DNA of 34,164 bases from a virus. Shown in pieces: positions 1 to 34,164 of the stretch. The notes under the pieces were generated by a model. The model did not search any database. It had not been told where the DNA came from and saw only the letters and a program-made list of their open reading frames with translations. The number at the start of each line of letters is the position of its first letter. Position 1 is the first letter of the stretch. The translations under genes and the position numbers were made by a program. Location: positions 1-34,164 of the IMG/VR virus record IMGVR_UViG_3300049491_000208. One strand, written 5' to 3'.

Positions 1-40
1 GGTACGGGGTAGGGGGTAGGTAGGGGGTAGGTAGGAGGTA
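1..40. repeat. G-rich tandem repeats at the window's left end
   Basis: The unit GGGGGTAGGTA occurs twice in perfect tandem (12-22 and 23-33), with degenerate copies before and after, giving a G-rich, purine-biased + strand. The first 20 bases are imperfectly complementary to 124-142. A position just upstream of HNH and terminase genes suits a genome end or packaging recognition site, which is inference. No gene is visible in 1-226. Confidence 0.6.
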
Positions 41-136
41 CGAACGACCGTTTCGCCACTTGGATAGAGAGAAGCACTATTTGATCTACATGAGAGGTAT
101 CGTTCGATCCGGGTGGCAACGGGCCTACCCACCCCC

Positions 137-160
137 GTACCCGCGTACCCGCGTACCCGC
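137..160. repeat. Three tandem copies of GTACCCGC
   Basis: Three perfect octamers occupy 137-144, 145-152 and 153-160, followed by a decayed fourth copy (GTCCCGGG, 161-168). Together with the G-rich block at 1-40 they form an imperfect inverted repeat around a less GC-rich stretch of roughly 80 bases. They may be terminase or cos-associated binding sites, given the packaging genes just downstream. Confidence 0.6.
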
Positions 161-213
161 GTCCCGGGACTTGCTGGAATCTGGACACACTAGCCACCCG
201 CCGGATCGTGAGC

Positions 214-219
214 TATCAT
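214..219 (+). promoter_or_regulatory. Candidate -10 box for a leaderless HNH transcript
   Basis: TATCAT lies 7 nt before the ATG at 227, about the distance expected if transcription starts at or next to the start codon. No Shine-Dalgarno sequence is seen before this ATG, which agrees with a leaderless mRNA, a common arrangement in actinobacteria. No convincing -35 box is visible. Confidence 0.35.
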
Positions 220-226
220 CGCAATC

Positions 227-547
227 ATGCCACGAATGACGGTGTGCGCGCAGGCTGGGTGTCCAGAGCTCGCACCCGTCCGAGTAGGCAGGTGTGAGGC
301 TCACGACCGACCCGCGTGGGCGACTGCGAGCCGGCACACGAAGGAGCGACCCACCGATTGGAATCGGACTCGGGCGCAGGTCCTCAAGCGGGACCACCAC
401 AAGTGCCTGTGGTGCGGCGGACGTGGCACAGAGGTAGACCACATCGTCCCAGTCAGCAAGGGTGGGAGCTGGAGGCCAGACAACCTACAGACCCTCTGTA
501 CTGGGTGCCATACACGGAAGACCCGGAACGAACGAAGGAGCATGTAA
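227..547 (+). CDS. HNH endonuclease beside the terminase
   Basis: This 106-aa protein has an N-terminal C-x4-C-x10-C-x2-H cluster (C7, C12, C23, H26). It is followed by a complete HNH fold: C60-x2-C63, the DH pair D71/H72, N86 and C91-x2-C94-H95. HNH proteins next to terminase genes are known in long-tailed phages to work with the large terminase during genome cleavage and packaging, so that role is likely here. The final TAA overlaps the ATG of the small terminase by one base, giving translational coupling. The start has no ribosome binding site but sits just after a -10-like box, so it may be translated leaderless. A free-standing homing nuclease is the alternative, but position favours packaging. 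Confidence 0.9.
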   Translation: MPRMTVCAQAGCPELAPVRVGRCEAHDRPAWATASRHTKERPTDWNRTRAQVLKRDHHKCLWCGGRGTEVDHIVPVSKGGSWRPDNLQTLCTGCHTRKTRNERRSM

Positions 548-1026
548 TGCCAGGAGCTACAGGGCCAGCGCCCAAGCATCCCTCTACCCGAGCACGTCAG
601 AACCGCACGTCGACCAACTCAGTGCTGCACCCGGTCGAGAACCCGGTGATCCCGAGCCTCCCCAAGCTGCGGGAGACCCCTTGGCTTCGCGAGACTCGTC
701 GCTGGTGGAAGGGTGTCTGGTCGTCCCCGATGGTGCAGGAGTTCGACGACAGCGACCTGTTCGCCCTCCAGCGCGTCGCGATCCTCGTGGACATGTTCTA
801 CGAGGCCGTGATGAAGGGCGACATCAACAAGACGCTGAGCCTCAGCTCTGAGATCCGTCAGCAGGAGTTCAGGTTCGGCCTGACCCCGATGGACCGCCGT
901 CGTCTGCAGTGGACGATCGAGCAGGGCGACTCCGCCAAGGAGCGCACCGACGCTCGCAAGAAGGCTCAGGACGCGGCTCGGCCGAAGCCCGAGCTCGTCG
1001 GGGATCCGCGCACAATGCTGGCCTGA
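547..1026 (+). CDS. Terminase small subunit
   Basis: This 159-aa protein lies between the HNH gene and the large terminase, where the small subunit that recognises phage DNA and loads it on the motor is found. The N terminus is basic and flexible (residues 1-40). A helical middle follows, with acidic and hydrophobic residues (about 60-110), and then a charged Lys/Arg/Glu tail. The ATG at 547 overlaps the HNH stop and is preceded by GAAGGAG, so it is preferred over the in-frame upstream start at 316, which would run through the HNH gene. The identification rests on position, size and composition; no catalytic motif is expected in this family. Confidence 0.75.
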   Translation: MPGATGPAPKHPSTRARQNRTSTNSVLHPVENPVIPSLPKLRETPWLRETRRWWKGVWSSPMVQEFDDSDLFALQRVAILVDMFYEAVMKGDINKTLSLSSEIRQQEFRFGLTPMDRRRLQWTIEQGDSAKERTDARKKAQDAARPKPELVGDPRTMLA

Positions 1027-1040
1027 GATGAGGCTGCCCC

Positions 1041-1181
1041 GTGATTCAGTACGCGTGGTGCAAGTGGGAGGGCTGCCACCAGCTGGGCAACTTCAGGAAC
1101 GGCTACTGCTTCGTGCACTACGTCGAGGTCTTCGTGCCGAAGGTGGTGACCCATGGCGACGATGATCATCCCGTCCCTTGA
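1041..1181 (+). CDS. 46-aa zinc-finger-like protein
   Basis: A GTG-started open frame of 46 codons fills the gap between the terminase genes and overlaps the large terminase start by 29 bases. It carries C7-x4-C12-x10-C23-x2-H26. The spacing, and even the residue numbers, match the N-terminal cluster of the HNH protein encoded at 227, so it looks like a stand-alone copy of that zinc module. The rest is aromatic (residues 1-30) with an acidic/His tail. There is no strong ribosome binding site ahead of the GTG. It could be a terminase or HNH accessory protein; function is unknown. Confidence 0.55.
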   Translation: MIQYAWCKWEGCHQLGNFRNGYCFVHYVEVFVPKVVTHGDDDHPVP

Positions 1182-2775
1182 AGAGGAGCCGTGGCCCACG
1201 CTCGGCCCTCAGGTGTGCGACTGGATCGAGACCAACCTCGTCTACGGACCCGGCGACCTGCGTGGACTGCCCTACATCATCGAGCCTGAGTTCCGGGCGA
1301 TCATCTACCGTCTGTACGAGGTTGTGCCGAGGGGGATGAAGGGCGAGGGCCGTCGTCGGTTCAACCGCGCAGCGATCAACATCCGCAAGGGCACAGCGAA
1401 GACCGAGAAGGGCGCCATCGTCTCGGCGTGCGAGCTGCACCCGCAGGCCCCGGTCCGGTTCGACGGATGGGACGCCAGCGGGCAGCCTGTGGGCCGTGGG
1501 GTCCTGGACCCGTACATCGCGATGGTGTCGTACACCCTGGAGCAGACGGAGGAGCTGTCGTTCAACGTGCTCCGCACGATCTTGCTCGAGGGTCCGCTGG
1601 CCGGGGACTTCGACATCGGGCTCGAGAAGGTCGTTGTTCTCAGTGCTCGCGGGCACGCGGCAGGGAAGGCTGTGCCTCTGGCCGGAGCTCCGAGCGCTCG
1701 AGACGGAGCGCGCACGACCTTCCAGCACTTCGACGAGACTCACCGCATGGCCAAGCCGCTGCTCATCAAGGCGCACACGACGATGCTCCAGAACACCTAC
1801 AAGCGGCAGATGGCCGATGCGTGGACTCTGGAGACGACCACGATGTACGACCCAAGTGAGCAGAGCGTCTGCGCGGACACCCACGCCTATGCGACTGAGG
1901 TCCACGAGGGTCGCGTCAAGGACTCCCGGCTGTTCTACATGTACCGCTACGCTCCAGACAGCATGCCAATGGAGACCTCGGAGGACGTGCACGAAGCTCT
2001 CCTCGAGGCCTCTGGCCCTGCAGCCTCGTGGTCCGGCGACCTCGACGGCCTCGTCCAGCATTGGTTCGAGCCGAAGACCGACCGCAACTACTACAAGCGT
2101 GTCTGGCTCAACCAGCGCGTGGCTGGCCAGGGCATGGCGTTCGACAGCGTCAAGTTCGCTGCACTCGCGGAGCCAACCCACCACGTGCCGGACCGGGCTA
2201 GGATCGCGCTTGGGTTCGACGGGGCGCGCACGTCGGACGGAACAGCTATCATTGCGTGCGAACTGGCTACTGGGCATTCATGGTTGGCGGGGTACTGGCA
2301 GGCTCCGCCCGGAGACGACGAATGGGAGGTCCCCGCGAATGAGGTGGACCAGGTCGTCGCGTCTATGTTCGAGCGCTACAAGGTGGACCGGATGTACGCT
2401 GACCCGTTCTTCTGGACTACCGAGGTCGACGTCTGGCGTGGAAGGTACGGGGACAAGAAGGTGATCAGCTTCGCGACGACAAGCATGCAGCGCACAGGGC
2501 TCGCGTGCATGGCCCTGGCACAGGCCATCACCTCTGGCAGTATCTCGCACGACGGAGGGTCGTTGCTCGTGGAGCACATCGGGAACGCGGTGCGGCAGGA
2601 CACGAACCTGAGGGCTGAAGACGGTGTACCCATCTGGGTCATCAGCAAGGACCGGCGCGGCTCGCCACGCAAGATTGATGCGGCCATGGCCCTGGTGCTC
2701 GCTCACCAGGCCAGGAACGACGCCATCGCCAAGGGCGGTCTGAAGAGCTCAGGCCGCACCGCATCGTTCAACTGA
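1153..2775 (+). CDS. Terminase large subunit
   Basis: This 540-aa ATPase/nuclease motor packages DNA into the prohead. The ATPase half shows a Walker A-type loop at residues 78-85 (RKGTAKTE, a variant like that of other phage terminases) and a Walker B with catalytic Glu at about 190-196 (FQHFDET). The nuclease half has the expected acidic residues: D356 (GFDGA), D417 (YADPFFW) and D509 (KIDAAMAL), typical of the RNase H-like terminase nuclease. Length is normal for the family. The ATG at 1153 is used; a second ATG three codons later is possible. The gene ends eleven bases before the portal start. Confidence 0.95.
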   Translation: MATMIIPSLEEEPWPTLGPQVCDWIETNLVYGPGDLRGLPYIIEPEFRAIIYRLYEVVPRGMKGEGRRRFNRAAINIRKGTAKTEKGAIVSACELHPQAPVRFDGWDASGQPVGRGVLDPYIAMVSYTLEQTEELSFNVLRTILLEGPLAGDFDIGLEKVVVLSARGHAAGKAVPLAGAPSARDGARTTFQHFDETHRMAKPLLIKAHTTMLQNTYKRQMADAWTLETTTMYDPSEQSVCADTHAYATEVHEGRVKDSRLFYMYRYAPDSMPMETSEDVHEALLEASGPAASWSGDLDGLVQHWFEPKTDRNYYKRVWLNQRVAGQGMAFDSVKFAALAEPTHHVPDRARIALGFDGARTSDGTAIIACELATGHSWLAGYWQAPPGDDEWEVPANEVDQVVASMFERYKVDRMYADPFFWTTEVDVWRGRYGDKKVISFATTSMQRTGLACMALAQAITSGSISHDGGSLLVEHIGNAVRQDTNLRAEDGVPIWVISKDRRGSPRKIDAAMALVLAHQARNDAIAKGGLKSSGRTASFN

Positions 2776-2785
2776 GGAGGAAGAC

Positions 2786-4159
2786 ATGGCGGAGCCCACG
2801 GTCGAGTGGTGGCGCAAGCGACTGACCGACAAGCTGGTGAAGCAGAAGCTCATTGTCGAGTCGCTCGAGGCTTGGTACGAGGGGAGCCACCCGCTCCCTG
2901 CTGCCAGCGCGACCAACAGTGACCTGTACCGTCGCTTCCAGAAGATGGCGCAGGCGAACTACGTCGGTCAGGTGGTCAACGCGGTCGCCAGTCGTCTGGC
3001 CATCGAGGGCGTCCGCATCGGCAACGACCCGGCAGCCGACGAGGACGCCTGGATGATGTGGCAGGACTCGCAGATGGACGCGGCGCAGACCATGCTGCTG
3101 ACCACCGCGCTGTCGACAGGTCTCGCGTACCTGTCGGTCTGGCCGTCGGAGGACAACCCTGGCATGGTGTCCATCGCCCCGGAGCACCCGGCGGAGGTCA
3201 CCCACGAGCTGGCCCCCGGGTCGCTGAAGAAGCTCGCCGCTGGGCTGAAGATCTACCCGGACGAGATCGCGGGAGACTGGGTGACCACGCTGTGGCTCCC
3301 GGGGGGCGTCTACGAGTGGCGCTCGGAGGGCGACTGGGAGATGTGGTCGAACTGGACGCCGACGGATGAGTTCGCCAACCCCTACGGCGAGGTCCCGATC
3401 CGCCCACTGCTCAACAAGCCGACGCTGCGTGGTGGGTACTCCTCCGAGATGAGCGACGGGATCCCGATCCAGAGGCGCATCAACCAGACCCTGCTCAACC
3501 TCATGGTAGCAGAAGAGGCCGTGGCCTTCCCCCAGCGGTGGGCGACTGGCCTCGAGCTGCAGAAGGATGCGGAGGGGAACGCGGTGCGACCCTACAAGTC
3601 CGGTGCAGACTCCCTGTGGGTGGCTGAGGACGAGACCGTGAAGTTCGGGGAGTTCAGCGAGTCGAAGTTCGAGGGATACCTCGCGGTCATCTCCAATGAC
3701 GTCGAGACTCTCGCAGCTGTCACGGCCACCCCGATGTTCGCCATGTCCGCCAAGCTGTCGGTCCCGCCGTCGGCTGAGGCCCTGACCGCCATGGAGTCCT
3801 CGCTGGTCAAGAAGATCGAGGCTCGGCAGCGGGTCTTCGGTGAGGCGGTCGAGAGCACCATCCGTCTCGGCTTCAAGATGCAGGGCGATGAGAGGGCGAA
3901 CGCCACCGACGCTGAGGTCATCTGGGCCGATCCGTCCATCAAGTCGGACGCAGCGGTCGCGGACTACGTCGTCAAGGCAGCCAGTGTTGGTGTCCCGCAG
4001 GAGGCTCTCTGGGAGAAGCTCGGGGCCAGTCCTCAGGAGATCTCCCGCTGGTCTGGCATGGCGATGTCTGAGGCCTTCAAGAACCTGGTCATGCAGGTCG
4101 GAGAGGCCACCGCCGGACAGCCTTCCGCGCCTCCGGCTGAGACGAAGCCCACCCCCTAA
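2786..4159 (+). CDS. Portal protein
   Basis: This 457-aa protein follows the large terminase and matches the SPP1 gp6-type portal family in size and style. It has an N-terminal helical segment with a YEG-type motif (residues 29-34). Later come a tryptophan-rich wing region (about 165-195) and a long helical C-terminal part ending in a Pro/Ala tail. Twelve copies form the ring at the capsid vertex through which DNA passes. A strong GAGGAGG ribosome binding site precedes the ATG. The stop TAA shares one base with the next ATG (TAATG), coupling it to the MuF-like gene. Confidence 0.92.
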   Translation: MAEPTVEWWRKRLTDKLVKQKLIVESLEAWYEGSHPLPAASATNSDLYRRFQKMAQANYVGQVVNAVASRLAIEGVRIGNDPAADEDAWMMWQDSQMDAAQTMLLTTALSTGLAYLSVWPSEDNPGMVSIAPEHPAEVTHELAPGSLKKLAAGLKIYPDEIAGDWVTTLWLPGGVYEWRSEGDWEMWSNWTPTDEFANPYGEVPIRPLLNKPTLRGGYSSEMSDGIPIQRRINQTLLNLMVAEEAVAFPQRWATGLELQKDAEGNAVRPYKSGADSLWVAEDETVKFGEFSESKFEGYLAVISNDVETLAAVTATPMFAMSAKLSVPPSAEALTAMESSLVKKIEARQRVFGEAVESTIRLGFKMQGDERANATDAEVIWADPSIKSDAAVADYVVKAASVGVPQEALWEKLGASPQEISRWSGMAMSEAFKNLVMQVGEATAGQPSAPPAETKPTP

Positions 4160-5145
4160 TGCCAACCGACGTCGCCCGTGCTCTGTCGTTGCAGCAGCAG
4201 CGTGCTCTCGAGCTGACCGCAACAGCGGCAGCCGGAGCAGCAGCGGCTCTCCTGCAGGCCATGAGTCGGGCGAAGACTCGGGGAGAGGTCGAGCAGCTGG
4301 CTGCGCAGTACGAGCTGCTCCTCCTGGGGGCCATGAGTGCTGCAGCCTCCACCCGGGTCGGGTATCTGGAGCTCTACGCTGCAGCCGAGGGACTGCCGGT
4401 CTTCACCCTGCCGGCAGGGGTCACTCGTCCCACTGTGCAGGACGTCCTCGTGGGAGGGTCTGGGAAGCTGCCTGAGCCGGAGGGGGTGGTGCCTCACACT
4501 TCCCCTCCGGCTCAGGCTCCCCTCCGCGCACCGTCGTCTCAGGGGCCAATGTGGGCGGCCATGCAGCAGCTGAAGCGGGACATGGAAGAGGCACAGGCTC
4601 TCTCAGCTGCGCTCCAGGAGATCTCCGACGCGACTGAGGCCACCGTGATGGCGACGTCCGACTGGGTGGACTCCATGGTCCTCGGGCCGTCAAAGCACAT
4701 AGCAGCCCTCCGTAGGGTAGCCCACCCGGGAGCCTGCGAGAGGTGTATGAGAGCCTCCGGAGTGCTCATCTTCAAGTCGTCGCCCCGGCCCCGGCACCCG
4801 CAGTGTCGCTGCAGCTTCGAGCCTGTGGACGTCAACGACGGCGAGTACAAGGCTCGTCTGGCCAAGTACGAGCGCAACTCTCGGACGACTGCGAGCTCGG
4901 GTCCTGGAGGCACTGCGTGGGCTCGGGGCACCCGGTCCCGTGGGCGCAGGCAGATGGAGGACGCTCGAAGGCGTGAGGAGCACTACCAGGAGGTCTGGGC
5001 AGCCTTCCTGCGTGACGAGCAGACCCGGCTGGCTGACCTGGTGACGGCGATCCCGTCGAACACCTACAAGAGCTGGGCTATCATGACTTCCGCGAACATC
5101 GCGGAGACCGTCAGCAATCCGCTGCCGGTGATCACCCGAAAGTGA
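4159..5145 (+). CDS. MuF-like minor head protein (capsid maturation)
   Basis: This 328-aa protein follows the portal gene, the standard site for the MuF-type minor head protein. The diagnostic part is the C-terminal metal-binding module: C193-x2-C196, then H213, C216 and C218 in the segment RHPQCRC. The N-terminal half is Ala-rich and helical, with a Pro-rich linker at about 105-130. In actinophage annotation this family is often called capsid maturation protease, but I see no convincing protease triad, so minor head protein is the safer name. It probably associates with the portal inside the capsid. Confidence 0.85.
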   Translation: MPTDVARALSLQQQRALELTATAAAGAAAALLQAMSRAKTRGEVEQLAAQYELLLLGAMSAAASTRVGYLELYAAAEGLPVFTLPAGVTRPTVQDVLVGGSGKLPEPEGVVPHTSPPAQAPLRAPSSQGPMWAAMQQLKRDMEEAQALSAALQEISDATEATVMATSDWVDSMVLGPSKHIAALRRVAHPGACERCMRASGVLIFKSSPRPRHPQCRCSFEPVDVNDGEYKARLAKYERNSRTTASSGPGGTAWARGTRSRGRRQMEDARRREEHYQEVWAAFLRDEQTRLADLVTAIPSNTYKSWAIMTSANIAETVSNPLPVITRK

Positions 5146-5156
5146 AGGAGCACCCC

Positions 5157-5696
5157 ATGTCAGTACCCGCACCCGAGGGCACACCTCCTCCGGAGACCCC
5201 TCCCGCTCCTCCGGCTCCCCCGGCTGACCCGCCGAAGGACGACGAGGATACCCCGCTCCACCGCGCTCTGATCGCGGAGCGCGAAGAGGTCAAGCGGCTC
5301 AAGGCTGAGCTGAAGACCCGGGAGGACAGCGAGGAGCAGGCTCGCCGGGCAGCCATGACCGACCAGGATCGTGCTCTGGCTGAGGCCAAGGACGCTGCGC
5401 GTCGTGACACCGTGGCCGAGTACGAGGGTCGCATCATGAAGCTCCGCGTGCAGGCCAAGGCCTCGAACTTCCACGACCCGGAGCTCGTGTCCTCCCTCCT
5501 GGACCTGGACGCAGACGCCTCGGACGCGGAGGTCGACAAGGCCATCGCTGACCTGGCCACGGCTCGCCCGTACCTCGTCAAGACCCCGGGTGTCCCCCCG
5601 ATGCCCCAGGGTCCGCGCTCCGGTCCGAAGGGTGGAGACGACGTCTCCGGCGACGACTGGCTGCGCCAGATGGTGGACGCCAAGCGCAACGGGTGA
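5157..5696 (+). CDS. Scaffolding protein
   Basis: This 179-aa protein sits between the MuF-like gene and the major capsid gene. It has a disordered Pro/Glu N terminus (residues 1-32), a highly charged coiled-coil region (about 33-105), and a Pro/Gly linker. It ends in a short amphipathic tail (DDWLRQMVDAKRNG) resembling the capsid-binding tails of scaffold proteins. It would direct assembly of the HK97-fold shell and then leave. AAGGAG at 5145-5150 lies seven bases before the ATG at 5157, which decides the start over the in-frame GTG at 5142. No protease is fused to it. Confidence 0.85.
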   Translation: MSVPAPEGTPPPETPPAPPAPPADPPKDDEDTPLHRALIAEREEVKRLKAELKTREDSEEQARRAAMTDQDRALAEAKDAARRDTVAEYEGRIMKLRVQAKASNFHDPELVSSLLDLDADASDAEVDKAIADLATARPYLVKTPGVPPMPQGPRSGPKGGDDVSGDDWLRQMVDAKRNG

Positions 5697-5722
5697 CCCA
5701 ATGACCCCCCGGAGGGGCTGAT

Positions 5723-5755
5723 GCGGCGTGGCGGAGAAAGTTTCCGCCACGCCGC
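5723..5755 (+). terminator. 13-bp perfect hairpin between scaffold and capsid genes
   Basis: GCGGCGTGGCGGA (5723-5735) pairs perfectly with TCCGCCACGCCGC (5743-5755) around a 7-nt loop. No T tract follows, as is often the case in GC-rich actinophages. It could terminate part of the upstream transcription, or act as a 3'-end block or processing site. It lies just upstream of a candidate capsid promoter. Confidence 0.65.
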
Positions 5756-5780
5756 ACTAGCGTTCTTCGGAAGGGTGCGC

Positions 5781-5911
5781 TATCGTGGGGCCGTTCTTCA
5801 AGGCTGGCGCGATGCCACTGAGGAGAGCACCGGGCGCGACGCCCGTGAGTAACCTTCACTCATCCCCGTTGCGCCTACCCACGGCGCAGAACCTCGTAAG
5901 GAGGAAGCGCA
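5781..5911 (+). promoter_or_regulatory. Candidate capsid-gene promoter and structured leader
   Basis: TATCGT at 5781-5786 is a -10-like box that would start RNA near 5793. The leader then holds three hairpins in a row: CGGGCG/CGCCCG (5831-5836 with 5840-5845), TGAGT/ACTCA (5846-5850 with 5858-5862, directly abutting the first) and TGCGCC/GGCGCA (5870-5875 with 5883-5888). TAAGGAGG near 5897-5904 is the ribosome binding site for the GTG at 5912. No open frame worth calling lies in 5697-5911. No good -35 box is seen. Confidence 0.45.
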
Positions 5912-6898
5912 GTGGCGCTCAACATGATCTCTCGCGACGCGAGCAACGATCCCCTGGTCCCGACCCCGGTCTCCGCCGAGGTCATCAAGGAGCTCCCGAA
6001 GTCTTCGGCAGCCCTCTCGCTCTGCCGTCGGGCAACGATGTCCAGCAAGAGCAACCGCCAGCCGGTCCTGTCCGTGCTCCCGCAGGCCTACTGGGTCTCC
6101 GGCGACACCGGGCTCAAGGCCACCAGCAAGGCGGACTGGGAGAACCTCGACCTCGTCGCCGAGGAGCTCGCAGTCATCATCCCGGTCCCGGAGGCCTACT
6201 TCGACGACTCGCAGGTCCCGATCTGGTCCGAGGTTCGCCCGTACATCGTGCAGGCGTTCGGCGCAGCGATCGACAACGCGGTGCTCTTCGGCACCAGCAA
6301 GCCGGTCACCTGGACCTCCCCCGCCATCATCCCCGGTGCAGTCGCTGCCGGCAACGACGTCGACGGCACCGCCGACCTCGCTGACGACATCGCCGGCATG
6401 GGCCAGCTGCTCGCGGAGCAGGGCCTCTCGCTCCGTGCGTTCGCGTCGGAGCCCGGTTTCAACTGGCAGCTCGTCCGGGCGCGCAACGCCAACGGCGATC
6501 TGATCTACGGCCCGGGCAACCTCGCCCAGGGATTCCCGGCCTCGATCTACGGCATGCCGAACTTCGAGGTCGAGAACGGCTCGTGGGCTCCGGGTGGAGC
6601 CACCCCGCTGGTCGGTGGTGACTTCAACAAGGCCATCATCGGCATGCGCCAGGACATCACCTTCAAGGTGTTCACGGAGGGCGTCATCACCGACGCCGAA
6701 GGCGTCGTCCTGCTCAACCTCATGCAGCAGGACTCGGTGGCTCTCCGCGTGGTCATGCGGTGTGGCTACGCGCTGGCCAACCCGGTCAACGCGATCGAGC
6801 CGGTGGCGGCGAACCGCTTCCCGTTCTCCACGCTGAACCGCTTCGTCCCCACCCCGGGTGTGGCCGCGGCTTCGGCTCCCAAGGCCAAGGCTAGCTGA
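5912..6898 (+). CDS. Major capsid protein, HK97 fold
   Basis: This 328-aa protein forms the capsid shell. Its position after the scaffold, its length, and its layout agree with the HK97-fold capsid family. That layout is an N-arm, a Glu-rich E-loop-like stretch at about 70-90, and a long P-domain helix at about 100-125 (VRPYIVQAFGAAIDNAVLFG, where such capsids keep a conserved A-x-D/E pattern). The GTG start is supported by a strong GGAGG ribosome binding site and no better ATG nearby. The gene has its own structured leader and is enclosed by hairpins at 5723-5755 and 6915-6954, consistent with high, separately adjusted expression. The Ala/Lys tail is probably exposed or disordered. Confidence 0.93.
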   Translation: MALNMISRDASNDPLVPTPVSAEVIKELPKSSAALSLCRRATMSSKSNRQPVLSVLPQAYWVSGDTGLKATSKADWENLDLVAEELAVIIPVPEAYFDDSQVPIWSEVRPYIVQAFGAAIDNAVLFGTSKPVTWTSPAIIPGAVAAGNDVDGTADLADDIAGMGQLLAEQGLSLRAFASEPGFNWQLVRARNANGDLIYGPGNLAQGFPASIYGMPNFEVENGSWAPGGATPLVGGDFNKAIIGMRQDITFKVFTEGVITDAEGVVLLNLMQQDSVALRVVMRCGYALANPVNAIEPVAANRFPFSTLNRFVPTPGVAAASAPKAKAS

Positions 6899-6914
6899 GC
6901 CCCTCGGACGCTGA

Positions 6915-6954
6915 GTGGGGCGGGGAATTGAAGTGCTCCTTCGCCCCGCCCCAC
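6915..6954 (+). terminator. Hairpin downstream of the major capsid gene
   Basis: GTGGGGCGGGG (6915-6925) pairs with CCCCGCCCCAC (6944-6954). Inside the 18-nt loop, GAAG (6930-6933) can pair with CTTC (6939-6942). No T tract follows. It is probably a partial terminator or mRNA-protecting 3' structure that lets capsid mRNA accumulate above the connector genes. Confidence 0.65.
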
Positions 6955-6996
6955 CCGGCACCGACCGCCTGACCAGCCCAGACCGAGGAGGACACC

Positions 6997-7473
6997 GTGG
7001 CAGATTGCCTGCCTCTCATCACACCGGACTTCCTGCACACGGTGACTGGGGTCGACGTCTCCGACACCGCAGCGGTGGAAGAGCTGATCGTCATCACGTC
7101 CACGCTCATCGGCGAGGAGCTCGGTGGCTGCGTCGACCCCGAGACCGCCACCATGAAGCTCCGGGTGGTGTGCGCCCAGTACACGGCCTATGTCATGACC
7201 TCCGGAGCCGGAGGCTCTTCCGCCGCGCTGCGCGCTGAGCAGATCGGCGACTACCGGGTCGAGTACCAGAACAGCTCCTCAGACCAGTTCGACCTGCAGG
7301 TGCTCCGCGACATGCTCGCGTCGATGCACGGCGGGTCCGCCTACTCCGTCTCCACCCTCGGTGAGACCAAGGAGTCTGGCACCCCGCACTTCGACTACTG
7401 GGACCCGAGCTACATGGCTGTCGTCGATGGCAAGAGGGGCCACGGCTTCCCGGACGGGGAGCTCTCCCTGTGA
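6997..7473 (+). CDS. Head-to-tail adaptor
   Basis: This 158-aa protein is the first gene after the capsid gene. That is where the adaptor of the gp6/gp15 type, which binds the portal ring from outside, is found. The N-terminal two-thirds is helical, with acidic and aliphatic residues (about 20-70) and an Arg/Glu strand region (about 85-95); the C terminus is polar and flexible. The GTG start follows GAGGAGG. The stop overlaps the next GTG by four bases, starting a chain of four coupled connector genes. Sequence motifs are weak, so the call depends on order and size. Confidence 0.7.
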   Translation: MADCLPLITPDFLHTVTGVDVSDTAAVEELIVITSTLIGEELGGCVDPETATMKLRVVCAQYTAYVMTSGAGGSSAALRAEQIGDYRVEYQNSSSDQFDLQVLRDMLASMHGGSAYSVSTLGETKESGTPHFDYWDPSYMAVVDGKRGHGFPDGELSL

Positions 7474-7802
7474 GCGGAATCCAGCGACTCCTGACGAAGC
7501 CGATCACCCTCCGCTACTCCGTGCCAGGGGGTGTCGACGCCCTCGGCCACCCCGTGGTCTCCACTGTGGACGTGGACACCAAGGGCTACTACAGGCTCAC
7601 TTCTGTGGACGACGCGGATGCCGTGTCTCGGGACGAGATCGACATGAAGGTGTACCTCGGTGCAGCGGTCAGCACTGTGGACCTGACGTCGGTCTTCATC
7701 AACGGCGAGGAGCTCCAGCTCGACGGACCGGCTCACCGTCAGTACAACCCCCGGGTCTCCGCCGATGTCTACTGGCTGCTCTCGGTTCGGAGGGCGGCAT
7801 GA
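7470..7802 (+). CDS. Head-to-tail stopper
   Basis: This 110-aa protein looks like a small beta-barrel: alternating hydrophobic strands, a Gly-rich N-terminal turn after the strand ITLRYSV, and a late strand pair around residues 70-105. The second connector in siphophages (SPP1 gp16-like) closes the channel after packaging, and size and position fit. GTG overlaps the previous stop (GTGA). Its own stop overlaps the next ATG (ATGA), so expression is coupled on both sides. No catalytic residues are expected. Confidence 0.65.
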   Translation: MSGIQRLLTKPITLRYSVPGGVDALGHPVVSTVDVDTKGYYRLTSVDDADAVSRDEIDMKVYLGAAVSTVDLTSVFINGEELQLDGPAHRQYNPRVSADVYWLLSVRRAA

Positions 7803-8209
7803 GGATCTCAGCGAAGTACATCCCGGAGCCGGGGTGGGAGAAGATCGTGGCCGACGCCACCGCGAATGCCCCAGGTGCTCGCGCAGCATGCGCGGCCAAG
7901 GCTGAGGAGGTCGAGGGATCAGCCAAGGCCACCCTGGCAGCCTACGGCAGCACCAAGCGGGCACAGCGGCTCGCCAGCCTCGTCATGGACTGGATGGGCA
8001 CCCTCCCGGTCAAGGACTTCGAGCGCAAGCGCATCGCCAGTGGGTCCGAGATCCCGGTGGCCTTGGTCATCTCGGACAGCAAGTTCTCTCAGGCCGTCGA
8101 GTGGGGCGGTGGGCCCAAGACACCTGCCACCTTCTACATGCTCAACGCAGGCTGGTCTCGAGCGACTGGCGACTGGGAGTTCTCAGCCCGCAGCCGGAGC
8201 GCGTCATGA
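7799..8209 (+). CDS. Neck/minor head-tail connector (gp10-like position)
   Basis: This 136-aa protein is third of the four connector genes, the slot often filled by an HK97 gp10-like neck protein. The N-terminal half is an Ala/Lys-rich helix (residues 15-60). The second half has beta segments and aromatic residues (SQAVEWGGG at about 100-108) leading to a polar tail. The ATG at 7799 overlaps the previous stop, and the TGA overlaps the next ATG. A long in-frame extension upstream to 7361 runs across two other genes and is rejected. Confidence 0.6.
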   Translation: MRISAKYIPEPGWEKIVADATANAPGARAACAAKAEEVEGSAKATLAAYGSTKRAQRLASLVMDWMGTLPVKDFERKRIASGSEIPVALVISDSKFSQAVEWGGGPKTPATFYMLNAGWSRATGDWEFSARSRSAS

Positions 8210-8598
8210 TTGACCACGTGACGGAGCTGGTGGCATGGCTCAACGCAGACTTGGAGGTCGGTGTTGAGGGGTTCAACGTCGTCGGCCTCCGCATCCCGCA
8301 GGGGACCGAGCCTCCGCTGGTCCTGGTCTCTGCGGTGAACGAGATCCCCAGCACGTCCCCACAGACCGGGTGGTGGCGGACTCTGCTGGCCCTAGACTTC
8401 CATTCGGAAGACACGGGTGCCTCCCGCGAGATGGCCTATCATGTCGCCAAGAGGCTCCCCGAGTACGTCGGGATCCACGGAACCGCCGTGGTGACCGATT
8501 GCCAGGTGGTGACCAACCAGCCCATCGTAGATGATGGTTGGACGCCGACCCGGTTTCGCCAGATCGTGACCGTCGAAGTGACGGCACGGGAACCTTAG
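8206..8598 (+). CDS. Tail terminator / tail completion protein
   Basis: This 130-aa protein immediately precedes the major tail protein, the usual place for the protein that caps the tail tube and joins it to the neck. It has alternating helix and strand segments: an N-terminal helix (MIDHVTELVAWLNADL), a Trp-Trp strand near residue 57 and a C-terminal strand (RQIVTVEVTA). This resembles the alpha/beta fold of such proteins. It overlaps the previous gene by ATGA. A rare TAT-CAT codon pair inside it (8437-8442) forms a -10-like hexamer upstream of the major tail gene. Confidence 0.65.
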   Translation: MIDHVTELVAWLNADLEVGVEGFNVVGLRIPQGTEPPLVLVSAVNEIPSTSPQTGWWRTLLALDFHSEDTGASREMAYHVAKRLPEYVGIHGTAVVTDCQVVTNQPIVDDGWTPTRFRQIVTVEVTAREP

Positions 8599-8610
8599 AA
8601 GGAGGTAGCA

Positions 8611-9171
8611 ATGGCGATCGACGGAACTGAGGTTCGCGTTGCCGGAGCAGGTCACGTGTACGTGGCCCCGGCGGGGACGGTCCTCCCCACGGACATCGAG
8701 ACGGCTCTGCCCGCAGCTTGGGTGGACCTCGGGTACGTCACCGAGGACGGGGTCGGCTTCTCGTTCGGACGGGAGACCACGGACCTGAACGCATGGCAGG
8801 GCAGCAAGATCCGTGTCCTGACCACGAGCGAGCCGGTCTCGACGAACTTCGCGCTCATGCAGACCAACGGCGAAGTGCTGAAGGTCGCTCTCGGCGGCGG
8901 CACCATCGCCAAGACGGGGACCGCCCCCGACGAGGTCTTCACCTTCACGCCCCCTGGCAAGGGTGTGAACACCGAGCGCGCCATCTGCATCGAGTTCAAC
9001 GACGGTGATCTCACGTACCGCTACAACATCCCTCGCGCGCAGATCGAGGGCAACGTGGAGTTCACCCTGACGGCCACGGATGCGGTCACGTACCCGCTGA
9101 CCTTCGGCGTGCTCGACGCCGACCCGAAGTACACGATCGTGTCCAACGACCCGAGCATGGGCACGGTCTAG
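8611..9171 (+). CDS. Major tail tube protein
   Basis: This 186-aa protein has the beta-rich layout of siphovirus tail tube subunits: an N-terminal strand (VRVAGAGHVYVAP), a loop with aromatic residues, repeated Thr/Val strands, and a C-terminal strand followed by a short tail. Rings of it stack to form the tail tube. An excellent GAAGGAGG ribosome binding site lies ahead of the ATG, and a strong hairpin follows the gene, both fitting high expression. It sits exactly between the tail terminator and the tail assembly chaperones. At under 200 residues it has no extra Ig-like domain. Confidence 0.88.
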   Translation: MAIDGTEVRVAGAGHVYVAPAGTVLPTDIETALPAAWVDLGYVTEDGVGFSFGRETTDLNAWQGSKIRVLTTSEPVSTNFALMQTNGEVLKVALGGGTIAKTGTAPDEVFTFTPPGKGVNTERAICIEFNDGDLTYRYNIPRAQIEGNVEFTLTATDAVTYPLTFGVLDADPKYTIVSNDPSMGTV

Positions 9172-9180
9172 CACAAGCGT

Positions 9181-9225
9181 GGGAGAGGGCGGCTGTTCGT
9201 GGGGAAGCGCCAGCTGCCCTCTCCC
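9181..9225 (+). terminator. Long hairpin downstream of the major tail gene
   Basis: GGGAGAGGGCGGCTG (9181-9195) pairs with CAGCTGCCCTCTCCC (9211-9225): 15 pairs with a single G-U wobble and a 15-nt loop. No T tract is present. It probably reduces read-through into the chaperone and tape measure genes, which are needed in far fewer copies than tube subunits. Confidence 0.7.
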
Positions 9226-9270
9226 GCACACAACCCAACTACTGGCAGGCTCTGGAAGGGCAGGTACCAA

Positions 9271-9564
9271 ATGGCAATGACCAAGTTCACGATCGTGCGG
9301 GGCGAGGACTCCGAGACCGTGACCATGAAGCCGAAGCACATCCTCCGCATCGAGCGGGAGTACGGGGAATCCGACCCTGTCGAGACCACCTACCTGATGG
9401 CCTGGATGGCATCCGGTTCGGACAAGGCGTTCGACGAGTGGATCGAGGACATCGACGAGATCGTCCCGATCCTCCCGGAGGACCTGGAGGACGTGGAGGT
9501 CCCCCCTACCACCGCCGCATCGCGGCGCTCGCGGTCGCAAGCGGACAGTCCTTCCGGGAGCTAG
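9271..9564 (+). CDS. Tail assembly chaperone (G-type product)
   Basis: This 97-aa protein is made when the ribosome does not shift frame. It lies between the major tail and tape measure genes, the fixed site of the G/GT chaperones that wrap the tape measure during tail assembly. It is acidic (residues 45-77 rich in Asp/Glu), with an N-terminal strand region and a central YLMAWMA helix. The ATG at 9271 is preceded by GGAAGGG and is preferred to an in-frame GTG at 9199, which lies within the hairpin after the tail gene. The last residues after the slip site are a polar tail. Confidence 0.88.
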   Translation: MAMTKFTIVRGEDSETVTMKPKHILRIEREYGESDPVETTYLMAWMASGSDKAFDEWIEDIDEIVPILPEDLEDVEVPPTTAASRRSRSQADSPSGS

Positions 9565-9818
9565 AGCAGGCTGACGAGGAGATGATCGTGGCACTCGAGA
9601 AGGCGGTGAGGGAGCGTGACTCCTGGTCCCGTCCTCTTGAGATGGCAGCACTCACCGCAGAGCTGACCCACGCTCATCTCCTCGCCACGCTCCGGGCCAA
9701 CGGAGCAAAGAACGTCGGCAAGCCTCTCCACATCCCTCGTCCGTGGGACAAGGAGAAGGTCAAGCCCATCCGCATGAGTGAGTTCGTGCGTCGCACCCGA
9801 GGAGGCTCTGATGGCTAG
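9271..9818 (+). CDS. Frameshifted tail assembly chaperone (GT-type product)
   Basis: A -1 slip on C CCC CCT (9501-9507) joins the first 79 residues of the upstream chaperone to 103 residues of the next frame, giving a 182-aa protein. In the new frame the junction reads Pro-Pro-Tyr and continues with a charged helical domain (SFRELEQADEEMIVALEKAV) and a basic tail. GT products recruit tail tube protein to the tape measure, while G products are more abundant. The open frame downstream has no good start of its own, as expected for a frameshift extension. It overlaps the tape measure start by eight bases. Confidence 0.85.
9501..9527 (+). promoter_or_regulatory. Programmed -1 ribosomal frameshift site
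   Basis: The heptamer C CCC CCT (9501-9507) lies with codons CCC and CCT in the original frame, and both can re-pair as CCC after a -1 slip. Five bases later comes a GC hairpin, CGCCGC-ATC-GCGGCG in approximate form (9513-9518 with 9522-9527), at the usual distance for a stimulator. Proline codons are an uncommon choice compared with the A-, G- or T-run sites often seen. Confidence 0.8.
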
Positions 9819-12800
9819 CAAGGGTGTTGGTGGGCTCTACATCTCGGTAGGCGTAGACGCGTCGCAGGCCATCCGCGCGATGGACCTCCTGCACGCCAGG
9901 ATGGCTGCGACAGCGGCTACCATCTCTGCCTCTGAGAGCAAGGCAGCGGAAGCAGCGGCTGGCGGTGCCCGTACTCGAGCCGGCACCGCTGCTGCCGCGT
10001 CGAAGGTGGTCCAGAAGACCTACCGGGATGATGCCAAGGCGGCTGTCGAGTCCGCAGCAGTGCAGGCCAGGGCAGCCAAGGCTGCAGCCTCCGCCCGCAC
10101 TGGCGCTCTCAAGCGTGGCGGCTCGGACTTCCTGACCGCTGGAGCAGCAGGCGTCTCCGGCAACACTGGGTACGCGCTGGCTGGCCTGGGGCAGGGCCTC
10201 ATCAAGCTGACTGGAGCTGCGAAGGGGTCCTCGATGGCCCTTGCGGGGACCGGGGTGGCGGCTGCGGCTCTGGCTGTTGCAGCTATCGCGGCGGAGGCCG
10301 GGGTCCTCTCGCTGACTCTCCAGCTGACTGAGTTCGGGGTCAAGACCGCGGCGAGCTTCCAGACACTCGAGATCCAGCTCGCTGGTCTCCTGGGTGGAGC
10401 GAAGAAGGGTCGCGAGGAGCTGGACTGGCTCCTGGAGCTCGGCAAGACTTCCATCGTCCCCACCGAGTCGCTCATTGCAGCGGACCGCCAGCTGGCCGCA
10501 TTCGGTGTGGAGGCTGAGAAGCAGCGTCGTGGACTGGTGCAGTTCATCTCGGACTTCGGCACCGCGACCTCCGCCACCGAGCAGCAGATCTACTTCCTGT
10601 CGCTGGCCATGGGCCAGGTCGCAGCCCGTGGCAAGGCCGACATGGTCGACCTCAAGCAGCTGGGCAACGCGGGTGTGGTGACCAAGGATGTCTACAAGGC
10701 AGTCGCCTCCGAGATCGGGACCAGCTGGCAGAAGGTGCGGGACGGTGTCAAGGATGGCATCATCACGTCCGACCTGCTCATCAAGGCGGTCCAGAAGATC
10801 GGGCAGGAGTACCAGGGCACTGCGAAGCGGGCAATGCTGTCCACCAACGGCCTCATCTCCAACATCAAGGACATCATCACTGTCGGGATGGGGCGAGCGT
10901 TCGAGGGGCTGAACGAGCGCATCGCTGGGGTGCTCAAGACGATCTCGGACACCGTCAACAAGATTGACTTCTCCCACATCGCCACGGCGGTGGAGACAGT
11001 CATCAGCTACATCTCCGCAGCCCTTGGGGGGATCTCCCAGAACGGGACCGACGCGGTCTACTTCTTCAACAACACGCTGCCGCAGGCCATCAACGTCGCG
11101 GGGGCTGTCCTGGGCGGCTTCATTCGCATCATGCGGACGTGGTGGGAAGTCCTGATGATGCAGTACAACGCGATCGAGGGGATCGTCGCAGCAGCCATCT
11201 GGGGCTTTGCGAAGCTCGGCAGCGCAGCCAGCGACATCATGGACAAGCTGGGGGCCATCTCCGACGAGGAGGGTGCACGCAACCGGGCGTACTGGGACGG
11301 GGTTGTTCGCTCCTCCGAGTCTGCGATGTCCAACGTCGTCAAGGACTTCCAGTCCTCCTATGGCATCATCGCGGACACGTGGCAGCAGCCTCTGTACAAG
11401 ACCCTCTACTTCCAGATCACCCCACTGCAGGCGGCGGTCAACACTGGGCAGGTCCCCAAGGAGGCTCTGCTGCCGCAGACGGACGCGGTCAAGAAGATCC
11501 TCAGCGGGATCGGAGCTGGTGTTGGCGGACATGGCAGCGGGGTCGGTTCGAGCAGCGGTGGTGGCGGGGGCAGCAAGACCAACCCAGCTCTCGAGGCTGC
11601 GAAGAAGCTGATCGAGGTCTGGAAGGATCTCATCGCCACCGCCATCAAGGGTCGCGACGCTCTGGCTGACGCCTTCCGGGTCCCCTTCGCCAAGAAGATC
11701 GTGCAGGGGGGAGGCAAGCCGATCACGGCAGCCTTCACTGCCTTCACGTCCGGCGACGTCAGCACCATCGTCAACCAGTACAAGACCATCAAGCAGGCCC
11801 TGACCGACTTCTACTCGCTGGCAGAGGCCAAGGGTGGCAAGGTGGGCAAGGCCATCAAGAACCAGCGCAAGCAGGACATCGCCTTCCTCAAGGCGCAGAC
11901 CGGCGAGCTGGTCCGGCTGGCGACCGAGGCCGAGCAGATCGGCAAGAAGCTCGAGAAGGCACAGGAGTCCTACGACAGGGTCATCGCCGAGATCGACAAG
12001 CGTCGTACTGAGCTTGGGCAGAAGGTTGCCAAGCAGCAGGCAGCCATCGCTCGGCAGTACGACGGATTCTACACAGCCATCTCCGCTACGGAGGGCACCT
12101 TCACTGAGGGTGCGATCGCCATCGCTGAGCGTGCTCTGGATGCCGCGACGTCCGCCTACGAGTCCGCCCAGGCGAAGCTCGACGAGCTCCGGTCCGCCCG
12201 GGACTCGTTCCTGCAGGAGATGCGTGACGTGGCCTGGAGCTTCGTCAACGACCTCTCCAAGGTCAACGAGGAGATCACCCGGTTCACCCGGCTGGACGAG
12301 ATTGGCAGCTTCTCCTCCACCACGGAGCAGTCGGCCTCCACGGACACCTTCATCGCTGGGCTCAAGGCTCGGCTCGAGGCTCTCAAGAAGTTCGCCTCCG
12401 ACGTTCGCTCCCTGGTCTCCGCTGGGCTCAACAAGGACGTCGTCCAGCAGATCCTGCAGGCGGGGCCGGAGGAGGGCGGCGCGATCGCGTCGGCCCTCGC
12501 TGGGGCCTCCTCCCAGGAGATCGCCGACATCAACGCGGTGCAGGCCGAGCTGGCCCAGGTCATCTCCGGTATGCAGACCGAGGCCTCGGCTGCGTGGTTC
12601 GACGCAGGGATCGCGGCGCAGGAGGCATTCACCGCTCCGCTCAAGGCAGCGATGGAGGCTGCGCAGACCCAGGTCACCGAGCTCACCAGGCAGAAGGACC
12701 TGGCTCTGGGGATCCTGGAGGCGTGGCAGTTCGACCAGAACGCTCTGCTGGACCAGCAGGATGCCGATGCACTGGCACGGTACGAGGTCGAGAAGGCCAA

Positions 12801-13305
12801 CCTCCAGGCGGCTCTGGACGCCAACACCGCTGCCACTGCGAAGGTAGCCAAGGCCATCGACAAGAGGCTGGCTGAGCTCCCGGACACCGCCTACGCACAG
12901 GGCATGTCGACCATCGACGGGCTCATCAAGGGCCTGTCCGACGAGGCCAAGCTGAAGGAGCTCCGGGCTGCAGCACGGGAGATGGCGGAGCAGGTCCGCC
13001 GGACGGTCAACTCGACTCTGGAGATCCACTCCCCGTCTCAGGTGATGGTTCAGTCCGGCTATGCAATCGGCGAAGGGCTGGCCGTAGGGATGGGCCTCTC
13101 CGCCCCTCTCGTAGCCGAGGCAGCTACGGGACTGGCTACTACAGCCGTCGGTACTATCGGGGGCGACGGGGCCTCTCAGGGCGGCGGCGATACCCTCGTG
13201 AAGGTGTACATTGGCGACCAGGAGCTCCGCGACATAGTAGGATACGAGGTGGTCAAGGCCGACCAGCAGGCTGGCAGCTACGTCATGACCGGCAGGAGGC
13301 TCTGA
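9811..13305 (+). CDS. Tape measure protein
   Basis: This is the largest gene, 1164 aa, which sets tail length and is extruded with the DNA at infection. Order: an Ala-rich helical N terminus (1-130); a hydrophobic Ala/Val stretch (about 141-172) that may insert in membrane; and a conserved tape-measure domain (about 190-400). Then come a Gly/Ser linker near 570-590, long coiled-coil regions (about 680-1050), and a typical tail-end motif with HSPSQVM near 1074. No lytic enzyme domain is evident. AGGAGG (9800-9805) supports the ATG at 9811 rather than the earlier in-frame start at 9778. By the usual rule of about 0.15 nm per residue, a tail near 170 nm is inferred. Confidence 0.95.
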   Translation: MASKGVGGLYISVGVDASQAIRAMDLLHARMAATAATISASESKAAEAAAGGARTRAGTAAAASKVVQKTYRDDAKAAVESAAVQARAAKAAASARTGALKRGGSDFLTAGAAGVSGNTGYALAGLGQGLIKLTGAAKGSSMALAGTGVAAAALAVAAIAAEAGVLSLTLQLTEFGVKTAASFQTLEIQLAGLLGGAKKGREELDWLLELGKTSIVPTESLIAADRQLAAFGVEAEKQRRGLVQFISDFGTATSATEQQIYFLSLAMGQVAARGKADMVDLKQLGNAGVVTKDVYKAVASEIGTSWQKVRDGVKDGIITSDLLIKAVQKIGQEYQGTAKRAMLSTNGLISNIKDIITVGMGRAFEGLNERIAGVLKTISDTVNKIDFSHIATAVETVISYISAALGGISQNGTDAVYFFNNTLPQAINVAGAVLGGFIRIMRTWWEVLMMQYNAIEGIVAAAIWGFAKLGSAASDIMDKLGAISDEEGARNRAYWDGVVRSSESAMSNVVKDFQSSYGIIADTWQQPLYKTLYFQITPLQAAVNTGQVPKEALLPQTDAVKKILSGIGAGVGGHGSGVGSSSGGGGGSKTNPALEAAKKLIEVWKDLIATAIKGRDALADAFRVPFAKKIVQGGGKPITAAFTAFTSGDVSTIVNQYKTIKQALTDFYSLAEAKGGKVGKAIKNQRKQDIAFLKAQTGELVRLATEAEQIGKKLEKAQESYDRVIAEIDKRRTELGQKVAKQQAAIARQYDGFYTAISATEGTFTEGAIAIAERALDAATSAYESAQAKLDELRSARDSFLQEMRDVAWSFVNDLSKVNEEITRFTRLDEIGSFSSTTEQSASTDTFIAGLKARLEALKKFASDVRSLVSAGLNKDVVQQILQAGPEEGGAIASALAGASSQEIADINAVQAELAQVISGMQTEASAAWFDAGIAAQEAFTAPLKAAMEAAQTQVTELTRQKDLALGILEAWQFDQNALLDQQDADALARYEVEKANLQAALDANTAATAKVAKAIDKRLAELPDTAYAQGMSTIDGLIKGLSDEAKLKELRAAAREMAEQVRRTVNSTLEIHSPSQVMVQSGYAIGEGLAVGMGLSAPLVAEAATGLATTAVGTIGGDGASQGGGDTLVKVYIGDQELRDIVGYEVVKADQQAGSYVMTGRRL

Positions 13306-14066
13306 TGGCAGTCCCCATTCTCACCGTAGATGGTGACCCTGATCGACACCGGGTGTTCATCATCGTGCAGGCCGACCTCAACTCCCTGGTCACCGTTACC
13401 CGCATCTCCCAGCTGGGGGTCTCCACGGTACGTGGAGCGGTGGACCACCTGATGACGACCGGGGAGGCCATCTTCGTCGACTACGAGCTCCCACAGAACG
13501 TGGAGGTCAGCTACCGTGCGACCTCCACCCCTGGTGGGCCCTCAGCGGAGGTCCCGGCTGGGTCCTTCGACTTCGGCGGCGACGTCATCTTCGACCTCGG
13601 CAAGCCGTGGGCTGGGCTTGTGGTCACGGTGGAGTCCTTCCCACAGCAGGACTACGACATCCCCCGGGACGTCGTCGGCGTCTGGGACCGGCCCGATCCC
13701 ATCGTCGTGTCAGGTGAGCGTCGCCTCCCCTCCGGGATGCTGAACCTCATCACGCTGTCGCTGGGTCAGAAGGGTGCGCTGTCGGACACCCTCTTCACTG
13801 GCAACATCGTCGCCTTCTCCCCGTGGAAGCCGACCTACGGTCTCCCCTCTCCTGCGTACTACAGCGTCGGCAAGGTCACGGAGACCCGGACGTCCCCGCT
13901 GGCCGAGGAGGACTCTCGCCGCTGGGCCCTCGAGGTTCAGCAGGTGTCCGCCCCTCGCTCCACCTACGTGTACCCTGAGGGCACCACCACGTGGCAGCAG
14001 GTGAAGACTGTTGGGCAGTGGTCGGCTCAGCTCGGCAAGCTCTGGTACGAGGTTGCGGGCTTCTGA
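13305..14066 (+). CDS. Distal tail (Dit-like) minor tail protein
   Basis: This 253-aa protein directly follows the tape measure (TGATG overlap), where the distal tail protein that forms the baseplate hub ring is expected. It is beta-rich throughout, with repeated Val/Thr strands, a DFGGDVIFDLG segment near residues 85-95 and an aromatic C-terminal end (LGKLWYEVAGF). No enzymatic motif is visible. The one-base overlap with the next ATG couples the two baseplate genes. Assignment is by order and composition, as this family diverges strongly. Confidence 0.7.
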   Translation: MAVPILTVDGDPDRHRVFIIVQADLNSLVTVTRISQLGVSTVRGAVDHLMTTGEAIFVDYELPQNVEVSYRATSTPGGPSAEVPAGSFDFGGDVIFDLGKPWAGLVVTVESFPQQDYDIPRDVVGVWDRPDPIVVSGERRLPSGMLNLITLSLGQKGALSDTLFTGNIVAFSPWKPTYGLPSPAYYSVGKVTETRTSPLAEEDSRRWALEVQQVSAPRSTYVYPEGTTTWQQVKTVGQWSAQLGKLWYEVAGF

Positions 14067-15202
14067 TGCTGACGGCGAGCGAGGACTTCAAGGCGGCTCT
14101 GCAGTACAGCCACCGTGCCCTCACTCGCGCTGTCCTTCTTGCCCCAGGGACGACCTCAGGCTTCGTGGAGCAGCCACCCATGACACTCGCCTCCGGCAGC
14201 CTCCGGCTGGACGGCACCCGCAACATCTGGCGCTCTGGCAACATCACTGTGGCCCCGGCGGACAGCTACGACCGCGCCACGCTGGGAGACATCGACTCCA
14301 CCTTCCGCATCCGGCTCGAGCGTGGCATCCGCTACCCGAACGGGTCGGAGGAGTGGGTAGTCATAGGCCTGTTTCAGGTCCAGGAGGTCCGCCCCCAGCT
14401 GTCTGCTGGCACCGTCCCCATCACCATCTCCGACCTCGGGTCGCTGGTGGAGGACTTCCCGCTCCCCATCACCTACGTCCCCCAGGACGCACAGAACGTC
14501 TGGATGACGACGGTGAATGCGATCAAAGACCTCGTCAAGCTGGCCATCGTCTGGGACACAATCCCGGGGTGGGACATCGACCCTGGAATCGACCAGGCCG
14601 TGAAGCCCGTCACCAGCACGGTGTTCACAGGCTCCCGCTGGTCCGCGATCCAGGCTCTGGCGGACTCCATCCACGCGGTGGTCTACCCCCAGCCGAACGG
14701 TCGCTGGCGCATCCGGGACACCCGGGCGAACCTTGACCAGCCGCAGCTCTTCATGGAGTCCGGGCGCGAGGGGACCATCGTCGACCTGACCCGCAGCAAC
14801 GACCGCCGGGAACAGTACAACGCCATCCCTCTCCGCTGGGAGTCCCCCTCCATCGGGGGCCTCGTCTTCATCGTCGACTCCGACTCGACGTCTCCGAGCT
14901 TCTGGAACGGGCCGTTCGGCCGCAAGCCCCGGGATGAGGAGAACAACGACCTCATCGTTGGTGAGGGTCAGGCCATCGACGCAGCACGAGCCCTGCTGGA
15001 CCAGTACCGAGGACGGACGAGCTCGCTGTCCTTCACCGCCATCCACAACCCCCTCCTCGAGCCTCTAGACGTCGTGCAGGTGACCACCGGCCTTGGGTCG
15101 GAGATTCACGTCATCGACTCCATACAGTACCCTCTAGACGGGGGCACTATGACATGCCAGACGAGGATCCTCAGGACGGTGGTGAAAGATGCAGTCCTCT
15201 GA
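14066..15202 (+). CDS. Minor tail protein, DUF5047-like
   Basis: This 378-aa protein starts with a helix and strand pattern (SEDFKAALQYSHRALTRAVL) that recalls DUF5047 minor tail proteins of actinophages, in which the N terminus has a similar S-H-R pattern. It occupies the second baseplate slot, where a Tal-like hub or tail tip protein is found. The body alternates beta strands with Trp/Pro loops, with an internal Arg/Asp-rich part near residues 210-260 that may bind partners. The start ATG overlaps the preceding stop. The end overlaps the tailspike gene by fourteen bases. The family match is from memory and not searched. Confidence 0.65.
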   Translation: MLTASEDFKAALQYSHRALTRAVLLAPGTTSGFVEQPPMTLASGSLRLDGTRNIWRSGNITVAPADSYDRATLGDIDSTFRIRLERGIRYPNGSEEWVVIGLFQVQEVRPQLSAGTVPITISDLGSLVEDFPLPITYVPQDAQNVWMTTVNAIKDLVKLAIVWDTIPGWDIDPGIDQAVKPVTSTVFTGSRWSAIQALADSIHAVVYPQPNGRWRIRDTRANLDQPQLFMESGREGTIVDLTRSNDRREQYNAIPLRWESPSIGGLVFIVDSDSTSPSFWNGPFGRKPRDEENNDLIVGEGQAIDAARALLDQYRGRTSSLSFTAIHNPLLEPLDVVQVTTGLGSEIHVIDSIQYPLDGGTMTCQTRILRTVVKDAVL

Positions 15203-16616
15203 CCTGGTCATTGCTGCCGCTGCTCGGAAGGCGATCAACGACACGACGGTCCTCCGCTACGCCTACATCACCGCTGTCTCCGGTCGCAACATTACCGTGG
15301 ACATCGGGGGGCAGCATGTGCCGAACATCCCCTGCATCGGGTCGTTCTACAACCCTGTCGTCGGAGCTCGAGCTTGGCTCGCCATGCAGGGGGCGACCCT
15401 TGTCGCCATCGGCTCGGACGTCGTGGCGCAGCCCGGCACCGGGGCTCCTGGACCTGCTGGGCCTCAGGGCCTTCCGGGGTCGACAGGACCGCAGGGACCC
15501 CAGGGGCTGAAGGGCGACAAGGGAGACACCGGGCCTCAGGGTCCATCAGGCGCTCCTGGCACCGATGGCCACGACGGTCAGAACCTCTACGTCAACGTGC
15601 TGGACCACGGCATCGTCGGGGATGGCATCACGGACTGGGCCGATGAGATCCAGCTACTGCTGGACACGTCCCCCACAGGGTCAACGTTCTTCTTCCCAGC
15701 CGGGACGTACATGATCTCCAAGGGCCTCATCATCCGGCGGGAGTGGACGAACATCCTGGGTGCTGGCCACAACAGCGTCATCAAGCTGATGGCGGTCGTC
15801 ACCAACACCGACATGATCTCGTCGACGGATCTCTGGCGTATCGCGGTCCGCGACATCACCATCGACGCCAACTCCGCTGCCAACCCTCACGCCAACGGCT
15901 TCACCACCTGTCTCCATATCCTCGGCGGAGGGCAGCACCGCTTCACGGACATCCAGATCGTCGGAGGCAACATCGAGGGCATGTACCTCTACAACGTGGA
16001 TGGGGCCTACATCCAGAACATCTTCGCCCACCACAACGGGGCCTTCCGGGTCGACGCCTCGGGCGTGCATCTGGACACTTGCCACGACATCACCGTCTCC
16101 AACGTCATCAGCCGCAACAACGGCTTCCACGGCATCATCCTGTCCACCTGCCAGCGCATCACCATCGGCGTGGTCGACTGCTCCAGCAATGGCTGGAACG
16201 GCATCATGCTTCAGACCGGCTGCAAGTGGATCACCCTGACCGGGGTCATGGTCAACAACAACTTCCGGGGTGTCTTCATCCGGGACTGGACCGACCTCGT
16301 CCAGATGAGCAACGTCACCGGGGTGGACAATGGCACGTCGGCCCTCGTGGTTCTCGACGGCACAAACCTCACCATCGATAACCTTACGGCGGAGACCAAT
16401 AGCGAGTATGCTATCGACCTCCAGGGGGAGTGGGACTCGCTGAAGGCTGGCGGCCTCACCTTCCGGAACAACGGCTGGGGCGAGGTTCGGCAGGCGTACA
16501 CTACGTCCGTGTTCGTCAACACCGACCTCGGAACGGACACTGGCGGCAACGTCGATGGGGGACACCCCGACACCATCTACACGCCGCTCGCGGCTATCGA
16601 CGGAGGAGGAGTCTGA
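15189..16616 (+). CDS. Collagen-linked beta-helix tailspike
   Basis: This 475-aa protein has three parts. Residues 1-84 form a compact attachment domain ending in a hydrophobic strand. Residues 85-132 are sixteen Gly-x-y collagen triplets. Residues 134 to about 450 look like a right-handed parallel beta-helix of the pectate-lyase-3 type: the entry motif VLDHGIVGDGITDWADEIQ is the standard start, then come many short repeats of hydrophobic and Asn/Gly/His residues (for example HDITVSNVISRNNGFHGI). Such spikes bind or cut cell-surface polysaccharide, so this is a likely host-recognition protein, possibly a depolymerase. Active-site residues cannot be placed by eye. A strong GGAGGAG precedes the next gene. 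Confidence 0.85.
   Translation: MQSSDLVIAAAARKAINDTTVLRYAYITAVSGRNITVDIGGQHVPNIPCIGSFYNPVVGARAWLAMQGATLVAIGSDVVAQPGTGAPGPAGPQGLPGSTGPQGPQGLKGDKGDTGPQGPSGAPGTDGHDGQNLYVNVLDHGIVGDGITDWADEIQLLLDTSPTGSTFFFPAGTYMISKGLIIRREWTNILGAGHNSVIKLMAVVTNTDMISSTDLWRIAVRDITIDANSAANPHANGFTTCLHILGGGQHRFTDIQIVGGNIEGMYLYNVDGAYIQNIFAHHNGAFRVDASGVHLDTCHDITVSNVISRNNGFHGIILSTCQRITIGVVDCSSNGWNGIMLQTGCKWITLTGVMVNNNFRGVFIRDWTDLVQMSNVTGVDNGTSALVVLDGTNLTIDNLTAETNSEYAIDLQGEWDSLKAGGLTFRNNGWGEVRQAYTTSVFVNTDLGTDTGGNVDGGHPDTIYTPLAAIDGGGV
15441..15584 (+). repeat. Short collagen-like Gly-x-y tract
   Basis: Sixteen uninterrupted Gly-x-y codon triplets in the tailspike gene, rich in Pro, Gln, Lys and Asp, probably forming a trimeric stalk between the virion-binding head and the beta-helix. 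Confidence 0.85.
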
Positions 16617-18280
16617 TGGCGGTCAACATCCAGGCACGCCGAGGGACTGCCGCTGAGTGGACCGCTGCCAACCCTATCCTCGCTGAGGGCGAGATCGGAG
16701 CGGAGCTCGACACCCACAAGTGGAAGCTCGGTGACGGCGTCAAGACTTGGGCGCTGCTCCCCTACGCGACTGGAGCTCAGGGCATCCAGGGTCCTGTTGG
16801 CCCACAGGGTATCCAGGGCGTCAAGGGCGACACAGGAGCTCAGGGTCCCCAGGGTGTCAAGGGCGACAAGGGAGACATCGGCCTGACCGGTCCTCAGGGT
16901 CCGCAGGGCATCAAGGGCGACACCGGCCTGACAGGTGCCACAGGCCCGCAGGGAGACATCGGCCTGACGGGTCCTCAGGGTCCGCAGGGCATTCAGGGCA
17001 TCAAGGGCGACACCGGTCTGACGGGTGCCACAGGACCACAGGGGGCCAAGGGAGACACCGGCCTCCAGGGTCCTCAGGGCATCAAGGGCGACACTGGAGA
17101 CACCGGGCCTCAGGGTCTGAAGGGTGACACTGGCCTCCAGGGTCCGCAGGGCATCAAGGGTGACACCGGGTCGCAGGGTCCCATCGGCCTGACTGGGCCA
17201 ACAGGTCCCCAGGGTATCCAGGGCATCCAGGGTATCAAGGGAGACAAGGGCGACAAGGGCGACACCGGAGCTGACGGAACTTCGTTCGTGATCCAGGGGT
17301 CCGTCGCCACAGTCGCCAACCTCCCGTCGAGTGGGAACACCGTAGGCGATGCGTGGATGGTGGACGCGGACGGGCACGTCTACGTCTGGTCGGTGCTCTC
17401 CACGTGGGATGACGTCGGCCCCATGCAGGGTCCGGCAGGACCCACGGGTGCCCCCGGCGCGGACTCCACTGTCCCCGGGCCACAGGGACCTGCTGGACCA
17501 ACAGGGCCTCAGGGTCCTCAGGGTATCAAGGGTGACACCGGAGCTCAGGGCGTGCAGGGAGCCCAGGGAGCACCCGGCCTCGACTCCACTGTCCCAGGTC
17601 CTACAGGACCCACTGGTCCCCAGGGCCTCCAGGGTCCTCAGGGCGTCAAGGGTGACACGGGTGCAGCCTCCACCGTTCCCGGTCCTACAGGCCCGACAGG
17701 GCCTCAGGGGGCTATCGGACCGCAGGGCATCCAGGGTGTTCAGGGCATCCCCGGCACCCCGGGTAACCGCTGGTTCGTGCAGGGCCACCCCTACGCTGAT
17801 GCGCCAGATGTCGTGGGCGCAGTCAACGGCGACATCTTCATGTACATGAACAGCGGTGACCTGTTCCAGTACCTCAACGGAGACTGGTGGGGTCAGTACC
17901 TCGGCTCTATCATGGGCCCACAGGGTGTAGACCGGGAGACCATCCTCATCACCCGCCCAGGTGTCCTCACCCTCACCGTCGGCAAGGGTCGCTTCCTCTG
18001 TACCACCGCCATGACGATCCTCGGTGTGAGCGCGGTCTGTGACACACCACCCACCGGGGCCGCTGCCATCTTCGACGTCAACAAGAACGGGTCCACCGTC
18101 TTCACGAATCAGGCGAACCGACCCACCATCGCTGCGGGAGCGTACAACTCCCTGCCAGAGAAGGTTCCTGACGTTACGGCCTGTGCCGCTGGAGACTACA
18201 TCACCGTCGACTGCGACCAGATCGGCTCCACCGTCCCCGGCTCCGACGCCGTCGTGAGCATCCGAATCCAGAGGGCGTGA
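16616..18280 (+). CDS. Collagen-like tail fibre
   Basis: This 554-aa fibre begins with a domain (residues 1-50, RRGTAAEWTAANP...GEIG) of the kind found at the N terminus of phage tropism-determinant and hyaluronidase-type fibres, used for attachment. About 57 unbroken Gly-x-y triplets follow (53-223). A small non-collagen knob (224-271) with Trp/Val strands comes next, then a second collagen tract (272-383) broken three times by a STVPGP motif. The 171-residue C-terminal domain (384-554) has Trp/Tyr-rich strands and probably binds the host. Collagen triplets imply a homotrimer. The ATG overlaps the preceding stop and follows GGAGGAG. Confidence 0.88.
   Translation: MAVNIQARRGTAAEWTAANPILAEGEIGAELDTHKWKLGDGVKTWALLPYATGAQGIQGPVGPQGIQGVKGDTGAQGPQGVKGDKGDIGLTGPQGPQGIKGDTGLTGATGPQGDIGLTGPQGPQGIQGIKGDTGLTGATGPQGAKGDTGLQGPQGIKGDTGDTGPQGLKGDTGLQGPQGIKGDTGSQGPIGLTGPTGPQGIQGIQGIKGDKGDKGDTGADGTSFVIQGSVATVANLPSSGNTVGDAWMVDADGHVYVWSVLSTWDDVGPMQGPAGPTGAPGADSTVPGPQGPAGPTGPQGPQGIKGDTGAQGVQGAQGAPGLDSTVPGPTGPTGPQGLQGPQGVKGDTGAASTVPGPTGPTGPQGAIGPQGIQGVQGIPGTPGNRWFVQGHPYADAPDVVGAVNGDIFMYMNSGDLFQYLNGDWWGQYLGSIMGPQGVDRETILITRPGVLTLTVGKGRFLCTTAMTILGVSAVCDTPPTGAAAIFDVNKNGSTVFTNQANRPTIAAGAYNSLPEKVPDVTACAAGDYITVDCDQIGSTVPGSDAVVSIRIQRA
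16772..17284 (+). repeat. Long collagen-like Gly-x-y tract
   Basis: About 57 consecutive Gly-x-y triplets. At DNA level blocks such as ATCAAGGGCGACACCGG and GGTCCTCAGGGTCCGCAGGG recur, so unequal recombination could change stalk length. Confidence 0.88.
17429..17764 (+). repeat. Second collagen-like tract with three STVPGP breaks
   Basis: Gly-x-y triplets interrupted three times by a near-identical segment (DSTVPGP or ASTVPGP). The breaks may act as flexible hinges. Repetition is visible in both protein and DNA. Confidence 0.8.
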
Positions 18281-18281
18281 C

Positions 18282-18641
18282 ATGGCTGGCAACCTGACCG
18301 TAGATGGCGAGGCCGTTCTCATTGCTGTGGTCGCGGCTTGGCCTATGCAGATCGCTCTCGTCACCGTCGTCGGAACGGAGTCCGCAGCGGGGACCGAGGT
18401 CACAGGTGGCAGCTATGCTCGCAAGGCCATCACCCTCGGCTCTCCGGTCTTGTCCACGGTGGGCAACACCAACACGATCTCCTTCACCAACATGCCTGCC
18501 TGCACCGTCGTGGGCGCGGACATCTGGAACACAAGCACCACGAAGCGCGTACTGTACGGTCTGCTCCCTGCCCCCATCGTCGTCGCCGCTGCCGGCAGCA
18601 TCACCTTCGGCCCCGGTGACCTGACCTTCGACATAGACTAG
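18282..18641 (+). CDS. Small virion-associated protein, unknown
   Basis: This 119-aa protein of small, hydrophobic and Thr/Gly residues has a beta-strand pattern. It lies between the collagen fibre and a large minor tail gene, two bases after the fibre stop. No domain is recognised with confidence. The N-terminal hydrophobic run (residues 11-30) is too broken by charged or polar residues to be an obvious membrane segment. Small beta-sandwich proteins after tail fibres are often fibre-associated or tip-decorating proteins, which is the best guess here. There is no strong ribosome binding site, so translation may depend on the upstream gene. Confidence 0.6.
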   Translation: MAGNLTVDGEAVLIAVVAAWPMQIALVTVVGTESAAGTEVTGGSYARKAITLGSPVLSTVGNTNTISFTNMPACTVVGADIWNTSTTKRVLYGLLPAPIVVAAAGSITFGPGDLTFDID

Positions 18642-18652
18642 GGGGTGGCAGG

Positions 18653-20185
18653 ATGGCAGTAGCACTCGCAGCGGTCGGGACGTGGGCTGAGCAGGCCGAC
18701 CTCGCCACTCCCTACGACGCTGTCCTCACCCCGATCCCCGCGACAGTCCAGGAGGGTGACGGCATCCTGCATGTCCAGTGCTGGAAGGACACCGCCGCGT
18801 TCTCCCGCGACTCCACCGCCAACATCGGCTCCGGCCCGTTCCGTCGCGGCGGCAGCACCACCACAGCTGGGTCAGCAGCGTCTACTCCCGACACAGGCGG
18901 CATGAAGGCGTTCCAGGAGTGCTGGGCCGTCGGCAACCTCGGGCGGCGCAACGCCAACTCCACCCACGCCTCCTCCGGTGGCACCGGCTACGGCATCGCC
19001 CTCGGTGTCAACATGGTGCTCCGCGCCGTCGACGGTCGCCCCGCCTACTGCAAGTACATGACGACGAATGCGGACACCTCCGTCACCACCAACAAGATGT
19101 CCACGTTCGTCAACTTCACGACCTCCACATACGCCCCGCTGGAGAAGGGCGACCTCATCGTCATCGTCGCCTTCCAGACGGATAGCACAGCGACCCTCAC
19201 CGCCCCGGTCATCGCGAACGCCTCTGGCACTGGGTGGTCGTTCACTGACCCGGTGCTGCAGGCCACGAAGGTCAGTGCGGTCGGCAACAAGATGGTCGCG
19301 CGGATCTGGACGTGCCACGTCGCTGTCGTCGGCAACGGCAACTGCTCCATCGACGCCACCGCCGGATCGAACGCCACAGCTCAGGGCATCTACGCGATCA
19401 GCGTGTGGGGGGCTGGCTACCCTGCCTATGTCATCGAGCCTGGTGGGTGGAACGGCTCCGCTGCTGCCGCCGCCCCCGGCACATCGGTCTCCTCGGCCTT
19501 CGGCGGCACCGCCCCCACAGGAGTCCTCTCAGGAGACGTCTGCTTCGTTCAGCTCTTCCGCAAGGTGGCCTCCGCGATCACCGCCACCCCTGCCGGCTGG
19601 ACTCTGCTCAGCAGCAACGTCGTCAACGGCGTGCAGCACGAGGTCTGGTGGTTCACTCATGATGGGTCCGCTACGAACCGCACCATCTCCTGGACCACGT
19701 CCTGTCAGTGGATCTGGTCGTGCATCCATGTCCGCGGTCTGGATCCGAAGACCCCGGTGGACAGCATCGTCGTCGGCCTCGCCAACGCCAGCACCATCGC
19801 GACGGTCCCCGCGCAGACCCCGTCCCAGCCGTACTGTGCGAGGCTCCTCCTCGCGGGGTGGATCGGCTCGACCAACGGCGGGGCCAACACCATCTCCATC
19901 CCTCTGGACACCCAGCTCACGGAGAACCTCTTCGGGTCGACGCTCACCAGCCCGTGGACTACGGAGCCGAAGGCTGCCAACGCCTGCTTCGGATTCATCG
20001 GCGTCGGCGACTCCGTCGCCCAGCTCCCAGCAGACGACTGGACATGGTCCACCGCCGTCGTGGGAGGAGTTGTCGCAGCGCTCCTGCTACGCCCTGGTCC
20101 TCTTCTGAAGTTGAGGGGCGGGGTAGTGCAGGCCGCCGCTCCCAAGTATGCTCAGCCTGAGTTCTGGGGGTCAATACCGCTATGA
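18653..20185 (+). CDS. Minor tail protein with two similar halves
   Basis: This 510-aa beta-rich protein appears to hold two related beta-sandwich units. The first unit contains an EGDGILHVQCWKD motif (near residue 38) and the second SGDVCFVQLFRKV (near residue 293). Each is followed by a Trp-containing strand and a long Thr/Ser/Gly-rich region. Small residues, Trp and Cys are frequent and Lys/Glu rare, as in exposed virion proteins. It is probably a tail-tip or fibre protein. No enzyme motif is seen. GGGGTGGCAGG before the ATG gives a modest ribosome binding site. Confidence 0.65.
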   Translation: MAVALAAVGTWAEQADLATPYDAVLTPIPATVQEGDGILHVQCWKDTAAFSRDSTANIGSGPFRRGGSTTTAGSAASTPDTGGMKAFQECWAVGNLGRRNANSTHASSGGTGYGIALGVNMVLRAVDGRPAYCKYMTTNADTSVTTNKMSTFVNFTTSTYAPLEKGDLIVIVAFQTDSTATLTAPVIANASGTGWSFTDPVLQATKVSAVGNKMVARIWTCHVAVVGNGNCSIDATAGSNATAQGIYAISVWGAGYPAYVIEPGGWNGSAAAAAPGTSVSSAFGGTAPTGVLSGDVCFVQLFRKVASAITATPAGWTLLSSNVVNGVQHEVWWFTHDGSATNRTISWTTSCQWIWSCIHVRGLDPKTPVDSIVVGLANASTIATVPAQTPSQPYCARLLLAGWIGSTNGGANTISIPLDTQLTENLFGSTLTSPWTTEPKAANACFGFIGVGDSVAQLPADDWTWSTAVVGGVVAALLLRPGPLLKLRGGVVQAAAPKYAQPEFWGSIPL

Positions 20186-20210
20186 TACGCATCAACGAGA
20201 GGAAAGCGAG

Positions 20211-20459
20211 ATGAGCCAGGACTACAAGGGGTTCACGATCCCCACCTATACCGATGTCGCTGACGCTCCTCGAGCGTTCCAGGATCTCGTCGACGACATC
20301 GCTGCCCAGCCCACCGAGCTTCCTGCCCAGTCGGCATCCACGGTCAGCAGGGCTCTCCAGTCCAACGGCACCACGGCCTACTGGGGGTCCAAGACGACAG
20401 TCTCCACGGCCCAGCCCTCGGGCGGCTCCGATGGGGACGTCTGGTACGTGGTCCCGTGA
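20211..20459 (+). CDS. Small tail protein
   Basis: This 82-aa protein starts at an ATG preceded by AGAGGAAAG. A -10-like TATGAT lies about 25 bases upstream (20181-20186), so a local promoter is possible. The middle is a helix (APRAFQDLVDDIAAQ). The C terminus has the pattern GGSDGDVWYVV, which is common at the end of phage fibre domains. It may be a linker or attachment subunit for the cysteine-rich protein encoded next, whose GTG overlaps its stop (GTGA). I do not recognise the family. Confidence 0.65.
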   Translation: MSQDYKGFTIPTYTDVADAPRAFQDLVDDIAAQPTELPAQSASTVSRALQSNGTTAYWGSKTTVSTAQPSGGSDGDVWYVVP

Positions 20460-21115
20460 CCCTCCACGTCAAGCAGGGTGGCACGATCAAGACTGTCATC
20501 CAGCCACACATCCGGCAGGGCGGCACGTGGCGTCCTGCTACACAGGGCTGGGTGAAGCAGGGTGGCGTGTGGAAGCTGTTCTACACGTCAGCCCCACCGC
20601 CGGACCCGGTTGTCAGCCACACTGCCTATGGCAAGTACCAGGTCATCAACTATGACGCGAAGTACGCCTACAGCCTCGTGCTCGTCAGCGGCACCGCAGG
20701 TGCCACCATCGATGGCACAGGGCTCATCACCATCGCCAACGTCAACTCCAGGTACAGGGTTGAATGTCGTTGGGCTGCGAGCGTCCCTGACTACTCAGCG
20801 GACTACGCAGAGCGGAAGGCATACACCTACCATCAGGAGAACCATCAGTACGCCTGCGGCTCGAGCCAGTGCAACTGTCGCTCCGACTGGGCGTCCTGCG
20901 GCTGTGCCTGTGGTGGCAGCGGTGGGAACTGCTCCTGCTACGGCAACGCCAGCCAGAGCTGGGGGCAGTGTGGATGCCCAGGGAACATGTGCTGGTACAA
21001 CCAGACCACCGTCTGTGACACCTGCACGAACTACTGTGACAACTGGGTCAGTGTGAAGGACGGCACCCCGGCAGGGTACGCCGATGAGTACGGGGAATGG
21101 AGCAAGGTCTCATGA
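20456..21115 (+). CDS. Cysteine-rich tail protein
   Basis: This 219-aa protein starts with three short repeats built around QGG (residues 5-45; VKQGG, IRQGG, VKQGG), as seen in tail-tip proteins. It continues with an Ig/Big-like strand unit (about 55-105). It then has an extreme Cys-rich domain with 14 cysteines in 61 residues (134-194), including CNC, CGCAC, CSC and CGC clusters amid Gly, Ser, Trp and Asn. The spacing does not match a standard zinc finger I know. Extracellular disulfides or several metal ions are both possible. A tail location follows from the order. It overlaps its neighbours at both ends. Confidence 0.75.
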   Translation: MTLHVKQGGTIKTVIQPHIRQGGTWRPATQGWVKQGGVWKLFYTSAPPPDPVVSHTAYGKYQVINYDAKYAYSLVLVSGTAGATIDGTGLITIANVNSRYRVECRWAASVPDYSADYAERKAYTYHQENHQYACGSSQCNCRSDWASCGCACGGSGGNCSCYGNASQSWGQCGCPGNMCWYNQTTVCDTCTNYCDNWVSVKDGTPAGYADEYGEWSKVS

Positions 21116-21783
21116 CAACCAATCCAATCGCAGCGGAGGACTGGCCCAGCGCGTGGGTCAGGGACGTCACTCTCATCCGGTTCCTCGTCGGAACAGACCC
21201 GGACAACGAGCGTGAGATCGCCATCATCGACGGCGTCACCGGCCTGAAGTGGGTGCTGCTCACGGACGAGCCGGGGAGCCCCTGGGTCGTGGACGAGTCG
21301 GTCTGGCCCGTCGCTGACCACTGGATCTTCGAGGCCACCTACCTCGTTGGTGATGGGGTGGAGGTCGCACGCGGCTTCCGCACCATCCGCGAGGAGGGCT
21401 TCTACGGTGGCGACGGTGTCGGGTACGCGGCGCTGCAGGCCGAGCTGATGGCGCAGGCTGAGTCTCCGTGGGAGTACCCGGGGTCTGCAGTCATCTTCAC
21501 CACCTATGCCGAGCGTACCGAGCGCCTGGACATCTGCCACGCATGCCCGTTCTTCGACCACCGGGAGTCCACATGCACCATCGACGGATCGTTCATGCAC
21601 CGGAAGACCATCGACTCCGCGTCGACGTGCCCGGATGATCCGCCCCGCTGGGGGCAGGCGGCCAGCTACGACGAGGACCTCGCGGCGCTCCGGCTGGAGT
21701 CAGCCGTCGTCCACGCGCCTGTCGAGCTGACTGAGGAGCAGCTCGAGTTCGAGGCAGAGTGGCAGGCACGCCATGCTGGCTGA
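21112..21783 (+). CDS. Protein with a degenerate four-Cys module
   Basis: This 223-aa protein has an N-terminal alpha/beta domain (residues 1-130) of unknown family. A C-terminal module follows, with C142-x2-C145-x9-C155-x17-C173 after the motif RLDIC. The module is a paralogue of the 61-aa protein encoded next, but two inner cysteines there are replaced here by Asp159 and Ser160 or nearby residues. The last 40 residues are acidic and helical. Position between tail-tip and lysis genes suggests a virion assembly or tail-associated role. The ATG overlaps the preceding stop (ATGA), so it is co-translated. Confidence 0.65.
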   Translation: MTTNPIAAEDWPSAWVRDVTLIRFLVGTDPDNEREIAIIDGVTGLKWVLLTDEPGSPWVVDESVWPVADHWIFEATYLVGDGVEVARGFRTIREEGFYGGDGVGYAALQAELMAQAESPWEYPGSAVIFTTYAERTERLDICHACPFFDHRESTCTIDGSFMHRKTIDSASTCPDDPPRWGQAASYDEDLAALRLESAVVHAPVELTEEQLEFEAEWQARHAG

Positions 21784-21958
21784 GAAGGAGATCGCGTTCG
21801 CACGACTGGACATCTGTGCCGAGTGCCCACGCCTGTTCCAGCCGACCTTCACCTGCAAGGAGTGTGGATGCTTCATGAAGGTGAAGGCACGCATCGCAAG
21901 TCAGCACTGCCCCCTGCACAAGTGGGAGGCTGTTACCGAGGAGAAGGAGCCAGCATGA
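21773..21958 (+). CDS. 61-aa zinc-ribbon-like protein
   Basis: Almost the whole protein is a Cys module: C15-x2-C18-x9-C28-x2-C31-x-C33-x12-C46, ending CPLHKW. Modules of this shape (RLDIC..CP...CGCFM.K...CP..KW) occur as uncharacterised small proteins in many tailed phages, and metal binding is likely. It starts eleven bases inside the preceding gene, whose C terminus carries a degenerate copy with the same C18-C28-C46 spacing. The two may interact or compete for the same partner. Function is unknown. Confidence 0.7.
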   Translation: MLAEKEIAFARLDICAECPRLFQPTFTCKECGCFMKVKARIASQHCPLHKWEAVTEEKEPA

Positions 21959-22152
21959 GCATGGACACGCCACTGCCGTTCGATGACCGGGACGAGGTCA
22001 TAGACCCCGACAGCGTCATCGACCACATCGACACCGACGAGGTCCCTGAGTACGACCACACCGGGGACTTCACCGACGACGTGGAGGGCGAGGCCAATGG
22101 CAAGCGCATCCGCTCCGTCTTCGGATCCGAGCGGGAAGAGGGGGTGGAGTAG
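21955..22152 (+). CDS. 65-aa highly acidic protein
   Basis: About a third of the residues are Asp or Glu, spread over the first 48 positions, followed by a short basic patch (GKRIRS) and an acidic end. No Cys, no membrane segment and no recognised domain. The ATG overlaps the stop of the zinc-ribbon gene (ATGA) and GAAGGAG lies upstream. It is followed without a gap by the endolysin ATG. Strongly acidic small phage proteins may be DNA mimics, lysis regulators or unstructured linkers; the sequence alone does not say which. Confidence 0.6.
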   Translation: MSMDTPLPFDDRDEVIDPDSVIDHIDTDEVPEYDHTGDFTDDVEGEANGKRIRSVFGSEREEGVE

Positions 22153-23016
22153 ATGACGACCTGGGTCAAGCCCTCTCCGAGTACTCTCCAGACCGCCTTC
22201 AACGACCACGGGGTCAACTGGGTCAAGCACAGCAAGTGCGTCAACGGACGATCCCAGTGGTCGCAGGGCCTCCGTGCAGCGACGGTTCACCACACCGCTG
22301 GCAAGAACAGCGCCGACTACCTGGCCACCGAGTGGTCGTACCCGGGGGCCAACTGCGTCATCAACAACGGCAACTACAACGGCTGGGACAAGGACGGTCG
22401 AGCCGTCATCCTGTGCTGGGGCGATTGCTGGCACTCCGGTGACGGTGGCCCGTGGTCCGGCATCGCTGGCAAGGATGCTCTGCACTACGTGTCGTGGGGC
22501 ATCGAGATCGAGTCGCTCGGGACGAAGAAGGACATCACCGCCGAGCAGAAGGAGACCGTGGGCCGGATGCTCGCAGCTCTGGTCGAGGTGGGCATGCCCG
22601 TCGGGAACATCCACCGCCACGAGGACTGGACAGATGGGTCCGGCCCGGTGGGAGGCTACCCGCTGTCGACCAACGGTCGCAAGATCGACACCGCTGACGA
22701 CCTCGGCTACACCACGAAGCTCTGGGTTGACCTCGCCAAGCAGTACGGCAAGGGCAAGTACTGGGACGGTGTCTACCCGAGCGGCGAGGGCAGCCAGAAT
22801 GCCTCTGACGACCCCAACCTGAAGAATCCTCAGGCGTGGCGCTGGGCCTGCCGCATGGCTGACCTGGGCTGGTTCAGCGGAGCTCCGCAGCCCAAGGGTG
22901 TGCAGGGCTGGCCCCGCAAGGCTGTGGAGAACTTCCAGAAGGCACGCGGCTACGGCGTGACCGGCGACTACGGCCCGAAGCTGTACGAGATGATCTTCGG
23001 AATCCCAGCGCCGTGA
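22153..23016 (+). CDS. Endolysin: N-acetylmuramoyl-L-alanine amidase
   Basis: This 287-aa enzyme cuts the bond between muramic acid and the stem peptide to release progeny. The N-terminal amidase-2 (PGRP-like) domain shows the zinc-site pattern: H46/H47 in VHHTAG, H154/H156 in IHRHEDW and D179 in GRKIDT. E118 in GIEIES is at the position of a conserved acid. The C-terminal part (about 215-287) resembles a peptidoglycan-binding repeat (AVENFQKARGYGVTGDYGP). There is no signal peptide, so it needs the holin encoded next, whose GTG overlaps its stop. The start lies directly after the acidic protein's stop. Confidence 0.92.
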   Translation: MTTWVKPSPSTLQTAFNDHGVNWVKHSKCVNGRSQWSQGLRAATVHHTAGKNSADYLATEWSYPGANCVINNGNYNGWDKDGRAVILCWGDCWHSGDGGPWSGIAGKDALHYVSWGIEIESLGTKKDITAEQKETVGRMLAALVEVGMPVGNIHRHEDWTDGSGPVGGYPLSTNGRKIDTADDLGYTTKLWVDLAKQYGKGKYWDGVYPSGEGSQNASDDPNLKNPQAWRWACRMADLGWFSGAPQPKGVQGWPRKAVENFQKARGYGVTGDYGPKLYEMIFGIPAP

Positions 23017-23243
23017 AGGGCTTCTTCAGCAGTGTCGGGAGGTTCCCGCTCCTGCTCGGGGCAATAGCCCTGTTCGCGTTCGCCCTCTGGGAGGAGAGCC
23101 ACAACACCTACGGGCACACAACGGTTGCCATCGTGTCGCTCGCCATCGGCGCTGTTCTGCTGGGCGGGTGGTTCTACTCGCTGGTGGTCGACGCGGAGCG
23201 CAGGCACCGGGACCGCGACGATCCTCCACCGCCCTCCACCTGA
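23013..23243 (+). CDS. Holin with two membrane segments
   Basis: This 76-aa membrane protein has two hydrophobic helices (about residues 11-26 and 36-59), a short polar turn with His residues, and a basic then Pro-rich tail (ERRHRDRDD). Placement directly after the amidase (GTGA overlap) and topology fit a class II holin that permeabilises the membrane so the amidase can reach the wall. It is the last gene before the strong hairpin at 23247-23285. No second holin or spanin pair is seen nearby. Confidence 0.85.
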   Translation: MKGFFSSVGRFPLLLGAIALFAFALWEESHNTYGHTTVAIVSLAIGAVLLGGWFYSLVVDAERRHRDRDDPPPPST

Positions 23244-23246
23244 GAC

Positions 23247-23285
23247 CGAGGACCCCTCCGCATCCTGCCTGTGGAGGGGTCCTCG
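23247..23285 (+). terminator. Strong terminator after the late operon
   Basis: CGAGGACCCCTCC (23247-23259) pairs perfectly with GGAGGGGTCCTCG (23273-23285) around a 13-nt loop, followed by the pyrimidine-rich CTTCTTCTCTG. This 13-bp stem separates the structural/lysis genes from the replication genes. Confidence 0.85.
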
Positions 23286-23314
23286 CTTCTTCTCTGCATC
23301 GGCTGCAGCAAGCG

Positions 23315-23339
23315 GGGGGCAGGCCCCCTGGGTTAGGAT
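23315..23339 (+). promoter_or_regulatory. Palindrome and -10 box for a leaderless early gene
   Basis: GGGGGC-AG-GCCCCC (23315-23328) is followed by TAGGAT (23334-23339), which stops exactly six bases before the ATG at 23346. That places transcription start on the A of the start codon. No ribosome binding site precedes this ATG, supporting leaderless translation. No -35 box is obvious, so an activator or phage factor might be needed. Confidence 0.45.
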
Positions 23340-23345
23340 GCGGCT

Positions 23346-23555
23346 ATGACTACCACCGACAACGCCCGTACCGCCAGCTCTCTCACGTCCGAAGACGTGG
23401 GGTGTACCCTAGACCCTAACCGCGAGATGGAGCTGCTAGAGGTGCTTGAGAGCGGTCGTCCCAACAGCGTCCAGCTCCGCGTCAATATGGACGGGAGGAC
23501 CCGCGATATCTCCATGTTCGCGGGGATGGTCCTCCAGGTGCACCGGAAGGAGTGA
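23346..23555 (+). CDS. 69-aa early protein, unknown
   Basis: First gene of the replication block. The protein is small and slightly acidic, with a Ser/Thr N terminus (1-17), a helix (REMELLEVLESG, 26-37) and a strand-rich end (VQLRVNMDGRTRDISMFAGMVLQV). No family is recognised. The ATG lacks a ribosome binding site but sits six bases from a -10-like box, so it may be translated from a leaderless transcript. It is followed by AAGGAG and the next ATG three bases after its stop. Confidence 0.6.
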   Translation: MTTTDNARTASSLTSEDVGCTLDPNREMELLEVLESGRPNSVQLRVNMDGRTRDISMFAGMVLQVHRKE

Positions 23556-23557
23556 CC

Positions 23558-23767
23558 ATGACAGACCATGACCTGAACGCTCTGGTGCTCAGCACCCTCA
23601 AGGAGCACTCCGCCGCGTACCGTGGGGAGGGCTACATCCTCTGTGCCTGTGGGTTCGAGGCTCGCGCCCGCATCCAGGGGAAGGGCTCGGGCTTCCGCTA
23701 CCGGAAGCATCTGGCCTGGGCCATGTCCCGTGAGCTCAAGGAATCCGGCTATGCCCGCGCAAGTTGA
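23558..23767 (+). CDS. 69-aa protein with a CxCG motif, unknown
   Basis: The product has an N-terminal helix (DHDLNALVLSTLKEHSAA) and a CACGFEARARI motif. The rest is basic (RIQGKGSGFRYRKHLAWAMSRELKESGY), suggesting nucleic-acid binding. The ATG at 23558 is chosen because AAGGAG (23545-23550) is seven bases upstream; a GTG at 23552 overlapping the previous stop is also possible. It overlaps the start of the VRR-NUC gene by 17 bases. The pair of cysteines could be half of a metal site. Confidence 0.55.
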   Translation: MTDHDLNALVLSTLKEHSAAYRGEGYILCACGFEARARIQGKGSGFRYRKHLAWAMSRELKESGYARAS

Positions 23768-24053
23768 GACCGAGCGAGAGGTCGAAGCGGAGCTGGTGGC
23801 GAAGGTGCGCTTGGTGGGAGGCCTGACCCTCAAGATCGCCCCCATCGTCACCGGGGCACCTGACCGGCTAGTCATCCTCCCCGGTGGATCGTTCCACCTG
23901 GTGGAGCTGAAGAACAAGGACGGGAGGTTGTCGCCTGCGCAGCACAACGTGCACCGACTACTCAAGTCGCTCGGTGCCCCGGTGACGGTACTCTGGTCGA
24001 AGGAGGAAGTCCGGCTCTGGATCAGCAAGGCTCGAGTAACTGCAACCAAGTAG
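23751..24053 (+). CDS. VRR-NUC domain nuclease
   Basis: This 100-aa protein is a minimal VRR-NUC (PD-(D/E)XK) nuclease. It has E10 or E14 in the first helix, GAPDRLVILPGG with D38, ELK with E52 and K54, and Q64 in the following helix. Stand-alone VRR-NUC proteins are common in phage replication modules and cut branched DNA or flaps. The gene overlaps the previous one and ends just before the palindrome at 24050 that precedes the helicase. Its length is at the short end but complete for the family. Confidence 0.88.
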   Translation: MPAQVETEREVEAELVAKVRLVGGLTLKIAPIVTGAPDRLVILPGGSFHLVELKNKDGRLSPAQHNVHRLLKSLGAPVTVLWSKEEVRLWISKARVTATK

Positions 24054-24067
24054 CCCAGATGGGCTAC
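24050..24067 (+). promoter_or_regulatory. Palindrome ahead of the helicase gene
   Basis: GTAGCCCA-GA-TGGGCTAC has 8-base arms and a two-base centre; as RNA it can form a 7-bp stem with an AGAU tetraloop. It ends 18 bases before the preferred TTG start, and AACAGAAGGAG lies between. It overlaps the stop of the nuclease gene and would also cover the rejected ATG at 24059. Confidence 0.65.
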
Positions 24068-24085
24068 CAACAGAAGGAGAAAGTG

Positions 24086-25414
24086 TTGAAGCTCCACGGA
24101 TACCAGCAGGTGGCCAAGGTCCATCTGAGAAGCCACCCCCGGGCAGCCCTGTTCCTTGACATGGGCCTCGGAAAGACTGCTGCAACCCTGTCCGCTCTAC
24201 AGGCCGAGCATCTACCGGTCCTCGTCATCGCCCCCAAGCGTGTCGCGGAGACAGTCTGGGACCGAGAGGCAACGCTCTGGCGGCCTGATCTCACCGTGGC
24301 CGTAGCCGCAGGCTACCCATCGCAGCGGCAGGAGGCACTGCTCTCAGGCGCGGACGTTGTGGTCCTGGGCCGTGACAACATCAAGGACGTTCTGAAGCAC
24401 CCTGTCCGGTGGAACACCCTCGTCCTCGACGAGCTGAGCGGCTTCAAGAACCGCGGAAGCCAGCGCTGGAAGGAGGCTGTCCGCATCATCCGTCAGCTCG
24501 GGGTGACGAACGTCTGGGGGCTCACAGGGACCCCTGCACCCAACGGGCTGATGGACCTCTGGTCTCAGATCTACCTGCTTGATGAGGGGGCGCGGCTGGG
24601 CAAGACCCTGACAGCCTTCCGTGGCAGGTACTTCATCCCCGGGCGTCAGCTTCGCAGCGGGGTCATCACCGAGTGGCTCCTTCGGACCGGCTGCGACGAG
24701 ACCATCCATGCGAAGCTCGAGGACATCTGCCTGTCCATGTCGGCAGAGGGTCGCCTCGAGCTGCCGGAGGTCTCGTACAACCAGGTCAACGTGAGGCTCC
24801 CGTCGGACAGCCGGAAGGTGTACGACGACCTCCGCAAGCGGATGATCGCCGAGTGGAAGGCGGGGGTCATCTCGGTGCAGGACGCGGCGACCCTCAGTGG
24901 CAAGCTGTCTCAGGTTTCTGCGGGCTTCGTTTACGACGGTGACCTGATCAGTGGGCCCAGGGAGACCTACCAGGTCCTGCACTCCGAGAAGATGAACGCT
25001 GTCCAGGAGATCATCGATGGCACCGGCTCCCCGGTGCTGGTGTTCTACCGATTCCGGGCCGAGCGGGAGCTGCTCGAGAAGGCGATCAGCAAGGCCAAGC
25101 ACATCTCCGAGCCGGGGATCATCGACCAGTGGAACGCTGGCGAGGTCCCTGTGCTGCTGGCTCACCCGGCGAGTGCTGGGCATGGGCTCAACCTCCAGTC
25201 GGGTGGCCACACTATCGTATGGACGTCCATGCCGTGGTCGCTGGAGGAATGGGAGCAGGGCAACAAGAGGCTGCACAGGCAGGGTCAGAAGAACCCGGTC
25301 ATCATCCACACCGTGGAGGCTACCGGGACCATAGACGAGATCATCTCTGACCGTCTTGCTGGAAAGCAGGACGTGCAGAATGCCCTGCTGGATCACTTGG
25401 AGTCCATACTGTGA
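24086..25414 (+). CDS. SNF2/superfamily 2 DNA helicase
   Basis: This 442-aa ATPase has motif I DMGLGKT (residues 25-31), motif II DELS (115-118) and motif III LTGTPAPN (146-153). The C-terminal RecA lobe has LVFYRFRAE, GHGLNLQSGG and motif VI NKRLHRQGQ, as in SNF2-type helicases of phages. It probably remodels forks or D-loops during phage replication and recombination. AAGGAG at 24074-24079 is six bases before the TTG at 24086. An in-frame ATG at 24059 lies inside the palindrome without ribosome binding site and is less likely, though it would add nine residues. It is followed by the FDXHR gene with GTGA overlap. Confidence 0.9.
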   Translation: MKLHGYQQVAKVHLRSHPRAALFLDMGLGKTAATLSALQAEHLPVLVIAPKRVAETVWDREATLWRPDLTVAVAAGYPSQRQEALLSGADVVVLGRDNIKDVLKHPVRWNTLVLDELSGFKNRGSQRWKEAVRIIRQLGVTNVWGLTGTPAPNGLMDLWSQIYLLDEGARLGKTLTAFRGRYFIPGRQLRSGVITEWLLRTGCDETIHAKLEDICLSMSAEGRLELPEVSYNQVNVRLPSDSRKVYDDLRKRMIAEWKAGVISVQDAATLSGKLSQVSAGFVYDGDLISGPRETYQVLHSEKMNAVQEIIDGTGSPVLVFYRFRAERELLEKAISKAKHISEPGIIDQWNAGEVPVLLAHPASAGHGLNLQSGGHTIVWTSMPWSLEEWEQGNKRLHRQGQKNPVIIHTVEATGTIDEIISDRLAGKQDVQNALLDHLESIL

Positions 25415-25647
25415 AAAGCAACTGGTGTCAGTGTCGGGGACAGTGGGCGGGGGGCGGTCATTGCCGGGTATGCTGTCACACCTTCAGCTCCGACACGGCG
25501 TTCGACGCTCACCGGAAGGGACCCCACGATGGTGGACGCTACTGCATCGACATCGAGGCCACCCCCGGGTGGCGCAACACCGATCGGGGCTGGACCAACG
25601 CGAGTCCGATGACGGAACGCGTGAAGCAGATTCGGAGAGGACAGTAG
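25411..25647 (+). CDS. FDXHR-type zinc-binding protein
   Basis: This 78-aa protein has Cys6, Cys8, Cys18, Cys21/22 and Cys45 with the signature FDAHR (31-35). It ends in a Trp/Asp segment (GWRNTDRGWT) as in the FDXHR family of small actinophage zinc proteins. Their role is not known, but they lie near replication genes. It overlaps the helicase stop (GTGA) and is directly followed by the primase-polymerase ATG, so the three are one translational unit. Confidence 0.8.
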   Translation: MKSNWCQCRGQWAGGGHCRVCCHTFSSDTAFDAHRKGPHDGGRYCIDIEATPGWRNTDRGWTNASPMTERVKQIRRGQ

Positions 25648-27855
25648 ATGGAACTGACGCAAGAGGAGCAGGACGCCCTCGACTACGCGAGGGTGCTGAT
25701 CGAGAACGGCGTACCGCTCTTCCTGGCCCAGCCACACCTGGTTGGCCGTTCCTGGAATGCAACCGGAGGACATGGCGGGACAGGGTACTGGTTCCCACCA
25801 GAGTGGGAGAAGTCCCCTCCGGACCTGGCCGTTCTCGATCGCTGGGAGCCAGGGGTGGCCTTGTGCGCGGTCATGGGCCATGGCATCGACCTGATCGACG
25901 TGGACCCTCGGAGCGGTGGCGATGACAGCTATGCAGCCATGCTCAAGGAGGGGGTCATCCCCGAGGTCTTCGGCAAGCAGGCCACAGTCTCCGGGGGCTT
26001 CCACCTGTTCGTGGCCAGCATGGGTGTTAGGTCGCTGGACAAGGTTCGACCTGGGGTGGACGTCAAGGCTGGGGTGGACGGGGTCGGCCATGGCTTCGCC
26101 TTCCTGGCGCCGACCAAGAAGACCTCCAAGATCACGGAGCTGGTGGGGAGCTATGAGTGGACAGAGCCGCCCAACCTTGACCGTCTGATCCTTGGGCTCC
26201 CACCCGGCCTGGCACTGGCCCAGGAGATCAACGACCGCCACAACTCGAGCATCGGCACCTCCATCGTTGGGTACGACGGGGCCTCGTACGAGGACCTCCC
26301 GTCCCACCACAAGCAGGCGGCGGATGAGTACGTCATCGAGCTCGCCAACAGCTGGCGTGACAAGCTGACGGACGCTGCCAACTGGCCGGAGGGTAAGACA
26401 GACGAGTGGGGGCGTGGCTGGGAGGCCCTTTCGAGGGACGTCGCCTGGTCGTTCGCCAAGACTGCAGCTGCCCCATGGTCTGGCTTGAACGCGGAGCAGG
26501 CCGGAGAGCTGATCGAGTCCATCACCCCGGAGGAGATGTGGGAGGACCCCCAGTGCTCTGGCAAGTGGTACCCAGGGCTCGTCTCGAAGGCTTCCGAGGG
26601 TGTCGTGGCGGAGCCGCCTTGGCCCGTCTTCCCACCACTGGACGACAGCTTCTGGGGCCTCACCCCGGTGCTGTCCCACATCCGTCAAGCTGCCTACTCC
26701 CGGTTCCTGTCACCACCCTCTCTGCTGGCTTACGTGCTTGCACGGGTGCTTGTGGAAGTACCAGTCGGGTCGTGCTACCTCCCACCGACCGTCGGAGCTC
26801 GTGCCACGCTCAACCTCGGCTTCGCTCTTGTGGGGTCGTCTGGTGGCGGCAAGTCCACCCTGATGGAGACCAGCCGTGAGCTCATCGGGATGGTTGGGCT
26901 GGACCAGAAGGACCTCGAGAAGTCGATCGGGTCGGGGGAGGGTCTCGTCCAGTCCTTCCTCGAGAAGGCCACAGCGAGCCAGAGGCTCCAGGTCATACTA
27001 GACCCCCGTCGGCTCTTCACTTCGGACGAGATCGGCCAGCTGCTCGCGACTTCGGACCGGGTGGGGTCTACCCTGACCTCGGTCCTCAGGTCTGCTCTCA
27101 CCGGAAGCATCATGGGGCAGGCCAACGCCGACGCCTCCAGGGACCGCCATGTGCCGTCCGGGACCTACAGGTTCATCTTCGTCGCAGGCATCCAGCCCTC
27201 CCACGCTGATCGGCTGCTGCGAGAGGCCGACGTCGGCACGCCCCAGCGGTTGCTGTGGGTCGACTCGTATGACCCCGACTACCCTGACGAGAACCTCGAG
27301 TGGCCTGGTTCCCTGGAATGGGAGATACCCACAGGGCTCCCGGTAGAGATGGAGTACCCAGAGCACATCAAGGTCGAGGTACGGGCAGCCCGTCTGCTCC
27401 AGGTCCGTGGGAAGGGCAACCCTCTTGAGAGCCACGCGATGCTGACCCAGCTGAAGGTGGCCGCCGCGCTCGCGCTCCTCCACCTGGAGTACGAGATCAC
27501 CGACAGGTGGTGGGCTATGGCTGGGACTCTGTGCCGGGAGTCGATCGAGCTCCAGGAGCGGCTGAGCAAGGACGCCCAGGAGCGGGCATACAGGTCGATG
27601 TTCGTGGAGGCCTCCAAGAAGTCGCGCGTCCAGGACGAGATCGAAGAGAGCAAGGTCAAGAGGGTGGAGAAGAACATCATGGCGAAGCTCGAGAGGTCCG
27701 CGGAGGAGTGGCATTCTGTGCATTCCCTCCGGCCTCGAGCAGACGCCCGTCAGTACTTCGAGGAGGCGCTGGAGGCCCTGGTGGGGGAGGGGCTGGTCGA
27801 AGTCGAGGACTATGATCACAAGGGTGCCACAGCCCGGAGGGTGAGGCTAGCATGA
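25648..27855 (+). CDS. Primase-polymerase fused to an ATPase domain
   Basis: This 735-aa protein combines two functions. The N-terminal primase-polymerase domain (about 1-190) shows the catalytic pair D84/D86 in LIDVDPRSGG, the SGGFHLF motif with H119, and VDVKAGVDG with D138. The central and C-terminal part (about 330-735) is a RecA/DUF3987-like ATPase with Walker A GSSGGGKST (396-404) and SDEIG (459-463). A long charged coiled-coil tail includes SKVKRVEKNIMAKLERS. It would prime and unwind phage DNA. GAGAGGA precedes the ATG. The next gene overlaps its stop (ATGA). Confidence 0.88.
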   Translation: MELTQEEQDALDYARVLIENGVPLFLAQPHLVGRSWNATGGHGGTGYWFPPEWEKSPPDLAVLDRWEPGVALCAVMGHGIDLIDVDPRSGGDDSYAAMLKEGVIPEVFGKQATVSGGFHLFVASMGVRSLDKVRPGVDVKAGVDGVGHGFAFLAPTKKTSKITELVGSYEWTEPPNLDRLILGLPPGLALAQEINDRHNSSIGTSIVGYDGASYEDLPSHHKQAADEYVIELANSWRDKLTDAANWPEGKTDEWGRGWEALSRDVAWSFAKTAAAPWSGLNAEQAGELIESITPEEMWEDPQCSGKWYPGLVSKASEGVVAEPPWPVFPPLDDSFWGLTPVLSHIRQAAYSRFLSPPSLLAYVLARVLVEVPVGSCYLPPTVGARATLNLGFALVGSSGGGKSTLMETSRELIGMVGLDQKDLEKSIGSGEGLVQSFLEKATASQRLQVILDPRRLFTSDEIGQLLATSDRVGSTLTSVLRSALTGSIMGQANADASRDRHVPSGTYRFIFVAGIQPSHADRLLREADVGTPQRLLWVDSYDPDYPDENLEWPGSLEWEIPTGLPVEMEYPEHIKVEVRAARLLQVRGKGNPLESHAMLTQLKVAAALALLHLEYEITDRWWAMAGTLCRESIELQERLSKDAQERAYRSMFVEASKKSRVQDEIEESKVKRVEKNIMAKLERSAEEWHSVHSLRPRADARQYFEEALEALVGEGLVEVEDYDHKGATARRVRLA

Positions 27856-28052
27856 CGACCAGGAAGGACACGGAAAGGCTCCTTCGGGATGCGAAGAGAG
27901 CTGGTGCTGTCGTCAGCATCACAGGGAAGAACCACTACCGGGTAACCAACCCGACGACGGGCATGGCGTGCACGATGTCCTACAGCCCCTCGTGCCACCA
28001 CGCCCTCGCCAAGCAGAAGAAGGACCTCAGGAGGATCGGGATCGAGCTTTAG
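27852..28052 (+). CDS. HicA-like small protein
   Basis: This 66-aa protein has a helix-strand-strand-helix pattern: RLLRDAKRAGAVVSITGKNHYRV... gives a first helix, two strands with a His near residue 28, and a final basic helix (KQKKDLRRIGIEL). This resembles the double-stranded RNA-binding fold of HicA/YcfA mRNA interferases. The key His would be H28 (KNHYRV). No HicB antitoxin-like gene is next to it, so it may act as a nucleic-acid binding accessory rather than a toxin. The ATG overlaps the primase stop (ATGA). Confidence 0.6.
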   Translation: MTTRKDTERLLRDAKRAGAVVSITGKNHYRVTNPTTGMACTMSYSPSCHHALAKQKKDLRRIGIEL

Positions 28053-28089
28053 TCCCCGAGACAGAGAAGAGCAGGCGCAAGACCCCCAC

Positions 28090-28109
28090 GGGGCCTACAG
28101 TAGGTCCCC
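28090..28109 (+). promoter_or_regulatory. Palindrome ahead of a short replication operon
   Basis: GGGGCCTACAGTAGGTCCCC is an inverted repeat centred on a single A with one G-T mismatch. It ends 21 bases before the GTG at 28131, with AGAAGGAG between. TACAGT within it is a possible -10 box, so a bound protein could block transcription. Confidence 0.55.
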
Positions 28110-28130
28110 CAACCAAAGAAGGAGCACCAC

Positions 28131-28532
28131 GTGCACATCACGATCGAGATCGACGCTGCCCCCGAGCAGCTGCTGGAAGAGCTGGCATCGCTGCGCGACC
28201 TGCTGGACAAGATCAACGGTCCTGTCCCGCTGACCGCGCCGACCGAGGCACCGGCTGAGACCCCCGCTCCCAAGGCGAAGACGCCTCCTCCGCCCCCGGC
28301 ACCCAAGGCCAAGGCCAAGGCTGCCGAGCCTGCTCCGGAGCCGGAGGAGGCCGCTGAGGAGGCTGGCGAGGACGACGCCGTCGCACGGGCCATTGCCCTG
28401 GCCACGGACCTCGTGTCCAAGAAGAAGACGGCGGAGATCAAGACCGCCATGGAGTCTGTCGGCGCCACCAAGGTCAGCGACATGACCGCGGAGCAGGCCC
28501 TCGGCTTCATTGCGGCGGTCGAGCTGCTGTGA
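28131..28532 (+). CDS. Early protein with Pro/Ala linker, unknown
   Basis: This 133-aa protein has an N-terminal strand and helix (HITIEIDAAPEQLLEELASLRDLLDKI), a long Pro/Ala/Glu/Lys-rich linker (about 33-83), and a C-terminal helical domain (AIALATDLVSKKKTAEIKTAM...ALGFIAAVELL). The two folded ends joined by a flexible charged linker suggest an adaptor that brings partners together. It is coupled (GTGA) to the DUF2800 nuclease, so a recombination partner role is plausible. AGAAGGAG lies ahead of its GTG start. Confidence 0.65.
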   Translation: MHITIEIDAAPEQLLEELASLRDLLDKINGPVPLTAPTEAPAETPAPKAKTPPPPPAPKAKAKAAEPAPEPEEAAEEAGEDDAVARAIALATDLVSKKKTAEIKTAMESVGATKVSDMTAEQALGFIAAVELL

Positions 28533-29695
28533 CCGAGCACGCTCCCCTCTCTCCGAGCGCAGCCGAGCGCTGGATCCAGTGTCCAGCCTCGGTGCGAGCA
28601 TCGCAGGAGCTCGAGGTTCGGGAAGGTGTGAGCGAGGTGTCCTCCGTCTACGCGGCGGAGGGCACCACTGCTCATTCTCTGGCTGAGCTACTCGCCCGGT
28701 GCGAGATACTCGAGAATGGCGATGTCCTCGATCAGGAGCTTGAACACTGGCGGGACGTCCACCGACTGGACGACGACGTCTTCCGTGAGATGTTCAAGCA
28801 CGCCGAGGGCTATGTCGAGTACCTCATCGAGCGGATGTCCCTGCACCCCTACACCCAGCTATTGCTGGAGCAGCGCGTCGACACCGGGCTGCCCTCCTGC
28901 TGGGGTACGGGCGACGCCATCCTGGTCTCCCCGACCCACGTCGAGATCGTCGACTACAAGTACGGCAGCGGTGTCCGAGTGAGCGCCTGGAAGAACCCCC
29001 AGATCATGCTGTATGGGATCGGCGCTCTGGAGAACTACGGTGATGTGCTGGGGACCCCGGAGGTCGTCTACTGCACGATCTACCAGCCCCGCATCGACAA
29101 CGTCAGCACCTACGAGATCTCAGCCAAGGACCTCCGGGCGTGGCGGGACTCCCTCCTTCCGGTCGTCGAGGAGGCTCGTGGACCTCACGCACGGTTCGGC
29201 CCGAGCGAGAGCGCGTGTAGGTGGTGCCCCGTCGCTGGCCAGTGCCGTGCCCAGCTCGAGTGGGCTCTGGCGCTGGACTTCGGCCAGCCGCCGGACCTCC
29301 TGTCCGTCGAGGAGCTCTCGGAGGCGCTGACCCGCATCCCGGCGATCCGGAACTGGTGCGACGCGGTCCAGTCGGTATCGCTGGACCTCGTGTACTCCAA
29401 GGACACTCCCATCCCCGGCTGGAAGGTCGTGCTCTCCGGGGGAAAGAGGTACATCGCCGACCCCACCGAGGCCATCCGCATCCTCACCGAGGAGAACGGC
29501 TTCGAGCTGGGGCAGGTGTCCACACAGAAGATCCTCGGCATCGGAGATCTCGAGAAGATGCTGGGTAAGGCTGGCTTCGCTGAGTCGCTGGGAAGCGTCG
29601 TGGCGAAGTCGGAGGGCAAGCCGTCCCTCGTACCAGAGGCCGACTCACGCCCACCGATTGACAGCAACACCGGGGCTGCGGAGGACTTCGCGTAG
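28529..29695 (+). CDS. DUF2800 Cas4-like PD-(D/E)XK nuclease
   Basis: This 388-aa protein is a Cas4/AddB-type nuclease. It has the nuclease motif GTGDAILV (D129) followed by VDYK (D142, K144), a His in GTTAH (H49) and Q158. An iron-sulfur cluster is indicated by C18 with C230-x2-C233-x5-C239. DUF2800 proteins occur beside DUF2815 and DNA polymerase in many phage replication modules and probably process DNA ends for recombination. The C-terminal 140 residues are helical with an acidic end. The GTG start overlaps the previous gene. Confidence 0.9.
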   Translation: MTEHAPLSPSAAERWIQCPASVRASQELEVREGVSEVSSVYAAEGTTAHSLAELLARCEILENGDVLDQELEHWRDVHRLDDDVFREMFKHAEGYVEYLIERMSLHPYTQLLLEQRVDTGLPSCWGTGDAILVSPTHVEIVDYKYGSGVRVSAWKNPQIMLYGIGALENYGDVLGTPEVVYCTIYQPRIDNVSTYEISAKDLRAWRDSLLPVVEEARGPHARFGPSESACRWCPVAGQCRAQLEWALALDFGQPPDLLSVEELSEALTRIPAIRNWCDAVQSVSLDLVYSKDTPIPGWKVVLSGGKRYIADPTEAIRILTEENGFELGQVSTQKILGIGDLEKMLGKAGFAESLGSVVAKSEGKPSLVPEADSRPPIDSNTGAAEDFA

Positions 29696-29710
29696 CCCCA
29701 CCCACCAGAC

Positions 29711-29801
29711 GGTGGAGAGGACCCCGTGGGCTCTGACTAGCCATCCTCTCCTCCACCCCCGGCGGAGCACCGTGCTCCCCTTACACGGCGCTCCGTCGGG
29801 G
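29711..29801 (+). terminator. Compound hairpins after the DUF2800 gene
   Basis: One hairpin can form between GGTGGAGAGGA (29711-29721) and 29744-29757. A stronger one joins CCCCGGCGGAGC (29757-29768) with GCTCCGTCGGGG (29790-29801; one G-U pair). Inside its loop, CCGTG/CACGG (29770-29774 with 29784-29788) extends the stem after a single A-C mismatch. It likely terminates the upstream operon. The pyrimidine-rich TCCCTTCT follows. Confidence 0.75.
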
Positions 29802-29808
29802 TCCCTTC

Positions 29809-29814
29809 TAGCAT
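29809..29814 (+). promoter_or_regulatory. Candidate -10 box for the lysozyme-like gene
   Basis: TAGCAT lies nine bases before the ATG at 29824 and immediately after the terminator hairpin. Transcription would start near 29821, with almost no leader. A GGAG at 29816-29819 may serve as a short ribosome binding site if RNA starts slightly upstream. Confidence 0.35.
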
Positions 29815-29823
29815 TGGAGCAAC

Positions 29824-30249
29824 ATGTTCGAACCGTTGATCGTCGCCGCAGCCCTTGCTGTACCATCCGACACCGACCGCGAGTGGGCCGTTCAGAGGCC
29901 TAACCGGGGCGGTGCCACTCGTTATCTGGACAGCAACGTCCCGGAGGTCTGGGAGGGTGTGCCGGCGGAGGCCCGTCGCATCTGGCTCTGCATCCGGAAC
30001 CACGAGTCCCGCCACAGCGGTCACTACGACGCGGAGAACCCCTCCAGCAGCGCCAGCGGAGCTGGCCAGTGGATCGATGGAACGTGGGACGGCATCAAGA
30101 AGTGGGTCAAGGTGAACGGCGAGTTCGTCGCCAAGAAGTACGACGAGGCCAAGGACGCTCCTGCCTGGGTGCAGGACGCAGCCTTCGTCCACGTATGGAA
30201 GCATGACGGGCTGTCCATGTGGCACGGAACGTGGTGTCCAGGAACATGA
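29824..30249 (+). CDS. Lysozyme/Rpf-like muralytic protein
   Basis: This 141-aa protein has a short hydrophobic N terminus (EPLIVAAALAVPS) that may be a signal or anchor. A lytic-transglycosylase or Rpf-like core follows, with NHES (catalytic Glu probably E61), NPSSSASGAGQW (about 72-83) and a second Trp segment (GLSMWHGTWCPG). Enzymes with this pattern cut peptidoglycan glycan chains. It is unusual that the gene lies in the replication block, not with the amidase and holin. It overlaps a 32-aa membrane peptide (ATGA). It may help DNA entry, host wall remodelling or superinfection exclusion. Confidence 0.75.
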   Translation: MFEPLIVAAALAVPSDTDREWAVQRPNRGGATRYLDSNVPEVWEGVPAEARRIWLCIRNHESRHSGHYDAENPSSSASGAGQWIDGTWDGIKKWVKVNGEFVAKKYDEAKDAPAWVQDAAFVHVWKHDGLSMWHGTWCPGT

Positions 30250-30344
30250 GCTGGGGGTCGGTCGCCACGTTCCTCTGGGGGACAGTCGCGGTCCTGCTGG
30301 ACGTGGTGACCGGCCCAGTACGTCGTTTCTACCGAGACAGATAG
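30246..30344 (+). CDS. 32-aa single-span membrane peptide
   Basis: The ATG overlaps the stop of the lysozyme-like gene (ATGA). The peptide has one hydrophobic segment (about residues 5-23, SVATFLWGTVAVLLDVV) and a basic tail (RRFYRDR), giving a likely N-out/C-in single helix. There is no ribosome binding site of its own other than coupling. Such tiny peptides next to cell-wall enzymes can be holin-like or modulators. A GC hairpin follows ten bases after its stop. Confidence 0.6.
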   Translation: MSWGSVATFLWGTVAVLLDVVTGPVRRFYRDR

Positions 30345-30353
30345 CAACACGCG

Positions 30354-30369
30354 TCCCCCGGCTGGGGGA
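30354..30369 (+). terminator. Short GC hairpin after the membrane peptide gene
   Basis: TCCCCC (30354-30359) pairs with GGGGGA (30364-30369) around GGCT. No T tract is seen, so this may be a weak terminator or 3' end block. Confidence 0.5.
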
Positions 30370-30372
30370 GCG

Positions 30373-30386
30373 TAGGGTAGACACCC
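30373..30386 (+). promoter_or_regulatory. -10-like box and tetraloop hairpin before the MazG-like gene
   Basis: TAGGGT (30373-30378) overlaps GGGT-AGAC-ACCC (30375-30386), which ends 17 bases before the ATG at 30404, with AAGAAGGAGCA between. This is a weaker example of the start-associated palindrome seen before other early genes. Confidence 0.35.
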
Positions 30387-30403
30387 CACAAGAAGGAGCA
30401 CTC

Positions 30404-30757
30404 ATGACAACGAACGACTGGAAGGCGGGGACCGTCGAGGTCCTCGGCCTGGTGATGCGGGAGCGGGAGCATCAGGTGGACCGCTACGGCACCAACCAGG
30501 ATCTGAAGGACGGCACCGGGCCGGACGTACTCTGGCTCGGCAACACCCATGCATACCTGTCGGCTCTGCCAGCGGAGAGCATCGAGCTCGTCCTCAGACG
30601 AGAGTACGAGCGGCACGACCAGCCCACGTGGATGCACCTGGTCCGCGAGGAGATAGCAGAGGCCTTCAAGGAGTCCGACCCCGAGCGGCTCGAGGAGGAG
30701 CTAATCCAGGTGGCCGCTCTGTGTGTCTCCTGGGTGGAGAAACTCCGCATTAGGTAG
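30404..30757 (+). CDS. MazG-like nucleotide pyrophosphohydrolase
   Basis: This 117-aa protein is helical, with two acidic helices at the C-terminal half: REEIAEAFKESDP and ERLEEELIQVAALCVSWVEKL. The spacing of EExxE and a second ExxxQ/E group recalls the metal-binding helices of all-alpha NTP pyrophosphohydrolases (MazG), though the usual ExxD of the second helix appears as ELIQ. It may cleave host or modified nucleotides, or ppGpp-like alarmones. AGAAGGAG lies before the ATG. The upstream in-frame start at 30203 is rejected because it overlaps the lysozyme-like gene. Confidence 0.65.
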   Translation: MTTNDWKAGTVEVLGLVMREREHQVDRYGTNQDLKDGTGPDVLWLGNTHAYLSALPAESIELVLRREYERHDQPTWMHLVREEIAEAFKESDPERLEEELIQVAALCVSWVEKLRIR

Positions 30758-30773
30758 TTAGCTGTGTCCGTAG

Positions 30774-30805
30774 TAGCATGGTACCCACCGGGACCAAATG
30801 GTCCC
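30774..30805 (+). promoter_or_regulatory. -10-like box and palindrome before DUF932
   Basis: TAGCAT (30774-30779) predicts RNA start near 30786. GGGACCA-AA-TGGTCCC (30790-30805) then has 7-base arms; as RNA it gives a 6-bp stem with an AAAU tetraloop. It ends 18 bases before the ATG at 30824, with AACAGAAGGAG between, the same arrangement and central CCARATGG core as before the helicase gene. Confidence 0.6.
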
Positions 30806-30823
30806 CTAACAGAAGGAGCAATC

Positions 30824-31813
30824 ATGTCTCATGAGCTTGACACCACCGACGGCATCACGAGCTTCGTGTCCGCCAACGGACTTGACGCCTGGCACAAGCT
30901 GGGCCAGACCCGCGAGGGAGCCCTCACCGCTGAGGAGATCATGGAGCACGGCTACCTCGCCGACTGGGACGTCCGCAAGGCTCCGGTCTACGCTGTAGAG
31001 AACGGCAAGACCATCGAGATCCCGGGGCGGTCCGCCATCATCCGGAACAACCCCATCAACAAGAACGTCGAGGCCCTCGGGGTCGTCGGCCCTCTGTACC
31101 ACGTGGTGCAGAACGAGGCGCACGCTGAGTTCCTCAACACCCTCGTCGAGGAGTCCGGCGCTCACTTCGAGACCGCTGGTTCTCTGTACGGGGGTCGCCA
31201 GGTCTTCATCACCATGAAGATGCCTGGCCACGTGTTGATCGGCGGGGTCGACCGGGTCGACACCTACATCGCCGCGCTCAACGCACACGACGGCTCCAAG
31301 GCTTTCACGCTGATGGCGACCCCGGTCCGCATCGTCTGCGCCAACACGCTCAACATGGCGTTCGGCAACCGCTCCCACATCCTGTCTCGCCGGCACACCT
31401 CTGGTGTCCTGAAGGCTGTGGAGCAGGCACGCGAGGCTCTGGAGCTGACCTTCAACTACCTGGAGGACTTCCAGGCGGAGGCCAACCAGCTCCTCGACAC
31501 CGAGCTGACCCAGGTCCGCTTCGAGGAGATCATCGCGGCAGCCTTCGGCCCCGACGAGGATGCCTCCGCTGCAACCATCACCCGGGCAGGGGCCAAGATG
31601 GACAAGATGGTGGAGCTGTTCGCCGATGCCGGCACCCAGGCAGAGGTCCGCAACACCGCGTGGGCAGGCCTCAACGCCATCACGGAGTGGTACGACCACT
31701 TCAGCGCTGTACGGGGCGACGAGCCCGACGTCAGCCGTGCTCTCAACGCTGCTCTCGACCCCACCAGCAAGAACGAGGCGCTCCGCCTCATCCGTGCGGC
31801 GGTGTCCGCATGA
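30824..31813 (+). CDS. DUF932 family protein
   Basis: This 329-aa protein resembles the DUF932/phage-plasmid-like family, which is common near replication and recombination genes. Motifs include the N-terminal GLDAWHKLG, YHVVQNEAHAEF, a strand with VFITMKMPG, and TPVRIVCANTLNMAFG, which is typical of the family. The C-terminal third is helical. A DNA recombination or single-strand binding role has been suggested, but no activity can be read from the sequence. The ATG is supported by AGAAGGAG; the next gene overlaps its stop (ATGA). Confidence 0.85.
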   Translation: MSHELDTTDGITSFVSANGLDAWHKLGQTREGALTAEEIMEHGYLADWDVRKAPVYAVENGKTIEIPGRSAIIRNNPINKNVEALGVVGPLYHVVQNEAHAEFLNTLVEESGAHFETAGSLYGGRQVFITMKMPGHVLIGGVDRVDTYIAALNAHDGSKAFTLMATPVRIVCANTLNMAFGNRSHILSRRHTSGVLKAVEQAREALELTFNYLEDFQAEANQLLDTELTQVRFEEIIAAAFGPDEDASAATITRAGAKMDKMVELFADAGTQAEVRNTAWAGLNAITEWYDHFSAVRGDEPDVSRALNAALDPTSKNEALRLIRAAVSA

Positions 31814-32136
31814 ACGGCGGCCACATCCTCCTCGGCATCCTGCTCGTCGCAGCCATCGCCGAGATCGTGTACACGCAGGGCTGCCTCCGGTCTAACCGGA
31901 GGCAGCTTGCTGCCGTTCGGAGGGAGCGTGACCGTGCCCTCTCCCAGGTTGGGATCAAGCCCAACGTCCTGCCGATCCACCTCAGCCCTGTCACCTGCGA
32001 GTCCTGTGGGAACGACGACGCCACCTTCCACGTCTGCACCGACTGCATGATGATCATCCCGGACCCAGTGGAGAACTACCGGAGCGAGGCCCACGACCGG
32101 GCGATGCGGAACCACCCTGCTGGGAAGAAGCTGTGA
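31810..32136 (+). CDS. Membrane-anchored zinc-ribbon protein
   Basis: This 108-aa protein has one membrane helix (about residues 5-22, HILLGILLVAAIAEIVY). A basic coiled-coil stretch follows (RRQLAAVRRERDRALSQ), then a zinc ribbon C63-x2-C66-x9-C76-x2-C79 (CESCG...CTDC). The basic side and the positive-inside rule place the ribbon in the cytoplasm. A small DNA- or protein-binding ribbon fixed to the membrane is unusual in the replication block; it might tether phage DNA or proteins there. It is co-translated with DUF932 and the DUF4406 protein (both overlap). Confidence 0.7.
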   Translation: MNGGHILLGILLVAAIAEIVYTQGCLRSNRRQLAAVRRERDRALSQVGIKPNVLPIHLSPVTCESCGNDDATFHVCTDCMMIIPDPVENYRSEAHDRAMRNHPAGKKL

Positions 32137-32570
32137 CCGCCCAGGGCTGCTGGTGCGGTGGGCAGGTTACCACCGAGGAAGGCCTCTCGGTGTGCCTCGA
32201 CAGCGCATTCCACGACCCCCATGCTACGGGTAGGCCCACGGCAATCCGACGCCTCTACGTTGCTGGACCAATGTCGGGCTACCCGCTGAACAACTACCCG
32301 GAGTTCCACAGGGTGTCGGACCTCCTCCGGGTGGCAGGCTACGAGGCTGTCAACCCGGCTGAGACCGGAGTGCCAGACAAGGGGAGGGTCCACTACACCG
32401 ACCTGCTCCGGCAGGACCTCATCGACATGATGGGCTGCGACGGCGTGGCGGTCATCGACCTCTGGTGGGAGAGCCAGGGGGCCATGAACGAGGTCCACGT
32501 GGCTGGCATTCTCAAGATGCCGGTCCACCACTACGACACCTGGATCCGGCTCGCTTCCCAGGACTCGTAA
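32133..32570 (+). CDS. DUF4406 nucleoside deoxyribosyltransferase-like protein
   Basis: The core of this 145-aa protein (residues about 40-135) matches DUF4406: LYVAGPMSGYP at the strand-loop start, YPEFHRVSDLLRVAGYEAVNPAE, then DMMGCDGVAVIDLWWESQGAMNE with the acidic residue near the expected nucleophile position. These proteins are related to nucleoside 2-deoxyribosyltransferases and may alter nucleotide pools. A short N-terminal Cys knuckle (C6, C8, C21, H27) is added ahead of the core. The GTG overlaps the preceding stop. Confidence 0.78.
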   Translation: MTAQGCWCGGQVTTEEGLSVCLDSAFHDPHATGRPTAIRRLYVAGPMSGYPLNNYPEFHRVSDLLRVAGYEAVNPAETGVPDKGRVHYTDLLRQDLIDMMGCDGVAVIDLWWESQGAMNEVHVAGILKMPVHHYDTWIRLASQDS

Positions 32571-32660
32571 CAACAAGCGCACCACTGCTCGGCGCAGTAG
32601 GCTGGGCGGGCACCACACGAAACACACCGACACACCGAACCCACGAAAGGGACAAGCATC
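32571..32660 (+). promoter_or_regulatory. Intergenic stretch before DUF2815
   Basis: This 90-base gap holds TAGGCT (32599-32604), a weak -10-like box, a CA-rich unstructured leader and GAAAGGGA before the ATG at 32661. It has no clear palindrome, unlike other early starts. Confidence 0.25.
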
Positions 32661-33209
32661 ATGGCAACAACCAAGGTAGTGACTGGCAAGGTCCGTCTGT
32701 CGTACGTGCACGTCTTCGAGCCGTACAGCAATCAGGAGGATCAGGAGGCGCGGTACAGCTGCACCATCCTGATCCCGAAGACCGACAAGAAGACGCTCAA
32801 GGCGATCGAGGAGGCCATTGGGGCCGCCAAGGAAGCTGGCAAGAGCCGCGTCTTCGAGGGACGGATCCCCAGCGGTCTGAAGAGCACGCTGCACGATGGT
32901 GACGAGGAGGCAGACCTCGAGCGCAACCCGGAGTACGCTGGCCACATGTACATGGCCCTCAACTCCAAGCAGAAGCCGGGTGTCATCGACCTGGACATGA
33001 ACCCCATCCTGGACACGAGCGAGGTCTACTCGGGCTGCTACGCCCGTGTGTCCATGGGTGCGTTCGCCTACAACACCAAGGGGAACAAGGGCATCTCGTT
33101 CGGCCTCAACCACGTCCAGAAGGTCGCCGACGGCGACTTCCTGGGTGGGCGCACTCGCGCTGAGGACGACTTCGGCCCGGTCACGCTCGACGAGGAAGAC
33201 CTCATCTAG
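32661..33209 (+). CDS. DUF2815 single-strand DNA-binding-like protein
   Basis: This 182-aa protein fits DUF2815, a phage OB-fold-like family that sits with DUF2800 and DNA polymerase. Recognisable segments are VRLSYVHVFEPYS, YSCTILIPKTDK and LKAIEEAIGAAKEAG. Further on are the stretch with ECAGH-like EYAGHMYMALNS and SGCYARVSMGAFAYN, and an acidic C-terminal tail (LDEEDLI) typical of ssDNA-binding proteins that recruit partners. It probably coats single strands during replication. GAAAGGGA lies before the ATG. A structured leader follows its stop. Confidence 0.85.
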   Translation: MATTKVVTGKVRLSYVHVFEPYSNQEDQEARYSCTILIPKTDKKTLKAIEEAIGAAKEAGKSRVFEGRIPSGLKSTLHDGDEEADLERNPEYAGHMYMALNSKQKPGVIDLDMNPILDTSEVYSGCYARVSMGAFAYNTKGNKGISFGLNHVQKVADGDFLGGRTRAEDDFGPVTLDEEDLI

Positions 33210-33217
33210 CTGACCGG

Positions 33218-33338
33218 TATCATGTAGTTGCACCCCCCCGGCTGCGTCGAGTCGCGGTTGCGCTGGCTGTCAGTCCTTCCGGCCAGAAGAGCGCCACGAA
33301 CGCCAGCCGGGGGGTGCGCCTCTAAGAAGGAGCACCCC
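33218..33338 (+). promoter_or_regulatory. Promoter and structured leader before the second HNH gene
   Basis: TATCAT (33218-33223) predicts RNA start at G33230. That is exactly the first base of a long stem: GCACCCCCCCGGCTG (33230-33244) with CAGCCGGGGGGTGC (33304-33317), 14 pairs and one bulged C. The 59-nt loop can hold inner hairpins such as CTGGC/GCCAG. GGGGTGC (33311-33317) can pair instead with GCACCCC (33332-33338), which overlaps the end of the AAGGAG ribosome binding site. Confidence 0.55.
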
Positions 33339-33749
33339 TTGAAGACGTACGAGCAGATGCACAGCGGCCTGCACTGGGCCAGGGGCCGAGCCTCTGACCA
33401 CCAGTGTGTGGACTGCGGAGGAGAGGCCAAAGACTGGGCCTACCTCCATACCGGAGAGCAGCTTGTCAGCCCCAGCGGGCAGACCTACAGCGAGAACTTC
33501 GACGACTACGCTCCGATGTGCAGGAGCTGTCACCGCAGGTTCGACATGGCACGCAACCCCATCTGGCGCAACAAGCTGGCCAACCACATCCGTGGAGCTG
33601 CTGAAGACCCAGAGGCTTTCGAAGCGGAGCGCAAGAGGCGCACACACCTGGCAGCTCTTCGCAGGACCTGTTCCTGCGGGCTCGTGAGCAACCCAGGTGC
33701 TGTGGCGTACCACGCCAAGGTCCAAGGTCACACCGTGGTGGCGTCATGA
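33339..33749 (+). CDS. HNH endonuclease-like protein with extra zinc motif
   Basis: This 136-aa protein resembles phage HNH proteins with the pattern C23-x2-C26, a WAY strand instead of the classical DH step, YSENFDDYAPM, then C61-x2-C64-H65. A C-terminal CSC...H...H group (C111, C113, H125, H131) looks like an additional metal finger. It lies between DUF2815 and DNA polymerase, a typical place for such insertions. AAGGAG (33327-33332) is six bases before the TTG, which is preferred over the earlier in-frame TTG at 33228 within the leader. Nuclease activity is uncertain because the first HNH motif is atypical. Confidence 0.75.
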   Translation: MKTYEQMHSGLHWARGRASDHQCVDCGGEAKDWAYLHTGEQLVSPSGQTYSENFDDYAPMCRSCHRRFDMARNPIWRNKLANHIRGAAEDPEAFEAERKRRTHLAALRRTCSCGLVSNPGAVAYHAKVQGHTVVAS

Positions 33750-34164
33750 TCGTCTTCATAGACATCGAGACCTACAGCGCCACTTCCCTGGACGTTGGGG
33801 TCTACAGGTACGCCGAGGACCCGGACTTCCAGATCCTCATCATGGCGTACTCTGTCGACGGCGGGCCAGTGCAGGCTGTGTACACACATGAGGACATCCA
33901 GCGTCTGTTCGAGGAGTGGAGGGGGTCCGGGGCCTCGTTCGTTGCGCACCATGCAGCCTTCGAAAGGGTGTGTTTCAGCCGCGCTCTCGGCCTTCAGACG
34001 GGCGAGTACCTGCCGGTTGGCGAATGGTACGACACCATGGCGGTCGCCGGTGAGAGAGGCCTCCCGCAAAGCCTCTGGTTCCTGGCGCAGACCCTGCACA
34101 CGACCGAGAAGATGCCCGGGGCCACCAAGCTGCTCAACATATTCGCGAAGCCCAACCGGAAGGG
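33746..34164 (+). CDS. DNA polymerase I-type, N-terminal exonuclease part (cut by window end)
   Basis: The 139 residues visible open with the exonuclease motif I DIET (D6, E8). They continue with a second exonuclease segment around SFVAHHAAFER and a later WYDTMAVA motif (exo II region). This is the 3'-5' exonuclease domain of a family A phage DNA polymerase. The polymerase palm lies beyond the window, so fidelity or activity cannot be judged. The ATG overlaps the stop of the HNH gene (ATGA). Position after DUF2815 fits a conserved phage replication module. Confidence 0.88.
   Translation, partial: MIVFIDIETYSATSLDVGVYRYAEDPDFQILIMAYSVDGGPVQAVYTHEDIQRLFEEWRGSGASFVAHHAAFERVCFSRALGLQTGEYLPVGEWYDTMAVAGERGLPQSLWFLAQTLHTTEKMPGATKLLNIFAKPNRK

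Follow-up and report, generated by a model that had tools for sequence, protein, structure and literature searches.

Start-proximal hairpins of kept position and changing sequence in an actinobacterial virus and related actinophages: a candidate mRNA leader structure

Hairpins in mRNA leaders have precedents in individual genes of both phages and hosts. In the phage mRNA leader of T7 gene 10, a stem-loop lies near the 5′ end, 5′ of the Shine-Dalgarno (SD) sequence, with the start codon following soon after. In Cupriavidus necator, this T7 g10 stem-loop 5′ of the SD raised protein 1.5–3 fold and gave more mRNA (PMC6146998), and in both E. coli and B. subtilis mRNAs are stabilised by 5′ hairpins (review PMC3997798). 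In M. smegmatis, hairpins of the esxB 5′ UTR gave no reporter stabilisation, and genome-wide the mRNA half-life was uncorrelated with 5′ UTR structure (PMC11728522). Cluster K mycobacteriophages carry two elements associated with start codons, i.e., SAS, a conserved 13-mer (GGGATAGGAGCCC), and ESAS, 17-bp imperfect inverted repeats which are conserved in sequence (PMC3203893).

An earlier note on this DNA had likened its inverted repeats to the cluster K elements, a likeness that found no support, since the SAS consensus is absent and the ESAS arms are sequence-conserved and show scant signs of pairing as RNA (PMC3203893). In the window, i.e., the whole analysed stretch of 34,164 nucleotides, GGGATAGGAGCCC, which as SAS would stand immediately before starts, has no match at ≤2 mismatches and 10 at 3 mismatches versus 17 expected, and membership in SAS was rejected. 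The same applies to ESAS, as the arms here are 6–8 bp long and differ between sites, and the repeated copies in a related phage (G001, see below) vary with compensation. A search for Rfam leader families and riboswitches returned nothing above the gathering score, the one sub-threshold hit being Guanidine-II at 33158–33204, inside a gene.

Hairpins ahead of start codons in the window

In a subset of genes, short GC-rich hairpins lie directly 5′ of the SD, their 3′ end being 13–30 nt ahead of the start codon. They occur in this actinobacterial virus and in related actinophages, and the arms before orthologous genes change yet still pair. All five inverted repeats listed in the earlier note are present where it had placed them; they are given here together with one hairpin that it did not list (per-site P from 2000 dinucleotide shuffles of each leader).

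23315–23328, + strand: site 1, GGGGG-CAGG-CCCCC; P 0.043, fold z 0.09, marginal
24050–24067, + strand: site 2, hairpin GTAGCCC-AGAT-GGGCTAC; P 0.0005–0.005 depending on the start codon, fold z −3.3
28090–28109, + strand: site 3, hairpin GGGGCCTA-CAG-TAGGTCCCC with one G-U pair; P 0.0025
30375–30386, + strand: site 4, GGGT-AGAC-ACCC, a 4-bp stem; P 0.12
30790–30805, + strand: site 5, hairpin GGGACC-AAAT-GGTCCC, with the ATG of a DUF932-type gene following after 18 nt; −9.6 kcal/mol, P 0.0035
5869–5889, + strand: unlisted hairpin TTGCGCC-TACCCAC-GGCGCAG; −9.9 kcal/mol, P 0.005

Sites 2, 3 and 5 are hairpins beyond chance expectation (P 0.0005–0.005), and for them the proposal of one recurring element stands. 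Membership of sites 1 and 4 is unsupported, site 1 being marginal and site 4 a chance 4-bp match around a −10-like TAGGGT (30373–30378). Site 1 lies 5′ of a −10-like TAGGAT (23334–23339) followed by ATG at 23346; because this box would put the +1 on the ATG itself, the repeat need not be in the mRNA, and it probably lies outside any leader, upstream of a probable leaderless promoter. Across the window, hairpins of ≤ −9 kcal/mol that end 14–26 nt before the start occur in 5 of 14 leaders, compared with a mean of 0.30 in shuffles, and none of 200 shuffled window sets reached this count. The fifth member of the set is not site 4 but the unlisted hairpin, which lies 22 nt ahead of GTG 5912 of a structural-region gene. 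Shuffled sequence, the control that the earlier note had named beforehand, gives fewer hairpins at the same distance, and sites 2, 3 and 5 survive it.

Similar excesses were found in other genomes, with hairpins in 3 of 18 leaders of LuckyBarnes and 4 of 24 of Montesquieu (about 0.3 in the comparison) and, at 15–29 nt, in 28 of 125 leaders of a GC-rich phage set versus 3.2. In a Firmicute host chromosome, 5 of 81 leaders likewise have one, and the feature is therefore not exclusive to phages; an actinoplasmid control, too small to decide on phage specificity, gave 4 of 41 leaders versus 1.5 in shuffles.

The octamer AGAAGGAG does follow sites 2, 3, 4 and 5, as had been claimed, but it was rejected as a component of the element, as it is the strong, ordinary SD of this phage. 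It occurs 9 times in the window versus 1.2 expected, also at starts that have no start-proximal hairpin of this kind, e.g., 21955. The motif CCARATGG...AACAGAAGGAG is indeed common to sites 2 and 5 and found nowhere else in the window; it was rejected as a shared sequence, a related pattern having 81 IMG/VR matches, none with a hairpin of >5 bp.

Site 2 lies 15 nt ahead of GTG 24083 and 18 nt ahead of TTG 24086, alternative starts of a gene for an SNF2-type helicase. The hairpin overlaps the stop codon of the preceding gene and is probably intercistronic, a convincing promoter being absent, and in LuckyBarnes and Montesquieu no hairpin was seen at the matching place ahead of the helicase gene. 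Site 3 lies 21 nt ahead of GTG 28131, the first gene of the exonuclease operon; in Montesquieu, LuckyBarnes and G001 there is likewise a hairpin in the leader of this operon.

Site 5 and the leaders of its relatives

Site 5 is the best-supported member, and orthologues of its gene have a hairpin at the same place with other arms. The surrounding features are as follows.

30774–30779, + strand: putative −10 box TAGCAT, read from the sequence and separated from the site 5 hairpin by 10 nt
30811–30818, + strand: SD AGAAGGAG of the DUF932-type gene, the ordinary SD of the genome
30824–31813, + strand: DUF932-type gene, 329 aa, matched by tblastn to phages and to plasmid proteins annotated DUF932

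The putative −10 box would place the transcription start near 30786. Its geometry is matched in G001, where 9 nt separate TATCGT from the hairpin, as well as in the orthologues that carry TTGACA/TAACTT. Among the DUF932 leaders, promoters of the form TTGACA-17-TAACTT (L277, L282), TTGACA-16-TATTGT (L267) and TTGACT-18-TACTGT (L275) end 11–14 nt before the hairpin, compared with 10 nt in the window and 9 nt in G001. Several hairpins come so soon after such TTGACA/TAnnnT promoters that they would sit at the 5′ end of the mRNA. A consensus promoter scan of the window's early region found none.

The decisive evidence comes from these relatives, i.e., the DUF932 leaders and the cassettes of G001. 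Among 49 non-redundant DUF932 leaders, 14 have a hairpin of ≤ −9 kcal/mol ending 13–30 nt before the start, versus 1.0 in shuffles and 3.3 (maximum 7) in arm-swapped chimeras; the orthologues L242 (59% identical) and L246 are without a hairpin. Cultured phages with the DUF932 leader hairpin include Yinz (M. smegmatis mc2 155) and Mariokart (Gordonia terrae). A promoter-leader cassette occurs in six copies in the phage G001, whose DUF932-type gene is joint-closest to the gene of site 5, and one copy precedes this orthologue. The cassette flanks are nearly invariant and the hairpins vary, with 30 of 30 cells paired and double changes in 3 of 6 pairs; 6 of 500 column shuffles did as well, and slid controls were far lower. 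What stays constant in the DNA of the cassette is a 23-bp upstream box rather than the hairpin, and three further IMG/VR matches to this upstream box all come without hairpin and SD. Covariation of the arms in relatives, the second test named in the earlier note, is thus found both in the G001 copies and in the DUF932 leaders relative to chimeras. The claim of compensatory arms is borne out directly for site 5, and would extend to sites 2 and 3 by analogy.

RNAalifold on a plain MAFFT alignment of the leaders gave zero consensus pairs and no independent support, because arms unrelated in sequence do not align; register-free shuffle and chimera tests were used in its place. INPHARED yielded no nucleotide relatives, and the primase protein as a query found no relatives in IMG/VR.

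Proposed function and alternative explanations

That position is kept while the letters change suggests a selected, previously undescribed mRNA leader structure. Our best explanation, to which we give a probability of roughly 0.5, is a 5′-leader hairpin like that of T7 gene 10, which would shield the mRNA 5′ end or raise expression. Its structural part is very probable, and a stabilising function is a tentative assignment falling a little short of even odds. At site 5 and several orthologous DUF932 leaders, the mRNA would start a few nt before the hairpin, so that the leader would run from its 5′ end through the hairpin and a short A/C-rich unpaired spacer to the SD and the start codon. Most probably the hairpin works at the RNA level, as a 5′-leader stem-loop of the T7 gene 10 or ompA type which would hide the 5′ end from end-sensing enzymes (RNase E, RNase J, pyrophosphohydrolase) and raise expression; it would sit just beyond the ribosome footprint. 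Sites 2 and 3 would be structures of this kind lying between genes, where they could shield a transcript that has been processed or has started internally. The stem-loops of sites 2, 3 and 5 lie 5′ of the ribosome-binding site and do not sequester it or its SD. A role as an insulator of this site was rejected, as SD accessibility is clearly raised at site 2 only. The earlier note had left the choice between operator, RNA stabiliser and translation switch; the data speak more for an element of the RNA leader than for an operator, its function being putative.

It is possible, though unlikely, that the hairpins, or at any rate sites 2 and 3, belong to the upstream gene as intercistronic elements, i.e., partial terminators or 3′-end stabilising or processing hairpins which set the ratio of neighbouring genes. 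The overlap of site 2 with a stop codon fits this, as do several promoterless hairpins 10–25 nt past the stop codon in LuckyBarnes and Montesquieu and a U-tract in 11 of 23 start-proximal hairpins of low-GC phages. However, a U-tract follows 2 of 24 hairpins in GC-rich phages and none in the window, where CAACAGAA, CAACCAAA and CTAACAGA come directly after sites 2, 3 and 5, and a terminator scan of the + strand returned 23247–23285 only. The distance from the hairpin 3′ end to the downstream start is constant, whereas that from the upstream stop ranges from 3 to >300 nt, and at site 5 a terminator would be senseless, as it would lie only +1 to +10 from a promoter. Chance in GC-rich DNA, with sites chosen by eye, does explain site 4 and may explain site 1, and of random window positions 3% have an equally good hairpin in this slot. 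The set-wise and per-site shuffles and the conserved place in orthologues disfavour chance for sites 2, 3 and 5, and as a general account it is highly improbable.

The fixed place next to the SD, and the often purine-rich loops (AGAT, AAAT) in the window and alike in the G001 copies, would also suit a translational switch, with initiation regulated either by a protein of phage or host bound to the hairpin or by competition between the hairpin and a second structure. Arms and loops alike lack conservation from gene to gene and among orthologues, which makes a specific protein site unlikely, and the SD is unsequestered at sites 2, 3 and 5, making a switch improbable. Palindromes near promoters could likewise be DNA operators bound by a dimeric repressor or activator, as cluster K ESAS have been read (PMC3203893). 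However, the arms vary from site to site and from copy to copy, site 3 and G001 copy 6 contain G-U pairs, and the constant DNA of G001 lies upstream of the hairpin, so that an operator is very improbable. Returning to the leader hairpin, it is doubtful that actinophages and some actinobacterial plasmids carry it as a dedicated early-mRNA device, fixed in position and free in sequence, with an advantage that 5′ structure does not give to host mRNAs, e.g., protection from an RNase remodelled during infection or an effect on RNA polymerase (promoter escape or antitermination).

Significance and comparison with known systems

A leader hairpin kept in place and replaced in sequence before an orthologous gene is absent from Rfam and from the literature searched, and it spans phages of Mycobacterium, Gordonia and Arthrobacter as well as uncultured actinophages. 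There is a conflict in that M. smegmatis host mRNAs are not measurably stabilised by 5′ hairpins, yet selection appears to retain those of the phages. For annotators, the hairpin offers a structural cue to start sites and promoters, and the leaders supply natural expression leaders for actinobacterial hosts.

Like SAS and ESAS, the hairpins are repeated start-associated elements of non-structural genes, and ESAS inverted repeats also lie 5′ of an SD-bearing box. Intrinsic terminators of phage operons share the placement of a hairpin between cotranscribed genes, which in low-GC phages is 15–29 nt from the start that follows, but there a U-tract is frequent, whereas the window sites have none. 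For ompA, papA and B. subtilis aprE, a protective stem-loop is described at the very 5′ end of the mRNA or close to it (review PMC3997798); these are host genes with measured protection, whereas in the phage leaders here protection is putative. The T7 gene 10 leader is alike in being a phage mRNA with a stem-loop 5′ of the SD. In contrast to that single late gene with its T7 RNA polymerase promoter, however, the hairpins described here precede several actinophage genes, with host-type promoters and no shared sequence.

Hairpins in the window and tests against chance

The window is an IMG/VR virus record of 34,164 bases with a GC content of 65% and no nucleotide relatives in INPHARED. At the protein level, the closest relatives of its replication genes are Brevibacterium phage LuckyBarnes, Glutamicibacter phage Montesquieu and the uncultured phage G001 (IMGVR_UViG_3300044476_000120), whose exonuclease and DUF932-type protein are 51% and 59% identical to those of the window, respectively. 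The early region, which judged from position in relatives probably also holds the start of the DNA polymerase gene, contains the genes below; gene starts were predicted with a simple caller and are approximate.

Early-region genes of the window
24083-25414, SNF2-type helicase
25648-27855, primase/helicase
28529-29695, exonuclease
30824-31813, DUF932-type protein
32661-33209, Gp2.5-like SSB

The five inverted repeats of the earlier note are all present, at 23315-23328, 24050-24067, 28090-28109, 30375-30386 and 30790-30805 (sites 1–5). Per-leader shuffles place sites 2, 3 and 5 beyond chance (P 0.0005–0.005), with site 1 marginal (0.043) and site 4 within chance (0.12); site 4, showing only a 4-bp match around TAGGGT, was rejected as a member. 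Among the 14 window leaders with an intergenic gap, five carry a hairpin of ≤ −9 kcal/mol (approximate, being a simplified nearest-neighbour score) ending 14–26 nt upstream of the start, vs. 0.30 expected, a count reached in 0 of 200 shuffles. The fifth hairpin of this set, at 5869-5889, was absent from the earlier list. For site 1, promoter-region DNA is more probable than a leader: transcription from the TAGGAT downstream of it (23334-23339) would begin on the ATG itself, and site 1 follows a strong terminator (23247-23285) by 30 nt. The sequence motifs formerly attached to the element did not hold up: AGAAGGAG is the Shine-Dalgarno (SD) sequence of the window genome (9 copies vs. 1.2 expected), and for CCARATGG/AACAGAAGGAG, common to sites 2 and 5, a search of IMG/VR with a related pattern gave no comparable hairpin elsewhere.

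Other structures were observed in the window. Two large inverted repeats at 29700-29824, GGTGGAGAGGA/TCCTCTCCTCCACC and CCCCGGCGGAGC/GCTCCGTCGGGG, are followed by TAGCAT (29809-29814) and an ATG at 29824, suggesting a terminator region and a probable near-leaderless promoter. The leader of gene 33339 (33229-33339) is possibly two-state, i.e., GCACCCCCCCGGCTG (33231-33245) pairs with CAGCCGGGGGGTGC (33305-33318) in a long hairpin, and GGGGTGC (33312-33318) can alternatively pair with GCACCCC (33331-33337), which would leave the SD in the loop.

Arm pairing and recurrence in other phages

One cassette occurs at six G001 gene starts, in the order GAAAGTTAGCGATCSGACTAGCG, ~14 nt, GTACGSTA, spacer, hairpin, CGGAACCGAAGGAACCGA, start.

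Cassette copies in G001, by locus
L205: 11866-, 12926-
L206: near 7064
L207: near 2121, 3272, 4511

One of the six copies precedes the DUF932 orthologue, at the exact place of site 5 in the window. The flanks are nearly invariant and the arms vary (UGGGCC/GGCCCA, UGGGGC/GCCCCA, UGGGUC/GGCCCA with one G-U pair, GGGCCC/GGGCCC). That the arms covary in relatives is borne out here, with 30/30 cells paired and both-side changes in 3/6 pairs, a covariation equalled in just 6 of 500 column shuffles. Because the hairpin segments were cut by eye and comprise only five distinct sequences, this count lends support but is not conclusive. The 23-bp upstream box GAAAGTTAGCGATCSGACTAGCG, itself nearly invariant over the six copies, may be where a phage-specific activator or sigma factor binds.

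DUF932 leaders gathered from INPHARED and IMG/VR carry hairpins at 18–27 nt in Mycobacterium phage Yinz (GGCGGG/CCCGCC), Gordonia phages Mariokart and Ligma, Arthrobacter phages EastWest and BarretLemon (GUUCG/CGAAC) and many uncultured phages (UGCCGGGC/GCCCGGCG, CCGCCC/GGGCGG, GGCAAUC/GAUUGCC and others). A hairpin of ≤ −9 kcal/mol fills the 13–30 nt slot in 14 of 49 non-redundant, GC-rich leaders; shuffling gives 1.0 (max 3), and exchanging 5′ parts among the leaders gives 3.3 (max 7). Since this exchange leaves the local composition and the context of the start site intact, the hairpins lost by it show that the two arms must come from the same leader to pair. The hairpin is not universal, being absent from the DUF932 leaders L242 (protein 59% identical) and L246, and comparably stable hairpins are lacking in low-GC relatives (1 of 27 at −7). 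In Streptomyces plasmid pFRL6 (L326), near 19995, a promoter-like TATAGT precedes a DUF932 gene and is followed by GGCGGGGCGTCGCCCGCC, 20 nt upstream of the annotated start.

In every GC class of a set of 98 loci from phages and prophages, the strongest hairpins in leaders peak 15–29 nt upstream of the start, far above shuffles. U-tracts follow about half of those in low-GC phages, which look like partial terminators, and 2 of 24 in GC-rich phages. Hairpins were counted in 28/125 leaders of the GC-rich phage set (3.2 expected), 4/41 leaders of a small control set of actinobacterial plasmids (1.5 expected) and 5/81 leaders of a Firmicute chromosome. Leaders of this architecture are therefore common, most markedly in GC-rich phages, and not necessarily specific to phages.

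Directly downstream of the SSB gene, LuckyBarnes, Montesquieu and Firmicute prophages repeatedly have terminator-like hairpins, many of them with a U-tract, as though to lower expression of the next gene.

Post-SSB terminator-like hairpins, by phage or prophage locus
L005, L006: between the SSB and DNA polymerase genes
L186-L198: immediately downstream of the SSB gene

Position, function and known systems

In several DUF932 leaders, recognisable promoters end shortly upstream of the hairpin: TTGACA-17-TAACTT by 11 nt (L277, L282), TTGACA-16-TATTGT by 14 nt (L267) and TTGACT-18-TACTGT by 13 nt (L275, L278). The −10-like boxes of the window (TAGCAT) and G001 (TATCGT) lie 10 and 9 nt from the hairpin; the window's own −35 is poor. 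Because transcripts usually start 6–8 nt after the −10 box, these hairpins would begin at about +1 to +8. The hairpin is not simply part of every early promoter, because the SSB leader has no start-proximal hairpin in the window, G001 or LuckyBarnes, despite the same −10 (TAGGCT) in all three. Several early genes of LuckyBarnes (L005 leaders 31885, 36569, 42951, 45278, 45676) are preceded by copies of a box, TGAGTTATAGTT(A)ATTACATCA, which is probably the phage's own early promoter, and the short hairpin is absent from these leaders.

The hairpin is best read as a stem-loop in the mRNA leader that stops just short of the ribosome footprint and sits close to the 5′ end of the mRNA or directly at it. 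The main evidence against this reading comes from M. smegmatis, where half-life was not shortened by deleting the hairpins of the esxB leader and does not correlate genome-wide with 5′ structure (PMC11728522). A DNA operator is unlikely, because the arm sequences differ among sites and among copies. Sites 2 and 3 may instead be intercistronic hairpins. Site 3 stands at the head of the exonuclease operon, and Montesquieu, LuckyBarnes and G001 also have a leader hairpin there, whereas for site 2 recurrence of this kind was not seen. Insulation of the ribosome-binding site is weakly supported, and for site 2 only.

The hairpins are not the start-associated elements (SAS/ESAS) of cluster K mycobacteriophages, to which they had been likened; they match no Rfam family, and a non-exhaustive search of the open-access literature found no description in actinophages. 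As a kind, the 5′ leader stem-loop is already known; the form described here, which is gene-linked and conserved across actinophages yet sequence-free, appears undescribed. The T7 gene 10 leader, which raises both mRNA and protein when set upstream of an SD (PMC6146998), has a similar layout, as do the 5′ stem-loops that have a stabilising effect in E. coli and B. subtilis (PMC3997798).
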